Source: Chitinophagaceae bacterium (GTDB taxonomy: Bacteria > Bacteroidota > Bacteroidia > Chitinophagales > Chitinophagaceae). From it: 52,324 nt of DNA. Every line of letters starts with the position of its first letter. The stretch's first letter is position 1. The translations under genes and the position numbers were made by a program. Below are positions 1 to 52,324 of the stretch, in pieces. The DNA is taken from contig JAOAGO010000019.1 of NCBI GenBank assembly GCA_026415715.1, positions 1 to 52,324 of the forward strand, in the 5' to 3' direction. The notes beneath the pieces are model-generated. The model was not told the origin of the DNA, made no database searches, and worked only from the letters and a program-made list of their open reading frames with translations.

Positions 1-300
1 CTAAAACAAAAAAATCTATTTCATAAAAAAAGTTTTTTGATAACTCATAATTTTTGAAGGTAAAATTTTATTTACAAAAAAATTTTTTGACTTTCAAAAA
101 AAATAATTTTAATGAAAACAGTTTAAAGAACAACATATTACATATTATTCATGCTAACTATTACCCTTGCATTTGTTTTTTCGTTCAATGCCGGTGATAT
201 TCTATGATATCAAGAGGAATTTTCAGATGAAGATGAGTTGTGAAAAAAATTTTTGTCGGAGGGTGTACTGTTGTCAGTTATGACTTTTCCTGTTAAACCT
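1..300. other. AT-rich intergenic region downstream of secA
   Basis: No credible gene is seen in these 300 bases. The first 130 are strongly AT-rich with runs of A and T. The only plus-strand reading frames are short and lack a start context. No hairpin followed by a T-run is visible on the minus strand after the secA stop, so I cannot point to a secA terminator here. Confidence 0.6.
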
Positions 301-3300
301 TCAGGAATCTTTACCGTGGCAATGTTTGTATTTTTTTCCCGAACCGCAGGGGCAAGGCTCATTCCGTCCGATTTTCGGACCGGCTACCACAGGTTCCATC
401 TTATCTTTTTCATTGGCGGCATAATCATCACCTGTTGCATCTATTTCTTCCTTATTGGCTTTAAGACGGCTCATATCGGTTTTTTGCATTCGTCCTTCTT
501 TGAGCGAAGGTTGCTGCTCCTGCGCAGGCAGAGCGCTGTGGCACAGGAATGAAACAATGTTTTTATTTACCTCGGCTATCATGTTTCGGAAAAGATTGAA
601 GGCTTCCATTTTGTAAATGACCAAAGGGTCTTTTTGTTCCAGGTAAGCGGTTTGAACACTGTGCTTCAGGTCGTCCATTGCCCTGAGGTGCTCTTTCCAT
701 GCTTCGTCAATAACAGCCAGAGTTATGGTTTTTTCCAGCGCTAATCCGAGCTCTCTTCCTTCAGTACGTATGGCTTTGTCTAAATGAACCAGTACATTAA
801 TGCCTCTTCTTCCGTCTGTAAAAGGTACAATAACGTTTTCAATATGACTTCCCTGCGTCAGTCTTATATTTTTTAAGACGGGCAATGCTTCCAGGGCCAT
901 TTCTTCTTTATGCCGTTCGTATCTTTCGGTTGCTTCTTTATAGAGTTTATCCACTACCGCTTTTTCTTCGCCTTTTAAAAATTCTTCGGGTTGAATACGG
1001 GTATCCATACCGAAGTTTACAATACAGGCCAGGCGGAATCCTTCAAAGTCTTCCTGTTCTCGAAAGGATTGCACCAGGCCTTCGGCAACCTGAAAAAAGG
1101 CAAAGTCAATATCCAGCGCCAGCCGTTCGCCGTATAAGGCATGGTTTCGTCTTTCATACACAACATTTCGTTGTTTGTTCATCACGTCATCATATTCAAG
1201 CAAGCGTTTCCGAATGCCGAAATTATTTTCTTCCACCTTTTTCTGTGCCCTTTCAATGCTTTTGGTAATCATGCTGTGCTGAATCACTTCGCCTTCTTTA
1301 TATCCTATTTTGTCCATCAGCGAAGCTATGCGGTCGCTTCCGAACAGGCGCATCAGGTCATCTTCCAGAGAAACATAAAATTGCGAAGTGCCGGGATCGC
1401 CCTGTCGTCCGGCCCTTCCGCGAAGTTGTCTGTCCACCCTGCGGCTTTCGTGACGTTCGGTTCCGATAATGGCCAGTCCGCCCGCTTCTTTTACACCGGG
1501 GCCCAGCTTGATGTCCGTTCCTCTGCCCGCCATGTTTGTGGCTATGGTTACTTTTCCCGCCATACCGGCTTCAGCTACGATGGCAGCTTCTTTGGCGTGG
1601 TGTTTTGCATTCAATACGTTGTGTGGAATTTTCTTTTGTTGCAGCATCCGGCTTAACAGTTCGCTGACCTCAACGGATGTGGTGCCTACCAGAACCGGAC
1701 GTCCCGCATTTCGTAATCTTTCTATTTCATCAATTATGGCTTTGTATTTCTCCCGCTTCGTTTTATAAACCAGATCATTAAAGTCTTTTCGGATCATGGG
1801 GAGATGTGTAGGTATCGTAACAACATCCAATTTGTATATACTCCAGAATTCGGCGGCTTCCGTTTCGGCGGTTCCCGTCATTCCGGCCAGTTTATGATAC
1901 ATTCTGAAATAGTTCTGAAGCGTAATGGTGGCATAGGTTTGTGTTGCGGCTTCAATTTTTACATTTTCCTTGGCCTCAATGGCCTGATGTAAGCCGTCTG
2001 AATAACGACGCCCCTCCAGTATCCGGCCGGTTTGTTCATCAACAATTTTTACGGCGCCGTCCAGTACAACATATTCTACATCCCGCTCAAACAATGTATA
2101 CGCTTTTAACAATTGATGTACGGTGTGAATCCGGTCGGATTTCTGCGCATACTCATTCAGCAGCACCTCCTTTTTTTTGAGTTTTTCTTCGGAGCTGAGT
2201 TGGCTTTTTTCAATTTCAGCCAGCTGAACGCCAATGTCGGGTAAAACGAAAAAGTCAGGATCTTCACCGGTTCGGGTAATCATGGCAATCCCTTTGTCGG
2301 TCAGCTCTACGGAATTATTTTTTTCATCGATATAAAACAAGAGTTCTTCATCTACGATGTGCATATTACGTTGCTGATCCTGCAGATAGTAGTTTTCGGC
2401 TTTCTGAAGTTTCACCTTTATGCCGGGCTCGCTCAGATATTTAATCAGGGGTCCGTATTTGGGCAGTCCGCGGTAGGCGCGGTAAAGGTGTAAACCGCCG
2501 GTTTTAGGATCATCTTCACCGGCGGCAATTTTTCGTCTCGCCTCATTCAGGTTGTTTCGGATGATTTTTTCCTGTTCCCTCACCAGTTGCTCTACACGAG
2601 GTTTCAGAATATGATATTGTTGTTCTTCCCCTTTAGGAACAGGTCCTGAAATAATGAGCGGAGTGCGGGCATCATCAATCAGTACCGAATCCACTTCATC
2701 CACCATGGCAAAATGATGCTTCCGCTGTACTTTCTCTTCTGCAAAATGAACCATATTGTCTCGCAGATAATCAAAGCCAAATTCGTTGTTGGTACCGTAA
2801 GTTATATCTGCCAGATAAGCTTTTTTACGATCTTCACTGTTTGGAGGATGTTTATCTATACAATCCACGGTGAGGCCCAGCCATTCATAAATTGGTCCGT
2901 TCCATTCCTGATCGCGACGGGCCAGATAGTCATTCACCGTAACAATATGTACGCCTTCGCCGGCCAGTGCATTCAAATATGCAGGCAGGGTAGATACCAA
3001 GGTTTTCCCTTCACCTGTTGCCATTTCGGCAATCTTTCCCTGATGCAATACAATACCGCCAATTAACTGCACATCGTAATGCACCATATTCCATGTAATT
3101 TGCCCGCCGGCCGCCATCCAGGTATTTTTGTAAATGCTTTTATCGCCTTGTATGGTAATATAGTCTTTTTTAATGCTTAATTCCCGGTCTAAATCCGTAG
3201 CGGTAGAAACCAATTCGGTGTTTTCTTTGAAGCGACGGGCCGTTTCTTTCACCACGGCAAATGCTTCAGGTAACAGTTCGTTCAGGATTTCTTCAATTTT

Positions 3301-3597
3301 TTTATCGCGAAGTTTTTTTAACTTGTCCACTTCTTCGTAAATGGCTTCCCTTCCGCTCAAATCATTATATGGCAAGCGTTCCGCTTCTTCATTTTTCTGC
3401 CGGATTTCTTCATCAATTTCTGCCAGATAATTTTTTATTCTTTGTTTAAATTCCTGAGTTTTTACCCGCAGTTCATCATGGCTGAGCGACTGATATGCTT
3501 TAAAATTCTCATTGATTTTATTGACAATGGGAAGAATTTTTCGGATGTCTTTTTCTGATTTGCTGCCACCGATTAATTTTGAAATAAAACCGAACAT
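301..3597 (-). CDS. secA: Preprotein translocase ATPase SecA
   Basis: SecA is the cytoplasmic ATPase that pushes unfolded preproteins through the SecYEG channel. The 1098-residue protein has the DEAD-type motor: Walker A MATGEGKT at residues 192-199, a [13 protein letters not shown] Walker B region, and the helicase block [11 protein letters not shown] with [10 protein letters not shown] further on. It ends in a SEC-C zinc motif, [12 protein letters not shown], which binds SecB or ribosomes in relatives. At about 1100 residues it is longer than the 901 of E. coli SecA, through insertions in the nucleotide-binding and preprotein-binding regions; such long forms are usual in Bacteroidota. The ATG at 3597 gives the normal amphipathic N-terminus [11 protein letters not shown]. 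It is transcribed alone, divergently from the lipoprotein gene at 3821. A possible minus-strand -7 box lies at 3705-3712. Confidence 0.98.
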
Positions 3598-3704
3598 TTT
3601 TTTATTTATTATTTTAAGTTTTTTACTAAAAATTGATTTTGATTTGCTTTTTGCTTTGCTAACAACTCATTTGGAACAGGTTCTTGTCAGGAATAGTATG
3701 AAGG

Positions 3705-3712
3705 CAAAGATA
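3705..3712 (-). promoter_or_regulatory. Possible -7 promoter element for secA
   Basis: On the minus strand these bases read TATCTTTG, a full match to the Bacteroidota -7 consensus TAnnTTTG. A transcript starting here would have a leader of about 100 nt before the secA ATG at 3597. No clear TTTG -33 box sits 19-20 bp further upstream, so the call is tentative. Confidence 0.35.
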
Positions 3713-3820
3713 CAGAGTTCCCCTATCACTCACTTGTCTTTCCCTGGATTTAACATCTGCTCAAAAAAGAGGCCTTATTCCAAATGAAACGATGTAAATT
3801 GTATTTAATTTACCAGCCGT

Positions 3821-4513
3821 ATGATTAATAATTCATTTTTTGGAATTTTATTTCTGATTATACTCTCTGCTTCATGCCGGTGGAAAAACAAAAAGGATGT
3901 ATCCGTTCAGCCGGAACAAATTTATTTAGACTATAAAGTGTGGAGCGAAGAAGGGTCAGACAGCGTATCTGTTCTGGTACGTTTCAAAAAGTTTGTAGCT
4001 CACGGCGCTGCCATAAGCATAGAAGACCTGGGTGAAATAAAATTAGATGGAATGCTACTTAAAGCCGACAGTACTCCTATGTCGGGAATATTTTATGCTG
4101 CAAATTATCCCCTTGCACCTTTCATCGGCGACCACAGTTTTGAACTGATTATTTCAGAAAAAAAATCATTAGCAGAAACTTTCCGGTTCAGAACATTTCG
4201 GGTAGGCCAGGATTTTTCCGATACCATACAAAATAACAAAGATGTAGAAATTCGCTTGCCCGGATTGAATGACGGCGACCGGGTAAGAATTTTATTAACG
4301 GATACCAGTTTTACCGGAACAGGCATAAATCGGATTGATACAGTTAAAAACGGACGGATTTCCATTTCACAGGTTGAGTTGTCTGAATTAGCCCCTGGCC
4401 CCATTAATATGGAGCTGATTCTTGAACAGGAAAAAGTTATTGAAAATGCGATTATTGCGGGTGGTTTTCTGGGGGTTTATTATACCATTCGCAAGGAATT
4501 GTGGTTAAAATAA
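3821..4513 (+). CDS. Putative lipoprotein, function unknown
   Basis: This 230-residue protein starts with a signal peptide ending in the lipobox LSASC (Cys19), so it is probably lipid-anchored in the envelope. The rest is mainly beta-strand-like, with alternating hydrophobic and polar residues (for example DSVSVLVRFKKF), and has no motif I recognise. The C-terminus GGFLGVYYTIRKELWLK is aromatic, and the whole could be an immunoglobulin-like or beta-sandwich fold. It starts about 220 bp from the divergent secA start and is followed after 133 bp by atpG, which has its own promoter, so it is probably a single-gene unit. Function is not assigned. Confidence 0.75.
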   Translation: MINNSFFGILFLIILSASCRWKNKKDVSVQPEQIYLDYKVWSEEGSDSVSVLVRFKKFVAHGAAISIEDLGEIKLDGMLLKADSTPMSGIFYAANYPLAPFIGDHSFELIISEKKSLAETFRFRTFRVGQDFSDTIQNNKDVEIRLPGLNDGDRVRILLTDTSFTGTGINRIDTVKNGRISISQVELSELAPGPINMELILEQEKVIENAIIAGGFLGVYYTIRKELWLK

Positions 4514-4570
4514 CAAAATATTGGTTGAGAAGGAATCCGAAGCGGTTAAAAAGGTTTGTTATTCATTTTA

Positions 4571-4600
4571 TTGAAAATTACACTTGCTGGCTTACCTTTG
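4571..4600 (+). promoter_or_regulatory. Bacteroidota-type promoter of atpG
   Basis: TTG at 4571-4573 is followed after exactly 19 bp by TACCTTTG at 4593-4600, matching the -33 and -7 consensus of the primary sigma factor of Bacteroidota. Transcription would start near 4605, about 40 nt before the ATG at 4647. The promoter overlaps an in-frame TTG at 4584, which rules out that upstream start. Just downstream lies an inverted repeat, TTGTAAA/TTTACAA (4606-4612 and 4616-4622). Confidence 0.7.
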
Positions 4601-4646
4601 CGGCCTTGTAAAGATTTTACAATATAAAAAATTTAAAGCAAAAAAC

Positions 4647-5528
4647 ATGGGCGGCCAGCTTAAGGAAGTCAGAAACAGAATTAAATCCGTTCAAAGCACC
4701 CAGCAGATCACCAAAGCCATGAAGTTGGTAAGTGCGGCAAAACTTCGCAAAGCCCAGGATGCCATAATACAAATGCGCCCTTATGCGGCCAAATTACAGG
4801 AACTGCTTAGCAATGTGCTGAGCAATACCGAAGGCGGAATGGAAATGTCCGTTTCCGCACAACGTCCTGCAGAAAAAATTCTTCTCATTGTGCTCACGAG
4901 CGACAGAGGATTGGCCGGTGCCTTTAATTCCAACGTAATCAAGTTAACCAAAAGCCTGATAGCAGAAAAATACGCCGAGCAGTACAAAAAAGGAAATGTT
5001 ACCTTATGGTGTATAGGTAAAAAAGGATATGAGCATTTTGTGAAAAATCAGTATAATGTTTCAGGGCAGTTCAAAGATATTTTTCAAAAACTCAGTTTTG
5101 AACATGTTCAGGCAGCCGCACAGGCGGCACAACAGGCTTTTGCAGAAAAGCAATTTGATGTAGTAGAAATTATATACAACCAATTTAAAAATGCCGCTAC
5201 GCAAAAACTGGTAGTGGAACGTTTTTTACCTGTGCCGAAGATTGAAAAGAAAGCCGGCGACAAGGCAGCCGATTTTATTTTTGAACCATCCCGTGAAACC
5301 CTGATTCAGGAATTGATACCGAAAATATTAAACACACAATTCTATAAAGCCATTCTGGATTCTCACGCATCCGAACACGGAGCCAGAATGACTGCAATGG
5401 ACAAGGCAACCGAAAATGCACAGGAATTACTTCGCACTCTGAAAATTTCTTACAACAGAGCCCGACAAGCCGCCATTACAACCGAACTGACCGAAATTGT
5501 AAGTGGCGCTGCCGCGCTTCAGGGATAG
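4647..5528 (+). CDS. atpG: F-type ATP synthase gamma subunit
   Basis: AtpG is the central rotor shaft of F1F0 ATP synthase. The 293-residue protein opens with MGGQLKEVRNRIKSVQST followed by QQITKAMKLVSAAKLRKAQ, the conserved N-terminal shaft helix. It closes with the matching C-terminal helix (HGARMTAMDKATENAQELL, then SYNRARQAAITTELTEIVSG). Length is normal for the family. The start at 4647 is chosen because it gives the conserved MGG N-terminus and because the promoter ends at 4600. The gene stands alone: no other atp gene lies in the window and its neighbours are a lipoprotein gene and scpB. In many bacteria atpG sits between atpA and atpD, so the ATP synthase genes appear to be split here. 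Confidence 0.96.
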   Translation: MGGQLKEVRNRIKSVQSTQQITKAMKLVSAAKLRKAQDAIIQMRPYAAKLQELLSNVLSNTEGGMEMSVSAQRPAEKILLIVLTSDRGLAGAFNSNVIKLTKSLIAEKYAEQYKKGNVTLWCIGKKGYEHFVKNQYNVSGQFKDIFQKLSFEHVQAAAQAAQQAFAEKQFDVVEIIYNQFKNAATQKLVVERFLPVPKIEKKAGDKAADFIFEPSRETLIQELIPKILNTQFYKAILDSHASEHGARMTAMDKATENAQELLRTLKISYNRARQAAITTELTEIVSGAAALQG

Positions 5529-5623
5529 TCATTCGGCAGAAAAAGTGTTTTATCTGGCTGATGAAAATGTGAGTAAATTATTCTGTCCTTAAACCCTGAC
5601 GTAAGCTATTTTTACAATTCAAT

Positions 5624-5631
5624 TACCTTTG
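5624..5631 (+). promoter_or_regulatory. -7 promoter element directly before scpB
   Basis: TACCTTTG at 5624-5631 is a full match to TAnnTTTG and ends only 4 bases before the scpB ATG at 5636. The expected start of transcription falls on or next to the start codon, predicting a leaderless or nearly leaderless mRNA. No good TTG -33 box is seen at the standard spacing. Confidence 0.5.
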
Positions 5632-5635
5632 AAAT

Positions 5636-6316
5636 ATGAAAACAGAAGAGTTGACGCTGCACATAGAAGCATTGATTTTTGCTTCCGATAAACCGCTTAC
5701 CGAATCAGATATTTCGGAAATGTTACAACAAGCCTTTCCGGAATCGGAATGGGATGTTGAAGTAATCCGGCAGATTATTTCAGAACTGAGACAAAAATAT
5801 CAATCCGGCGCTTTTGCTTTTGAACTGATTCAAAGCGGCGGAGGCTGGCAATTTCTTACCCGTCCTGAATTTCATAAAACGCTGATACCGCTGAATAAAG
5901 AAAAATTTAACAAAAAGCTATCGGCTGCCGCCATGGAAACGCTGGCTATTATTGCATACAAACAGCCTGTTACCAAGTCGGAAATTGAAACTATACGGGG
6001 CGTCAACTGTGATTATACCATACAGAAATTACTGGAAAAAAATCTTATCATCATCAGCGGAAGAAATGAAAAACTGCCCGGTTATCCGCTGCTATATTCC
6101 ACATCAGAGCAATTTATGGACTATCTGGGCATAAATTCCCCGGCCGATTTACCGCCACTCAGGGATATTCTTTCTGACTTGCCGGATGATTTAATCACAT
6201 CAGAATCGCCGCAGGAAGCAGAGAATACGGCAACACAAAGCGCTTTGGAAGTTAACGAAGGTGGTGAATTGGTGGAAAAGCCTTTTTCCCCGGAAGCCCG
6301 GGATGATTCAGCTTAA
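5636..6316 (+). CDS. scpB: Segregation and condensation protein ScpB
   Basis: ScpB is the winged-helix partner of ScpA and SMC in chromosome condensation and segregation. The 226-residue protein shows the family core: LHIEALIFASDKPLTESDI at the N-terminus, then SAAAMETLAIIAYKQPVTK, EIETIRGVNCDYTIQKLLE and ISGRNEKLPGYPLLYST. After the two winged-helix domains comes an acidic, probably disordered tail of about 50 residues. scpA is not adjacent and not in the window. The gene has its own -7 box immediately upstream and is followed by lysA after about 70 bp. Confidence 0.95.
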   Translation: MKTEELTLHIEALIFASDKPLTESDISEMLQQAFPESEWDVEVIRQIISELRQKYQSGAFAFELIQSGGGWQFLTRPEFHKTLIPLNKEKFNKKLSAAAMETLAIIAYKQPVTKSEIETIRGVNCDYTIQKLLEKNLIIISGRNEKLPGYPLLYSTSEQFMDYLGINSPADLPPLRDILSDLPDDLITSESPQEAENTATQSALEVNEGGELVEKPFSPEARDDSA

Positions 6317-6387
6317 TGAAAATGTAAAAAAATTTGCTTTGTACCAAGAACTCATTTCTAAATCATCTCAAAGAACGGTACCTGAAA

Positions 6388-7596
6388 ATGCATGATACAA
6401 TTCCTTCCGTAAAATTACTGGAAATAGCAAAGGATTACGGCACCCCCACGTATGTATATGATGCTGATGTGATTCGTGAACAATATCAAAAACTGGAATC
6501 CGCATTTTCATCGCTTGACTGCCGTTTCTTTTATGCGGCCAAAGCGCTGACAAACATCAATATATTAAAATACATACGGGGGCTGAATGCTTCAGTAGAT
6601 TGCAGTTCCGTTCAGGAAGTGCAGTTGGCTTTACTGGCCGGTTTTTCGCCCGAAAACATTTTGTATACATCAAACGGTGTATCATTTGATGAAATCTGCG
6701 AAGCCGCTGCTACCGGGGCTCATATTAATATTGACAGTTTATCGAATCTGGAAAAATTCGGGAAAAAGTTCGGTAGTTCCTATCCGGTTGGTATCCGGCT
6801 AAGGCCAAACATACGGGCTGGAGGTAATTACAAAATTTCCACAGGGCATGATTCGAGTAAGTTTGGAATACCCATTGAACAACTGCAACAAATAACGGAT
6901 ACGGTTAACCGGCATAAACTTCAGGTGAAAATTTTGCACATACACACCGGCAGCGATGTTCAGGAGCCGGATACTTTTATTCAAAGCGCAGAAAAGATGT
7001 TTCAGATAGCCGGGCATTTTCCTGAAGCTGAAGTGCTTGACCTTGGGGGGGGATTTAAAGTAGCCTACCGGCCGGACGAAAAAGATGCAGACCTGAAAAA
7101 AATTGCTTCAGAATTAGAAAATGTTTACCACACATATCAGCAACAACATCAGCGTTCATTCCGCTTCTGGTTTGAGCCGGGAAAATTTCTGGTAAGCCGA
7201 TGCGGATATTTTCTGACGGAAGTAACGGTTTTAAAACCAACCGATACCATAAACTTTGTTTCGGTAAACAGCGGATTCAATCATCTGCTTCGCCCTATGT
7301 TTTACGATGCATATCATCATATCATCAACCTTTCAAACCCGGGGGGAGTACCCGGGATTTATACGGTTACGGGTAACATTTGCGAAACCGACACGTTTGC
7401 TTCCGACCGGTTGATCAATGAAGTTCGGGAAGGGGATATTCTGGTTTTCTGTAATGCCGGAGCATACGGTTTTCAGATGGCATCGCAGTATAATTCCCGC
7501 TACCGGCCCGCCGAAGTGATGATCACCGACGGAAAAACAATCCTGATCAGGAAAAGGGATAGTTTTGATGATTTACTGAAAAATCAGATTTTGTAA
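6388..7596 (+). CDS. lysA: Diaminopimelate decarboxylase
   Basis: LysA removes carbon dioxide from meso-diaminopimelate to make L-lysine, the last step of lysine synthesis, using pyridoxal phosphate. The 402-residue protein has the alanine-racemase-like barrel with the PLP lysine in FFYAAKALTN (Lys52), the HTGSDV segment, the glycine-rich phosphate-binding loop LDLGGGF, and C-terminal active-site residues in NICETDTF and CNAGAYGFQMAS. I chose the ATG at 6388 (MHDTIPSVKLLEIAKDYGTP) because it gives the usual short N-terminus; an in-frame TTG at 6334 would add 18 residues without support. It ends only 7 bp from the end of the convergent gene at 7604, so the two 3' ends may overlap as transcripts. 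Confidence 0.95.
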   Translation: MHDTIPSVKLLEIAKDYGTPTYVYDADVIREQYQKLESAFSSLDCRFFYAAKALTNINILKYIRGLNASVDCSSVQEVQLALLAGFSPENILYTSNGVSFDEICEAAATGAHINIDSLSNLEKFGKKFGSSYPVGIRLRPNIRAGGNYKISTGHDSSKFGIPIEQLQQITDTVNRHKLQVKILHIHTGSDVQEPDTFIQSAEKMFQIAGHFPEAEVLDLGGGFKVAYRPDEKDADLKKIASELENVYHTYQQQHQRSFRFWFEPGKFLVSRCGYFLTEVTVLKPTDTINFVSVNSGFNHLLRPMFYDAYHHIINLSNPGGVPGIYTVTGNICETDTFASDRLINEVREGDILVFCNAGAYGFQMASQYNSRYRPAEVMITDGKTILIRKRDSFDDLLKNQIL

Positions 7597-7603
7597 TTTT
7601 TAC

Positions 7604-8473
7604 TTATTGAACTCTGATTAACAGCTCGCTTTTTGACGAAAGCGGAAGATTCCCGAAAGACGTTTCCGCTACACCTTCTGTAGCTGTATTTTCAGTTCTG
7701 GATTTTAACAATTTGGTCTTGCGGTCTAAGGTCATGACCCCTTTGGTTTTAGCCTTGAACGAGGTTTTTATTTCGGCGCCCATCATTTCGGTTTTCATTG
7801 TATTTTCAGATTGTGAGCTGTATTCAATTTGAATAGTGGAATCAGAAATTTCTTTTACGAGATATTCAGAATAAGTTGTACCTGTTTCATTTTTAGCGGT
7901 ATCGCGCCATGCGCTTCCCTTGCTGACCGGATATTCCGGCAAGATTTTGAAAAATCCGTCACTTCCGGGTTTGGGCGTACTGAAAAGAACCTGGGCTTGC
8001 TGCAGAAAAGCGCTGAACATAGAAATAGAAGATGCGGCTTCTTCATTTTCATTTTTCTTTTCATTCACGACCATGATCACTTTTCCCGCAGAATCAATAA
8101 TCATATCGTAGCCGGAAGAAAATCGTTGCACCAGAGATTTCGCCATCGGGTCATCGGCGTTTTCAGGGTTGTCAGAATCAAAACTTCGGTTTTGGCCCAT
8201 CCCTTCAAAAGAAAAGGTTATTCTTTTTACTTTATGTTTTAGTGTGGTATTTTCTTCATTCGTATTTGTGACTTTGTATTGAATATGGCCCGTAAGGTCA
8301 GTATTAAAATCTATGGATCGACCCATGATTTCCTGAGACGTGGTGATTTTTTGAGTTATGAATACCTGAATCTCCTGCCCGGGCTCAAAAACCAAACGGT
8401 TGGTAACAGATTGTCCGTGTGAACCCGAAGTACTGAACAGCAAAACAGCGATAAATATCAAATGTCGTATCAT
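7604..8473 (-). CDS. Secreted protein of unknown function, DUF6263-like
   Basis: This 289-residue protein has a classical signal peptide (FIAVLLFSTSGSHGQ, cleavage near residue 20) and no further membrane segment, so it is exported. The body is beta-rich and contains segments such as KVKRITFSFEGMG, SGYDMIIDSAGKVIMV and GVMTLDRKTKLLKSRTENT. These resemble the DUF6263 family of Bacteroidota proteins, which have no known function; that match is from memory and moderate. It is monocistronic, convergent with lysA and divergent from the papain-like protease gene, with about 130 bp between the two starts. Confidence 0.7.
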   Translation of the reverse strand: MIRHLIFIAVLLFSTSGSHGQSVTNRLVFEPGQEIQVFITQKITTSQEIMGRSIDFNTDLTGHIQYKVTNTNEENTTLKHKVKRITFSFEGMGQNRSFDSDNPENADDPMAKSLVQRFSSGYDMIIDSAGKVIMVVNEKKNENEEAASSISMFSAFLQQAQVLFSTPKPGSDGFFKILPEYPVSKGSAWRDTAKNETGTTYSEYLVKEISDSTIQIEYSSQSENTMKTEMMGAEIKTSFKAKTKGVMTLDRKTKLLKSRTENTATEGVAETSFGNLPLSSKSELLIRVQ

Positions 8474-8607
8474 AAGATCTGATGATTATTTGCGGAAGTA
8501 ATGACGCATGGATATGAAAAAAGGTTTATTTTATCTGAAAAAAATTTTTTGTCTGCAAATCTTCCGGTAAAGAGAATTTAATTTTAGCATATTTGCAAAA
8601 AAATATT

Positions 8608-10185
8608 ATGCCTATCCGAATGACAGACGATCCCCATGATCCGTCTCAATACAGAGAGGATGAAGGTGGGGGAGCAAGCAGGCCCCAAATTCCGGGAGGC
8701 GGCTTGTTAAATCTGTTGCCTTTATTACTGAGCCTTTTTCGGGGCAAGGGGTTAATTTTTCTGTTGATTTTAGGCGCAGGCGCTTATTTTTTACTGGGCA
8801 GAGGCGGTTGCCAGCCAGCAGACATAGAAAGACATTTTTCACAAAGCGGATATAGTTTTGAACCGAAAGAATTTGAAAAGGCTTCTATTTACGAAGGACT
8901 GGAAGAAGATAACCGCAAAAATCCCCTTCCCGAAGCGGTTTCTTTGCTTCGTTTTGCTCCCGACCGAGGCGATCAGGGCCAGCAGGGAAGTTGTGTGGCC
9001 TGGAGCTGTGCATACGCTGCACAAACCATCCTTACGGCTGCCGCTACAGGGCAAACGCCTAATGACATTGTGTTTTCTCCCTCTTATCTGTATAATCAAA
9101 TCAGGATGGAAGGCTGTCAGGGCTCCTATTTGCAGCGGGCCATGGAAGCCATGCGTGTAAATGGCGGCGTTCCGCTCAGTCAATATCCTTATGACGAATA
9201 TGATTGCAGCCGCCTTCCTTCAGAAGCGATGAAACAACTGGGAAGGCAAAACCTCATACATGGCTTTACCCGAATCACCAACGGCGATAATTTGTATGAA
9301 ATCAGCGTGCGGGGTGTCAAAGAACATCTGGCAAAAAATGCACCGGTAGTAATCGGTATGATGGTGGGCCAGAGTTTTATGCAGGATATGTACGGAAAAG
9401 ATGTATGGCAACCCTCCGGCTTTGATCAAACGCAGATGGGTATGGGCGGCCACGCCATGTGTGTGATTGGTTATGATGACAGTAGATACGGAGGTGCCTT
9501 TCAGATCATGAACAGCTGGGGGCCGCAATGGGGTCGAAACGGTATTGCCTGGGTTCGGTATGCCGACTTCAAGAAATTTGTAAGAGAAGCCTATGGTTTG
9601 CATCCTTTCCCCAAGAGAAGTCAGGTGGCTAATCTGCCGCTGGAATGTAAAATCGGCCTGATTGAAAATACAAGCAAAAAAAATATTTCCTTAAAGGTAA
9701 ATCCGGGTTCAAACATTTTCCGAACGGTTTTGCCCATCACGCCGGGCACTCGTTTTAAAATGGCGATACAGAACGTAACGGAATGTTATATTTATGTCTT
9801 CGGCAAAGACACGAACGAAACAAGCTATATTCTCTTTCCCTACCTGAAACCGGGTGAAAAAGTTTCAAAACACTCACCGTATTGCGGCATAACCGGATAC
9901 CGCCTGTTTCCGAGGGCTCAGTCATTTGAGGCCGATGCCATTGGCAGTACAGATTATATAGCCATTGTAGTCAGTAAAGAGGAACTGGACTATCAGGCAT
10001 TGAATCAGGCCATCAATCGCAGCACCAAAAGCGGTTATGCGGAAAAGGTAAACGACGCTTTATCCTCATTATTAATCCGCTCCGTAAAATATCAGAATAC
10101 GCCGGACGGAAATATCTATTTTAAAGCCGATGCCAACACCAACAAGGCAGTGGCCTGTATTGTGGCGATAGATAAAAAAAGGTGA
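8608..10185 (+). CDS. Membrane-anchored papain-family (C1) cysteine protease with DUF4384 domain
   Basis: The 525-residue protein has a short cytoplasmic N-terminus rich in Gly and charged residues, one membrane segment (about residues 43-64, GLIFLLILGAGAYFLLG) and then a C1A protease domain outside the membrane. The papain active site is complete: oxyanion Gln123 and nucleophile Cys129 in QGQQGSCVAW, His282 in GGHAMCVIGYDD, and Asn302 in IMNSWGPQWG. The C-terminal third (YIYVFGKDTNETSYILFPY) resembles DUF4384, a beta-sandwich often fused to peptidases. The start at 8608 (MPIRMTDDPHD) is preferred over an in-frame TTG at 8593. Its stop overlaps the start of the next gene (TGATG), so the two are translationally coupled. 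Substrate is unknown; stress or signalling proteolysis is a guess. Confidence 0.85.
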   Translation: MPIRMTDDPHDPSQYREDEGGGASRPQIPGGGLLNLLPLLLSLFRGKGLIFLLILGAGAYFLLGRGGCQPADIERHFSQSGYSFEPKEFEKASIYEGLEEDNRKNPLPEAVSLLRFAPDRGDQGQQGSCVAWSCAYAAQTILTAAATGQTPNDIVFSPSYLYNQIRMEGCQGSYLQRAMEAMRVNGGVPLSQYPYDEYDCSRLPSEAMKQLGRQNLIHGFTRITNGDNLYEISVRGVKEHLAKNAPVVIGMMVGQSFMQDMYGKDVWQPSGFDQTQMGMGGHAMCVIGYDDSRYGGAFQIMNSWGPQWGRNGIAWVRYADFKKFVREAYGLHPFPKRSQVANLPLECKIGLIENTSKKNISLKVNPGSNIFRTVLPITPGTRFKMAIQNVTECYIYVFGKDTNETSYILFPYLKPGEKVSKHSPYCGITGYRLFPRAQSFEADAIGSTDYIAIVVSKEELDYQALNQAINRSTKSGYAEKVNDALSSLLIRSVKYQNTPDGNIYFKADANTNKAVACIVAIDKKR

Positions 10186-10670
10186 TGCAAAACAACAGAC
10201 AAATATTTTTCAAAAAAGTAAAAAGCAGGCTTGGCTTTATCTTGTTTTTACTTACACGTCTTCCGGCAGCATGGTTTGCAGGCGTAAAAATTTCAGAAAT
10301 CAACGAACGGTACTGTTCCGTTACCATTCGCTACGGATGGAGCAACAAAAATCCTTTCCGATCGGTGTATTTCGCCTGTTTAAGTATGGCGGCCGAAATG
10401 AGCAGTGGCGCCCTGGTTATGGCGAACTGTTACAACAGTAAACCGGCCATTTCCATGCTGGTCATAAAAACGGAAGCTGAATTTTATAAAAAAGCAAAAG
10501 GAAAAATTACGTTTGTTTGCAACGACGGAAAGCAGATTGAAGACGCCGTAAATGCAGCGCTTAGTGAAAATATTCCGGTTAGTTTCAGGTCACGTTCCGT
10601 TGGCCTAAATCAGGAAGGAGATACGGTGGCTGAGTTTTTTATTACCTGGTCGCTGAAGCGGAAAGAATAA
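10185..10670 (+). CDS. DUF4442 hotdog-fold thioesterase-like protein
   Basis: This 161-residue protein looks like DUF4442, a branch of the hotdog-fold thioesterase superfamily (PaaI-like). Supporting segments are LPAAWFAGVKISEINERY, VTIRYGWSNKNPFRSVYF, CLSMAAEMSSGALVMA and a conserved C-terminal strand DTVAEFFITWSLKRK. The ATG at 10185 overlaps the stop codon of the protease gene, so I prefer it to the GTG at 10182. DUF4442 members are thought to act on acyl-CoA or acyl-carrier thioesters, but few are characterised, and the link with a membrane-bound protease is unexplained. Confidence 0.75.
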   Translation: MQNNRQIFFKKVKSRLGFILFLLTRLPAAWFAGVKISEINERYCSVTIRYGWSNKNPFRSVYFACLSMAAEMSSGALVMANCYNSKPAISMLVIKTEAEFYKKAKGKITFVCNDGKQIEDAVNAALSENIPVSFRSRSVGLNQEGDTVAEFFITWSLKRKE

Positions 10671-10742
10671 GCCCGGCGTCTTTACAACATGAACGGTATT
10701 CCTGTTTTTTGTAATTAGGTCATATCAATCCAACGAAAATTT

Positions 10743-12146
10743 ATGAAACTTTCTTTTCATGGCGCTGCCCGAACAGTAACGGGATCCAAACATTTAATTA
10801 CGCTGAAAAACGGCCGGCAGATTCTGCTTGATTGCGGCATGTTTCAGGGTATGGGAAAAGAAACCGACGCCCTGAATAGAACATTTCGCTTTCAGCCCGA
10901 AGCCATCCATGCCATGATTCTTTCTCATGCACATATAGACCACAGTGGCCTCATTCCGAGACTGGTATCTGAAGGGTTTTCAGGAAAAATCTTTTGTACT
11001 TCAGCCACAAAAGAACTCACTCAGGTTTTGTTAATTGACTCAGCCGAAATTCAGGAAGATGAAATTCGCTTTATTAACAAACGCCGGGCCATGGAAGGAC
11101 TTCCTTATTTGCGTCCTCTTTACTCCGTAAAAGAGGCTGAGCACGCCGCCGACTTTCTGGAAGTTCAGCCCTACCATAAATGGTTTCATGTAACGGATAA
11201 TGTTCAAGCTATGTTTACCGATGCCGGACATATTATCGGCAGTGCGGCCGTGCATTTGAAAATCCGTGAAAACGGTAAAGAAATCAGACTTACGTTCAGC
11301 GGAGATGTTGGCCGGTATCGTGACGTTATTTTAAAATCTCCTGAAGAGTTTCCGCAGGCAGATTATATTATTTTGGAATCTACGTATGGAAACAGCCTTC
11401 ACGATAATTTTATAACAACACCTGACCTTTTACTGAGCTGGATTGAAAAAGCCTGCCTCCAAAAAAAAGGTAAGCTTATCATTCCGGCCTTTAGTGTTGG
11501 AAGAACGCAGGAATTATTGTATGCACTCAATCAACTGGAACTGGAAAACCGACTTCCGGAACTGGATTATTATGTAGATAGTCCTTTAAGTGTGGAAGCA
11601 ACCGAAATCGTTAAATCACATCCGGAATTCTTTAATAACAGAATACAGCGAATTCTGAAAACAGATAACGACCCGTTTTCTTTTAAAGGATTGAAATATG
11701 TAAAAACGGTTGAGCAATCCAAAATGCTCAACTATTTGAACGGTCCTTTTGTTATTATATCAGCCAGCGGCATGGCCGATGCCGGCAGGGTAAAACATCA
11801 TATCAGCAATAATATTGAAAACAGCCGCAACACCATACTCTTTACGGGATACTGCGAACCCCATTCACTTGGCGGACGATTGCTGGCCGGTGAAAAGGAA
11901 GTCAACATTTTCGGGATTCTTCATGAAGTACATGCTGAAATCGGAGTGATCAGGAGCATGAGCGCTCATGGCGACTACGAAGACCTTTCTCAGTGGCTTG
12001 CCTGTCAGAATCCGCAAGAGGTTAAAACCCTTTTCCTTGTTCACGGCGAGTTTGACGTGCAAATGGATTTCAAAACTAAACTTATGAAAAAGGGATTCCG
12101 CGACGTTCAGATTCCGGCTCTTCACGAAGAGTTTCATTTAACTTAA
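10743..12146 (+). CDS. Beta-CASP metallo-beta-lactamase ribonuclease-like protein
   Basis: The 467-residue protein joins a metallo-beta-lactamase domain to a beta-CASP domain, the arrangement of CPSF73/Ysh1-like RNA-cleaving enzymes. The zinc-binding motif SHAHIDHSG gives His62, His64, Asp66 and His67. Further metal ligands sit in DAGHIIGSA and FSGDVGRY. The beta-CASP part shows IIPAFSVGRTQELLY, ISASGMADAGRVKHH and SAHGDYEDL, and a final histidine lies in FLVHGEF. Related bacterial proteins are RNA-processing or RNA-degrading enzymes in the cytoplasm. The gene has its own start after about 70 bp of spacer and is followed by the tRNA-Met gene, so a role in tRNA maturation is possible only by proximity. 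Confidence 0.88.
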   Translation: MKLSFHGAARTVTGSKHLITLKNGRQILLDCGMFQGMGKETDALNRTFRFQPEAIHAMILSHAHIDHSGLIPRLVSEGFSGKIFCTSATKELTQVLLIDSAEIQEDEIRFINKRRAMEGLPYLRPLYSVKEAEHAADFLEVQPYHKWFHVTDNVQAMFTDAGHIIGSAAVHLKIRENGKEIRLTFSGDVGRYRDVILKSPEEFPQADYIILESTYGNSLHDNFITTPDLLLSWIEKACLQKKGKLIIPAFSVGRTQELLYALNQLELENRLPELDYYVDSPLSVEATEIVKSHPEFFNNRIQRILKTDNDPFSFKGLKYVKTVEQSKMLNYLNGPFVIISASGMADAGRVKHHISNNIENSRNTILFTGYCEPHSLGGRLLAGEKEVNIFGILHEVHAEIGVIRSMSAHGDYEDLSQWLACQNPQEVKTLFLVHGEFDVQMDFKTKLMKKGFRDVQIPALHEEFHLT

Positions 12147-12186
12147 GCCGAATGCTGATAAAATTTTCAAAATCTCCTTTTTTATT

Positions 12187-12194
12187 TAACTTTG
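12187..12194 (+). promoter_or_regulatory. -7 promoter element for tRNA-Met
   Basis: TAACTTTG at 12187-12194 is a full match to the Bacteroidota -7 consensus and ends 20 bp before the mature tRNA 5' end at 12215. At the -33 position there is only a T-rich stretch rather than a clean TTG. Confidence 0.5.
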
Positions 12195-12214
12195 CGGCCC
12201 GCTATAATTAATTT

Positions 12215-12288
12215 GCCGGGGTAGCTCAGCTGGTTAGAGCGCAGGATTCATAACCCTGAGGACGGCAGTTCAAGTCTGCTCCCCGGTA
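12215..12288 (+). tRNA. tRNA-Met (anticodon CAT), elongator type
   Basis: The 74-nt gene folds as a full cloverleaf. The acceptor stem is GCCGGGG/CCCCGGT with a closing G-T pair and discriminator A. D stem: GCTC/GAGC. Anticodon loop: TTCATAA. T stem: GGCAG/CTGCT around TTCAAGT. The D arm and the absence of three G-C pairs next to the anticodon loop argue against the initiator tRNA; the acceptor stem differs from tRNA-Ile2. CCA is not encoded. The anticodon stem CAGGA/CCCTG has an A-C mismatch at its last pair (position 31-39). A hairpin with a T-run follows at 12294-12320. Confidence 0.92.
12237..12253 (+). repeat. 17-bp repeat, copy 1 (inside tRNA-Met)
   Basis: This segment covers the 3' half of the D stem, the 5' half of the anticodon stem and the whole anticodon loop of the tRNA. 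An identical 17-bp copy lies at 12563-12579 on the same strand. Confidence 0.85.
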
Positions 12289-12293
12289 CTTAA

Positions 12294-12320
12294 AGGCTCC
12301 GCTCAGGAGCTTATTTTTTT
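12294..12320 (+). terminator. Intrinsic terminator after tRNA-Met
   Basis: GGCTCC (12295-12300) pairs with GGAGCT (12306-12311) around a 5-nt loop, extended by A12294-T12312, and is followed by a T-run at 12314-12320. It directly abuts the ATG at 12321 of the broken GIY-YIG gene. Confidence 0.75.
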
Positions 12321-12592
12321 ATGACTTATATTTTTACGTTTTATACTCTGACAAGTATAACCGTCACTATATTGGTTATACTTCCGATTTGGCAGAGCGG
12401 TTAAGGTCGCATAATGAATACGGAAAAGGTTATACGAGCAGGTATCGTCCATGGAGGGTGATTTACACCAAAGCGTTTTCGGAGAAGTCGGAAGCTATGC
12501 GGTATGAGCGGTGGTTGAAATCGGGGGTGGGCAGAGAGTTTATAAAGACACTTGCGCATGATGAGCGCAGGATTCATAATCAGCTCGCATAG
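12321..12592 (+). pseudogene. GIY-YIG endonuclease-like gene, frameshifted near its start
   Basis: Read in the frame ending at 12592, the bases encode a small single-domain GIY-YIG protein: FYVLYSDKYNRHYIGYTSD, then LAERLRSHNEYGKGYTSR, YRPWRVIYTKAFSEKSEA and MRYERWLKSGVGREFI. The GIY-YIG pair is VLY...YIG, with Arg, His and Glu in the expected places. That frame has no ATG upstream. The only suitable ATG, at 12321, starts MTYIF in another frame; adding one T to the five-T run at 12331-12335 joins the two into a normal 91-residue protein. It is therefore a decayed gene, a programmed slip or a base-calling error. A TTG start at 12389 would delete the catalytic motifs. The tail carries a copy of a tRNA fragment. 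Confidence 0.75.
12563..12579 (+). repeat. 17-bp repeat, copy 2 (tRNA-Met fragment in GIY-YIG tail)
   Basis: This is identical to tRNA-Met positions 12237-12253 and lies in the last codons of the GIY-YIG frame. The match stops exactly at the 3' edge of the anticodon loop of the neighbouring tRNA. The two following bases, TC, are what a tRNA with a properly paired anticodon stem would have at positions 39-40. Confidence 0.85.
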
Positions 12593-12612
12593 TCATTAAG
12601 TCCTGAAAAGTT

Positions 12613-12620
12613 TATATTTG
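12613..12620 (+). promoter_or_regulatory. Possible -7 promoter element for the GH65 gene
   Basis: TATATTTG matches TAnnTTTG and ends 28 bp before the ATG at 12649. No clear -33 box is seen at standard spacing. Confidence 0.4.
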
Positions 12621-12648
12621 AACGGTAAGAATTCTAATTTTACCGGAT

Positions 12649-14679
12649 ATGCTTCAAAAATTTTTCCTTTCGTTCCTCTTGATATTTTCTTTCCCGGTGC
12701 TTAAAGCACAAGACGGGTGGAAGATCAAAGCAACCTCAATTGACCCGTCAAATTACTACGGCGTTACCGTTGCCAATGGTATGTTGGGTGTTGTGTCTTC
12801 ACCCCACCCTTTTCAGGTAAAAGAAGTGGTGCTGGCCGGAGCTTATGATCTTTACGGCCGCGGACGTGTCAGTAATTTTCTTCGCAGCTTCAACCTGTTG
12901 AATATGTACGTGGAAATTGACGGCCGTCGGGTAGATTACCGGTCCGTTTCCAACATACAACAGGAACTTGATCTTCGTTATGCCGCTTTTACCACTCGTT
13001 TTCAATATACCGATAAGGCCGACATCACGTATACCTACTATGCCCTTCGGCATTTGCCTTTTGCAGTTTTGATGGATGTATTCATCACAGCCCGAAAAGA
13101 CATCAGTATCACCGGCGCCAGCATCATGGAAGCGCCCGATGCGCTCCGCGATGTTCAGAACTATTACAATGAAATAGACAGGCCTCACGTGGTTATCAGT
13201 CTCCTTACTTCAACGGCCAAAAGTCCAACCGGTAAATTGCTCATGTGCGCCAGCAATACGTTTCTGTTTTCCGAAAAACACGGCGAAGAACCCCGGGTTA
13301 TTCACGAAATGTGGGACAACAACATGCACCTCATGAAGTTTTCCCGAAAAATTAAAGCCGGCGAAACATACCGCTTCTCCATTGCCGGCGCTTCCATAAC
13401 TTCGGCACATCATGATGACCCGCTGAATGAAGCCGAACGTATTGCCATCTTTGCCAAACTGGAAGGCCGTGAACGGCTGATCAGGTTGCACAACAAAGCA
13501 TGGGACGAACTCTGGAAAAGCGATATTATTATAGACGGCGACCCTCAGGCCCAGCAGGATGTGCGAAGCATGCTCTATCATCTTTATGCCTTTACCCGCG
13601 AAGGAACAGCCTATTCCCCCTCACCTATGGGACTCAGCGGTTTGGGTTATAACGGGCATGTTTTCTGGGATACGGAACTCTGGATGTTCCCGCCTTTGCT
13701 GGTATTGCAGCCTCAACTGGCAAAGAGTATGATAGAATATCGTTTTCAGCGCCTTGAAGCCGCAAAGCGGAATGCCTTCAGTAAAGGATATAAAGGAGCC
13801 ATGTATCCCTGGGAAAGTGCGGAAACCGGCGTGGAAGAAACACCCGTCTGGGCATTGAGCGGCCCGTTCGAACATCATATTACGGCATGCGTTGGTATCG
13901 CGGCATGGAATTATTATTGCGTTACACGGGATATTAACTGGCTTCGCGAAAAAGGATATCCCATCCTTTCTGCAACAGCCGATTTCTGGGCCAGCCGTGT
14001 GGAACGAAACGGGCCCGGCCGTTACGATATAAATAATGTTGTAGCTGCCGACGAATGGGCTGAAAACGTAGATAACAACGCATTTACCAATGCAGCGGCC
14101 AAGGCCAATCTTCGCTATGCTGCAGAAGCGGCCTCGCTGCTGGGCATTCCGCCAAATCCCGACTGGTTGCATGTAGCCGAAAACATCCCTATCCTCAAAA
14201 TGAATAACGGTGTTACCCGCGAACATGCCACCTACAACGGCGAAAAAATAAAACAGGCCGATGTCAATCTGCTCGCTTATCCTTTAAGAGAAATCACCGA
14301 CCCCAAAGCCATCCTTCGCGACCTGGAATATTACGAAACCCGGGTACCCGAAGAAGGCACCCCCGCCATGACTCAGGCGGTTTTCACTACACTCTATGCC
14401 CGGCTTGGCAATCCTGATAAAGCATATTACTGGTTCAAAGACTCGTACATACCCAACCTGCTGCCGCCCTTCCGCGTCATGGCCGAAACCAAAGGCGGCA
14501 CCAACCCCTATTTTGCAACAGGCGCCGGCGGCGTCCTTCAAAGCGTACTCATGGGGTTCGGCGGTATAGAAATTACCTCAAAAGGCATCACCCGTATCAA
14601 ATCCGTTTTGCCAAAGCATTGGAAAAAACTCACCATCACCGGTGTCGGGCCTGATAAAAAATCCATCGTCATTCAGTAA
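12649..14679 (+). CDS. Secreted glycoside hydrolase family 65 enzyme, kojibiose-hydrolase-like
   Basis: The 676-residue protein has a signal peptide (LSFLLIFSFPVLKAQ), so it acts outside the cytoplasm, probably in the periplasm. It has the GH65 layout: an N-terminal beta-sandwich and an (alpha/alpha)6 barrel with GHVFWDTELWMFP, KGYKGAMYPWESAETG and VVAADEWAENVDNN. The likely general acid is Glu469 in DEW. A second glutamate, Glu613 in VMAETKGGTNPYFATGAGG, sits where inverting GH65 hydrolases have their base; most GH65 members are phosphorylases and lack it. The 144-residue spacing agrees with my memory of the kojibiose hydrolase of Flavobacterium johnsoniae. A hydrolase of alpha-1,2 or related glucosides is therefore more likely than a phosphorylase. 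Codon use looks richer in G and C than in most neighbouring genes. A trehalase follows. Confidence 0.85.
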   Translation: MLQKFFLSFLLIFSFPVLKAQDGWKIKATSIDPSNYYGVTVANGMLGVVSSPHPFQVKEVVLAGAYDLYGRGRVSNFLRSFNLLNMYVEIDGRRVDYRSVSNIQQELDLRYAAFTTRFQYTDKADITYTYYALRHLPFAVLMDVFITARKDISITGASIMEAPDALRDVQNYYNEIDRPHVVISLLTSTAKSPTGKLLMCASNTFLFSEKHGEEPRVIHEMWDNNMHLMKFSRKIKAGETYRFSIAGASITSAHHDDPLNEAERIAIFAKLEGRERLIRLHNKAWDELWKSDIIIDGDPQAQQDVRSMLYHLYAFTREGTAYSPSPMGLSGLGYNGHVFWDTELWMFPPLLVLQPQLAKSMIEYRFQRLEAAKRNAFSKGYKGAMYPWESAETGVEETPVWALSGPFEHHITACVGIAAWNYYCVTRDINWLREKGYPILSATADFWASRVERNGPGRYDINNVVAADEWAENVDNNAFTNAAAKANLRYAAEAASLLGIPPNPDWLHVAENIPILKMNNGVTREHATYNGEKIKQADVNLLAYPLREITDPKAILRDLEYYETRVPEEGTPAMTQAVFTTLYARLGNPDKAYYWFKDSYIPNLLPPFRVMAETKGGTNPYFATGAGGVLQSVLMGFGGIEITSKGITRIKSVLPKHWKKLTITGVGPDKKSIVIQ

Positions 14680-15007
14680 TAAAGAAAATGTATTTGAGGC
14701 TTTCATCGCCTGCCAAATAGTACATCTGCAGTTCTCCGCCACCTGCCCCGATTATTCGGGGTTCGGGGTCGTTATCACTCCGCCCACCGCCTGCGGCAGA
14801 GGGCCAGGCCCTTCAGGCGGGGCAGCCCTTCACCGGCAGAAACTCGGTCAGACAAAAATGTTTACCTGAATAAACAAAAAAAATTCAGCAGGTAAGTAAT
14901 ACGAATGTACTTCGGACAGTGTGGCGTTTTGGCTTCTTAACAATCTATGCGTCTTTTATCCTTTTCCTATGAAAAATTAAATTACCTTTAATTTCAAAGT
15001 AAATGCA
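14680..15007. other. Intergenic region with GC-rich folded element
   Basis: The 328 bases between the GH65 and trehalase genes hold no credible gene. Positions about 14735-14850 are much richer in G and C than the surroundings and contain several inverted repeats, listed separately. A 7/8 match to the -7 box, TACCTTTA, lies at 14983-14990, 17 bp before the trehalase ATG, and may be its promoter. Confidence 0.6.
14746..14820. repeat. Cluster of inverted repeats, REP-like candidate
   Basis: There is a perfect hairpin CCCCGA-TTAT-TCGGGG at 14746-14761. A nested structure follows: CCGCCTG (14787-14793) pairs with CAGGCGG (14814-14820), enclosing GGGCC/GGCCC (14801-14805 and 14807-14811) around a single A. 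No T-run follows either stem, so these are not ordinary terminators. The form and base content suggest a dispersed palindromic element. Confidence 0.5.
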
Positions 15008-16576
15008 ATGAAAGGCTTTGTAAGTTTCATGAGCTTGTTTTTCTTTTTTCATTCTTCCGCTCAAAAAATAAAAACACCTGACCAGGTGTATGGCCAACTC
15101 TTTCGCGATGTGCAGGAAAGCCGCATATTTCCTGATGGCAAAACCTTTGTGGATGCCGTGCCCAAAAAAAATCCAGCAATCATTGTGGCAGATTATCTGA
15201 AAGCCGTAAATAACCCTTCTCTCAGGTTCAGCCTTAAGTGGTTTGTTGAAGAAAATTTTTTTCTGCCCCCGCCTTCCGCCGACACGAAGCCGGAAAAAAC
15301 CACCGATATTGTAAGTCATATTCAAAACTTATGGAAGCTGCTCAAACGGCAAAAAGATAAACCTGTATCCGGCTCTTCGCTTCTGCCTTTACCTTTTCCC
15401 TACATTGTCCCGGGCGGACGATTCCGTGAAATCTATTACTGGGATTCTTATTTTACCATGCTTGGACTGAAAGAAAGCGGCGAAAAAGAACTCATGCACC
15501 ACATGCTTGAAAATTTTAAATACCTCATCGAAACCTATGGCCATGTTCCCAACGGAAACCGAAGTTATTATCTCAGCCGAAGCCAGCCTCCGTTTTTTTC
15601 GCTCATGGTTTCGCTTTATGCCGAAACCGAAGGCCCTCACGTACTGAAACGGTACATCCCCGCTGTTGAAAAAGAGTATCGCTATTGGATGAAGGGCTTC
15701 GAAAAAATGAAAGCCGGTCAAGCAGCGGGAAAAACCGTGCGTATGCCTGATGGTTTGTTACTGAATCGTTATAGCGATGCGTTAAACATTCCGCGTCAGG
15801 AAAGCTGGGCCGACGATATCGAAACGGCAGCCAAATCGAATCGCAAAAAAGAAGTGGTTTATCATCATTTACGCTCAGCAGCTGAAAGCGGCTGGGACTT
15901 CAGCAGCAGGTGGTTGGCCGACAACCGTAATCTTCATACTATCGAAACCGCCGACATTATTCCCGTAGATTTGAATTGTCTGCTTTATTATACCGAAAAC
16001 CTTTTGGCAGGATATTACGCTCAAAACGGTTCTAAAGATAAGTCGGCTTACTATCAGTCGGCGGCACACAACCGGTTGAAAGCAATTCAGAAATACTGTT
16101 ACGATGCTGCGGAGAAAATATACTACGATTATCATTTTAGTGAAAAAAGGCAAACCGCAAAATTTACGCTTGCCTCTTTTTTCCCGCTTTGGCTTCTTCC
16201 TTCCCATCCGCATCCTGAAACAGTGGAAATGCATGTCCAAAAATTAAAAAAAGAACTGTTGGCGCCTCACGGGGTGCTTACCACTTCGGTACATTCCGGA
16301 CAGCAATGGGATGCCCCTAACGGCTGGGCTCCGCTACAGTGGGTAGTCATTCAGGCGCTTGAAAAAAATGACCGACATGAACTGGCCACTCTCATTGCTC
16401 GCCGCTGGATACAACTCAACCTGAAAGTTTTTGAGCGCACCGGAAAGCTCATGGAAAAATATAACGTAACTGACGATTCGCTGGAAGCCGGTGGGGGAGA
16501 ATACCCGGGCCAGGACGGTTTCGGCTGGACTAACGGCGTTTTACTGGCTTTAATCAAGAAGTATGGAAAGAATTGA
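15008..16576 (+). CDS. treA: Secreted trehalase, glycoside hydrolase family 37
   Basis: Trehalase splits alpha,alpha-trehalose into two glucose molecules. The 522-residue protein has a signal peptide (GFVSFMSLFFFFHSSAQ), so it is periplasmic. Both GH37 signatures are present: PGGRFREIYYWDSYF and QQWDAPNGWAPLQW. The catalytic acid should be Asp297 in AAESGWDFSSRW, and the base a glutamate in the C-terminal block AGGGEYPGQDGFGWTNG. Length fits the family (about 540). It lies 328 bp after the GH65 gene and on the same strand, and about 1.7 kb upstream of the transporter operon, so it belongs to the alpha-glucoside region but is probably transcribed on its own. Confidence 0.94.
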   Translation: MKGFVSFMSLFFFFHSSAQKIKTPDQVYGQLFRDVQESRIFPDGKTFVDAVPKKNPAIIVADYLKAVNNPSLRFSLKWFVEENFFLPPPSADTKPEKTTDIVSHIQNLWKLLKRQKDKPVSGSSLLPLPFPYIVPGGRFREIYYWDSYFTMLGLKESGEKELMHHMLENFKYLIETYGHVPNGNRSYYLSRSQPPFFSLMVSLYAETEGPHVLKRYIPAVEKEYRYWMKGFEKMKAGQAAGKTVRMPDGLLLNRYSDALNIPRQESWADDIETAAKSNRKKEVVYHHLRSAAESGWDFSSRWLADNRNLHTIETADIIPVDLNCLLYYTENLLAGYYAQNGSKDKSAYYQSAAHNRLKAIQKYCYDAAEKIYYDYHFSEKRQTAKFTLASFFPLWLLPSHPHPETVEMHVQKLKKELLAPHGVLTTSVHSGQQWDAPNGWAPLQWVVIQALEKNDRHELATLIARRWIQLNLKVFERTGKLMEKYNVTDDSLEAGGGEYPGQDGFGWTNGVLLALIKKYGKN

Positions 16577-16641
16577 TTTGGAATGATGCATGTAGAATAC
16601 AATATTGATTAACCGCTATTCTGAAATTATAAAATAAAATC

Positions 16642-17061
16642 ATGGCAAAATTAAAAACAACTTTTACCGGAAAGGATGTTTCAGCGTTTATAGAATCCTG
16701 TACAGATGACCGGCAAAAGCAAAAGGATAGTTTTGAATTGATTCAAATTTTCCGTGAATTGACAAAACAAGAGCCAAAGATGTGGGGACAAAGTATTGTT
16801 GGTTTCGGAAGTTATCATTATAAATATCAAAGCGGCCATGAAGGAGACGCTCCCAGGCTTGCTTTTTCGCCGCGAAAATCCGCCATTTCTTTATACGTAT
16901 ATACCGAAACGGAAAAAAATAAATCGCTGCTTAAAGACCTGGGAATATATAAAATGGGAAAAGCCTGTATCTATATCAAAAAACTCTCCGATATTAATAA
17001 GGCCGTGTTAAAAGAAATTTGTGCAGAAACGCTTCGTTATTTATCAGAAAAATATTCTTAA
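16642..17061 (+). CDS. DUF1801 family protein
   Basis: This 139-residue cytoplasmic protein resembles DUF1801 (YdhG-like): DVSAFIESCTDDRQKQKD, EPKMWGQSIVGFGSYHYKY, LAFSPRKSAISLYVY and MGKACIYIKKLSDIN are its typical blocks. The family has a small alpha/beta fold related to the phage-type SufE/YdhG group and no firm function. It lies between the trehalase gene and the convergent gene at 17214, 65 bp after the trehalase stop, and has no evident link with sugar use. Confidence 0.8.
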   Translation: MAKLKTTFTGKDVSAFIESCTDDRQKQKDSFELIQIFRELTKQEPKMWGQSIVGFGSYHYKYQSGHEGDAPRLAFSPRKSAISLYVYTETEKNKSLLKDLGIYKMGKACIYIKKLSDINKAVLKEICAETLRYLSEKYS

Positions 17062-17213
17062 AAAACTATGCAGAATCAGAGCAATTGATAAGTTAACCCG
17101 ATTCATGCCTTTTATCCAAACGAAATAACTTACGGTGCGTAGTTTTTTCCTTATGGTTTTGAATGAAATGCTGAAATCAGTTTTTTTAAGTGTTTTGAAA
17201 GAAGTCAGGGTGT

Positions 17214-18146
17214 TTAATACACCGGGTAATATACTTTCATCTGCACATATTGTTCATCGGCAAAATCATATCCGTCGCTGAGAAATTTCATGAAAGGAAT
17301 AGCCATACTGATTAAACCGTGGTCTTTTTTAAACATCTCCAGCGCTTTTATAGCTTTTTGCGCTTCGCCGAAAGGCCCCTGAAAATGCGTCATGAGAAGA
17401 TTGTATCCGAACGGCATTCGTTTATACTCAATATTTCCCGAACCGGGCACTTCAGAAGTAACTCCGATGCTGGCAAATAAAGTAATTTCATCACCTGATG
17501 TTTCCGAATAAAAAATCCTGATGCCGTTATACCCGGCATTTTTCTGTCGGGCATATTCAATTAATTCTTCAAACATTTTCTTCATGGCTGCCCTTTTTTG
17601 CGAAACCGGAACGGTTCGGCGCATGAACAAAAAGGCGGTGTCTTCCACCTTCACCCGCAGAATTTCAAACCCGTAAAATTTGCGGGTATCGGTCATGTAT
17701 TCTTTCAGGTAATCAAGGCTTTTCTCAGAAAACATTTCCGGTTTGGATTTCAAAAAAAGTTTTCCGGCCAGATTCGTTTTATAGGTAAGGGTGATAAAGG
17801 AGCTGTTCGGGGTTGACGTGTCGGTAATGGCCGTATAGGTAATCTTTTTTTTCTTGTTCTTATATGAAAATTCCAAAGTGGATTTATATAAAGTACTTTC
17901 CAGAATTTTTAATCGGAAAAGGCCGTTATCCAGCGTTCGGGTTACACTGTCAACCTTTACATTTTCAGCATGGGATGCAAAAGGCAAAAACCAGTTTACA
18001 ATTTTTTCTACACGGTTGAATTGCTCACCGCATTTGTACATGTTGTAGGGTACCGAAATGGTCTTTGTTAAGGTGGCGGGAATAAAAAATCCTGATAGCA
18101 AAAGCAATGACGTAATAACTGCCGCAAAAATCCCGGTTTTTTTCAT
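17214..18146 (-). CDS. Membrane-anchored protein with SRPBCC/GyrI-like features, unknown function
   Basis: The 310-residue protein begins with a hydrophobic segment (AAVITSLLLLSGFFIPAT, residues about 9-26) that is either a signal peptide or an anchor. The first half (SVPYNMYKCGEQFNRVEKI) resembles a polyketide-cyclase/SRPBCC ligand-binding domain. The second half ends in VQMKVYYPVY, like the GyrI/AraC-effector-binding fold. The pairing of a START-like and a GyrI-like domain is seen in Bacteroidota proteins, but no function is known. It is divergent from the GPH transporter gene, with 158 bp between starts, so the two promoters share this gap. Confidence 0.6.
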   Translation of the reverse strand: MKKTGIFAAVITSLLLLSGFFIPATLTKTISVPYNMYKCGEQFNRVEKIVNWFLPFASHAENVKVDSVTRTLDNGLFRLKILESTLYKSTLEFSYKNKKKKITYTAITDTSTPNSSFITLTYKTNLAGKLFLKSKPEMFSEKSLDYLKEYMTDTRKFYGFEILRVKVEDTAFLFMRRTVPVSQKRAAMKKMFEELIEYARQKNAGYNGIRIFYSETSGDEITLFASIGVTSEVPGSGNIEYKRMPFGYNLLMTHFQGPFGEAQKAIKALEMFKKDHGLISMAIPFMKFLSDGYDFADEQYVQMKVYYPVY

Positions 18147-18304
18147 AGCCTTTCCGTTTCTTCGGCCGTGAAGTTAATGGAATACAAAATTTCAATTCTT
18201 AAGTTTTTTTGCTCACAACAAACGTTTGATTTAATGGTTCGCCGGATTGTTACGTATTTAAAATGACTTGAGTTTATTATTTTTCCCATATTGAATGGCT
18301 TGCC

Positions 18305-20044
18305 ATGAGTCTGGAAAAACCAAAACTCAGCTTTACTCAGATAATAAACATGAATCTGGGATTTTTCGGCATTCAGTATAGTTTTGGTTTGCAGCAAAGC
18401 GCCGTAAACCCGATTTATGATTTTCTGGGAGCCAGTCCCGAAGAAATTCCGCTACTCAACCTGGCCGGACCGCTCACCGGTCTCATCATCCAGCCTGTCA
18501 TTGGAGCGCTGAGTGACAAAACATGGCATCCCCGATGGGGCCGAAGAAAACCTTATTTCTTTATCGGAGCAGTATTATGCAGCATTGCATTGTTTTTTTA
18601 TCCCTTTAGCAGCGCTTTATGGATGGCTGTGGGGTTGTTGTGGATTTTGGATATCGGAAATAACACCGCCATGGAACCCTACCGTGCTTTTGTGGCCGAT
18701 AAACTGAATCCCGAACAACGCGGACTGGGGTTTCAGGCTCAAAGTTTTTTTACGGGGCTGGGACAAACCCTGGCCAATTACTCCATATTGTTTTTTCCGT
18801 TGGTATTTGTGGGTAAAACCGGAAAACTGCCCAACTGGGTATTTGCTTCTTTTTTTTTGGGGGCTTTTTGCTCCATCGCAACCGTTTGGTGGAGCATGAA
18901 AACCACTCCTGAAATTCCGCCGACGGAAGAGGAACTGAAGGAAATAAAAAAATATAATACAGAAAAACCGCACCCTTTCATTCAGGTTATCAGTGTGCTG
19001 GCAGCTATCATAAGCGGACCGCTGCTATTATGGGTATTGATGCGTCAGTTTATTCAGGGACAATCGCTGAATCTGCTTATTCTTCCTCTCAGTGCCACAT
19101 GGGTTATTTTCCTCTATTTAATCATAAAGCACTTTTCTCACATCAGGTTTATCGGTTTTCTCAAAGCAATACTGGCACCATTTTTGGAAATAGCTGAAAC
19201 CATTCGCACCATGCCCCGTGTCATGTGGATGCTGGCCTTGGTCTATTTATTTCAGTGGTATGCCTTGTTCTGTTACTGGCAAAATTCTTCAAAAGCTGTA
19301 GCGCGGAATGTTTATGGTTGGGAATTTCGTGCGCTGACTCCTGAAGAAGAAAAAAAAATAAAAGCTTTTTCAAATTATAAAAAACAGGTACGGCTGTATG
19401 CGGAACAAAATCAAATGAATGAAGTAAAACCGGATGCTATCCGTCCTCAGCAACTTATAGCAAACTGGAAAGAAATAATACCCCTTCAGGGATTTTCCGC
19501 AGAGGATTTGCCGCTTATAACGGCAGTAGAAGAAAATCATCACAGATATGAGAAAGCTGTTTCCGATACCGGGGGCATTAACGGATGGTACAATATTGTC
19601 ACTTTTCTGGTAGCTTTTATGTTGGTAGGACTCGCAAAAAAAATCAGTCCGCGATATGTTCACATGATTTGTCTGATATTGGCCGGTTTGGGTTTCATCA
19701 TCTTTTCTCAGGTAAAACAAATCCCCTTTTTTTATGTAGCGATAACCGGATTTGGCATCGGCTGGGCCAGTATGATGGGAATTCCTTATTTAATGGTAGT
19801 AGGAGACATTCCGAAAGAAAAGTACGGTGTGTTTATGGGAATCATAAACATGATGATTGTGATACCCATGTTTATTCAAACCACGACTTTCGGCTATGTT
19901 TTAAAAAATTTTCTGAATAACGATTCTTCCAAAGCCATTTTGTTTGCAGGTATTTTATTATGGGTTGCTGCCCTGCTCACCTTATTGGTAAAAAGCAAAC
20001 AAAATGTCGGTGAAAAAACATTCATCCCTTCTTCGGGGCATTAA
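18305..20044 (+). CDS. GPH-family (SLC45/sucrose-transporter-like) sugar:cation symporter
   Basis: The 579-residue inner-membrane protein is a major facilitator of the glycoside-pentoside-hexuronide type. Near residues 74-84 it has WHPRWGRRKPYF, the loop 2-3 motif shared with plant sucrose and animal SLC45 carriers. About 12 membrane segments can be counted. A polar stretch of about 95 residues (roughly 328-424, LTPEEEKKIKAFSNYKK onward) interrupts the pattern between segments 7 and 8 and should face the periplasm. It is the first gene of a five-gene operon; the next starts 12 bp after its stop. The neighbouring amylosucrase and fructokinase suggest import of intact sucrose; maltose or trehalose are possible too. 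Confidence 0.85.
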   Translation: MSLEKPKLSFTQIINMNLGFFGIQYSFGLQQSAVNPIYDFLGASPEEIPLLNLAGPLTGLIIQPVIGALSDKTWHPRWGRRKPYFFIGAVLCSIALFFYPFSSALWMAVGLLWILDIGNNTAMEPYRAFVADKLNPEQRGLGFQAQSFFTGLGQTLANYSILFFPLVFVGKTGKLPNWVFASFFLGAFCSIATVWWSMKTTPEIPPTEEELKEIKKYNTEKPHPFIQVISVLAAIISGPLLLWVLMRQFIQGQSLNLLILPLSATWVIFLYLIIKHFSHIRFIGFLKAILAPFLEIAETIRTMPRVMWMLALVYLFQWYALFCYWQNSSKAVARNVYGWEFRALTPEEEKKIKAFSNYKKQVRLYAEQNQMNEVKPDAIRPQQLIANWKEIIPLQGFSAEDLPLITAVEENHHRYEKAVSDTGGINGWYNIVTFLVAFMLVGLAKKISPRYVHMICLILAGLGFIIFSQVKQIPFFYVAITGFGIGWASMMGIPYLMVVGDIPKEKYGVFMGIINMMIVIPMFIQTTTFGYVLKNFLNNDSSKAILFAGILLWVAALLTLLVKSKQNVGEKTFIPSSGH

Positions 20045-20056
20045 ACTACGAGTATT

Positions 20057-21805
20057 ATGATAAAGTACAGAAAAATTTTATTAGTGCTCATAGTCATCGT
20101 GGCTTCCTGCAAACAAAACAATAAGTCTGCATTTGACGACACGGATAGGCAAGCCTGGTGGAAAGAAGCTGTTGTTTATCAGATTTATCCCCGTAGTTTT
20201 CAGGACAGCGACGGCGACGGAGTCGGAGATATCCGCGGCATTATTAGCCGGCTGGATTATATCAAAAGTTTGGGGGTAGATATGGTTTGGCTTAACCCCA
20301 TTTATGTATCACCACAAAAAGACAATGGCTACGACATCAGCGATTATGAAAATATTGACCCTGTGTTTGGTACCATGAAAGATTTTGAAGAAATGGTAAA
20401 AGGTTTTCATGAACGAGGAATCAAAGTAATGATGGATATGGTACTGAATCATTGCAGTGATGAACATCGGTGGTTTAAAGAGGCCAGGAAATCCAGAAAC
20501 AGCCCTTACTACAATTACTTTCATTGGTGGCCTGCCGAAAAAGGAGAACCTCCCTACCGCTGGAGTATTTTTGATGACAAAGGGTACGGATGGGAATACA
20601 ACAAAGCCACAAATTCCTATTATCTGCACTATTTCGCCGACTTTCAGCCCGATCTGAACTGGGAAAATCCGAAAGTGAGAGAAGAATTATATAAAATAAT
20701 GCGGTACTGGTTACAAAAAGGGGTTGACGGATTTCGAATGGATGCGCTTGCGTTTATCAGCAAAGACACTACCTGGCCTCCTTTACCTGCGGAATACAAA
20801 GGAAACTGGACCTTGTATTATGCCAGCGGGCCAAAACTGCACGAATACATACAGGAACTGAACCGGGAAGTGTTAAGCCGGTATGATGTGGTAACTGTGG
20901 CTGAAGCCGTAGGTGACATAGAAAGAGTAAAGAAATTTGTTGACAGAGACCGAAAAGAGCTGAATATGGCTTATCATTTTGAGGCAGTTGATTTCGGCTA
21001 TCAACCCGGGAAATATAAAACCCCCGACCCCAAAGGATGGGATTTGGTAAAATGGAAAAAAATATTCGCCCGATGGGATAGCGCTATGGTTGAAAAAGGA
21101 TGGAATACCGTGTATCTTGGAAATCATGATCAACCCCGTATGCTGACCCGATGGGGCAATGATTCGGTTCCTTACAGAAATTCTGCAGCCAAAATGCTGT
21201 CCACCTTTATCCTTACCATGCGAGGAACACCATACTATTATTACGGTGATGAAATCGGAATGAGCAACATAAAATTTAACCGGATTGAAGACTATAAAGA
21301 TGTAGAACTGTTGACCAACTATGCCCAACTGAAAAGCAAAGGGGGCGATTTAAGGGAATTTCTTGAAGCCATGAAAATAACATCCCGCGATAACGGCCGC
21401 ACCCCTATGCAATGGAATTCTTCTGTTCATGCAGGATTCACCAAAGGAACGCCCTGGTTGCCTGTAAATTCAAATTATAAATTCGTAAACGTGGCCGCTC
21501 AGGAACAAGACTCTTCTTCGGTTCTGAATTATTTCCGACGGTTGATAAAATACAGGAAAAACAATAAAATCCTGATCTACGGCTCTTTCCGGTTGGTTGA
21601 CGAGCAAAACCCGGATGTTTTTGCTTATGTAAGAGAAACAAAAGAAAAGAAAATTCTGGTTGCGTTGAATTTTAAAAATAAAAATTCGTACTATGTTCAT
21701 GATTTGCCGGCCGAAAAACTAAAGTTGGTTATGGGTAATAACATAAACCCTTCTTCGCCCGGAACTTTAAAACCTTATGAAGCGGTAATTTATGAGTTGC
21801 AATAA
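20057..21805 (+). CDS. Lipoprotein alpha-glucosidase, glycoside hydrolase family 13
   Basis: The 582-residue protein carries a lipobox (LIVIVASC, Cys18), so it is anchored in the envelope and faces the periplasm or cell surface. The GH13 barrel shows YPRSFQDSDGDGVGDIRGI, MVLNHCSDEH, GVDGFRMDALAF, TVAEAVGD and LGNHDQPR. The catalytic set is Asp229 (nucleophile), Glu283 (acid/base) and Asp358 with His357. It belongs with alpha-glucosidase/oligo-1,6-glucosidase enzymes that release glucose from the non-reducing end. The residue after the nucleophile is Ala rather than the Val typical of alpha-1,6-specific enzymes, which favours alpha-1,4 substrates; that is inference. It is the second gene of the operon, 11 bp before the sugar-porter gene. 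Confidence 0.9.
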   Translation: MIKYRKILLVLIVIVASCKQNNKSAFDDTDRQAWWKEAVVYQIYPRSFQDSDGDGVGDIRGIISRLDYIKSLGVDMVWLNPIYVSPQKDNGYDISDYENIDPVFGTMKDFEEMVKGFHERGIKVMMDMVLNHCSDEHRWFKEARKSRNSPYYNYFHWWPAEKGEPPYRWSIFDDKGYGWEYNKATNSYYLHYFADFQPDLNWENPKVREELYKIMRYWLQKGVDGFRMDALAFISKDTTWPPLPAEYKGNWTLYYASGPKLHEYIQELNREVLSRYDVVTVAEAVGDIERVKKFVDRDRKELNMAYHFEAVDFGYQPGKYKTPDPKGWDLVKWKKIFARWDSAMVEKGWNTVYLGNHDQPRMLTRWGNDSVPYRNSAAKMLSTFILTMRGTPYYYYGDEIGMSNIKFNRIEDYKDVELLTNYAQLKSKGGDLREFLEAMKITSRDNGRTPMQWNSSVHAGFTKGTPWLPVNSNYKFVNVAAQEQDSSSVLNYFRRLIKYRKNNKILIYGSFRLVDEQNPDVFAYVRETKEKKILVALNFKNKNSYYVHDLPAEKLKLVMGNNINPSSPGTLKPYEAVIYELQ

Positions 21806-21816
21806 ATCGAAATTTT

Positions 21817-23136
21817 ATGAATAAACATCTCATCATATGGTCGGTTACCGTAGCACTGGGCGGGTTACTCTTTGGTATGGATGTGGCTAATATCTCCGGT
21901 GCGGAACAAAGAATTCAAACCTTGTGGAACCTGAGCGACATCATGCACGGCACGGTCGTGGCCATAGCCTTGTACGGAACCATTCTTGGTGCTGCTTTCG
22001 GAAGCATCCCCGCCAACCGGTATGGAAGAAAAAAAACCTTAATAGCCATTGGTATCATTTTTTTGGTTTCGTCGTTAGGAAGTGCACTGGCTCAGGATGT
22101 ATATACTTTCATGTTTTTTCGTTTTCTGGGTGGCATCAGTATCGGAGCTTCATCGGTAGTTGCGCCGGTATATATTTCTGAAATAGCGCCGCCCCGGCAT
22201 CGGGGTAAGTTGGCTATATCATTTCAACTCAATGTAGTTATAGGAATTTTACTGGCCTATTTCTGTAACTACCTGCTCAGAGGTACCGGCGGCGAAAATG
22301 ACTGGCGGTATATGCTGGGTATTGTGGCTATTCCCTCCGCGTTCTTTTCCCTGCTTATGTTTTTTACTCCCGAAAGTCCCCGCTGGCTGCTTTTGCACAA
22401 ACAAGATAAAGAAAATGCAGCGAAAGTGCTTTTGGCCGGCGGCGCTGATCCTGAAAATCTGACGGTGCTCATCAATGAAATCATGGATTCAGGAGAGCAA
22501 CTGGGAAAAAAAGACTTTCTTTTTTCACGAAAATATTGGCGATTTCTGGTTTTAGCTTTTCTCATGGCCTGCTTTAATCAGCTTTCAGGTATAAATGCCG
22601 TCATCTATTTTGCACCACGAATTTTTGAAATGGGAGGGTTGGGTAAGGAAGCTGCTTTTCTTTCCAGCGCCGGTATAGGGCTGGTCAATCTGATGTTTAC
22701 CGTTTTCGGGTGGTATCTGATAGACCGAAGCGGCAGAAGATCACTCCTGTTTATCGGCAGCATCGGTTATATTATTTCGCTGACGCTGATGTCGCTGGCT
22801 TATGCCGGAATAATCCGGTCCGGACTGGTACTGTTTGTGTTTTTATTTATTGCGGCACATGCTATCGGACAAGGTTCGGTCATCTGGGTTTTTCTGTCTG
22901 AAATTTTTCCCAACACCGTTCGTGCACAGGGCGCCTCGTTCGGATGTTTGACGCATTGGCTATTCGCAGCACTGATTTCACAAACCTTTCCCTTTTTCGC
23001 TAACCGGTTTGGAGGATCCTATATTTTCGGATTTTTTGCGTTCATGATGGTATTGCAACTTCTCTTCGTATGGAAAATGATGCCGGAAACCAAAGGAGTT
23101 TCTCTGGAAAAAGTGAACCTTAAGGTTTTGCATTAA
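21817..23136 (+). CDS. Sugar porter family MFS transporter
   Basis: The 439-residue inner-membrane protein is a 12-segment sugar porter of the XylE/GLUT type. Family motifs are GGLLFGMDVANISGA in segment 1, NRYGRKKTL between segments 2 and 3, PESPRWLL at the end of segment 6, FNQLSGINAVIYFAPRIF in segment 7, DRSGRRSLL and the C-terminal PETKG. Such proteins are proton symporters or facilitators for hexoses. In this operon it can import glucose or fructose released outside by the GH13 lipoprotein, the trehalase and the GH65 enzyme. The PfkB kinase gene starts 9 bp after its stop. Confidence 0.93.
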   Translation: MNKHLIIWSVTVALGGLLFGMDVANISGAEQRIQTLWNLSDIMHGTVVAIALYGTILGAAFGSIPANRYGRKKTLIAIGIIFLVSSLGSALAQDVYTFMFFRFLGGISIGASSVVAPVYISEIAPPRHRGKLAISFQLNVVIGILLAYFCNYLLRGTGGENDWRYMLGIVAIPSAFFSLLMFFTPESPRWLLLHKQDKENAAKVLLAGGADPENLTVLINEIMDSGEQLGKKDFLFSRKYWRFLVLAFLMACFNQLSGINAVIYFAPRIFEMGGLGKEAAFLSSAGIGLVNLMFTVFGWYLIDRSGRRSLLFIGSIGYIISLTLMSLAYAGIIRSGLVLFVFLFIAAHAIGQGSVIWVFLSEIFPNTVRAQGASFGCLTHWLFAALISQTFPFFANRFGGSYIFGFFAFMMVLQLLFVWKMMPETKGVSLEKVNLKVLH

Positions 23137-23145
23137 ACATCAAAT

Positions 23146-24108
23146 ATGAAAAAAATTCTTTGCATAGGCGAGGCTTTAATTGATATGATTTGTACAGACA
23201 AGGGTAAACCGCTAAGCGAAGGTGTACATTTTGTTAAAAAGGCTGGCGGTGCGCCAACCAATGTAGCCGCTGCCGTGGCCGCTTTTGGGGGGGCGGTACA
23301 CCTGGCGGCAAAAGTGGGCAATGATCCTTTTGGTCACCACCTTATTCAGGTATTGCAATTCTTTGGGGTTAATACTAATTGGGTTTTGCAGGATGAGCAA
23401 CATTTTACCACATTTGCTTTTGTTTCGCTCATGGAAAACGGAGAAAGAGATTTTTATTTCAATCGAGGTGCCGACGGTGAACTGTCCGAACAAGATATAA
23501 ACACGCTGGAAATGGAAGATTACGGTATCATACATTTCGGGTCGGCTACAGCCTTTCTCCCGGGGCGCCTGAATCAAACCTACCATAGCCTTTTTAAAAA
23601 AGCGCAAACCAAAAATATTTTTATCAGCTTTGACCCCAACTATCGTCATCTCCTTTATCATAACAGGAGGAACGAATTCATTCAGCAAAGTATTGAATTT
23701 ATAAGCAAGTCTCATTTTTTTAAGGTCAGCGATGAAGAGGCTTTGCTCATCACCGGGCAACCCACCGTGGAGCAGGCAGCCGATGCTTTCTTCGGGCTTT
23801 CCGGGGCTGTTTTTGCCATCACCTTGGGAAATCGGGGAGCCATTTTAGGGATAAACCGGAAAAAGATTGTTATTGAAAGTATAAAGGTTCAGGTCGTGGA
23901 TACAACAGGCGCCGGTGATGCTTTTGTCGGAGCCGTTTTGTTTCAACTTGCTGAAAAAAATCTTCAGGTTGATGATATGTTGCACGAAGAAGAATGGAAA
24001 AAAATAATATACAATGCAAATAAAGCGGGTGCACATACCTGCGCTTATCTTGGCGCCATGGAGGCCTTTCGTCATCTGAACAAATCTGTTTTTTTAAAAA
24101 ACAGTTGA
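23146..24108 (+). CDS. PfkB-family carbohydrate kinase, probable fructokinase
   Basis: The 320-residue cytoplasmic kinase has the two PfkB signatures: GGAPTNVAAAVAAFGG near residues 31-46 and DTTGAGDAFVGAVLF with catalytic Asp258. The N-terminus ILCIGEALIDMICTDKG and the segment ISFDPNYRHLLY are like bacterial fructokinases. It would convert fructose to fructose 6-phosphate. Its place between a hexose transporter and an amylosucrase-like enzyme, which releases fructose from sucrose, supports this substrate. Ribokinase or 2-keto-3-deoxygluconate kinase remain possible from sequence alone. Confidence 0.88.
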   Translation: MKKILCIGEALIDMICTDKGKPLSEGVHFVKKAGGAPTNVAAAVAAFGGAVHLAAKVGNDPFGHHLIQVLQFFGVNTNWVLQDEQHFTTFAFVSLMENGERDFYFNRGADGELSEQDINTLEMEDYGIIHFGSATAFLPGRLNQTYHSLFKKAQTKNIFISFDPNYRHLLYHNRRNEFIQQSIEFISKSHFFKVSDEEALLITGQPTVEQAADAFFGLSGAVFAITLGNRGAILGINRKKIVIESIKVQVVDTTGAGDAFVGAVLFQLAEKNLQVDDMLHEEEWKKIIYNANKAGAHTCAYLGAMEAFRHLNKSVFLKNS

Positions 24109-24128
24109 AAAAAAGTTTTTAACAGAAT

Positions 24129-26030
24129 ATGAAGAATTCGGTTTTTCATGATATCGCTGAGTTGGAAAAAAAACGTTTTGAAGAGCGACTAGGTGAAAGA
24201 ATCCGGGCTTTAGAAAATAAATTTGAAGAATTATACGGACATCATCCCGCCCGGAATACATCATGGCAAGCCTTAATGGCGGCACTTCAGGAAGGCTTTG
24301 CGAATCGTCCGGAGCAACTAAAAGAAAGAGACGAACAAAAAAGCTTTTCGCCGTCAAAGCCCTGGTTTATCAGCAACCGGATTGCAGGTATGAGCCTTTA
24401 TGTAGATCGTTTTTGCGGAACGCTATCTCAGCTGAGGGATAAACTGGATTATTTTGAAACACTCGGAGTAAATCTTTTGCATCTGATGCCGTTGTTTACC
24501 AGTCCGCCGGATGAAAGTGATGGCGGATACGCCGTTTCCGATTTCAGGAAAGTTGATCCCCGTTTTGGAACGCTGGAAGATCTGCTGCAGTTGCAGATGG
24601 AAATGCAGAATAGGGAAATGTACCTCATGCTGGATATCGTGTTAAATCACACCTCACATAAACATGAATGGGCCAGACGGGCCCGACAGGGCGAAAAAAC
24701 GTATCAGGAATATTATTATTTTTTTCCCGACCGTACAGTTCCGGATGAGTTGGAGAAGACCATGCCCGAAGTATTCCCCGAGTCGGCTCCCGGAAATTTC
24801 ACTTACGTGCCGGAAGTAAATCAATGGGTCATGACGGTCTTTCATCATTATCAGTGGGATTTGAATTACAGAAATCCGATGGTATTGGTGGAGATGATAA
24901 AGAATGTTCTTTTCTATGCAAACATCGGAGCCGATATACTGCGACTGGATGCACCGGCTTTTATCTGGAAAGAAAAAGGTACAAACTGTCAGAATCTACC
25001 GGAAGCTCATAAAATTTTACAAATCATTAAAGACTGTGTTCAGATAGTCGCACCGGGCATGGCTTTGCTGGCTGAAGCGATTGTCGCTCCCCATGAAATC
25101 ATGAAATATTTCGGAAACGGAAATGAAGAGTGCGACCTGGCATACAATGCCACCCATATGGCTTTACAATGGGATGCGCTGGCTACCGGCGACACAAACG
25201 TTATGCTGGCAGCAAGGTCTGTACTCTCGCAGAAACCGTTGGGCACTTCATGGATTAATTATACCCGTTGTCATGATGATATCGGATTGGGCTATGATGA
25301 CGAAATGATTCGGCAAGCCGGGTACGACCCCGTACTGCACCGGCGCTTTATCAGAGATTATTATTCAGGAAAATTTCCGGGTTCAACGGCAAAAGGGGCT
25401 TTATTTTCCGTAAATGAAAAGACAGATGATGCCCGCATCAGCGGCACTTTAGCCTCTCTTTGCGGACTGGAATATGCATTAGATCATCAGGATAAAAAAG
25501 AGATCGATTTAGCCATCCGAAAAATTTTTCTGATGCAGGCACACAGTTTTTTTCTTGGGGGAATACCTATGATATTTTACGGCGATGAAACGGGACAACT
25601 TAATGATTATCATTACAGAAATGAACAAGACAAAAATTATGATAACCGCTGGATGCATCGCCCGGTAATACAGTGGAATAAAATTAAAAATATTCATGTT
25701 GAAGGAACGATTGAAAATATCATTTTTTACGGCACAAAAAAACTAATTACTATTCGTAAAAATTTACCGGCATTTGCCGACTCCAATAATATCCACTGGT
25801 TAAATACCGGAAGCAAACATATTGCAGCTTATTCCCGATATGCTGAGGAAAGTACTGTTTTTTGCTTCTTCAATTTCAGTAATAACGAAAATGTTATTTC
25901 AGAAAAATTATTCCCCGGGTTCGGACTGCAGGGAAAAATACTTTTTGATCACTGGTCAGAACAAGAATTTGATCTGAATAATGCTTTACGTCTTTTGCCT
26001 TATCAGTTTCTGGTTTTGACACAAAAATGA
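24129..26030 (+). CDS. Amylosucrase or sucrose hydrolase (GH13 subfamily 4)
   Basis: The 633-residue enzyme has no signal peptide, so it acts in the cytoplasm. It follows amylosucrase closely: an N-terminal helical domain, then MSLYVDRFCGTLSQLRDKL, LLHLMPLFTSPPDESDGGYA, LNHTSHKHEWA and YYYFFPDRTVPDE. The catalytic residues are Asp274 in ILRLDAPAFIWK, Glu316 in LAEAIVAPHE, and His382-Asp383 in YTRCHDDIGLGYDD. These enzymes cut sucrose and either pass glucose to a growing alpha-1,4 glucan or to water, releasing fructose. Sequence does not separate the two outcomes. It ends the operon 20 bp after the fructokinase gene, which would use the fructose. Confidence 0.9.
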   Translation: MKNSVFHDIAELEKKRFEERLGERIRALENKFEELYGHHPARNTSWQALMAALQEGFANRPEQLKERDEQKSFSPSKPWFISNRIAGMSLYVDRFCGTLSQLRDKLDYFETLGVNLLHLMPLFTSPPDESDGGYAVSDFRKVDPRFGTLEDLLQLQMEMQNREMYLMLDIVLNHTSHKHEWARRARQGEKTYQEYYYFFPDRTVPDELEKTMPEVFPESAPGNFTYVPEVNQWVMTVFHHYQWDLNYRNPMVLVEMIKNVLFYANIGADILRLDAPAFIWKEKGTNCQNLPEAHKILQIIKDCVQIVAPGMALLAEAIVAPHEIMKYFGNGNEECDLAYNATHMALQWDALATGDTNVMLAARSVLSQKPLGTSWINYTRCHDDIGLGYDDEMIRQAGYDPVLHRRFIRDYYSGKFPGSTAKGALFSVNEKTDDARISGTLASLCGLEYALDHQDKKEIDLAIRKIFLMQAHSFFLGGIPMIFYGDETGQLNDYHYRNEQDKNYDNRWMHRPVIQWNKIKNIHVEGTIENIIFYGTKKLITIRKNLPAFADSNNIHWLNTGSKHIAAYSRYAEESTVFCFFNFSNNENVISEKLFPGFGLQGKILFDHWSEQEFDLNNALRLLPYQFLVLTQK

Positions 26031-26097
26031 GGTTATAAATTTTTCTTCAGAATCGGATTGTCTGCAAAACAGGCAGATAGAGCCGGGACAGCCTTAT

Positions 26098-26463
26098 TTA
26101 AAGAAGTGTTTGGCCAAAATAAAGCGTAAGTATAAACGTGAGCAGCAGGTTTAAAATTTCATGAAGAGAAAACCAGCGCTGGTTTTCTTTGTCATATCCT
26201 TTCAGAAAAGAAAAGGCAGTGAGTACAAATAACAGCGCATTAAAAGTAAAAGCTATAAGCCGGCTTCCTTTACCAAAAGTGATGAGTTGGTAAGAATAGA
26301 AACCGCAAAAAACAAACAGACACATCAACAAAGTAAGTGTAATGTTTACCGCGCTTCTTTTTATTTTGGGATTATTCAAATACATAGAATACATGCTGCC
26401 AAAAGCCATAGCTCCGGAAAGCATTAAAAGAAACGCCGGTATGTGTGCCATTTGCGAAAACAT
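26098..26463 (-). CDS. Small four-helix membrane protein, unknown function
   Basis: The 121-residue protein has about four hydrophobic helices: AFLLMLSGAMAFGSMYSM, ITLTLLMCLFVFCGFYSY, LIAFTFNALLFVLTAFSFL and LNLLLTFILTLYFGQ. No family is recognised. I use the ATG at 26463; a TTG nine bases upstream would add three residues. It is convergent with the amylosucrase gene and lies downstream of the AraC-type regulator gene on the same strand, 77 bp apart. Confidence 0.65.
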   Translation of the reverse strand: MFSQMAHIPAFLLMLSGAMAFGSMYSMYLNNPKIKRSAVNITLTLLMCLFVFCGFYSYQLITFGKGSRLIAFTFNALLFVLTAFSFLKGYDKENQRWFSLHEILNLLLTFILTLYFGQTLL

Positions 26464-26540
26464 AGCGAGCAATTAAAGTGTTGCTGTAAAGGTATCGGCA
26501 ACCGGTAAAGCGGGTATTATCAAAATATCACAAATTATTA

Positions 26541-27416
26541 TCAATTCGTTTTTTTTTGATATTGCATCGGGCTTGTACCTGCGTGTTGTTTGAAAAATCG
26601 AATAAAATTTGATGTTTCGGAAAAACCTAAGCGGTAAGCAATTTCTTTTACGCTGAATGCTTTTTGTTTTAACAGCAAGACAGATTCCCGAAATAAATGT
26701 CCAGCAATCAATTCTCCCGGCGTTTGTAAGGAAATTTTTTTACAAATACCGATAAGTTTGTTTCGGGAAATATTCAGTTTCTTCAGGAAAAAATTTAAGC
26801 GTCGGGTTTTTGAAGCATGTGTGTAAACCAACTCCATAAAGGCGTGAAAGGTGTGATATTCGTCTTGCCGGGCAAGGAATTTTTCAGGGCCAGATGACTG
26901 ATAAATCCTGTTCAGAACGCAAATCAGCAGATGAGTTCCAAATTCTGCATTCAGCGGGTCTTGCATGTCTTCCGACTGATGACTAAGCAACTGCTCGCAA
27001 AGGAAAAGGATGCGTTTAAAATCATGGCTCCTTTTTGAAAAAGAAATAAGCCCTTTTATGCAAAACATTTTCTGATATAACTGAAGCAATGAGGGATTTT
27101 CTATAAATTGATCATTGAGCCATATCACATATCCTTTGGGGAATGGAAATTCGGCCTTGTGAATCTGATATTTTCTGGTCCAATACACGCAGGGAGTGCC
27201 GCATTCTACCTTTTCAAAATTTACCTCATAGTTTTTGATACCCTGCAGCGAAATGATGATTGTATCAAAATGAATACGGTGGAATTCCCTGAATTTCGAT
27301 TTTGCGCAAAAGGGAATTTGGTTTAATGACTCCAGTCGCCGGATTTCAAAATAATTTGTTTTAAAAAAAGTGTCAGGTAATACATGATTGTTTTCCTTCC
27401 TGCCTCTGAAATTCAT
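26541..27416 (-). CDS. AraC-family transcriptional regulator
   Basis: The 291-residue protein has a C-terminal AraC/XylS DNA-binding domain with two helix-turn-helix units; the second is AFSVKEIAYRLGFSETSNF followed by IRFFKQHAGTSPMQYQKK, the family signature. The N-terminal part (HFDTIIISLQGIKNYEVNFEKV) resembles a cupin-like sensing domain. It is divergent from the VOC gene at 27515 and close to the sugar operon, but on the other strand and beyond a membrane protein gene, so control of the sugar genes cannot be claimed. Regulation of the divergent VOC/YdeI/DUF2200 cluster is equally possible. Confidence 0.9.
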   Translation of the reverse strand: MNFRGRKENNHVLPDTFFKTNYFEIRRLESLNQIPFCAKSKFREFHRIHFDTIIISLQGIKNYEVNFEKVECGTPCVYWTRKYQIHKAEFPFPKGYVIWLNDQFIENPSLLQLYQKMFCIKGLISFSKRSHDFKRILFLCEQLLSHQSEDMQDPLNAEFGTHLLICVLNRIYQSSGPEKFLARQDEYHTFHAFMELVYTHASKTRRLNFFLKKLNISRNKLIGICKKISLQTPGELIAGHLFRESVLLLKQKAFSVKEIAYRLGFSETSNFIRFFKQHAGTSPMQYQKKTN

Positions 27417-27514
27417 TTTTGTTTTTTTAAAATTTTATTCCGAATTTTAAATATTATTTAACCGAAAGTTTTTAAATTAAAAATAAGTAATTTATTGTAC
27501 GAAAAACAAGTTAG

Positions 27515-27889
27515 ATGATTAACTGGGTAGAAATTCCTGTAAACGACATAGACAGAGCCCGATCTTTTTATGAGCAGGTTTTCCAATGTCAGATGACAGC
27601 ATTAAGCCCGCCTGAAAATTCTGCTCAGGCAGTAATATATACGTTTCCCATGCCAAAGGAAAACGCACCCTATGCCGGCGGCGCAATTGTTCAATCACCG
27701 GAACGTAATCCCGGGTCGGGCGGAATCATGATATATTTTTCCTGCAACGACTGTTCCGTTGAAGAATCAAGGGTGGCACCGGCCGGCGGAAGAGTACTTG
27801 TTTCTAAAACTTCAATCGGCCACTATGGTTTTATATCCGTCATTCAGGATACCGAAGGGAATACCATCGGATTACACTCCATGAAATAA
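27515..27889 (+). CDS. VOC-superfamily (glyoxalase-like) protein
   Basis: The 124-residue protein has the paired beta-alpha-beta-beta-beta fold of the vicinal oxygen chelate superfamily: MINWVEIPVNDIDRARSFYE at the start, then YAGGAIVQSPERNPGSGGIM, IYFSCNDCSVEESRVAPAGG and GFISVIQDTEGNTIGLHS at the end. A metal-binding Glu near GNTIGLH and His at the C-terminus are typical of family members. The reaction is unknown. It heads a three-gene run with the YdeI-like and DUF2200 genes, with gaps of only 6-7 bp. Confidence 0.88.
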   Translation: MINWVEIPVNDIDRARSFYEQVFQCQMTALSPPENSAQAVIYTFPMPKENAPYAGGAIVQSPERNPGSGGIMIYFSCNDCSVEESRVAPAGGRVLVSKTSIGHYGFISVIQDTEGNTIGLHSMK

Positions 27890-27895
27890 TAAAAC

Positions 27896-28168
27896 ATGAA
27901 AATCAGCGAAGGAATTTTTCACCATGTACCGGACGATTTAAGGATGATCATAAAATCCAATTCCGATTTACTGGAAAAGTGGAATCATCTGACTGATATA
28001 GCCCGCAATGAATGGATTTGCTGGGCAACAATCCCCAAAAAAGAAGAAACCCGTCGGAAAAGAATTGAGCGTCTTCAGACAGATATCATATCCGGTAAAA
28101 AAAGGCCCTGTTGCTGGCCCGGTTGTCCTCACCGAAATCCGAATGCGAACAAATGGTATCACAAATAA
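27896..28168 (+). CDS. YdeI/OmpD-associated-like small protein
   Basis: The 90-residue protein corresponds to the C-terminal domain of YdeI/OmpD-associated proteins: LEKWNHLTDIARNEWICW, then ATIPKKEETRRKRIERLQTD and the tail RPCCWPGCPHRNP. The last segment, with three cysteines and a histidine in a compact pattern, could bind a metal. The family has been linked with bacteriocin resistance in enterobacteria, but this is unproven here. It starts 6 bp after the VOC stop and is followed 7 bp later by the DUF2200 gene. Confidence 0.8.
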   Translation: MKISEGIFHHVPDDLRMIIKSNSDLLEKWNHLTDIARNEWICWATIPKKEETRRKRIERLQTDIISGKKRPCCWPGCPHRNPNANKWYHK

Positions 28169-28175
28169 TTTGTGT

Positions 28176-28544
28176 ATGAAAAATACTTCTCCCAAACAGG
28201 ATGAGCGAATTGCCCGCATGACATTTGCATCTGTATACCCACACTACGTAAATAAAATACAGAAAAAAGGCCGCACATTACAAGAACTTCATACTGTGAT
28301 TGAATGGCTCACGGGTTTCGATAGTAAAAAACTGCAACAATGCATTAATGAAAAACTCACGTTTGCTGAATTTTTTAACCAAGCCAAACTGAATCCTGAT
28401 GCCCGCTTTATCAATGGTACTATATGTGGATACCGTATAGAAGAAATTCAAAATCCTCTCACCCGAAAAGTTCGCTGTCTGGATAAGCTGGTGGATGAAC
28501 TGGCAAAGGGAAAACCCATGGAAAAAATTTTAAAAAGAACATAA
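28176..28544 (+). CDS. DUF2200 family protein
   Basis: The 122-residue cytoplasmic protein is a typical DUF2200 member: IARMTFASVYPHYVNKIQKK, GRTLQELHTVIEWLTGFD, LTFAEFFNQAKLNPDARF, GTICGYRIEEIQNPLTRKV and RCLDKLVDELAKGKPMEKIL. The function of the family is unknown. I use the ATG at 28176 because the conserved part begins there; the frame is open further upstream but overlaps the preceding gene in another frame. It is the third member of the VOC/YdeI/DUF2200 run. Confidence 0.88.
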   Translation: MKNTSPKQDERIARMTFASVYPHYVNKIQKKGRTLQELHTVIEWLTGFDSKKLQQCINEKLTFAEFFNQAKLNPDARFINGTICGYRIEEIQNPLTRKVRCLDKLVDELAKGKPMEKILKRT

Positions 28545-28577
28545 TTTGTTACTATCCATTTTATCAAAACAACAAAA

Positions 28578-28985
28578 ATGCATAAAGTAAAACTCCTGCC
28601 GGTAGGATTGTTATTAACTACTTTGAATTTTGCCCAAAATTCAGGTAATTCGGTGGCAGTATGGGACGGAATCGTTATTGCCGGCTATGTGAATGATGGC
28701 GCTTTCGTTAATTTCACCGGCCCCAACATCAATGTAACTAAAGGACATTACAGACTATTACTGGGAGCGCTTCCGTCTTTGCGAATTAAGAAAGATCAGG
28801 CTGCCATAAAAAATGCAACCATTTTCCCGGCGCTTGGTGTGGGATTAACCTTTTGCAAAAAGGCTTTTGCACTGCAGGTGCCTTTTTATTATAATTCCAA
28901 AACATCTACCCAAAAAGGAAAATGGCATATCGGCATCGGCATCGGAGTAAGAACCTCTTATTTAAATAAAAATAAAAAAACTTAA
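28578..28985 (+). CDS. Small secreted protein, unknown function
   Basis: The 135-residue protein has a signal peptide (KLLPVGLLLTTLNFAQ) and a Gly/aromatic-rich beta pattern in the mature part, such as IVIAGYVNDGAFVNF, FPALGVGLTFCKKAF and WHIGIGIGVRTSYL. This would fit a small outer-membrane beta-barrel or barrel fragment. No family is recognised. It stands 33 bp after the DUF2200 gene but probably has its own signals. Confidence 0.65.
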   Translation: MHKVKLLPVGLLLTTLNFAQNSGNSVAVWDGIVIAGYVNDGAFVNFTGPNINVTKGHYRLLLGALPSLRIKKDQAAIKNATIFPALGVGLTFCKKAFALQVPFYYNSKTSTQKGKWHIGIGIGVRTSYLNKNKKT

Positions 28986-29043
28986 TCATAAAGCCTCGTC
29001 ATTTCTCTCATCTTTTTCCAACTTTGCACCAATTTTAAATAAG

Positions 29044-29763
29044 ATGATCCGGAAATACACAACATGTATTATGCCGTTTTGGTTTCTGATAATTTTTTTC
29101 TTGCCCGGCTGTGCCGTGTTGCCCAAAAAAGCGCGGCATGAATTGCAGGACGGTTATTATCAGAAACTGTTTTCCGAAAAAAAATGGGTTTATATTCAAT
29201 TTGCTGAGGATACTATTCTCGTTTATCCCGCAAACGGCCGAAAGCAACCCTTGCACCAAAATAAGAATGGTATATTACAATTTCCCGATATTGTCAATGA
29301 TCAATCGGCCGGTGTGCTCAGGCTCAGACAACCCAGTCTTGATCTGGATTTTCTAACCATTCCTTTGAAATTCAGGGGAAGAACAGCAAACGTTCCGCCT
29401 CAGTTAAACGCCAACCTTAACGGCGCTCTATACGTTGGCTACCGGAATGATTTTTTTAAAGTTGATTATTCGCCAACTCCGCTGCACACTGCCAAACGGC
29501 AAATCAACCATTTCGGCTTTTCAACCGGAATTTTTACCGGCATTGGAAATACTTTTATATCGCCCACCAACACCGACTTCAGGATTGATCAGGAATATGA
29601 TGGAATCGTGTGGAGCAAAGGAGTGGCGGGAATTATTGCTTTCGGTAATTTTACGGCCGGCGTGACGTTTGGCCTGGATCATCTGCTCGACCGAAATAAA
29701 AATATCTGGATATATCAGAAACGAGTATGGTTTGGCTTGGGTTTTGGCCTGAATATAAATTAA
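29044..29763 (+). CDS. Putative lipoprotein with beta-barrel-like C-terminus, unknown function
   Basis: The 239-residue protein starts with a hydrophobic segment ending in the lipobox-like FFLPGC (Cys23). The N-terminal third is polar; from about residue 120 the sequence alternates in short strands with many Gly, Phe and Tyr residues (GALYVGYRNDFFKVDY, INHFGFSTGIFTGIGNTF, VAGIIAFGNFTAGVTFG) and ends in FGLGFGLNIN. This resembles part of an outer-membrane barrel, which is unusual behind a lipobox. A 7/8 match to the -7 box lies at 29019-29026. Confidence 0.65.
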   Translation: MIRKYTTCIMPFWFLIIFFLPGCAVLPKKARHELQDGYYQKLFSEKKWVYIQFAEDTILVYPANGRKQPLHQNKNGILQFPDIVNDQSAGVLRLRQPSLDLDFLTIPLKFRGRTANVPPQLNANLNGALYVGYRNDFFKVDYSPTPLHTAKRQINHFGFSTGIFTGIGNTFISPTNTDFRIDQEYDGIVWSKGVAGIIAFGNFTAGVTFGLDHLLDRNKNIWIYQKRVWFGLGFGLNIN

Positions 29764-29882
29764 AAGAAATCTTTTTCGTATTGCAGTGATTTCAGCGTCA
29801 ATTACCGATTATTTGAAAATAAACGAAAGTATTAGCAATTAAACATTTTTTTTCGAAAACATTTCCCGATATTCTGTATTGT

Positions 29883-31940
29883 ATGTCTTCTTACACCAAT
29901 CGCTTAATAAACGAAAAAAGTCCATACCTATTACAACATGCCCATAACCCCGTAAACTGGTATCCCTGGGGCGATGAGGCTTTTCAGATTGCCCGAAAAG
30001 AAGACAAACCCGTTCTGGTAAGTATCGGTTACTCTGCCTGCCATTGGTGCCATGTTATGGAAAAAGAAAGTTTTCAGGACGAATCCGTGGCCGCCATAAT
30101 GAATAAATACTTTGTGAATATAAAAATAGACAGGGAAGAGCGTCCCGACCTGGATCATTTATATATGGAAGCGGTACAACTGATAACCGGCAGTGGCGGA
30201 TGGCCCCTGAATGTGTTTCTTACGCCCGAGGGTAAACCCTTTTATGGCGGCACTTATTTTCCGCCCGAAAGGATGTTCAACAGGCCTTCATGGACGGAGG
30301 TGTTGCTTGCCATAGCAAAAATGTACAGGGAAAAAAAATCTGAAATCATAGACCAGGCCAATGACTTGACCAGGCATATCTCGCAAATCAATTTACATAT
30401 TTCAAGAAGCGAGGATTTACCCGATATTTTTATACAGAAGAAATCAGACGAAGTATTTTCCCTCCTCATGAAGCGGGCCGATATCCTTTGGGGTGGTTTT
30501 GAAAGCGCACCGAAATTCCCGATGACTTCCCTGTTGCATTATCTGTTTCGTTATTATTTCGCAACGGAAAATCAGGCTGCTTTACGACAGGCCTTGCTGA
30601 CGCTGGATAAGATGATTGCCGGAGGAATATATGACCATATCGGGGGCGGATTTGCCCGTTATGCAGTAGATTCAGGCTGGCATGTTCCCCATTTTGAAAA
30701 AATGCTGTACGACAATGCCCGAATCGTTCAGGCATTAAGCGAAGCTTTTCAAATTACCCGGAATGAGGATTACCGGCAGGTAATAGACGAAACCATAGCA
30801 TTTGTTTGCCGCGAACTGATGAACGAAGAATCAGGATTTTATTCTTCGCTGGATGCCGACAGTGAAGGGGAAGAAGGAAAATATTATAGCTGGACGTATG
30901 AAGAAGTAAATGAGATTTTGAAAGAGGAAGCTCCTCTTTTTTGTGAGTACTATAATATAATACCTGAGGGCAACTGGGAAAAAGCAAAAAATATTCTTTG
31001 GGTAAACCAATCATTAAAATTATTTGCTGAAGAAAAAGGCTTGAAATCCGAAAGCTTCCGTGAATATCTGAATGCCTGCAGGCTTAAGCTCTTTGAAAAA
31101 AGAAATCAAAGGATTAAACCCGGTTTAGACAATAAAATACTTTTAAGCTGGAATGCATTAATGAATACGGCACTGAGTCATGCATTCATGGCTACGGGAG
31201 ATGAACGATACAGAAACCTTGCCGTAAAAAACATGCAATTTATATTCAAACACTTTTTTCATGGCGATTCACTTTTTCATTTTATAAAAGACGAACATTC
31301 CGGCGTGCCTGCCTTTTTGGACGACTATGCTTTTTTAATTGAAGCTTTGCTCAGATTGCAGGAAATTACTTCAGATACAGAATGGCTAAAACAGGCAAAA
31401 TCTCTGAACGAAAAAGCCCTGACTTTATTTGGCGACGAAAGTAGCCACTTTTTTTTCTATTCGCCGGTTACCGCCACCGATATACCCGTTCGAACCAAAG
31501 AAATTACCGACACATCCACACCCTCCGGCAACGCCGTAATGGCGTTTAATCTTTATCATTTGGGAACGCTGTTCCAAAAAACCGAGTGGGTTTCGCGGGC
31601 CCATAAAATGCTGGAAGATTCATCAAAATATTTTATGCAACATCCGGTTTATTACGGACACTGGCTCTGTTTGTGGCAGGAGATTATCAGCGGCACCTGT
31701 GAAATTGCCGTAATTGGCGAAAAATGCAGAGAATTTGCCGACAGTTTGTTAAAAAATCATATCCCAAACAGAATTTTGATGAGTGCAGAAGCACCAAACC
31801 CGGCATTTCCGACTTTAAATAAAGAAAAATTACCGGGTAAAATTTCTGTTTATATATGCAGAAAAAATACATGTGAATTACCTGTTCATTCTGAAGAAGA
31901 AGCATTATCTTTGATTCAGAAAATGAAAAGTTTAATTTAA
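29883..31940 (+). CDS. Thioredoxin-fold DUF255 protein, YyaL/SPATA20-like
   Basis: The 685-residue protein belongs to a widely conserved family. Its N-terminal thioredoxin-like DUF255 domain has the motif [14 protein letters not shown] (Cys53 and Cys56), and a long (alpha/alpha)6-barrel-like domain follows ([66 protein letters not shown]). No signal peptide is seen, so it is cytoplasmic. Biochemical role is unknown; relatives have been linked with redox or nucleoside-sugar chemistry without proof. It stands alone between two short intergenic gaps. Confidence 0.92.
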
Positions 31941-32047
31941 AAAATTTTATACAATATTTAAGAAAATTTACCGTTTATTCACAGAAGCCTAAAATTTTAA
32001 ACCTAAAGAAATAAAAAACAAGTCGTATTTTCTAATTTTCAAAACAC

Positions 32048-32055
32048 TATATTTG
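32048..32055 (+). promoter_or_regulatory. -7 promoter element of the gldKLMN operon
   Basis: TATATTTG is a full match to TAnnTTTG. Transcription should start about 5 bases downstream, at or near 32060, which is itself an ATG. The preferred start at 32081 would then have a leader of about 20 nt. No strong TTG -33 box is visible. Confidence 0.55.
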
Positions 32056-32080
32056 CCCAATGTCTTACAAGTTGACTTTT

Positions 32081-33388
32081 ATGAAAAACCTGTTATTCGC
32101 CATCCTCATTATTCCCGGAACTGTAGTCATAACAGGCTGTGGCGCACTAAGTAAGAAAGGTGGAAAAGGTGGCAGCCTTCCTAATGACGGACAATTGCAT
32201 GGAATTGCACCCGGAAGCAAATATATATTACCGAAACCCCCGGGTATGGTATATATCCCTCAGGGTATGTTTCACATGGGTCCCAGTGATGAAGATCCCG
32301 CCTATGCGTTCAGCGCCAGAAACCGAACCGTTTCTATCAGCGGTTTTTGGATGGATGCCACTGAAATTACCAACAACGAATACCGTCAGTTTGTATATTG
32401 GGTAAGAGATTCCATTGCAGCTACGCAAATGGGATATTTAAAGACAGGTCCTAACGGGGAAGAATCTGTTGACTGGTCAAAGGCGAAAACCATAAAATGG
32501 AGTGACCCCAAAGTCATAGAGCAGTTAAGCAACGGTGGCCTGATTTTAGCTCCGGAAGACAGAATTTTCGGCAGAAAAGAAATTAATACGGCAAAACTGA
32601 TATTTCACTCGGAAACATTTGACCTGAAAGAAGCCGCCAAAAGACAAAATCAGGGAAAGCCGCGTTCGCAGTTTATCATTAAAAAAGATATACCTATCTA
32701 CCCCGATACGCTGTGCTGGATCAGAGACTTTGCTTATTCTTATAATGAGCCAATGACCAAGCGTTACTTCTCCCATCCGGCATTCGGAAATTATCCGGTT
32801 GTAGGGGTAAGCTGGAAGCAGGCTACCGCATTTTGCGAGTGGCGCACTCATTATCTGAATTCTTATCTTGAATCCAAGAAAAGAACTCAGGAATCTGATT
32901 TTCGCCTACCCACCGAAGCTCAGTGGGAATATGCCGCAAGAGGCGGTCGTTCGCAATCCAAATTTCCCTGGGGAAGTTATTATCTGCGCAACAAAAAAGG
33001 CTGTTTAATGGCTAATTTCAAACCCGGCCGGGGGAATTATCCGGAAGATGGCGGTTTTTACACGGTTCGGGCTGACTCATACTGGCCAAACGATTTCGGC
33101 CTTTATTGCATGAGCGGAAATGTAGCCGAATGGACTTCCTCAATCTATTATGAAGGAAGAAACAATTTCCAGCACGACATGAACCCTGATGTTCGTTGGA
33201 ATGCCAAAGATGATGATCCCCCCCTTATGAAAAGAAAAATCATTCGCGGCGGAAGCTGGAAGGATGTAGGTTATTATCTGGAAACCGGTACCAGCACCTA
33301 TGAATATCAGGATTCGGCAAAATCCTATATTGGCTTCCGTTGTGTCATTGATTTACCTGCATCTCCGTTAAAAGGAAGAAGAAAATAA
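32081..33388 (+). CDS. gldK: Type IX secretion system lipoprotein GldK
   Basis: GldK forms, with GldN, a periplasmic ring bound to the outer membrane in the type IX secretion system, which also drives gliding in some Bacteroidota. From the ATG at 32081 the protein has 435 residues, with a lipobox TVVITGCG (Cys20). It is followed by a formylglycine-generating-enzyme/SUMF1-like domain: PPGMVYIPQGMFHMGPSDED, GFWMDATEITNNEYRQF, FRLPTEAQWEYAARGG, GLYCMSGNVAEWTSS and IIRGGSWKDVGYYLETGT. An in-frame ATG at 32060 would add seven residues. It is the first gene of gldKLMN; a 105-bp gap with a hairpin separates it from gldL. Confidence 0.95.
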   Translation: MKNLLFAILIIPGTVVITGCGALSKKGGKGGSLPNDGQLHGIAPGSKYILPKPPGMVYIPQGMFHMGPSDEDPAYAFSARNRTVSISGFWMDATEITNNEYRQFVYWVRDSIAATQMGYLKTGPNGEESVDWSKAKTIKWSDPKVIEQLSNGGLILAPEDRIFGRKEINTAKLIFHSETFDLKEAAKRQNQGKPRSQFIIKKDIPIYPDTLCWIRDFAYSYNEPMTKRYFSHPAFGNYPVVGVSWKQATAFCEWRTHYLNSYLESKKRTQESDFRLPTEAQWEYAARGGRSQSKFPWGSYYLRNKKGCLMANFKPGRGNYPEDGGFYTVRADSYWPNDFGLYCMSGNVAEWTSSIYYEGRNNFQHDMNPDVRWNAKDDDPPLMKRKIIRGGSWKDVGYYLETGTSTYEYQDSAKSYIGFRCVIDLPASPLKGRRK

Positions 33389-33417
33389 TTACTAAATGAC
33401 ATCACGCACCAATTCAA

Positions 33418-33442
33418 AAGACAGCATTTTGTTAACTGTCTT
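33418..33442 (+). other. Hairpin between gldK and gldL
   Basis: AAGACAG (33418-33424) is perfectly complementary to CTGTCTT (33436-33442), giving a 7-bp stem with an 11-nt loop in the 105-bp gap. No T-run follows, so it is more likely an RNA-processing or stability element than a terminator. Confidence 0.45.
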
Positions 33443-33493
33443 ATACAGATATTATATCAACCAATTTTCAAACTAAATTTAAACTAACAAATT

Positions 33494-34264
33494 ATGGCAG
33501 CAGCAATTCCTTCAAAAATCAGTAAATGGGTTGACGTTGGCGTTTCAATCGGCGCCGCTATCGTCATCTGGGGTGCATTAAGAAAAATTACCCATCAGCC
33601 CGATGCCGATATGTGGCTGTGGATCGGATTAACCACAGAATCTATCATCTTTTTAATGTATGCCGTGCTTTATGCTATTTATCCTCCTGTGAAAGAGGGC
33701 ACTCACGACGAAGAGCAACTTGTAGTCGGCGGTCGCACCAAAGCCACATTCGCAGCTATGGATAAAATGCTGTTGGAAGCGGATATTACTCCGGATATCA
33801 TGAAGCGCCTGGGCGATGGTTTTAAACAATTGAATAATACGGTAAGCGGCATGAATAATATTAATGACACAATTGCTGCCACAGCCGAATTTTCCGCTAA
33901 AACAAGGGAAGTCACCGGACAGTTGGAAAAAGTAAAAGATGCTTATACCACGGCTGCCGCTTCGGTAAATGCATTTAATACGGCCACCGAAGGTGCAAAA
34001 GCGTTTCATGAACAGGTACAGGTATTAACCCGTAACCTGGCTTCATTGAATGCCATATATGAGCTGGAATTACAGGAAAGCAATAATCATTTAAAGGCGC
34101 TTAATGCCTTTTACGGAAAATTATCCGAAGCTTCAGCCCAGATGCTCAACAGCGCCGAAGATGCTAAAAAAGTGCAGGAACAGATCAGTCATCTGGCTAC
34201 AAATCTGAGCCGTCTGAATCATATTTACGGCAACATGTTAACAGCAATGCAGGGCCGGAATTAA
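33494..34264 (+). CDS. gldL: Type IX secretion motor subunit GldL
   Basis: GldL, with GldM, forms the proton-driven rotary motor in the inner membrane. The 256-residue protein has two N-terminal membrane helices (VDVGVSIGAAIVIWGAL and MWLWIGLTTESIIFLMYAVLYAIYP, residues about 13-30 and 40-63). A long cytoplasmic coiled-coil-rich tail follows. Glu49 in the second helix (TTES) stands at the same number as the glutamate known to be essential in Flavobacterium johnsoniae GldL. The tail contains heptad-like repeats such as FSAKTREVTGQLEKVKDA. It lies 54 bp upstream of gldM. Confidence 0.95.
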   Translation: MAAAIPSKISKWVDVGVSIGAAIVIWGALRKITHQPDADMWLWIGLTTESIIFLMYAVLYAIYPPVKEGTHDEEQLVVGGRTKATFAAMDKMLLEADITPDIMKRLGDGFKQLNNTVSGMNNINDTIAATAEFSAKTREVTGQLEKVKDAYTTAAASVNAFNTATEGAKAFHEQVQVLTRNLASLNAIYELELQESNNHLKALNAFYGKLSEASAQMLNSAEDAKKVQEQISHLATNLSRLNHIYGNMLTAMQGRN

Positions 34265-34318
34265 TATGTGAAATAAACTTGAGAAATAATACTTTATTCA
34301 TCTTAAAAATTTTAAGAC

Positions 34319-35842
34319 ATGGCATTACCAAAAGAGCCCCGGCAAAAGATGATTAATATCATGTATCTGGTGCTTACCGCATTGCTGGCGCTCAATGTAT
34401 CGTCTGAAATTTTGAATGCTTTCAAAACAGTAAACCGCAGCCTGGAAAATACCAATACTACCGTAAATACTTCTACGGCAACCATCCTTTCTTCGCTGGA
34501 AGCCAAAGCGCAAAAAGGAGAAACCGCTGCTCAGGCAAGTTATTGGTTGCCCAGGGCAAAACAGGCACAACAGATTTCGGAAAATCTATATCAGTATATT
34601 GAAAATCTGAAAAACAGAATTCTGACGGAAGCCGGAGGCGATGCAAATGATAAGACTAAACCTTTTAAAGAAGACAATCTCGATATTGTAACGAATATTA
34701 TGGTAAAGCAGGGTGAAGGCAAAAAACTATTACAGATGTTAACGGATTATAAAGGAAATATCTTAAAAATTGATTCCGCAATATCTAAACAATTTGCAAA
34801 CTTTGAACCCATAAATACTGATAATCCAAAAGGTAGAGACGGCAAGGTAAAACCCTGGGAAATTGCCTATTTTAACATGGTGCCAACCGTTGCAGGCCTA
34901 ACGATTCTGAGTAAGTTTCAGAATGATATCAGAACTTTTGAAAATAAAGTTGTAGAATTCTGCCATAGTCGGGTAGGTCAGGTAGAAGTGATCTTTAATC
35001 AATACGAGCCCATTGTGGGACAAAATTCAAAAGTGTTTCTTCCCGGTCAGGAACTGGAAATAACCGCAGGTCTTGCAGCATTTAACAGCGATAGAAAACC
35101 TACCGTTTATATTGGAAATTCATCAGTTCCTTTAAACGAAAAAGGCCTTGCCGTTTGGAGAACCCGGGTGAATTCCAGCGGACGCATACCGGTTCGTATT
35201 TCCTTTGTAAACCAGCAGGGAAAAACAGAACAAAGAACTTATGAGGTAGATTATACCGTTGGACAATCTAATGCTGCCATTCAGTTAGATAAAATGAATG
35301 TACTGTTTATCGGCGTAGACAATCCCATTACGGTATCGGGAAGCGGCAATCTGAATGAATTAAGAGTATCGGCTTCAGGAGGAGGGATAACCTTAATGCC
35401 TAACGGCCCCGGAAAATATCTGGCCCGGGTAACATCCGAAACCGATAATTGCGTGATCAGCGTAACGACTCCCGACGGCAAAACCACATCTGTGAATTTC
35501 CGGGTTCGTTCTATACCCGACCCCACGCCTTATGTAGGCCGAATGAAAAGCGGCGATATGTCGGCCTCTGAGTTTAAAAGTCAGGCTGGCGTGAGGGCTA
35601 TTGTAGAAAATTTCTTTTACGAAACACAATTTACCGTAACCGGTTTTCGTATTACAGGTGACGGAGAAGGATTTGATGATGGGGTGGAAGAGGCCATTAA
35701 CACAGGTGCCGCCTGGAATGAAGCCAGGAAAATTGTGAACAAATGCAGACCCGGATCATTCATTACAATAGAAGATATCAGAGCCGTAGGTCCCGACAAC
35801 AGAACAAGAAAGTTAACACCTATGATTTTTAACCTGAAATAA
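34319..35842 (+). CDS. gldM: Type IX secretion motor subunit GldM
   Basis: GldM spans the inner membrane once and reaches across the periplasm to the GldK/GldN ring, passing on motion from GldL. The 507-residue protein has the conserved N-terminus PRQKMINIMYLVLTALLALN, which includes the arginine known to pair with the GldL glutamate in F. johnsoniae. A helical domain and several beta-sandwich domains follow (NQYEPIVGQNSKVFLPGQEL; AIQLDKMNVLFIGVDNPIT; FNLK at the C-terminus). A palindromic 7-bp inverted repeat, CTTAAAA/TTTTAAG, lies immediately before the start codon. Confidence 0.95.
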   Translation: MALPKEPRQKMINIMYLVLTALLALNVSSEILNAFKTVNRSLENTNTTVNTSTATILSSLEAKAQKGETAAQASYWLPRAKQAQQISENLYQYIENLKNRILTEAGGDANDKTKPFKEDNLDIVTNIMVKQGEGKKLLQMLTDYKGNILKIDSAISKQFANFEPINTDNPKGRDGKVKPWEIAYFNMVPTVAGLTILSKFQNDIRTFENKVVEFCHSRVGQVEVIFNQYEPIVGQNSKVFLPGQELEITAGLAAFNSDRKPTVYIGNSSVPLNEKGLAVWRTRVNSSGRIPVRISFVNQQGKTEQRTYEVDYTVGQSNAAIQLDKMNVLFIGVDNPITVSGSGNLNELRVSASGGGITLMPNGPGKYLARVTSETDNCVISVTTPDGKTTSVNFRVRSIPDPTPYVGRMKSGDMSASEFKSQAGVRAIVENFFYETQFTVTGFRITGDGEGFDDGVEEAINTGAAWNEARKIVNKCRPGSFITIEDIRAVGPDNRTRKLTPMIFNLK

Positions 35843-35853
35843 ATTTTTACGAT

Positions 35854-36897
35854 ATGTTAAAACTTTTGTTAAAAGTTTTGCCGTTGGTCCTGTTTTTCCT
35901 GATTTTCATACAGGATGCAGAAGCGCAGCGAAGGGGACGCAACCGCAATCAAACAACAAGAGAGCAGGGAAACAACCAGGGTAATAATCCACCGGCTCAG
36001 CAAATGAATAATAATAACCGTCCTTCCAACTACAATCCCTATGGCAACGTACCTATAGAAATGGCGCCCAGTTCCGGTGGGTTCGACGAAAAACCAAAAA
36101 TGTCTTTACGTGTTGACGGCGCCTTTGAAAAAAATATAGGCGAAAGAACGCCTTTACCCTATGAGCATCTTAGGGCAGATGATGCTTTATTTATGCACAG
36201 GGTTTGGCGCGAAATAGATATTCGCGAAAAAATAAACGGAGTATTTCGCTATAAATCAGATGAAAGCGGTTATGATCAGCGGTTTGTGAGCATACTGGTC
36301 AGAGCAGTGCGCGAAGGTAAAGTAACTGCTTTCAGCGCCGACGATGACCGTTTTACCACTCCCTTAGATTCCGCTTCATTCGAAAAAGCCATAAGCGGAG
36401 GAGGACAATGTGATACCCAGGCTGTATATAATCTCATCGATCCCACAAAAATTGATAAGTATATAGTGAACTGTAATTCCCTCAATCCAGACGATATCAC
36501 CAAATTTCGTATAAAAGAAGATTGGGTCTTCGATCGCGAAGCCAGTCGCATGTTTGTCCGCATCATCGGAATAGCACCTATGAAAACAATTTATAGTGTA
36601 GATAAAAAGACCGAAAGAGGAGCAACCCCTCTGTTCTGGATTTACTATCCCGACTTACGCCCCGTGCTGGCAAAATATGAAGTGTACAATCCCAAAAATA
36701 TGGGTCAAAGCAGAATGACGTGGGAAGAACTTTTTGAAAGCCGTATGTTCAGCAGTTATATTGTTAAATCAACCATGGATAACCCCGGAAACAAATTCCT
36801 GAGAAGTTATATTAAAGACCCGATTCTGGCATTGCTGGAAGGAGAAAATATCAAAGAAAAAATATTCAACTTTGAACAAAATCTTTGGGAGTATTGA
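35854..36897 (+). CDS. gldN: Type IX secretion system periplasmic protein GldN
   Basis: GldN (PorN) binds GldK to form the periplasmic ring of the type IX secretion system. The 347-residue protein has a signal peptide (LPLVLFFLIFIQDAEAQ), then a low-complexity Asn/Gln/Arg-rich linker (residues about 25-60), then the conserved domain: DDALFMHRVWREIDIREKIN, DWVFDREASRMFVRIIGIAP, TPLFWIYYPDLRPVLAKYEV and YNPKNMGQSRMTWEELFE. It starts 11 bp after gldM and ends the operon; a bidirectional terminator follows. Confidence 0.95.
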   Translation: MLKLLLKVLPLVLFFLIFIQDAEAQRRGRNRNQTTREQGNNQGNNPPAQQMNNNNRPSNYNPYGNVPIEMAPSSGGFDEKPKMSLRVDGAFEKNIGERTPLPYEHLRADDALFMHRVWREIDIREKINGVFRYKSDESGYDQRFVSILVRAVREGKVTAFSADDDRFTTPLDSASFEKAISGGGQCDTQAVYNLIDPTKIDKYIVNCNSLNPDDITKFRIKEDWVFDREASRMFVRIIGIAPMKTIYSVDKKTERGATPLFWIYYPDLRPVLAKYEVYNPKNMGQSRMTWEELFESRMFSSYIVKSTMDNPGNKFLRSYIKDPILALLEGENIKEKIFNFEQNLWEY

Positions 36898-36901
36898 TAA
36901 T

Positions 36902-36921
36902 ATCAAAAAACCTTTTTTGAT
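36902..36921 (+). other. AT-rich inverted repeat just after gldN
   Basis: ATCAAAAAA (36902-36910) pairs perfectly with TTTTTTGAT (36913-36921) around CC. It may act as a weak first terminator or protect the 3' end of the gldKLMN mRNA. Confidence 0.4.
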
Positions 36922-37074
36922 GAAAGAATCCCATTTTCATGGTTTTTTTATAACCTGTTCATAACTAAAATAAAATCAATCAGAAAAAATATGCTCAAAA
37001 AGTATAAATACTTTATGTGGAAATGATTTTTTCTTAATACCTTTATATTGGTTTTTCATAGGATATTGGATTTT

Positions 37075-37110
37075 AAAAACGGGGCTGGATTTCTATCCTG
37101 GCCCTTTTTC
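37075..37110. terminator. Bidirectional intrinsic terminator between gldN and uvrC
   Basis: GGGGCTGGAT (37081-37090) pairs with ATCCTGGCCC (37095-37104) around TTCT, with two mismatches. On the plus strand it is followed by TTTTT; on the minus strand the same stem is followed by GTTTTTAAAA. It can stop transcription of gldKLMN and of uvrC, which converge here. Confidence 0.7.
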
Positions 37111-37113
37111 AAT

Positions 37114-38934
37114 TTATTCCGGTTCAGAAAAATGAGACATTACCAATTCAGTTTTCTTTTTACCGATAAGTCGGGCAAGTTCATCTCCGGCATTTTTATT
37201 CTGTAAGAAATCCTTTAGTCCTTTAACCGATCGGTAGGTGTTTAGCAGCAACAAAGCGGTTTGCTTACCGATACCTTTTATTTGTGCAAGTTCGGTTTCA
37301 GGTAATCCGGCATTTCTTGACTTTCTGTGAAATTTCAAAACAAACCGATGTGCTTCGTTTCTGATTTTGCGCAGAAATTTCAGGGCTTCGCTGTTCATTG
37401 CTAAGCGCAGCGGTTCTTTTCGTCCCGGTAAAAAAACTTCTTCTTCTTTTTTGGCCAGGGCAATCATGTCGGGCTTTGCGTTAAGCTCCAGTTCATCTAT
37501 CACCTGTACAGCCGCATGAAGCTGTCCTTTCCCGCCATCAATGATAATCAAATCAGGCAGTGGCTTGTTTTCCTGAAGTAATCTTTTATAACGACGGGAT
37601 ATCGCTTCGCGCATAAAGGCAAAATCATCCCCCTTTTTCGAAGTCCGCATATGAAACAGGCGGTACTGGTTTTTATCAGGTTCTCCGTTTTTAAAACAAA
37701 CCAATGCCGAAACGGGAAAACTTCCCTGCAGATGAGAATTGTCAAAACATTCAATATGCAGGGGGCGATTTTTCAGACTCAGTTCCTTTTGTAACCGTTC
37801 GGGCAGCTTATCCGAAAAATCTTTTTTAGCGTCTAAGAGTAACCGGTTCCGGTTTTGCATTTCTTCCAGTCCGATTTGTGCATTTTTCTCACATAAGCTC
37901 AGCAGATTTTTGAATTCGCCTTTTACCGGAACGATCAACTTCACATTCTTATCGGGATATTCCATTGAAAAAGGAACGATTATTTCTTTTACATCGCTCT
38001 GAAATGTTTCTCTGAGGCGGGAAATACCGTGCATTAAAATTTCCTGCGGCGTTTCATTCAGATGTGTTTCGGCCCGGGTATTGTGAGTTTGAATGATAAT
38101 ACCGTTACGAATCATCATATAATGAATACAGGCCACCTGTTCCTTTTGCTGAACGGCAAAAACATCTACGTTATTTTTTTTATGGCTGATGACAACGGAT
38201 TTTGACTGATAGTTTTTCAGAAATTCAATTTTCTTTTTTATACTTTCGGCTTTTTCAAAAGCCAACTGCTTTGCATAAGCTTTCATTTCTTCCGTAAAAT
38301 GACGAATAACACCGGAAAGATTACCGCGAAGCAGGTTTTTAACCTGTTGAATGTTTTTTTCGTAATCTTCCGCATTCTGCAGTCCTGCACAAGGTCCTTT
38401 ACAGTTGCCCAAATGATATTCCAGACACACTTTGAATTTTCCTCTTTTAATATTATTCTCCGTAAGCCGCAGCTTACAGGAGCGTAAGGGAATGGTTTGT
38501 CGGATAAAATCCAGTAGCTCCCTTACTTTTTTTACGGAGGTATAAGGACCAAAATAATACGATCCGTCTTCAGTTTTATTTCGTGTCAGATAAACCCGGG
38601 GAAAAGGTTCATTACGAATGACAATATAAGGGTAGGATTTATCGTCTTTTAAATTTATGTTGAATTTGGGTTGAAACTGTTTAATCAGATTATTTTCCAG
38701 CAGAAAAGCATCCTGCTCGGAGTTTACAACTGTGTATTCTATCCGGGCAATCCGTTTTACCAGTTCATACGTTTTGTAACCCGGAAAATGTTTTAAAAAA
38801 TAAGAACTCACCCGCTTTCGCAGATTTTTAGCTTTGCCGACATAAAGTAACTGGCCGTTTGCATCATAATATTTATAAATGCCGGGTTGCGCCGGCAGGC
38901 CAGGAGCTATATTTTGAAATTCCTCCCGTGTCAT
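37114..38934 (-). CDS. uvrC: Excinuclease ABC subunit C (UvrC)
   Basis: UvrC makes the two cuts on either side of a DNA lesion in nucleotide excision repair. The 606-residue protein has an N-terminal GIY-YIG nuclease domain (GIYKYYDANGQLLYVGKAKN and LRKRVSSYF). A Cys-containing segment follows (CLEYHLGNCKGPCAGL), then a UVR-like motif, the RNase-H-like nuclease domain (IECFDNSHLQGSFPVSALV, LIIDGGKGQLHAA) and C-terminal helix-hairpin-helix units (LAQIKGIGKQTALLLLNTY). The length is normal. A lipoprotein gene lies just upstream on the same strand, 10 bp away, so the two may be cotranscribed. Confidence 0.97.
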   Translation of the reverse strand: MTREEFQNIAPGLPAQPGIYKYYDANGQLLYVGKAKNLRKRVSSYFLKHFPGYKTYELVKRIARIEYTVVNSEQDAFLLENNLIKQFQPKFNINLKDDKSYPYIVIRNEPFPRVYLTRNKTEDGSYYFGPYTSVKKVRELLDFIRQTIPLRSCKLRLTENNIKRGKFKVCLEYHLGNCKGPCAGLQNAEDYEKNIQQVKNLLRGNLSGVIRHFTEEMKAYAKQLAFEKAESIKKKIEFLKNYQSKSVVISHKKNNVDVFAVQQKEQVACIHYMMIRNGIIIQTHNTRAETHLNETPQEILMHGISRLRETFQSDVKEIIVPFSMEYPDKNVKLIVPVKGEFKNLLSLCEKNAQIGLEEMQNRNRLLLDAKKDFSDKLPERLQKELSLKNRPLHIECFDNSHLQGSFPVSALVCFKNGEPDKNQYRLFHMRTSKKGDDFAFMREAISRRYKRLLQENKPLPDLIIIDGGKGQLHAAVQVIDELELNAKPDMIALAKKEEEVFLPGRKEPLRLAMNSEALKFLRKIRNEAHRFVLKFHRKSRNAGLPETELAQIKGIGKQTALLLLNTYRSVKGLKDFLQNKNAGDELARLIGKKKTELVMSHFSEPE

Positions 38935-38944
38935 TGCGCTTCAG

Positions 38945-39544
38945 TTATTCATTCCATTTTACCTTAGTAACAATTACGCTTTCTTTTCCTTCTGCGTTGC
39001 GGATGATGGTAACTTTCTGAAAACTCTTATTCATTTTCCAAAGAAGCTTTTCATCAATGGTGCTGTCTCCGGCCATCTTTTCTCTGGTTATCATAATGCT
39101 TTGAACAACATCATTTGCGGTATCCTTTCCCGGAGCAATCAGCAACTCAATACTTTTCACATCTTCTTTTTCGGGTTTTTGGGGAGTATAACGAATTACC
39201 ACTTTGTCGAGCAATTCGTCATAAAATGGTTTTTCTTCGACAAAACGTTTTGCATTTTTTTTAGCCGATAAATCGGGAATGGTTAAAAAATCACGGGCTT
39301 CTTCCGCAAACTGTTCTCGCGGAACATAAACGGTATCGGTATGAGCGCTGTTGTATGTAATGGTTTTGATGATGGGATAAAAGGAACTGTCAACATGACG
39401 AATTTGTGATTGAATTAAAGAGACGGCTGAAATAAAAGTTTTCTTTTGTTTCGGATTTTTTTTACACGAAGCAAAAAATCCAATGGGTGTAATTAATAAA
39501 AAAAGGAGTGTAATATGTTTCCTGTTTCTGACACGCATCAGCAT
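38945..39544 (-). CDS. Putative lipoprotein, function unknown
   Basis: From the ATG at 39544 the protein has 199 residues, with a positively charged start (RVRNRKH) and a lipobox FFASC (Cys27). The mature part is mixed alpha/beta with many charged residues (TDTVYVPREQFAEEARDFL; SFQKVTIIRNAEGKESVIV). No family is recognised. It lies 10 bp upstream of uvrC on the same strand and may share its mRNA, though a functional link is not evident. An in-frame TTG at 39556 is less likely as a start. Confidence 0.7.
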   Translation of the reverse strand: MLMRVRNRKHITLLFLLITPIGFFASCKKNPKQKKTFISAVSLIQSQIRHVDSSFYPIIKTITYNSAHTDTVYVPREQFAEEARDFLTIPDLSAKKNAKRFVEEKPFYDELLDKVVIRYTPQKPEKEDVKSIELLIAPGKDTANDVVQSIMITREKMAGDSTIDEKLLWKMNKSFQKVTIIRNAEGKESVIVTKVKWNE

Positions 39545-39818
39545 TTCTTTTGTCAAACTACATTTTAAGAATCAGGGAAGAAATGTTATTCCGGATGAAT
39601 AACAGATGAATCAAAAATCTATTAAGCAAATTAATAAAATTCAGACAATGATTTTTAAAACTTTGATGGTGAATTTTAAAAGAACACATTTGGATGAAAG
39701 ATGAAGTTGCATCATTGGGATTATTGGGTTATTCATCTTACAAAACACATAAATTATTACTTTTATGAATGAACAACTACATAAAGCGGGTAGTTTGTTT
39801 ATTATAAATACAAATGCA

Positions 39819-40559
39819 CTATAGTCCGCTCAACGTAATACCTACGCTGAAAGGCCTGATCACCGGCCCAGCCCCGTCTTTAAACAGGGTAGTAACCTGA
39901 TAACTTCCAAATACAGTAAAATGACTGTAACCGGCTCTTGCGGTAAGGCTGATTCGGTTTCTGTTAAAAAAACTTCGGCTGGATTCTTTCAGCACATGCC
40001 CGTCATTAAAAGTATTGCTTCGGTTTTCGAAGCGGGCGCTGCGTGTATGAGCGTCAATCATGGTGCCTATTTTCACACCTAATGCCAGTTTAATTCCTTT
40101 ACCATCCTGCGGACGGGAAGAATAGCGAAACTCAACAGGAGCCTCAAGATAAACCGTGGCTAATTTTGTTTTTTTGTAGTGATCCAGCGAATCATATTGT
40201 CTTCTGAATGAGATGGGCGCTGTTCGTGATTTTATTCCGATCAGTGTTTTGGAAAAAAGGATATGGTCGCTGCCGATTCCGGGGCCAAACGCCATACTGA
40301 GTTTCGGATTGGATTTAAAAGGAAAATCAAAAAGAAAATAAACATTAAGGGTTCGTGAAAATCCTTTTTTGGATATGGTATCCGGAATTCCGTTCCATCC
40401 GGCCATTCCAAATTGCAACATCAGATGATCGTTAGCACGGTTGCTGAGATCAATTTTTTTCTTCCTGTCCGATTGTGAAGATTCATTCTGGGCATTCAGC
40501 GTTTTCAGAAAAAAACAAAAACAAAACAAACTGAACAGTATTAAATTAATTTTTCTCAT
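39819..40559 (-). CDS. Outer-membrane beta-barrel protein (PorT-like)
   Basis: The 246-residue protein has a signal peptide (INLILFSLFCFCFFLKTLNAQ). Its mature part alternates in beta strands: HLMLQFGMAGWNGIPD, LNVYFLFDFPFKSNPKLSM, VYLEAPVEFRYSS, ISLTARAGYSHFTVFGSYQ. The C-terminus IRPFSVGITLSGL ends in a hydrophobic strand typical of outer-membrane barrels. It looks like the porin-family/PorT-like barrels of Bacteroidota. A minus-strand -7 box (TATATTTG) lies at 40577-40584, so it is probably monocistronic. Confidence 0.75.
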   Translation of the reverse strand: MRKINLILFSLFCFCFFLKTLNAQNESSQSDRKKKIDLSNRANDHLMLQFGMAGWNGIPDTISKKGFSRTLNVYFLFDFPFKSNPKLSMAFGPGIGSDHILFSKTLIGIKSRTAPISFRRQYDSLDHYKKTKLATVYLEAPVEFRYSSRPQDGKGIKLALGVKIGTMIDAHTRSARFENRSNTFNDGHVLKESSRSFFNRNRISLTARAGYSHFTVFGSYQVTTLFKDGAGPVIRPFSVGITLSGL

Positions 40560-40576
40560 AAATTTTATTAATGGAA

Positions 40577-40584
40577 CAAATATA
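40577..40584 (-). promoter_or_regulatory. -7 promoter element of the barrel protein gene
   Basis: The minus strand reads TATATTTG, a full consensus match, ending 18 bp before the ATG at 40559. No TTTG is seen at the -33 position. Confidence 0.45.
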
Positions 40585-40634
40585 TTTTTATTTGGGTTAA
40601 AGTTTGGTTAAGAAAGGAGTTTTAATATTTTTCT

Positions 40635-40642
40635 TACTTTTG
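40635..40642 (+). promoter_or_regulatory. -7 promoter element for tRNA-Ile2
   Basis: TACTTTTG at 40635-40642 matches TAnnTTTG and ends 23 bp before the mature tRNA at 40666. TTTG sequences at 40592-40594 and 40603-40606 lie further upstream than the usual spacing. Confidence 0.5.
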
Positions 40643-40665
40643 CACGCCGGTTATGAAAAACCGCC

Positions 40666-40739
40666 GGACCCTTAGCTCAGCCGGTTAGAGCACCTGACTC
40701 ATAATCAGGGGGTCGCTGGTTCGATCCCAGCAGGGTCCA
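40666..40739 (+). tRNA. tRNA with anticodon CAT, probably tRNA-Ile2 (lysidine-modified)
   Basis: The 74-nt gene folds as a cloverleaf: acceptor GGACCCT/AGGGTCC with discriminator A, D stem GCTC/GAGC, anticodon stem CCTGA/TCAGG with loop CTCATAA, and T stem GCTGG/CCAGC. The TTAGCTCAG start, the GGTCGCTGG segment and the CAGCAGGGTCCA end match E. coli tRNA-Ile2 (CAT), whose C34 is changed to lysidine to read ATA. It is thus more likely Ile than Met; the gene at 12215 is the elongator Met. CCA is not encoded. Confidence 0.88.
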
Positions 40740-40776
40740 CTTCTCCGGAAAGATAGAGTGATGAAGTATAAGAACA

Positions 40777-41010
40777 TTATTTAATTTCTTCAAATTCAAT
40801 ATAATCCTCCGAGTCTTTATTCCTCTTATTTCGGTTATCTTTTGCGGTTTCAGAATACCTGTTTTTCTGGTCAAAATGCTGCATGATTTGTTGTTTAAAT
40901 TCTTCTACTTTGTTTTTTAAAAGTCTTCGGAATTTTAAAAGAGGAATGATAAGTCGGAATATTAAAAAATATGCCGTTAAAAGTAAAATAAAATAACCTA
41001 TATATTTCAT
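40777..41010 (-). CDS. DUF4834 family small membrane protein
   Basis: The 77-residue protein has one N-terminal membrane helix (MKYIGYFILLLTAYFLIF) and a charged, probably disordered cytoplasmic tail. It ends in DSEDYIEFEEIK, the hallmark of DUF4834, a Bacteroidota family of unknown function. Its 3' end lies 37 bp from the tRNA-Ile2 gene on the other strand, and its start is divergent from rimP. Confidence 0.8.
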   Translation of the reverse strand: MKYIGYFILLLTAYFLIFRLIIPLLKFRRLLKNKVEEFKQQIMQHFDQKNRYSETAKDNRNKRNKDSEDYIEFEEIK

Positions 41011-41070
41011 CCGTCAAAGATACTTTAACTACAAAGAAGAGAGCGAAGTTCTTTTGGAAAATAAAGGCGT

Positions 41071-41104
41071 TTTTTTGGATTTTACATTCTTTCCATTACT
41101 TTTG
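41071..41104 (+). promoter_or_regulatory. Promoter of the rimP-nusA-infB operon
   Basis: TTTTTTG at 41071-41077 is followed after 19 bp by TACTTTTG at 41097-41104. Both boxes and the spacing fit the Bacteroidota consensus; this is the best promoter in the window. The transcript would start near 41109, leaving a leader of about 50 nt before rimP. Confidence 0.8.
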
Positions 41105-41122
41105 CATCGGAAAGAGTTGTAA

Positions 41123-41153
41123 GAAGGGAACGGAGGCGTTCCCTTCGTTTTTT
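41123..41153 (+). promoter_or_regulatory. Terminator-like hairpin in the rimP-nusA-infB leader (attenuator candidate)
   Basis: GAAGGGAACG (41123-41132) and CGTTCCCTTC (41137-41146) form a perfect 10-bp stem closed by a GAGG loop, followed by G and six T (41148-41153). This has all the parts of an intrinsic terminator, yet lies between the promoter and the first start codon (41161), with no gene upstream on this strand that it could terminate except the tRNA 380 bp away. It is therefore best read as a transcription attenuator of the operon that encodes NusA. Confidence 0.7.
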
Positions 41154-41160
41154 AAGAAAC

Positions 41161-41631
41161 ATGAAAGAAGATATAGTCCTTTCGTACATCAGGGAAAAAA
41201 CCGAAACGCTGATATCAGCTGACACCGATGTGTTTCTGGTTGATCTGCGGATCGGGCCGTCTCATAACATACAGATTATTTTGGATAGCGATTTTGGAAT
41301 AACAATAGACAGACTGGCACAGTACAATCGCTTGCTGTACAAAGAAATTCAGACCAGCGGTATGTTTAAGGATGGCGACTTTTCATTGGAATTATCTTCG
41401 CCGGGTGCCGAAGAGCCGCTGAAATTCCATCGTCAGTATGTAAAAAATGTAGGGCGAGTGGTGGAAGTTATCCGGAAAGACGGAATCAAAACCGAAGGTT
41501 TGCTGAAAGAAGTTACCGAAAATGAAATATTGCTGGAAACCCGGCAAAAAAAACAAAAAAGACAGGAGTTGTCTTTACAGGTAATACCTTTTGAAGAAAT
41601 AAAGACAACCCGTGTACTTATACAATTTTGA
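41161..41631 (+). CDS. rimP: Ribosome maturation factor RimP
   Basis: RimP helps to assemble the 30S ribosomal subunit. The 156-residue protein has the family layout: an N-terminal alpha/beta domain (VFLVDLRIGPSHNIQIILDSD, GITIDRLAQYNRLLYKEI, DFSLELSSPGAEEPL) and a C-terminal SH3-like barrel (GRVVEVIRKDGIKTEGLLK, VTENEILLETR, PFEEIKTTRVLIQF). It is the first gene of rimP-nusA-infB, an order conserved across bacteria; nusA starts 26 bp after its stop. Confidence 0.95.
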   Translation: MKEDIVLSYIREKTETLISADTDVFLVDLRIGPSHNIQIILDSDFGITIDRLAQYNRLLYKEIQTSGMFKDGDFSLELSSPGAEEPLKFHRQYVKNVGRVVEVIRKDGIKTEGLLKEVTENEILLETRQKKQKRQELSLQVIPFEEIKTTRVLIQF

Positions 41632-41657
41632 TATTCAGAACCTGAAAAACAAATACT

Positions 41658-42902
41658 ATGGCCAGTATTAATCTCATAGAAGCTTTTCGGGATTTCAAAG
41701 AGGCCGAAAATATTGACCGACCTACGATGATGAAAGTCATAGAAGATGTTTTTAAAACTCTTCTGAGAAAAAAATACGGAACCGACGAAAACTTTGATGT
41801 GATTGTTAATGCTGAAAAAGGGGACCTTGAAATTATACGTCGGCGACTGATTGTGGAAGATGATCAGTTGAAAGACCCCATGCGTGAAATAGCATATTCA
41901 GAGGCCATCAAAATTGAGCCGGATTTTGAGGTGGGCGAAGAATTATACCAGGAGATAGATCTTAAGGATTTTGGCCGAAGAGCCATACTGGCCGCCAAAC
42001 AAACACTCGCCGGCCGCATCAGCGACATCAAAAAGAATGCATTGTTCCGAAAATACACAGATCGAATCGGCGAAATTGTAAGTGCAGAAGTGTACCAGGT
42101 CTGGAAAAAAGAAATTCTTCTGCTCGATGAAGAAGGAAACGAACTGATACTTCCCAAAAGCGAACAGATACCGCAAGATCATTTTAAAAAAGGAGAGACC
42201 ATAAGAGCCGTGGTAAAGCGGGTAGATATGAAAAATAACACACCCGTTATCATCCTTTCCCGAACTTCGCCGGAATTTCTGGCTAAACTGCTGGAAATTG
42301 AAGTGCCTGAAATTTTTGACGGCCTGATTGTTGTGAAAAAAATTGTACGAGAACCCGGCGAACGGGCCAAGGTAGCTGTAGAATCGTACGACGATCGCAT
42401 TGATCCGGTTGGCGCCTGTGTAGGAATGAAGGGAAGCCGGATTCACGGTATTGTGAGAGAACTAAGAAATGAAAACATTGATGTGATTAGCTGGACAAAC
42501 AATATTCAACTTTTGATACAAAGGGCCCTTACACCCGCCAAGATAACCAGCATGGAATTAGACCATGAAAATAAACATGCTAATGTTTATCTGAAACCGG
42601 ATCAGATATCGCTGGCTATCGGAAAACGGGGTGTGAATATTAAACTGGCTTGCGAGCTTACCGGATACAATATTGACGTGTACAGAGATAATGAAGGCGA
42701 AGAAGAATTTGATATTGATCTGGATGAATTCAGCGACGAAATAGACGGGTGGGTTATAGATGAATTAAAAAGGATCGGATGCGATACGGCACGCAGTGTA
42801 CTGGATCTTACTCCGGAAGAACTGGAAAGAAGAACCGATCTGGAAAAAGAAACTATTGCAGAAGTCAGAAAAATTCTGAAAGCTGAATTTGAAAAGGATT
42901 AA
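41658..42902 (+). CDS. nusA: Transcription termination/antitermination factor NusA
   Basis: NusA binds RNA polymerase and nascent RNA and tunes pausing, termination and antitermination. The 414-residue protein has the N-terminal polymerase-binding domain, an S1 domain (GEIVSAEVYQVWKKEILLL, KKGETIRAVVKRVDMKNNTP), two KH domains (CVGMKGSRIHGIVRELRNEN; PDQISLAIGKRGVNIKLACE) and a short C-terminal helix-hairpin-helix-like segment. The acidic repeats of E. coli NusA are missing, as is usual outside proteobacteria. It may control its own operon through the leader hairpin. infB follows after 24 bp. Confidence 0.97.
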   Translation: MASINLIEAFRDFKEAENIDRPTMMKVIEDVFKTLLRKKYGTDENFDVIVNAEKGDLEIIRRRLIVEDDQLKDPMREIAYSEAIKIEPDFEVGEELYQEIDLKDFGRRAILAAKQTLAGRISDIKKNALFRKYTDRIGEIVSAEVYQVWKKEILLLDEEGNELILPKSEQIPQDHFKKGETIRAVVKRVDMKNNTPVIILSRTSPEFLAKLLEIEVPEIFDGLIVVKKIVREPGERAKVAVESYDDRIDPVGACVGMKGSRIHGIVRELRNENIDVISWTNNIQLLIQRALTPAKITSMELDHENKHANVYLKPDQISLAIGKRGVNIKLACELTGYNIDVYRDNEGEEEFDIDLDEFSDEIDGWVIDELKRIGCDTARSVLDLTPEELERRTDLEKETIAEVRKILKAEFEKD

Positions 42903-42926
42903 AAACCGGAAAAATTAATTTATCGA

Positions 42927-45668
42927 ATGCCTGAAACCAAACTACCTAGATTACTGGCAGCAGCCAAAGAGTTTAACATTGGCCAGGAAACATTAATTGA
43001 TTTTCTGGTAAGCAAAGGGTATTCCCGCGACGAATTAAAACCCACTTCTAAGCTTACCGAAGACATGTATCGGGCATTGCAGCAAGAATTTTCCGGAGAT
43101 AAAGCCGCTAAACTGAAAAGTGATCAGCTAGAATTACCCCGAGGTATCACGGATATCAAAAAGAAAAAAGACGAAGAAGCTGATTACAAGCGGGAAGAAA
43201 AATTATCTTTATTCAAAACCGTAAAAGAAGAAGAAGAAACCACAGAAGAGCTACCCGTACTGAATACAGAAGAGGAGCGCAAAGCGGAAAATATTTTGCG
43301 ATTGGAAGCCGAAGAACTCGAAGGGCCGAAAATTATTGATAAAATAGACCTGTCGTCCATTGATTCCTCAACCCGTCCTAAAAAAACGGCTAAATCCAAA
43401 AAGAAAGAAGCGTCTGAAAACATCAAAACAGAAGAAGAGATTCAGCCAACGCCTGAAGAAGTAGTAACACAAAATGTTACAGAACCCGAAGCGCCAGACG
43501 CTCCCGTTATTGAAAATATTGAGGTGGAAAAACTGACCGGGCCGAAAATACTGGGTAAAATAGATTTACCGGTTGATTCGGATACCCGCCCTGTAAAAGA
43601 AGAAAAAAAGAAAAGAAAGCGCATCCCCATAATAGATAAAAAAGAGACCCGAAGGGAAATTTATATTAATAAAGAAGCTGATGACAAAAAACAGTCCAGG
43701 CAAAAAGGAAATAAGAAAGACATACTAAAGAAAAAAGAAGAAAAAGTTATCGATGAAAAGGAAATTCAGGAAAAAATAAAGGAAACGCAGGCAAAGCTGG
43801 CAATATCTACCGGCAGGGGAAAAAGCCTGAAAGCAAAATTGAGAAGAGAAAAAAGGCAGGAGATGGCCGAAATGCAGGGAGAAACGATAGATGATAAAAA
43901 ACTGCAGTTAACGGAGTTTATCAGTGTGAGCGAGTTGGCCAGCCTGATGGACGTTAACTATACTGATGTGATCAGTAAATGTATGAGCCTGGGAATTATG
44001 GTTTCCATTAATCAGCGACTTGATGCAGAGGTGATAGAACTGGTAGCTGGTGAATTCGGATATCATGTAGAGTTTATAGATGTAGAAAAACAAATGGAAA
44101 TAGAAGCAGAAAAAGAAGAAGATCAGGATGATGAATCGGCCCTGGTGCCCCGGTCTCCTATCGTAACCATTATGGGCCATGTGGACCATGGTAAAACATC
44201 ACTGCTCGATTATATCCGTAATACCAATGTGGTGGCCGGTGAAGCCGGAGGAATAACCCAACATATCGGAGCCTATCAGGTAGAGCTTCCTAACAACAAA
44301 CAAATAACTTTTTTGGATACCCCGGGGCATGAAGCGTTTACAGCCATGCGGGCACGGGGCGCCAAAGTAACCGATATTGCCGTTATTGTGATTGCGGCTG
44401 ATGATGCGGTAATGCCTCAAACCCGCGAAGCCATAAGCCATGCACAGGCAGCCGGTGTTCCCATGATTTTTGCTATTAATAAAATAGATAAAGAAGGGGC
44501 TAACCCGCAAAAAATTTATGAGCAACTGGCGCAAATGAACCTGTTGGTAGAGGAATGGGGCGGCAAATATCAAAGCCAGGAAATCTCAGCCAAAAAAGGA
44601 TTGAATGTAGATAAGTTGCTTGAAAAAATTCTGCTTGAGGCGGAATTACTGGATTTAAAAGCCAATCCCAACCGTCCCGCTACGGGAACCATAATTGAAG
44701 CTTCATTGGATAAAGGGAGAGGTTATGTAGCCACCGTGCTGGTTCAAAACGGAACATTGAAACAGGGCGATATCCTGGTGAGCGGCCAGTATTACGGACG
44801 GGTGAAAGCATTGTTCAACGAAAGGAATAAGCGATTAACCGAGGCCGGTCCTTCCACTCCTGCCGTTGTGTTAGGACTGAACGGAGCGCCTCAGGCCGGC
44901 GAAAAATTTAAAGTATATGAAGATGAAGCCGAAGCCAAAGAAATCGCTAACCGGCGGGCACAGTTAATCAGAGAACAGGGCATCCGAACCAAAAAGCATA
45001 TAACTCTGGATGAAATCGGAAGAAGACTGGCTCTGGGAAGTTTCAAGGAACTCAATATCATCATCAAAGGCGATGTGGATGGTTCGGTGGAAGCGCTCAG
45101 CGATTCGCTGCAGAAACTTTCCACGGAACAGATTATGGTTAATGTAATTCATAAAGGAGTGGGACAGATAAATGAAAGCGATATCGTACTGGCCGAAGCT
45201 TCCGATGCTATCGTTATTGGTTTCAATGTACGACCTTCCATTCAGGCGGCCAAAAAAGCAGAAAGTGCCGGAATTGAAATTAAATTGTATTCTATCATTT
45301 ACAACGCCATTGAAGAGGTGAAAAGCGCCATGGAAGGTATGCTGGAGCCGCAGGTGCAGGAAAAAATTGTGGCTAATGTGGAAGTGCGTGAAATTTTCAA
45401 ATTTGATAAAGCAACGGTGGCCGGATGTTATGTGCTGGATGGGAAAATTAAACGAGACGCCAAAGTGCGTATCATCCGGGATGGTATTGTTATCTATCCG
45501 CCTGCCGGAAGCGAAGCTGAACTCGGCTCGCTGAAACGGTATAAAGATGACGTGAAAGAAGTTTCGGCCGGCATGGAGTGCGGATTAACAATCAAAAACT
45601 TCAACGACATCAAAAAGGGTGATATTATTGAGGCCTACGAAATTGAAGAAATAAAAAGAAAGTTATAA
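42927..45668 (+). CDS. infB: Translation initiation factor IF-2
   Basis: IF-2 is the GTPase that places initiator tRNA on the 30S subunit and promotes subunit joining. The 913-residue protein has an IF2-N domain ([20 protein letters not shown]), a long charged Lys/Glu-rich linker (residues about 70-320), a second IF2-N domain ([18 protein letters not shown]), then the G domain with GHVDHGKT (about 417-424), DTPGHEAF and NKIDK, and domains II-IV ending in [17 protein letters not shown]. Within the linker the phrase [20 protein letters not shown] is a near repeat of an earlier [21 protein letters not shown]-like segment, an internal duplication. Confidence 0.97.
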
Positions 45669-45775
45669 CACTCATTACCAAACAAATCTTCCGATTATAA
45701 GGCAGACAATTAAAAAATATGTTAAACCATACATCTGAAAAGGATGAAAGAAAATCCCTTTTTATTTTTGAGCGT

Positions 45776-47143
45776 ATGTTCGGCAAAAAAGCAGTTTTGT
45801 TTTGTATCGGATTTTTAGTGTTTAGCTGTGCACAGGCACAGCCTACAAAAGCAATTGCCGACAAAATTATCGGAGTAGTAGGCGACAACATTATTTTGTA
45901 TTCCGATATTCAGAATTCCATCTCAGATATAATTCGCCAGGGAGGTACGGTACCCGAAAACGGAGCCTGTTTGATTATGGAACAGGCGCTTATTTCCAAA
46001 ATTTTAATGCTTCAGGCGCAAAAGGACTCGCTTCCGGTGTCGGATGAGGAAGTAGAAGCCGAACTGGACCAGAAAATCCGGTTTTACATTAACCAGTTTG
46101 GCGGACGAAAAGAGCTGGAAGAAATTGCCGGCAAAACCATTTACCAGATAAAAGATGATGCACGCCCTACCATAAAAGAACAAAAACTGGCTGCAGCCAT
46201 GCAGCGAAAAATTGTGGATAACATACGGATTACACCTACCGAGGTTAGAGCTTTTTATGACAGAATTCCGCCGGACAGCCTTCCGTTTTTTGAAACCGAA
46301 CTTGAAATAGGACAAATTATCGTGTATCCCAAGGCTTCCCGTGAAATAGAAGAATATGTACTGGGCGAGATGAATAACTACAAAAAACAACTGGAAAGTA
46401 AAAAAACGGATTTTTGTCAGTTAGCCCGTTTGGTTTCCGAAGATCCGGGAAGCAAAGATCGTTGCGGCCAGTACGAAATCAACCGAAATGAAAAAAGCTG
46501 GGATCCTGTATTTCTTTCTACGGCTTTTCGGCTGAAAGAAGGGGAAATTTCATATCCGGTAAAATCAAAATTCGGATATCACATAATTCAAATGGTAAGC
46601 CGGAACGGTGATGATGCTGTTGTTCGGCACATTCTGCGCATACCTCCTGTTACTGCCGATGACATAAATCAGGCAAAAAAGAAACTGGATTCTGTGCGTT
46701 CCAAAATACTTTTGGGTGAGATGTCGTTTAATGCCGCCGCTTCTAAATACAGTGATGAAGAGTCTCACAAATTTGCCGGTCCTTTTATTCTCGGTCGTGA
46801 CGGTTCGACCCGGGTTACCATTGATCAGCTGGATAAAGACATTGTAGCTATTTTAGATAAATTAAAGCCGGGCGATATTTCACAGCCCATGCTTTTTGAA
46901 AGCGAACAGGGTAAAAAAGGAGTTCGTATTATTTATCTGAAATCCAGAACCGAACCGCATCGGATGAACCTGAAAGACGATTACAGCAAAGTGGCGCAAA
47001 TGGCTTTAGAAGAAAAAAAAGCTAAAGCGCTGGACAAGTGGCTCAGGGAAAAACTTTCTGCCTATTACATTATGGTTGATAAAAATACCCTGGAGGAATG
47101 CCCTTTGCTTCAGAAATTTGTTTACAGCCCGAAAGGATTCTGA
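45776..47143 (+). CDS. SurA-like periplasmic peptidyl-prolyl isomerase
   Basis: This is a periplasmic chaperone for outer-membrane proteins. From the ATG at 45776 the protein has 455 residues, with a signal peptide (KKAVLFCIGFLVFSCAQAQ), the SurA N-terminal core (ADKIIGVVGDNIILYSDIQNS) and two parvulin-type domains: ELEIGQIIVYPKASREIEEY with FRLKEGEISYPVKSKFGYHI, and VVRHILRIPP with FNAAASKYSDEESHKFAGPF. The cysteine in VFSCAQAQ could also be a lipobox but AQAQ favours normal cleavage. An ATG at 45719 would add 19 polar residues and is less likely. It follows infB after about 100 bp. Confidence 0.9.
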   Translation: MFGKKAVLFCIGFLVFSCAQAQPTKAIADKIIGVVGDNIILYSDIQNSISDIIRQGGTVPENGACLIMEQALISKILMLQAQKDSLPVSDEEVEAELDQKIRFYINQFGGRKELEEIAGKTIYQIKDDARPTIKEQKLAAAMQRKIVDNIRITPTEVRAFYDRIPPDSLPFFETELEIGQIIVYPKASREIEEYVLGEMNNYKKQLESKKTDFCQLARLVSEDPGSKDRCGQYEINRNEKSWDPVFLSTAFRLKEGEISYPVKSKFGYHIIQMVSRNGDDAVVRHILRIPPVTADDINQAKKKLDSVRSKILLGEMSFNAAASKYSDEESHKFAGPFILGRDGSTRVTIDQLDKDIVAILDKLKPGDISQPMLFESEQGKKGVRIIYLKSRTEPHRMNLKDDYSKVAQMALEEKKAKALDKWLREKLSAYYIMVDKNTLEECPLLQKFVYSPKGF

Positions 47144-47198
47144 ATTTCCCGAATCAAGACAGATATACCGAACCTGTGTAACGAATCAAATTTCAGGT

Positions 47199-47206
47199 TA
47201 CCTTTG
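47199..47206 (+). promoter_or_regulatory. -7 promoter element directly before purF
   Basis: TACCTTTG is a full consensus match ending 8 bases before the purF ATG at 47215. The mRNA would have a leader of only about 4 nt. A three-codon frame (ATG at 47207, then stop) sits in between and would lie at the very 5' end. Confidence 0.5.
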
Positions 47207-47214
47207 ATGTCTTC

Positions 47215-49062
47215 ATGAGCGACCTCATAAAACATGAATGCGGTCTTGCCTTCATCCGCCTCAGGAAGCCCCTATCTTATTACTATCAGAAATACGGTAG
47301 CGCCTTGTGGGGCCTGAACAAGATGTATCTGCTGATGGAAAAACAACATAACCGGGGGCAGGACGGTGCCGGACTCGCCGTTGTAAAATTAAAAGTAGAA
47401 CCCGGCTATCCGTTTATGCAACGCATTCGAAGCAATGCGCCGCAGGCTATCGCCGATGTATTTCAGCAGATAAACAAAGAAATTGAAGAACTTGAAAAAT
47501 ATCATCCCGATATCCGCAATCATCCCGGCCTGATGAAAGGCCATGTCAGCTTTCTGGGTGAGTTGATGCTGGGTCATCTGCGCTACGGCACACAGGGTAA
47601 AAACAAGTTGGAATATTGCCATCCGTTTATAAACCGGCATATTATCCCTTCCCGCAATCTGGCGCTGGCAGGTAACTTTAATATTGTAAACTCAGATGAA
47701 CTCTTTGCCCTGACAGGAAAGGAACCACAGGAGCCGGTTCGTTTCAGCGACCTGGCAGCCCTCATAGAACTGATGCATACTTTTCTTTGCCGCGAGGACG
47801 AAGAATCGCCGCAATATCCCGACATCCGAAAAGTACTTAAAAAAACATTACCCCTGCTGGATGGAGGATATTTTGTAGGCGGACTTACCGGAAACGGAGT
47901 GGGTTTTGTATTTCGTGACCCGCACGGAATTCGTCCCGCATATTATTTTATAAACGACGAAGTGGTAGTTGCCGCATCGGAAAGAGCGGCCATACGAACA
48001 GTTTTTTATGTAGAAGAAAATGAGGTAAAAGAGCTCATGCCCGGCCACTCACTTATTGTGCATGAAAACGGTGAAATAGAAATGGTGCAGATTCTTGAGC
48101 CGAAGGAACGAAAGGCCTGCAGCTTTGAGCGAATTTATTTTTCACGCGGCAGCGATGAAAAAATTTACCGCGAACGAATTGCTCTCGGATATCATCTCAG
48201 CGAACAGGTGCTGAAAGCCATTCAATATGATTTAAAAAACACAATTTTTTCTTTTATTCCAAACACGGCAGAAACCGCTTTTTATGGTTTACTGAAAGGA
48301 ATGGAAGATTACCTGAATCAGATAAAAACAGAAAGGATACTGAGTTGGGGAACTCACATAGACCCCGAAAAACTGGCCGAACTGATTCAGCGTAGAATAC
48401 GGATTGAAAAAATTGCCATAAAAGACGTAAAACTCAGAACATTTATAACAGAAGATGCCAGCCGCTCCGAGATGGTTCAGCATGTATATGACATTACCTA
48501 CGGAACGGTTCGCAAAGGCCAGGATACGCTGGTGGTCATTGATGACTCCATTGTTCGCGGAACCACATTAAGAGAAAGCATTATTCGCATGCTGGCCCGA
48601 CTGGAGCCTGCACGAATTATCATAGTATCTTCCTGCCCGCAAATCCGCTATCCGGATTGCTATGGAATTGATATGAGCAAGATGGGCGATTTTGTCGCTT
48701 TTCAGGCAGCGGTACAACTGCTTCGCGAATCGGGAAGAGAATCTTTTCTCAGGGAATTGTACGAAAAATGTCTGGAGCTGAAAAGAACCAATTGCCTGCA
48801 CACCGAAAATGTCGTCAAACAAATTTATAAGCAATTTACTCCGGAAGAGATTTCTGAACGGATTGCAAAACTGATAACGCCGCCGCAGGTCAAAATACCG
48901 GTTACGGTTATCTTTCAAAGCATTGAAAATTTACATAAATCCTGCCCTAACAATCTGGGCGACTGGTATTTTACGGGAAATTATCCCACCCCGGGAGGAA
49001 ATAAAGTTGTCAACCGTGCTTTCATGAATTTTATGGAAGGAAAAAACATCAGAGCATACTGA
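47215..49062 (+). CDS. purF: Amidophosphoribosyltransferase
   Basis: PurF makes 5-phosphoribosylamine from PRPP and glutamine, the first step of purine synthesis. The 615-residue protein has an N-terminal class-II glutaminase domain. The catalytic cysteine is Cys9 in MSDLIKHECGLAF, which requires removal of an 8-residue propeptide, as in Bacillus-type PurF. QHNRGQDGAGLA and GHLRYGTQGKN follow. The C-terminal phosphoribosyltransferase domain has the PRPP loop VVIDDSIVRGTTLRES (about 439-454). At 615 residues it is longer than the usual 470-505, with an insertion between the two domains (FSFIPNTAETAFYGLLKGME onward), a form I associate with Bacteroidota. Confidence 0.92.
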   Translation: MSDLIKHECGLAFIRLRKPLSYYYQKYGSALWGLNKMYLLMEKQHNRGQDGAGLAVVKLKVEPGYPFMQRIRSNAPQAIADVFQQINKEIEELEKYHPDIRNHPGLMKGHVSFLGELMLGHLRYGTQGKNKLEYCHPFINRHIIPSRNLALAGNFNIVNSDELFALTGKEPQEPVRFSDLAALIELMHTFLCREDEESPQYPDIRKVLKKTLPLLDGGYFVGGLTGNGVGFVFRDPHGIRPAYYFINDEVVVAASERAAIRTVFYVEENEVKELMPGHSLIVHENGEIEMVQILEPKERKACSFERIYFSRGSDEKIYRERIALGYHLSEQVLKAIQYDLKNTIFSFIPNTAETAFYGLLKGMEDYLNQIKTERILSWGTHIDPEKLAELIQRRIRIEKIAIKDVKLRTFITEDASRSEMVQHVYDITYGTVRKGQDTLVVIDDSIVRGTTLRESIIRMLARLEPARIIIVSSCPQIRYPDCYGIDMSKMGDFVAFQAAVQLLRESGRESFLRELYEKCLELKRTNCLHTENVVKQIYKQFTPEEISERIAKLITPPQVKIPVTVIFQSIENLHKSCPNNLGDWYFTGNYPTPGGNKVVNRAFMNFMEGKNIRAY

Positions 49063-49146
49063 TACGTTTGCTCAGAATGAAGATTTTCTTAATGCCTTCT
49101 CAACAATGAAATTTTCTGAAAACAAACTATCTTTAAAATAAAAAAC

Positions 49147-49650
49147 ATGAAAACTTTATTGCTGATACGGCATGCCAAAAGCGACTGGAGTCACCCGGAA
49201 CTGGAGGATTTTGACCGCCCGCTGAATGAAAGAGGAAAAAAAGATGCTCCTGAAATGGCACGGCGTCTGATAAAAAATAAAATTAAAATTGATTTGTTTC
49301 TTTCCAGCCCGGCCAAACGGGCTGCCAGCACGGCCAAAGCATTTCTCAAAGAATTTGACGCCAAAAAAAAGAAGCTCCGGTTTGAAGAGAAACTTTATCT
49401 GCCTTCGCCTTCAGTGTTTTGGGAAGTGATTAAAGACGTGAAAGATAAAGTGGAAACGTTGGCCGTTTTTTCTCACAATGACGGGATAACCCTATTTGCC
49501 AATCAGCTCACGAATACCAAAGTGGACAATATTCCCACCTGCGGCATTTTTGCCGTAAAAGCGCATTGCGACGCCTGGAAAGATTTTGAAAACAGTGAAA
49601 AAGAATTCTGGTTTTTTGACTATCCCAAAGCGGAGGCAAAAAACGGATAG
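49147..49650 (+). CDS. sixA: Phosphohistidine phosphatase SixA-like protein
   Basis: The 167-residue protein belongs to the histidine phosphatase superfamily. The phosphate-accepting histidine is in LLIRHAKSDW (His9), followed by PLNERGKKDAPEMARRL, FLSSPAKRAASTAKAF and the second histidine in FSHNDGITLFA. The short length and RHAKS motif are of the SixA type, which removes phosphate from histidine in phosphotransfer proteins, though other substrates are possible. A near-consensus -7 box (TATCTTTA) lies at 49128-49135. Confidence 0.87.
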   Translation: MKTLLLIRHAKSDWSHPELEDFDRPLNERGKKDAPEMARRLIKNKIKIDLFLSSPAKRAASTAKAFLKEFDAKKKKLRFEEKLYLPSPSVFWEVIKDVKDKVETLAVFSHNDGITLFANQLTNTKVDNIPTCGIFAVKAHCDAWKDFENSEKEFWFFDYPKAEAKNG

Positions 49651-49795
49651 AAAAGCTTTATGATTTATTGACATTCCTTGTACGGCTCACCTAATTTTTT
49701 TTCCCGCTGCACATATTTTAAATGGTTTCCGGAACCGCAGCGTAATATACAGGCAAAATGAAATTTTATGTAGTTTGGTTACAATAAAAGCAGAA

Positions 49796-49824
49796 AGTTC
49801 TCATACGTACCGATTAAGAGAACT
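49796..49824. terminator. Possible terminator between sixA and secDF
   Basis: AGTTCTC (49796-49802) pairs with GAGAACT (49818-49824) around a 15-nt loop. On the minus strand, downstream of secDF, a moderately T-rich stretch follows. The loop is long and the T-run imperfect, so the call is weak. Confidence 0.3.
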
Positions 49825-49854
49825 GCGCATTTACAATCTCTGTTAACTACGGCT

Positions 49855-52324
49855 TTACGTAGCCGACTGAATATTGGTTTGTACCTGTTTTTCGGTTTCA
49901 AGGGTTTTTTTACCCAAAGCACGTTTTCCGCCCAGGTCAACAAGGATGGGAGCTGCCACGAATATTGAGGAATATGTACCTGTGATAACCCCGATAAGCA
50001 TGGCAAACGCAAAACCTTTGGTCACTTCGCCTCCCACCAGGAACAGAATCAGCAGTGTCAGAAATACGGTCAGTGAGGTCATGATGGTGCGGCTCAGTGT
50101 TTCATTGATGGCACGGTTGATGATTTCGGTTCGGGGTGAGTTGGGCATCAACCGGCTGTCTTCCCTGATACGGTCAAACACAATCACGGTGTCGTTCATT
50201 GAAAATCCGATAACGGTTAATACGGCCGCAATAAAGTGCTGGTCAATTTCAAGCGGAAAGGGCACAATTTTACGGGCAAAGGAGAACACGGCTAACGTGA
50301 CCAGCACGTCGTGCAGCAGAGCAACGATAGTGCCCAGCGAATACCGCCAGTCGCGGAAGCGAACGAATATATAAAGGAAGATAATAACCAGCGCAAATAA
50401 CAACGCTTTAATAGCGCCCTGCTTCAAATCGTCTGAAATAGTTGGAAGCACTTTGTTGGAGCCCAGTTTGTATTCCGTGTCAAATTTTTCGAAAGTAATG
50501 TCTTTGGGTAAGAAATTTTTAAGTCCCGACATCAGCCGTCGCTCCACGATGGAGTCGGCCATAATACTGGGGTTATTTATCTGATACGATGTGGTAATAT
50601 CCAGCGTGGTATTATTTCCGAGAGTTTTGATAATCGGGTTTTCACCCTCAAACGCTGTACGAAGGTCTGCTCTTACTTTTTCTATGTCAACGGGTTTATC
50701 AAAACGTATCTGATAGCTTCTTCCCCCGTTGAATTCCACGCCGTAATCAAATCCGTTTAAAAATGCGCCGATACCCAGCAGCAGCACAATAGCCGATACG
50801 CCATAGGTATATTTTCTGTATTCTATGAATTTATATTTTGAGTGCCGGAAAATGCGTCGGGAAATGTTGGTGAAATATTTCAGCGTTTTCTTTTTGCTGG
50901 TAAACCAGTCGGTTACCCAACGGCTTACCAGAATGCCGCAGAACATGGAAAGGATAAGGCCAATAATCTGCGTTGTAGCAAACCCTTTAACAGGACCTAA
51001 TCCGAAATAAAACAGAATAATGGCTGTGAGCAAGGTTGTTATATGAGCATCCAGTACGGGCGGCAGCGAACGTCGGTAGCCTTCATTGATGGCCGAAAGA
51101 TAACTTTTACCCTTGGTAATTTCTTCTTTGATGCGTTCGTATATAATCACGTTGGTATCCACGGCCATGCCAATAGTGAGAACCAGACCTGCAATACCCG
51201 GAGCCGTCAGCGTGGCGCCAAGCCCGGCCAGAATGCCAACGGTAAACAGCAAGTTCAGAATGAGAGCGATGTTGGCCACCCAGCCGCTGGTGTTGTAATA
51301 AATCAACATCAGCAGGAAGATGACAATAAATGAAATAACAAAAGCCATTGACCCGCTGCGGATGGCGGCCTTACCTAAAGTAGGTCCAACTTGCTGTTCC
51401 TGTACAATTTTGGTAGGGGCGGGAAGCTTTCCGGCTTTCAGAATCCCGGCCAGATCGTTTGCTTCCTGTTGAGTAAAGTTGCCTGTAATGGAAGATAATC
51501 CGTTCGGAATTTCAGTAATCACATTCGGGGCAGAATACACAATATTATCCAGTACGATGGCAATGGGTTTTCCGATATTTTTTCTTGTCATTTCTCTCCA
51601 GATACTGGCGCCGGCATTGTTCATTGTCATTCGTACTTCCACGCGGCCCAGTTCGTCAAAATCCTGACGGGCATCTGCAATCGCATCGCCGTCCAGTTTG
51701 GGTTTTTCTCTTCCGAAAGTGCGCAAGGCATACAAAGGCACGTAGTTCGTTTCTCTTTTTTTATTGTCTCTTTCGGGAATGCCGTAAGCCCAGATAATGT
51801 CTGAGGGAAACAGATAACTCAATTCTTCAAGGTATTGACGAAACAGCGCCGTATCCTTGATCTTCACCGAACCGATAGCCGGGCCGAATTTAACGGCTCC
51901 TTTTTCATCCTGATAAGGTTGGGCAAAATGTAGGTATCGGTCAATCGTATTTTTTGTATTGGCTTCCGGTTTGCCGGCTGCACCGGTATCACTTTTGTCT
52001 GTACCTAATTTTTTGGATAAAAGATCGCTTTCCTTAAGAGTATCTTTTCCCTTTGTTTGGGTATCGGGTTTATTTTGGCCCTGCTTAGCCGAGGCCATAG
52101 TATCTTTTTTTGCTGTCGTGTCTTCTATTCCGGCATAACGGACATTAAATACCTGAATGGCTTTTTCCCAGGCCGATCGGTAGGTTTCATCATTCAGTGT
52201 ATAAACTTCCCAAAACTGAAGGTTTGCGGTGGATTGCAAAATTTTTCTAACCCGCTCCTTGTCTTTTACTCCGGCCAGTTCCACATTAATGATTCCTCTT
52301 TCCCGGTTAGGATTTATATTAGGT
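49855..52324 (-). CDS. secDF: SecD-SecF fusion protein, 5' part beyond window
   Basis: SecD and SecF form a proton-driven membrane complex that pulls exported proteins through after SecA. Here they are one protein, as is common in Bacteroidota. The reading frame is open to the window edge; the GTG at 52284 is an internal valine, since PNINPNRERGIIN continues upstream. About 820 residues are visible. The SecD part has a P1-domain stretch, a low-complexity Ser/Asp/Lys linker (residues about 55-110 of the visible part) and six membrane segments with IGMAVDTNVIIYERIKEE. The SecF part starts near YRKYTYGVSAIVLLLGIGAF and has FDYGVEFNGGRSYQIRF and GFSMNDTVIVFDRIRED, ending in a cytoplasmic tail. 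Confidence 0.95.
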   Translation of the reverse strand, partial: PNINPNRERGIINVELAGVKDKERVRKILQSTANLQFWEVYTLNDETYRSAWEKAIQVFNVRYAGIEDTTAKKDTMASAKQGQNKPDTQTKGKDTLKESDLLSKKLGTDKSDTGAAGKPEANTKNTIDRYLHFAQPYQDEKGAVKFGPAIGSVKIKDTALFRQYLEELSYLFPSDIIWAYGIPERDNKKRETNYVPLYALRTFGREKPKLDGDAIADARQDFDELGRVEVRMTMNNAGASIWREMTRKNIGKPIAIVLDNIVYSAPNVITEIPNGLSSITGNFTQQEANDLAGILKAGKLPAPTKIVQEQQVGPTLGKAAIRSGSMAFVISFIVIFLLMLIYYNTSGWVANIALILNLLFTVGILAGLGATLTAPGIAGLVLTIGMAVDTNVIIYERIKEEITKGKSYLSAINEGYRRSLPPVLDAHITTLLTAIILFYFGLGPVKGFATTQIIGLILSMFCGILVSRWVTDWFTSKKKTLKYFTNISRRIFRHSKYKFIEYRKYTYGVSAIVLLLGIGAFLNGFDYGVEFNGGRSYQIRFDKPVDIEKVRADLRTAFEGENPIIKTLGNNTTLDITTSYQINNPSIMADSIVERRLMSGLKNFLPKDITFEKFDTEYKLGSNKVLPTISDDLKQGAIKALLFALVIIFLYIFVRFRDWRYSLGTIVALLHDVLVTLAVFSFARKIVPFPLEIDQHFIAAVLTVIGFSMNDTVIVFDRIREDSRLMPNSPRTEIINRAINETLSRTIMTSLTVFLTLLILFLVGGEVTKGFAFAMLIGVITGTYSSIFVAAPILVDLGGKRALGKKTLETEKQVQTNIQSAT

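Follow-up and report, generated by a model that had tools for sequence, protein, structure and literature searches.

The window, meaning here the whole stretch of 52,324 nt that was analysed (contig JAOAGO010000019.1 of a Chitinophagaceae bacterium), contains rimP, nusA and an infB-like ORF, which run in one direction downstream of a terminator-like hairpin. The features of this leader and of the operon are reported in Table 1. The promoter elements TTTTTTTG and TACTTTTG, read from the window at a distance of 19 nt from each other, are presumably a pair forming a promoter of the Bacteroidota type; by the usual promoter rules, transcription would start near 41110, about 13 nt ahead of the stem. 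TAnnTTTG, to which the second element conforms, is given as the -7 consensus in a passage of PMC9723704.

The hairpin is composed of GAAGGGAACG (41123-41132), the loop GAGG (41133-41136) and CGTTCCCTTC (41137-41146), and its 24 nt have a predicted folding energy of -16.5 kcal/mol. Among 24 terminator-like sites located between 36000 and 50000 (15.5 expected from shuffles, sd 3.6) it ranks first. Seven nucleotides, AAGAAAC, separate the last of the six T from the rimP ATG at 41161. The layout given in the preliminary description, i.e. promoter, 18 nt, 10-bp stem, GAGG, six T and 7 nt to rimP, is exact to the base, in coordinates as well as in counts.

Table 1. Leader and operon features in the window, with the basis of each assignment
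Feature	Position	Strand	Basis
Upstream promoter element TTTTTTTG (TTTG at 41074-41077)	41070..41077	+	sequence
-7 box TACTTTTG (TAnnTTTG)	41097..41104	+	sequence
Spacer between box and stem, 18 nt	41105..41122	+	sequence; contains neither CCC nor ATG
Terminator-like hairpin, perfect 10-bp stem, GAGG loop	41123..41146	+	sequence, fold, conservation, co-variation
Putative termination tract, G (41147) and six T (41148-41153)	41147..41153	+	sequence
rimP	41161..41631	+	ORF; RimP_N match 41254-41412
nusA	41658..42902	+	ORF; NusA_N match 41670-42035
infB (initiation factor IF-2)	42927..45668	+	ORF; identity from sequence and gene order

A tRNA-Met gene (CAU anticodon) is located at 40666-40740 (+), about 400 nt upstream of rimP. 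Counting the window, 6 of 22 loci of the same genus have a tRNA-Met gene, on either strand, within the fetched flanks, and in E. coli metY lies upstream of rimP. Between the tRNA gene and the rimP promoter lies a short ORF of about 75 codons (~40780-41010, minus strand), which we take to be DUF4834-like; since it is divergent, a role of the hairpin as 3' terminator of a same-strand upstream gene is ruled out.

Conservation was evaluated with a hairpin caller requiring at least 6 contiguous pairs, at least 4 GC pairs and a T-rich tail. The order-level set was made up of 30 loci of relatives and the best 80 NusA-match loci in named genomes; one locus (L076), which has no rimP, was left out, so that 109 loci, the window's own included, were available, corresponding to 103 distinct leaders after subtraction of six second copies. 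For the class, leaders were taken from 120 of the 125 other genomes having a RimP_N match within a sample of 139 genomes. The preliminary description had made its reading depend on the presence of the hairpin in close relatives, and the caller detected one at all 109 order-level loci and in 107 of the 120 leaders from the class, whereas of 687 dinucleotide shuffles only 13 were positive. The leader hairpin is not there by chance. Some class-level positives sat on a neighboring hairpin (e.g. L129, L159, L171); these and the 13 misses were re-read by eye, and the hairpin proved to be missing from six of the 120 leaders, L152, L171 and L177 in genus g72, and L187, L212 and L214 in genus g60. The five remaining class genomes all have the element (three by caller, two by eye). 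Of 216 caller-positive leaders, 207 have a TAnnTTTG box ahead of the hairpin, with median distances of 19 nt from box to stem and 13 nt from stem to ATG; at one locus (L156, L248) rimP begins about 220 nt downstream of the hairpin. Throughout the set the stem is followed by a T-rich tract, this being also a requirement of the caller.

When 108 hairpins were aligned with MAFFT, the 5' arms came out of register owing to the varying loops, and a hairpin model was then seeded from 24 sequences of equal length. Co-variation was evaluated on 100 of the 120 class loci, which gave 93 rows on the correct strand, 90 of them distinct. The covarying stems that had been expected in related leaders were found: 684 of 691 cells are paired (99.0%, against 90.4, sd 0.45, with shuffled partners), a figure biased toward the model, to which the alignment was fitted. 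Several stem positions alternate among A-T, G-C, C-G and G-T pairs over the 90 distinct class rows, the G-T combination accounting for 33 of the 684 paired cells. The loops of 98 class-level leaders measure between 3 and 12 nt. Within the window's group, the arms GGGAACG...CGTTCCC are exact in 88 of 95 distinct leaders, with 47 different loops and RimP proteins only 38-56% identical to that of the window; the arms are therefore kept in sequence as well as in pairing. Leaders of the class mostly have GGGGAC/GTCCCC arms. G outnumbers C in the 5' arm of 213 of the 216 caller-positive leaders, while at 19 ordinary 3' terminators this arm is G-richer in seven cases, C-richer in seven and equal in five.

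The element is tied to its operon. Among the other ORFs of the same 80 loci and the window, 20 of 323 have a caller-positive hairpin in the 164 nt upstream; a TAnnTTTG box precedes 51 of such ORFs, and the single one combining box and hairpin is the rimP of L109, which had escaped the filter for other genes. The palindrome GGGAACG-N3-8-CGTTCCC occurs once in the 2.6-Mb genome from which the window derives. The hairpin model itself also matches other terminators in many genomes, among the matches listed, and has at least three matches in its own genome; it is thus no proof of uniqueness, and the claim of uniqueness rests on the exact palindrome. The second-best match of the model in the window (30920-30946, plus strand, AAAGAGG...CCTCTTTTTT, 15.6 bits) resembles an ordinary terminator. 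The hairpin element belongs to the rimP-nusA-infB operon.

A profile search found no RimP_N match in 13 of the 139 class genomes. Two of these have no NusA_N match either, and in a third (G124, L233) hairpin and nusA are separated by an ORF the size of rimP. This leaves ten genomes containing nusA and no detectable rimP. The second RimP domain gave no match above cut-off in the rimP-less genomes. Weak RimP_C-like matches were inspected at 8 of 11 loci, those of G094 and G172 being left out, and none is RimP-like; the proteins found there are presumably YajC-like, NusG-like or other. Nine of the ten genomes, from four families (f32, f40, f59, f76), carry upstream of nusA both a TAnnTTTG box and a hairpin followed by a T tract. 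The caller detected five of these and the model eight (E of 0.5 or better), while the ninth genome, G080, was recognized by eye. In one genome (G150, L232) some 240 nt separate hairpin and nusA. The tenth (G061, L241), only 0.5 Mb in size, has between box and nusA just an AT-rich stem (about 10 pairs, T-rich tail), which may be a remnant or due to chance. In genomes without rimP, the element accompanies nusA. This disfavors RimP as a partner, and speaks for a target in nusA or elsewhere in the operon; since the leader is also the promoter region, its retention after the loss of rimP could be partly passive.

Outside the class, 40 loci were fetched, and 38 were kept, one locus of the window's own order and another truncated at a contig end being removed. 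The caller detected a hairpin at the place expected for a rimP leader in 28 of them, including six for which no rimP ORF was listed and the position was judged; the ten negatives belong to f77 (two), f86, f88 (five), f92 and f93. Arms are GAAAGTGGGG...CCCCACTTTT in f82, and tandem hairpins are found in f78 and f90. In the rimP leader of f81 (L275-L281, L306), TCGCCCC...GGGCGA, polarity is reversed, the 5' arm being C-rich and the 3' arm G-rich. In E. coli K-12 the caller finds an upstream hairpin only, and a short GGGC...GCCC hairpin is visible by eye before rimP.

Some lineages lack the hairpin. In genus g60 the -7 box lies within a few bases of the rimP start codon: since the two almost abut, the leader itself is gone and the message looks leaderless. 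Genus g72 has a short leader and no hairpin. Ranked by mean NusA_N score, the families without a GC hairpin (f41, f57, f65) are first, second and fourth lowest of 61, while in RimP_N score f57 and f65 are 10th and 25th lowest of 55, f41 having no RimP match. Families f34 (third), f53 (fifth) and f32 (seventh) score low for NusA_N and keep the hairpin. Tests at genome level gave p 6e-5 for NusA_N and p 0.16 for RimP_N, values which both ignore relatedness. Hairpin energy was correlated neither with NusA_N score (Spearman -0.11, p 0.23, n 119) nor with RimP_N score. In 40 chosen genomes of the 139, those without hairpin also have low scores for the NusA KH domain, and f65 has a low score for IF-2, so that the NusA_N pattern, which was noticed post hoc and concerns three lineages, may in part reflect fast evolution. 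We put forward only tentatively, and with more doubt than confidence, the idea that throughout the Bacteroidota the hairpin might be a dedicated NusA feedback element, evolving with NusA rather than with RimP, kept before nusA in the rimP-less genomes and missing where the N-terminal domain of NusA is unusually divergent.

For the leader as a whole, the favored reading, to which a probability of roughly 0.6 is assigned, is that of a minimal transcription attenuator of rimP-nusA-infB, a terminator strengthened by NusA and exerting feedback on its own operon. An antiterminator would need a run of C ahead of the stem. A CCC is found between box and stem in 10 of 207 leaders, and an ATG-started leader ORF of at least 4 codons in 7 of 207; control by an antiterminator or a leader peptide is therefore unlikely in most leaders, and both candidates were set aside as rarely possible. 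No alternative antiterminator fold was seen in the window leader, and the leader seems too short for one. What remains is a bare terminator, and it must be polymerase-bound factors that set its strength. For NusA, a general termination factor that stimulates intrinsic termination, there is no simpler gauge of termination efficiency than a terminator placed before the operon encoding it. NusA is the first candidate because of this activity, because it is encoded downstream, and because of the B. subtilis precedent discussed below.

In the course of events that we infer for this genome, from start site and termination to NusA dependence and feedback, RNA polymerase starting near 41110 would transcribe some 13 nt ahead of the hairpin. 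The hairpin would then form and a share of the transcripts would stop in the T tract near 41153, yielding an RNA of about 43 nt, while the remaining ones would read on into rimP-nusA-infB. NusA bound to the polymerase would aid the hairpin and raise termination; output of the operon would accordingly go down at high NusA and up at low NusA.

The same leader may be read in other ways. The hairpin might terminate a constant share of transcripts and set the operon level with no meaningful NusA feedback, an unlikely option still to be taken seriously, because a strong stem with six T is in principle factor-independent and no sensing domain is visible in the leader; retention of the leader before nusA where rimP is missing speaks against it, as does the report that in B. 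subtilis NusA stimulates termination in its own leader (excerpt of the review PMC12288461). The constancy of the arms, exact in most close relatives despite varied loops and diverged RimP proteins, and the G-rich 5' arm, in contrast to ordinary terminators, would suit control of termination or decay by a protein, not NusA, that recognizes the RNA sequence of the stem (RimP, a ribosomal protein or another one). We regard this as improbable: the arm counts are inflated by shared ancestry, the polarity is reversed in f81, outside the class, and RimP is an unlikely reader because the element persists without rimP.

Two further readings dispense with termination. The short distance from stem to start codon would agree with a hairpin at the 5' end of the mRNA, stabilizing the message or limiting rimP translation, which we hold to be very improbable, since the T-rich tract is not needed for such a role and the element is also found before nusA, at distances which vary and once reach about 240 nt (L232). 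A perfect 10-bp dyad directly downstream of a promoter could be a repressor site acting as a DNA operator; of all the readings this deserves the least credence, given the range of loop lengths and the G-T cells, which break the symmetry of DNA and keep the pairing of RNA.

Some observations also weigh against the attenuator reading: six class genomes, belonging to two genera, keep rimP-nusA without the hairpin; ten of the 38 loci from other classes of the phylum are caller-negative; hairpin energy is uncorrelated with NusA_N score; and the strong stem and unbroken T6 of the window differ from the NusA- or NusG-dependent terminators of B. subtilis, which, according to a passage of PMC8060035, tend to have a suboptimal hairpin or an interruption of the distal U-tract. 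The window has a G and then six uninterrupted T; an interrupted TT[ACG]TTT is found in 54 of the 88 distinct close leaders with exact arms. The regulatory reading of the preliminary description stands in so far as a conserved, co-varying, terminator-like hairpin lies between promoter and first gene. NusA feedback appears, by analogy, to be the best-supported mechanism, and the rimP-less genomes strengthen it; the supposed novelty is not supported. If the attenuator reading is true, most of class Bacteroidia would share a minimal solution having its own promoter type and stem sequence, the rimP-less genomes would point to NusA, and not to RimP, as the partner, and studies of intrinsic termination in Bacteroidota would gain a native test site that is short and strongly conserved.

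Attenuation of nusA in B. subtilis was reportedly described by Mondal in 2016. It was tested in that organism, which belongs to another phylum, and autoregulation of NusA through NusA-stimulated termination in its own leader is stated in review PMC12288461; the corresponding behavior in the window is presumptive. A feedback by NusA has been proposed for E. coli too. For the gbs0413-gbs0418 operon of S. agalactiae, a passage of PMC4448216 describes a terminated RNA, detected by RNA-seq, that ends 31 nt after the rimP-nusA start, and proposes NusA feedback. The window is similar in having a terminator soon after the start and in the proposal made, a likeness of description and not of sequence; termination was seen by RNA-seq there and is deduced here. 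For F. psychrophilum, PMC9723704 reports, in a passage giving neither sequence nor mechanism, that a structured 5' element precedes rimP, is conserved among further genera of Flavobacteriaceae and has no Rfam hit; it may be compared with the window element in its place. An excerpt of PMC6511841 names terminators upstream of rimP in E. coli, with no relevant change of read-through after cold stress, and excerpts of PMC8040213 and PMC9931155 do not mention the rimP leader. In the open-licence PMC literature, searches on Bacteroides Term-seq, the rimP leader and Bacteroidetes nusA attenuators yielded nothing further on this leader.

Rfam family RF01770 (rimP, gammaproteobacterial) likewise consists of terminator hairpins before rimP and, unlike the window, is a tandem structure of 102 positions. 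The E. coli K-12 leader, used as positive control, scored 102 bits against a gathering cut-off of 47 bits; the window and five other Bacteroidota leaders were unmatched, and nothing exceeded the cut-off in the genomes of 19 relatives. A search of the window against Rfam, at gathering score and with E up to 10, detected two tRNAs and, at the hairpin site, only matches far below the cut-offs.

Close to the window leader, too, is the general single-hairpin form of the rimP-leader (Naville and Gautheret 2010, PMC2965389), found across bacteria. That paper ranks it as the most ubiquitous of transcription attenuators and names NusA as the best candidate. As in the window, a terminator with a T stretch lies upstream of rimP-nusA-infB, at 4 to 130 nt from the gene in the published cases; the 5' arm is G-rich and the 3' arm C-rich (GGGAACG/CGTTCCC in the window), no antiterminator is visible, and NusA is suggested. 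With the published core, GGGc(...)gCCC, the arms of the window and the prevalent ones of the class agree in part: GGG...CCC is present, and the next pair toward the loop is A-T in the window and G-C followed by A-T in most class leaders, in place of C-G. The promoter of the window, of Bacteroidota type, is a further difference, and the word stem 'Bacteroid' is absent from the main text of that paper. The preliminary suggestion that no such case had been described is not supported beside these reports (PMC2965389, PMC4448216, PMC12288461, PMC9723704). The leader is of a kind already known and would work like the described rimP-leader attenuator; new, relative to the open-licence PMC literature searched, are its class-wide conservation, the sequence of its stem and its persistence before nusA in the absence of rimP.
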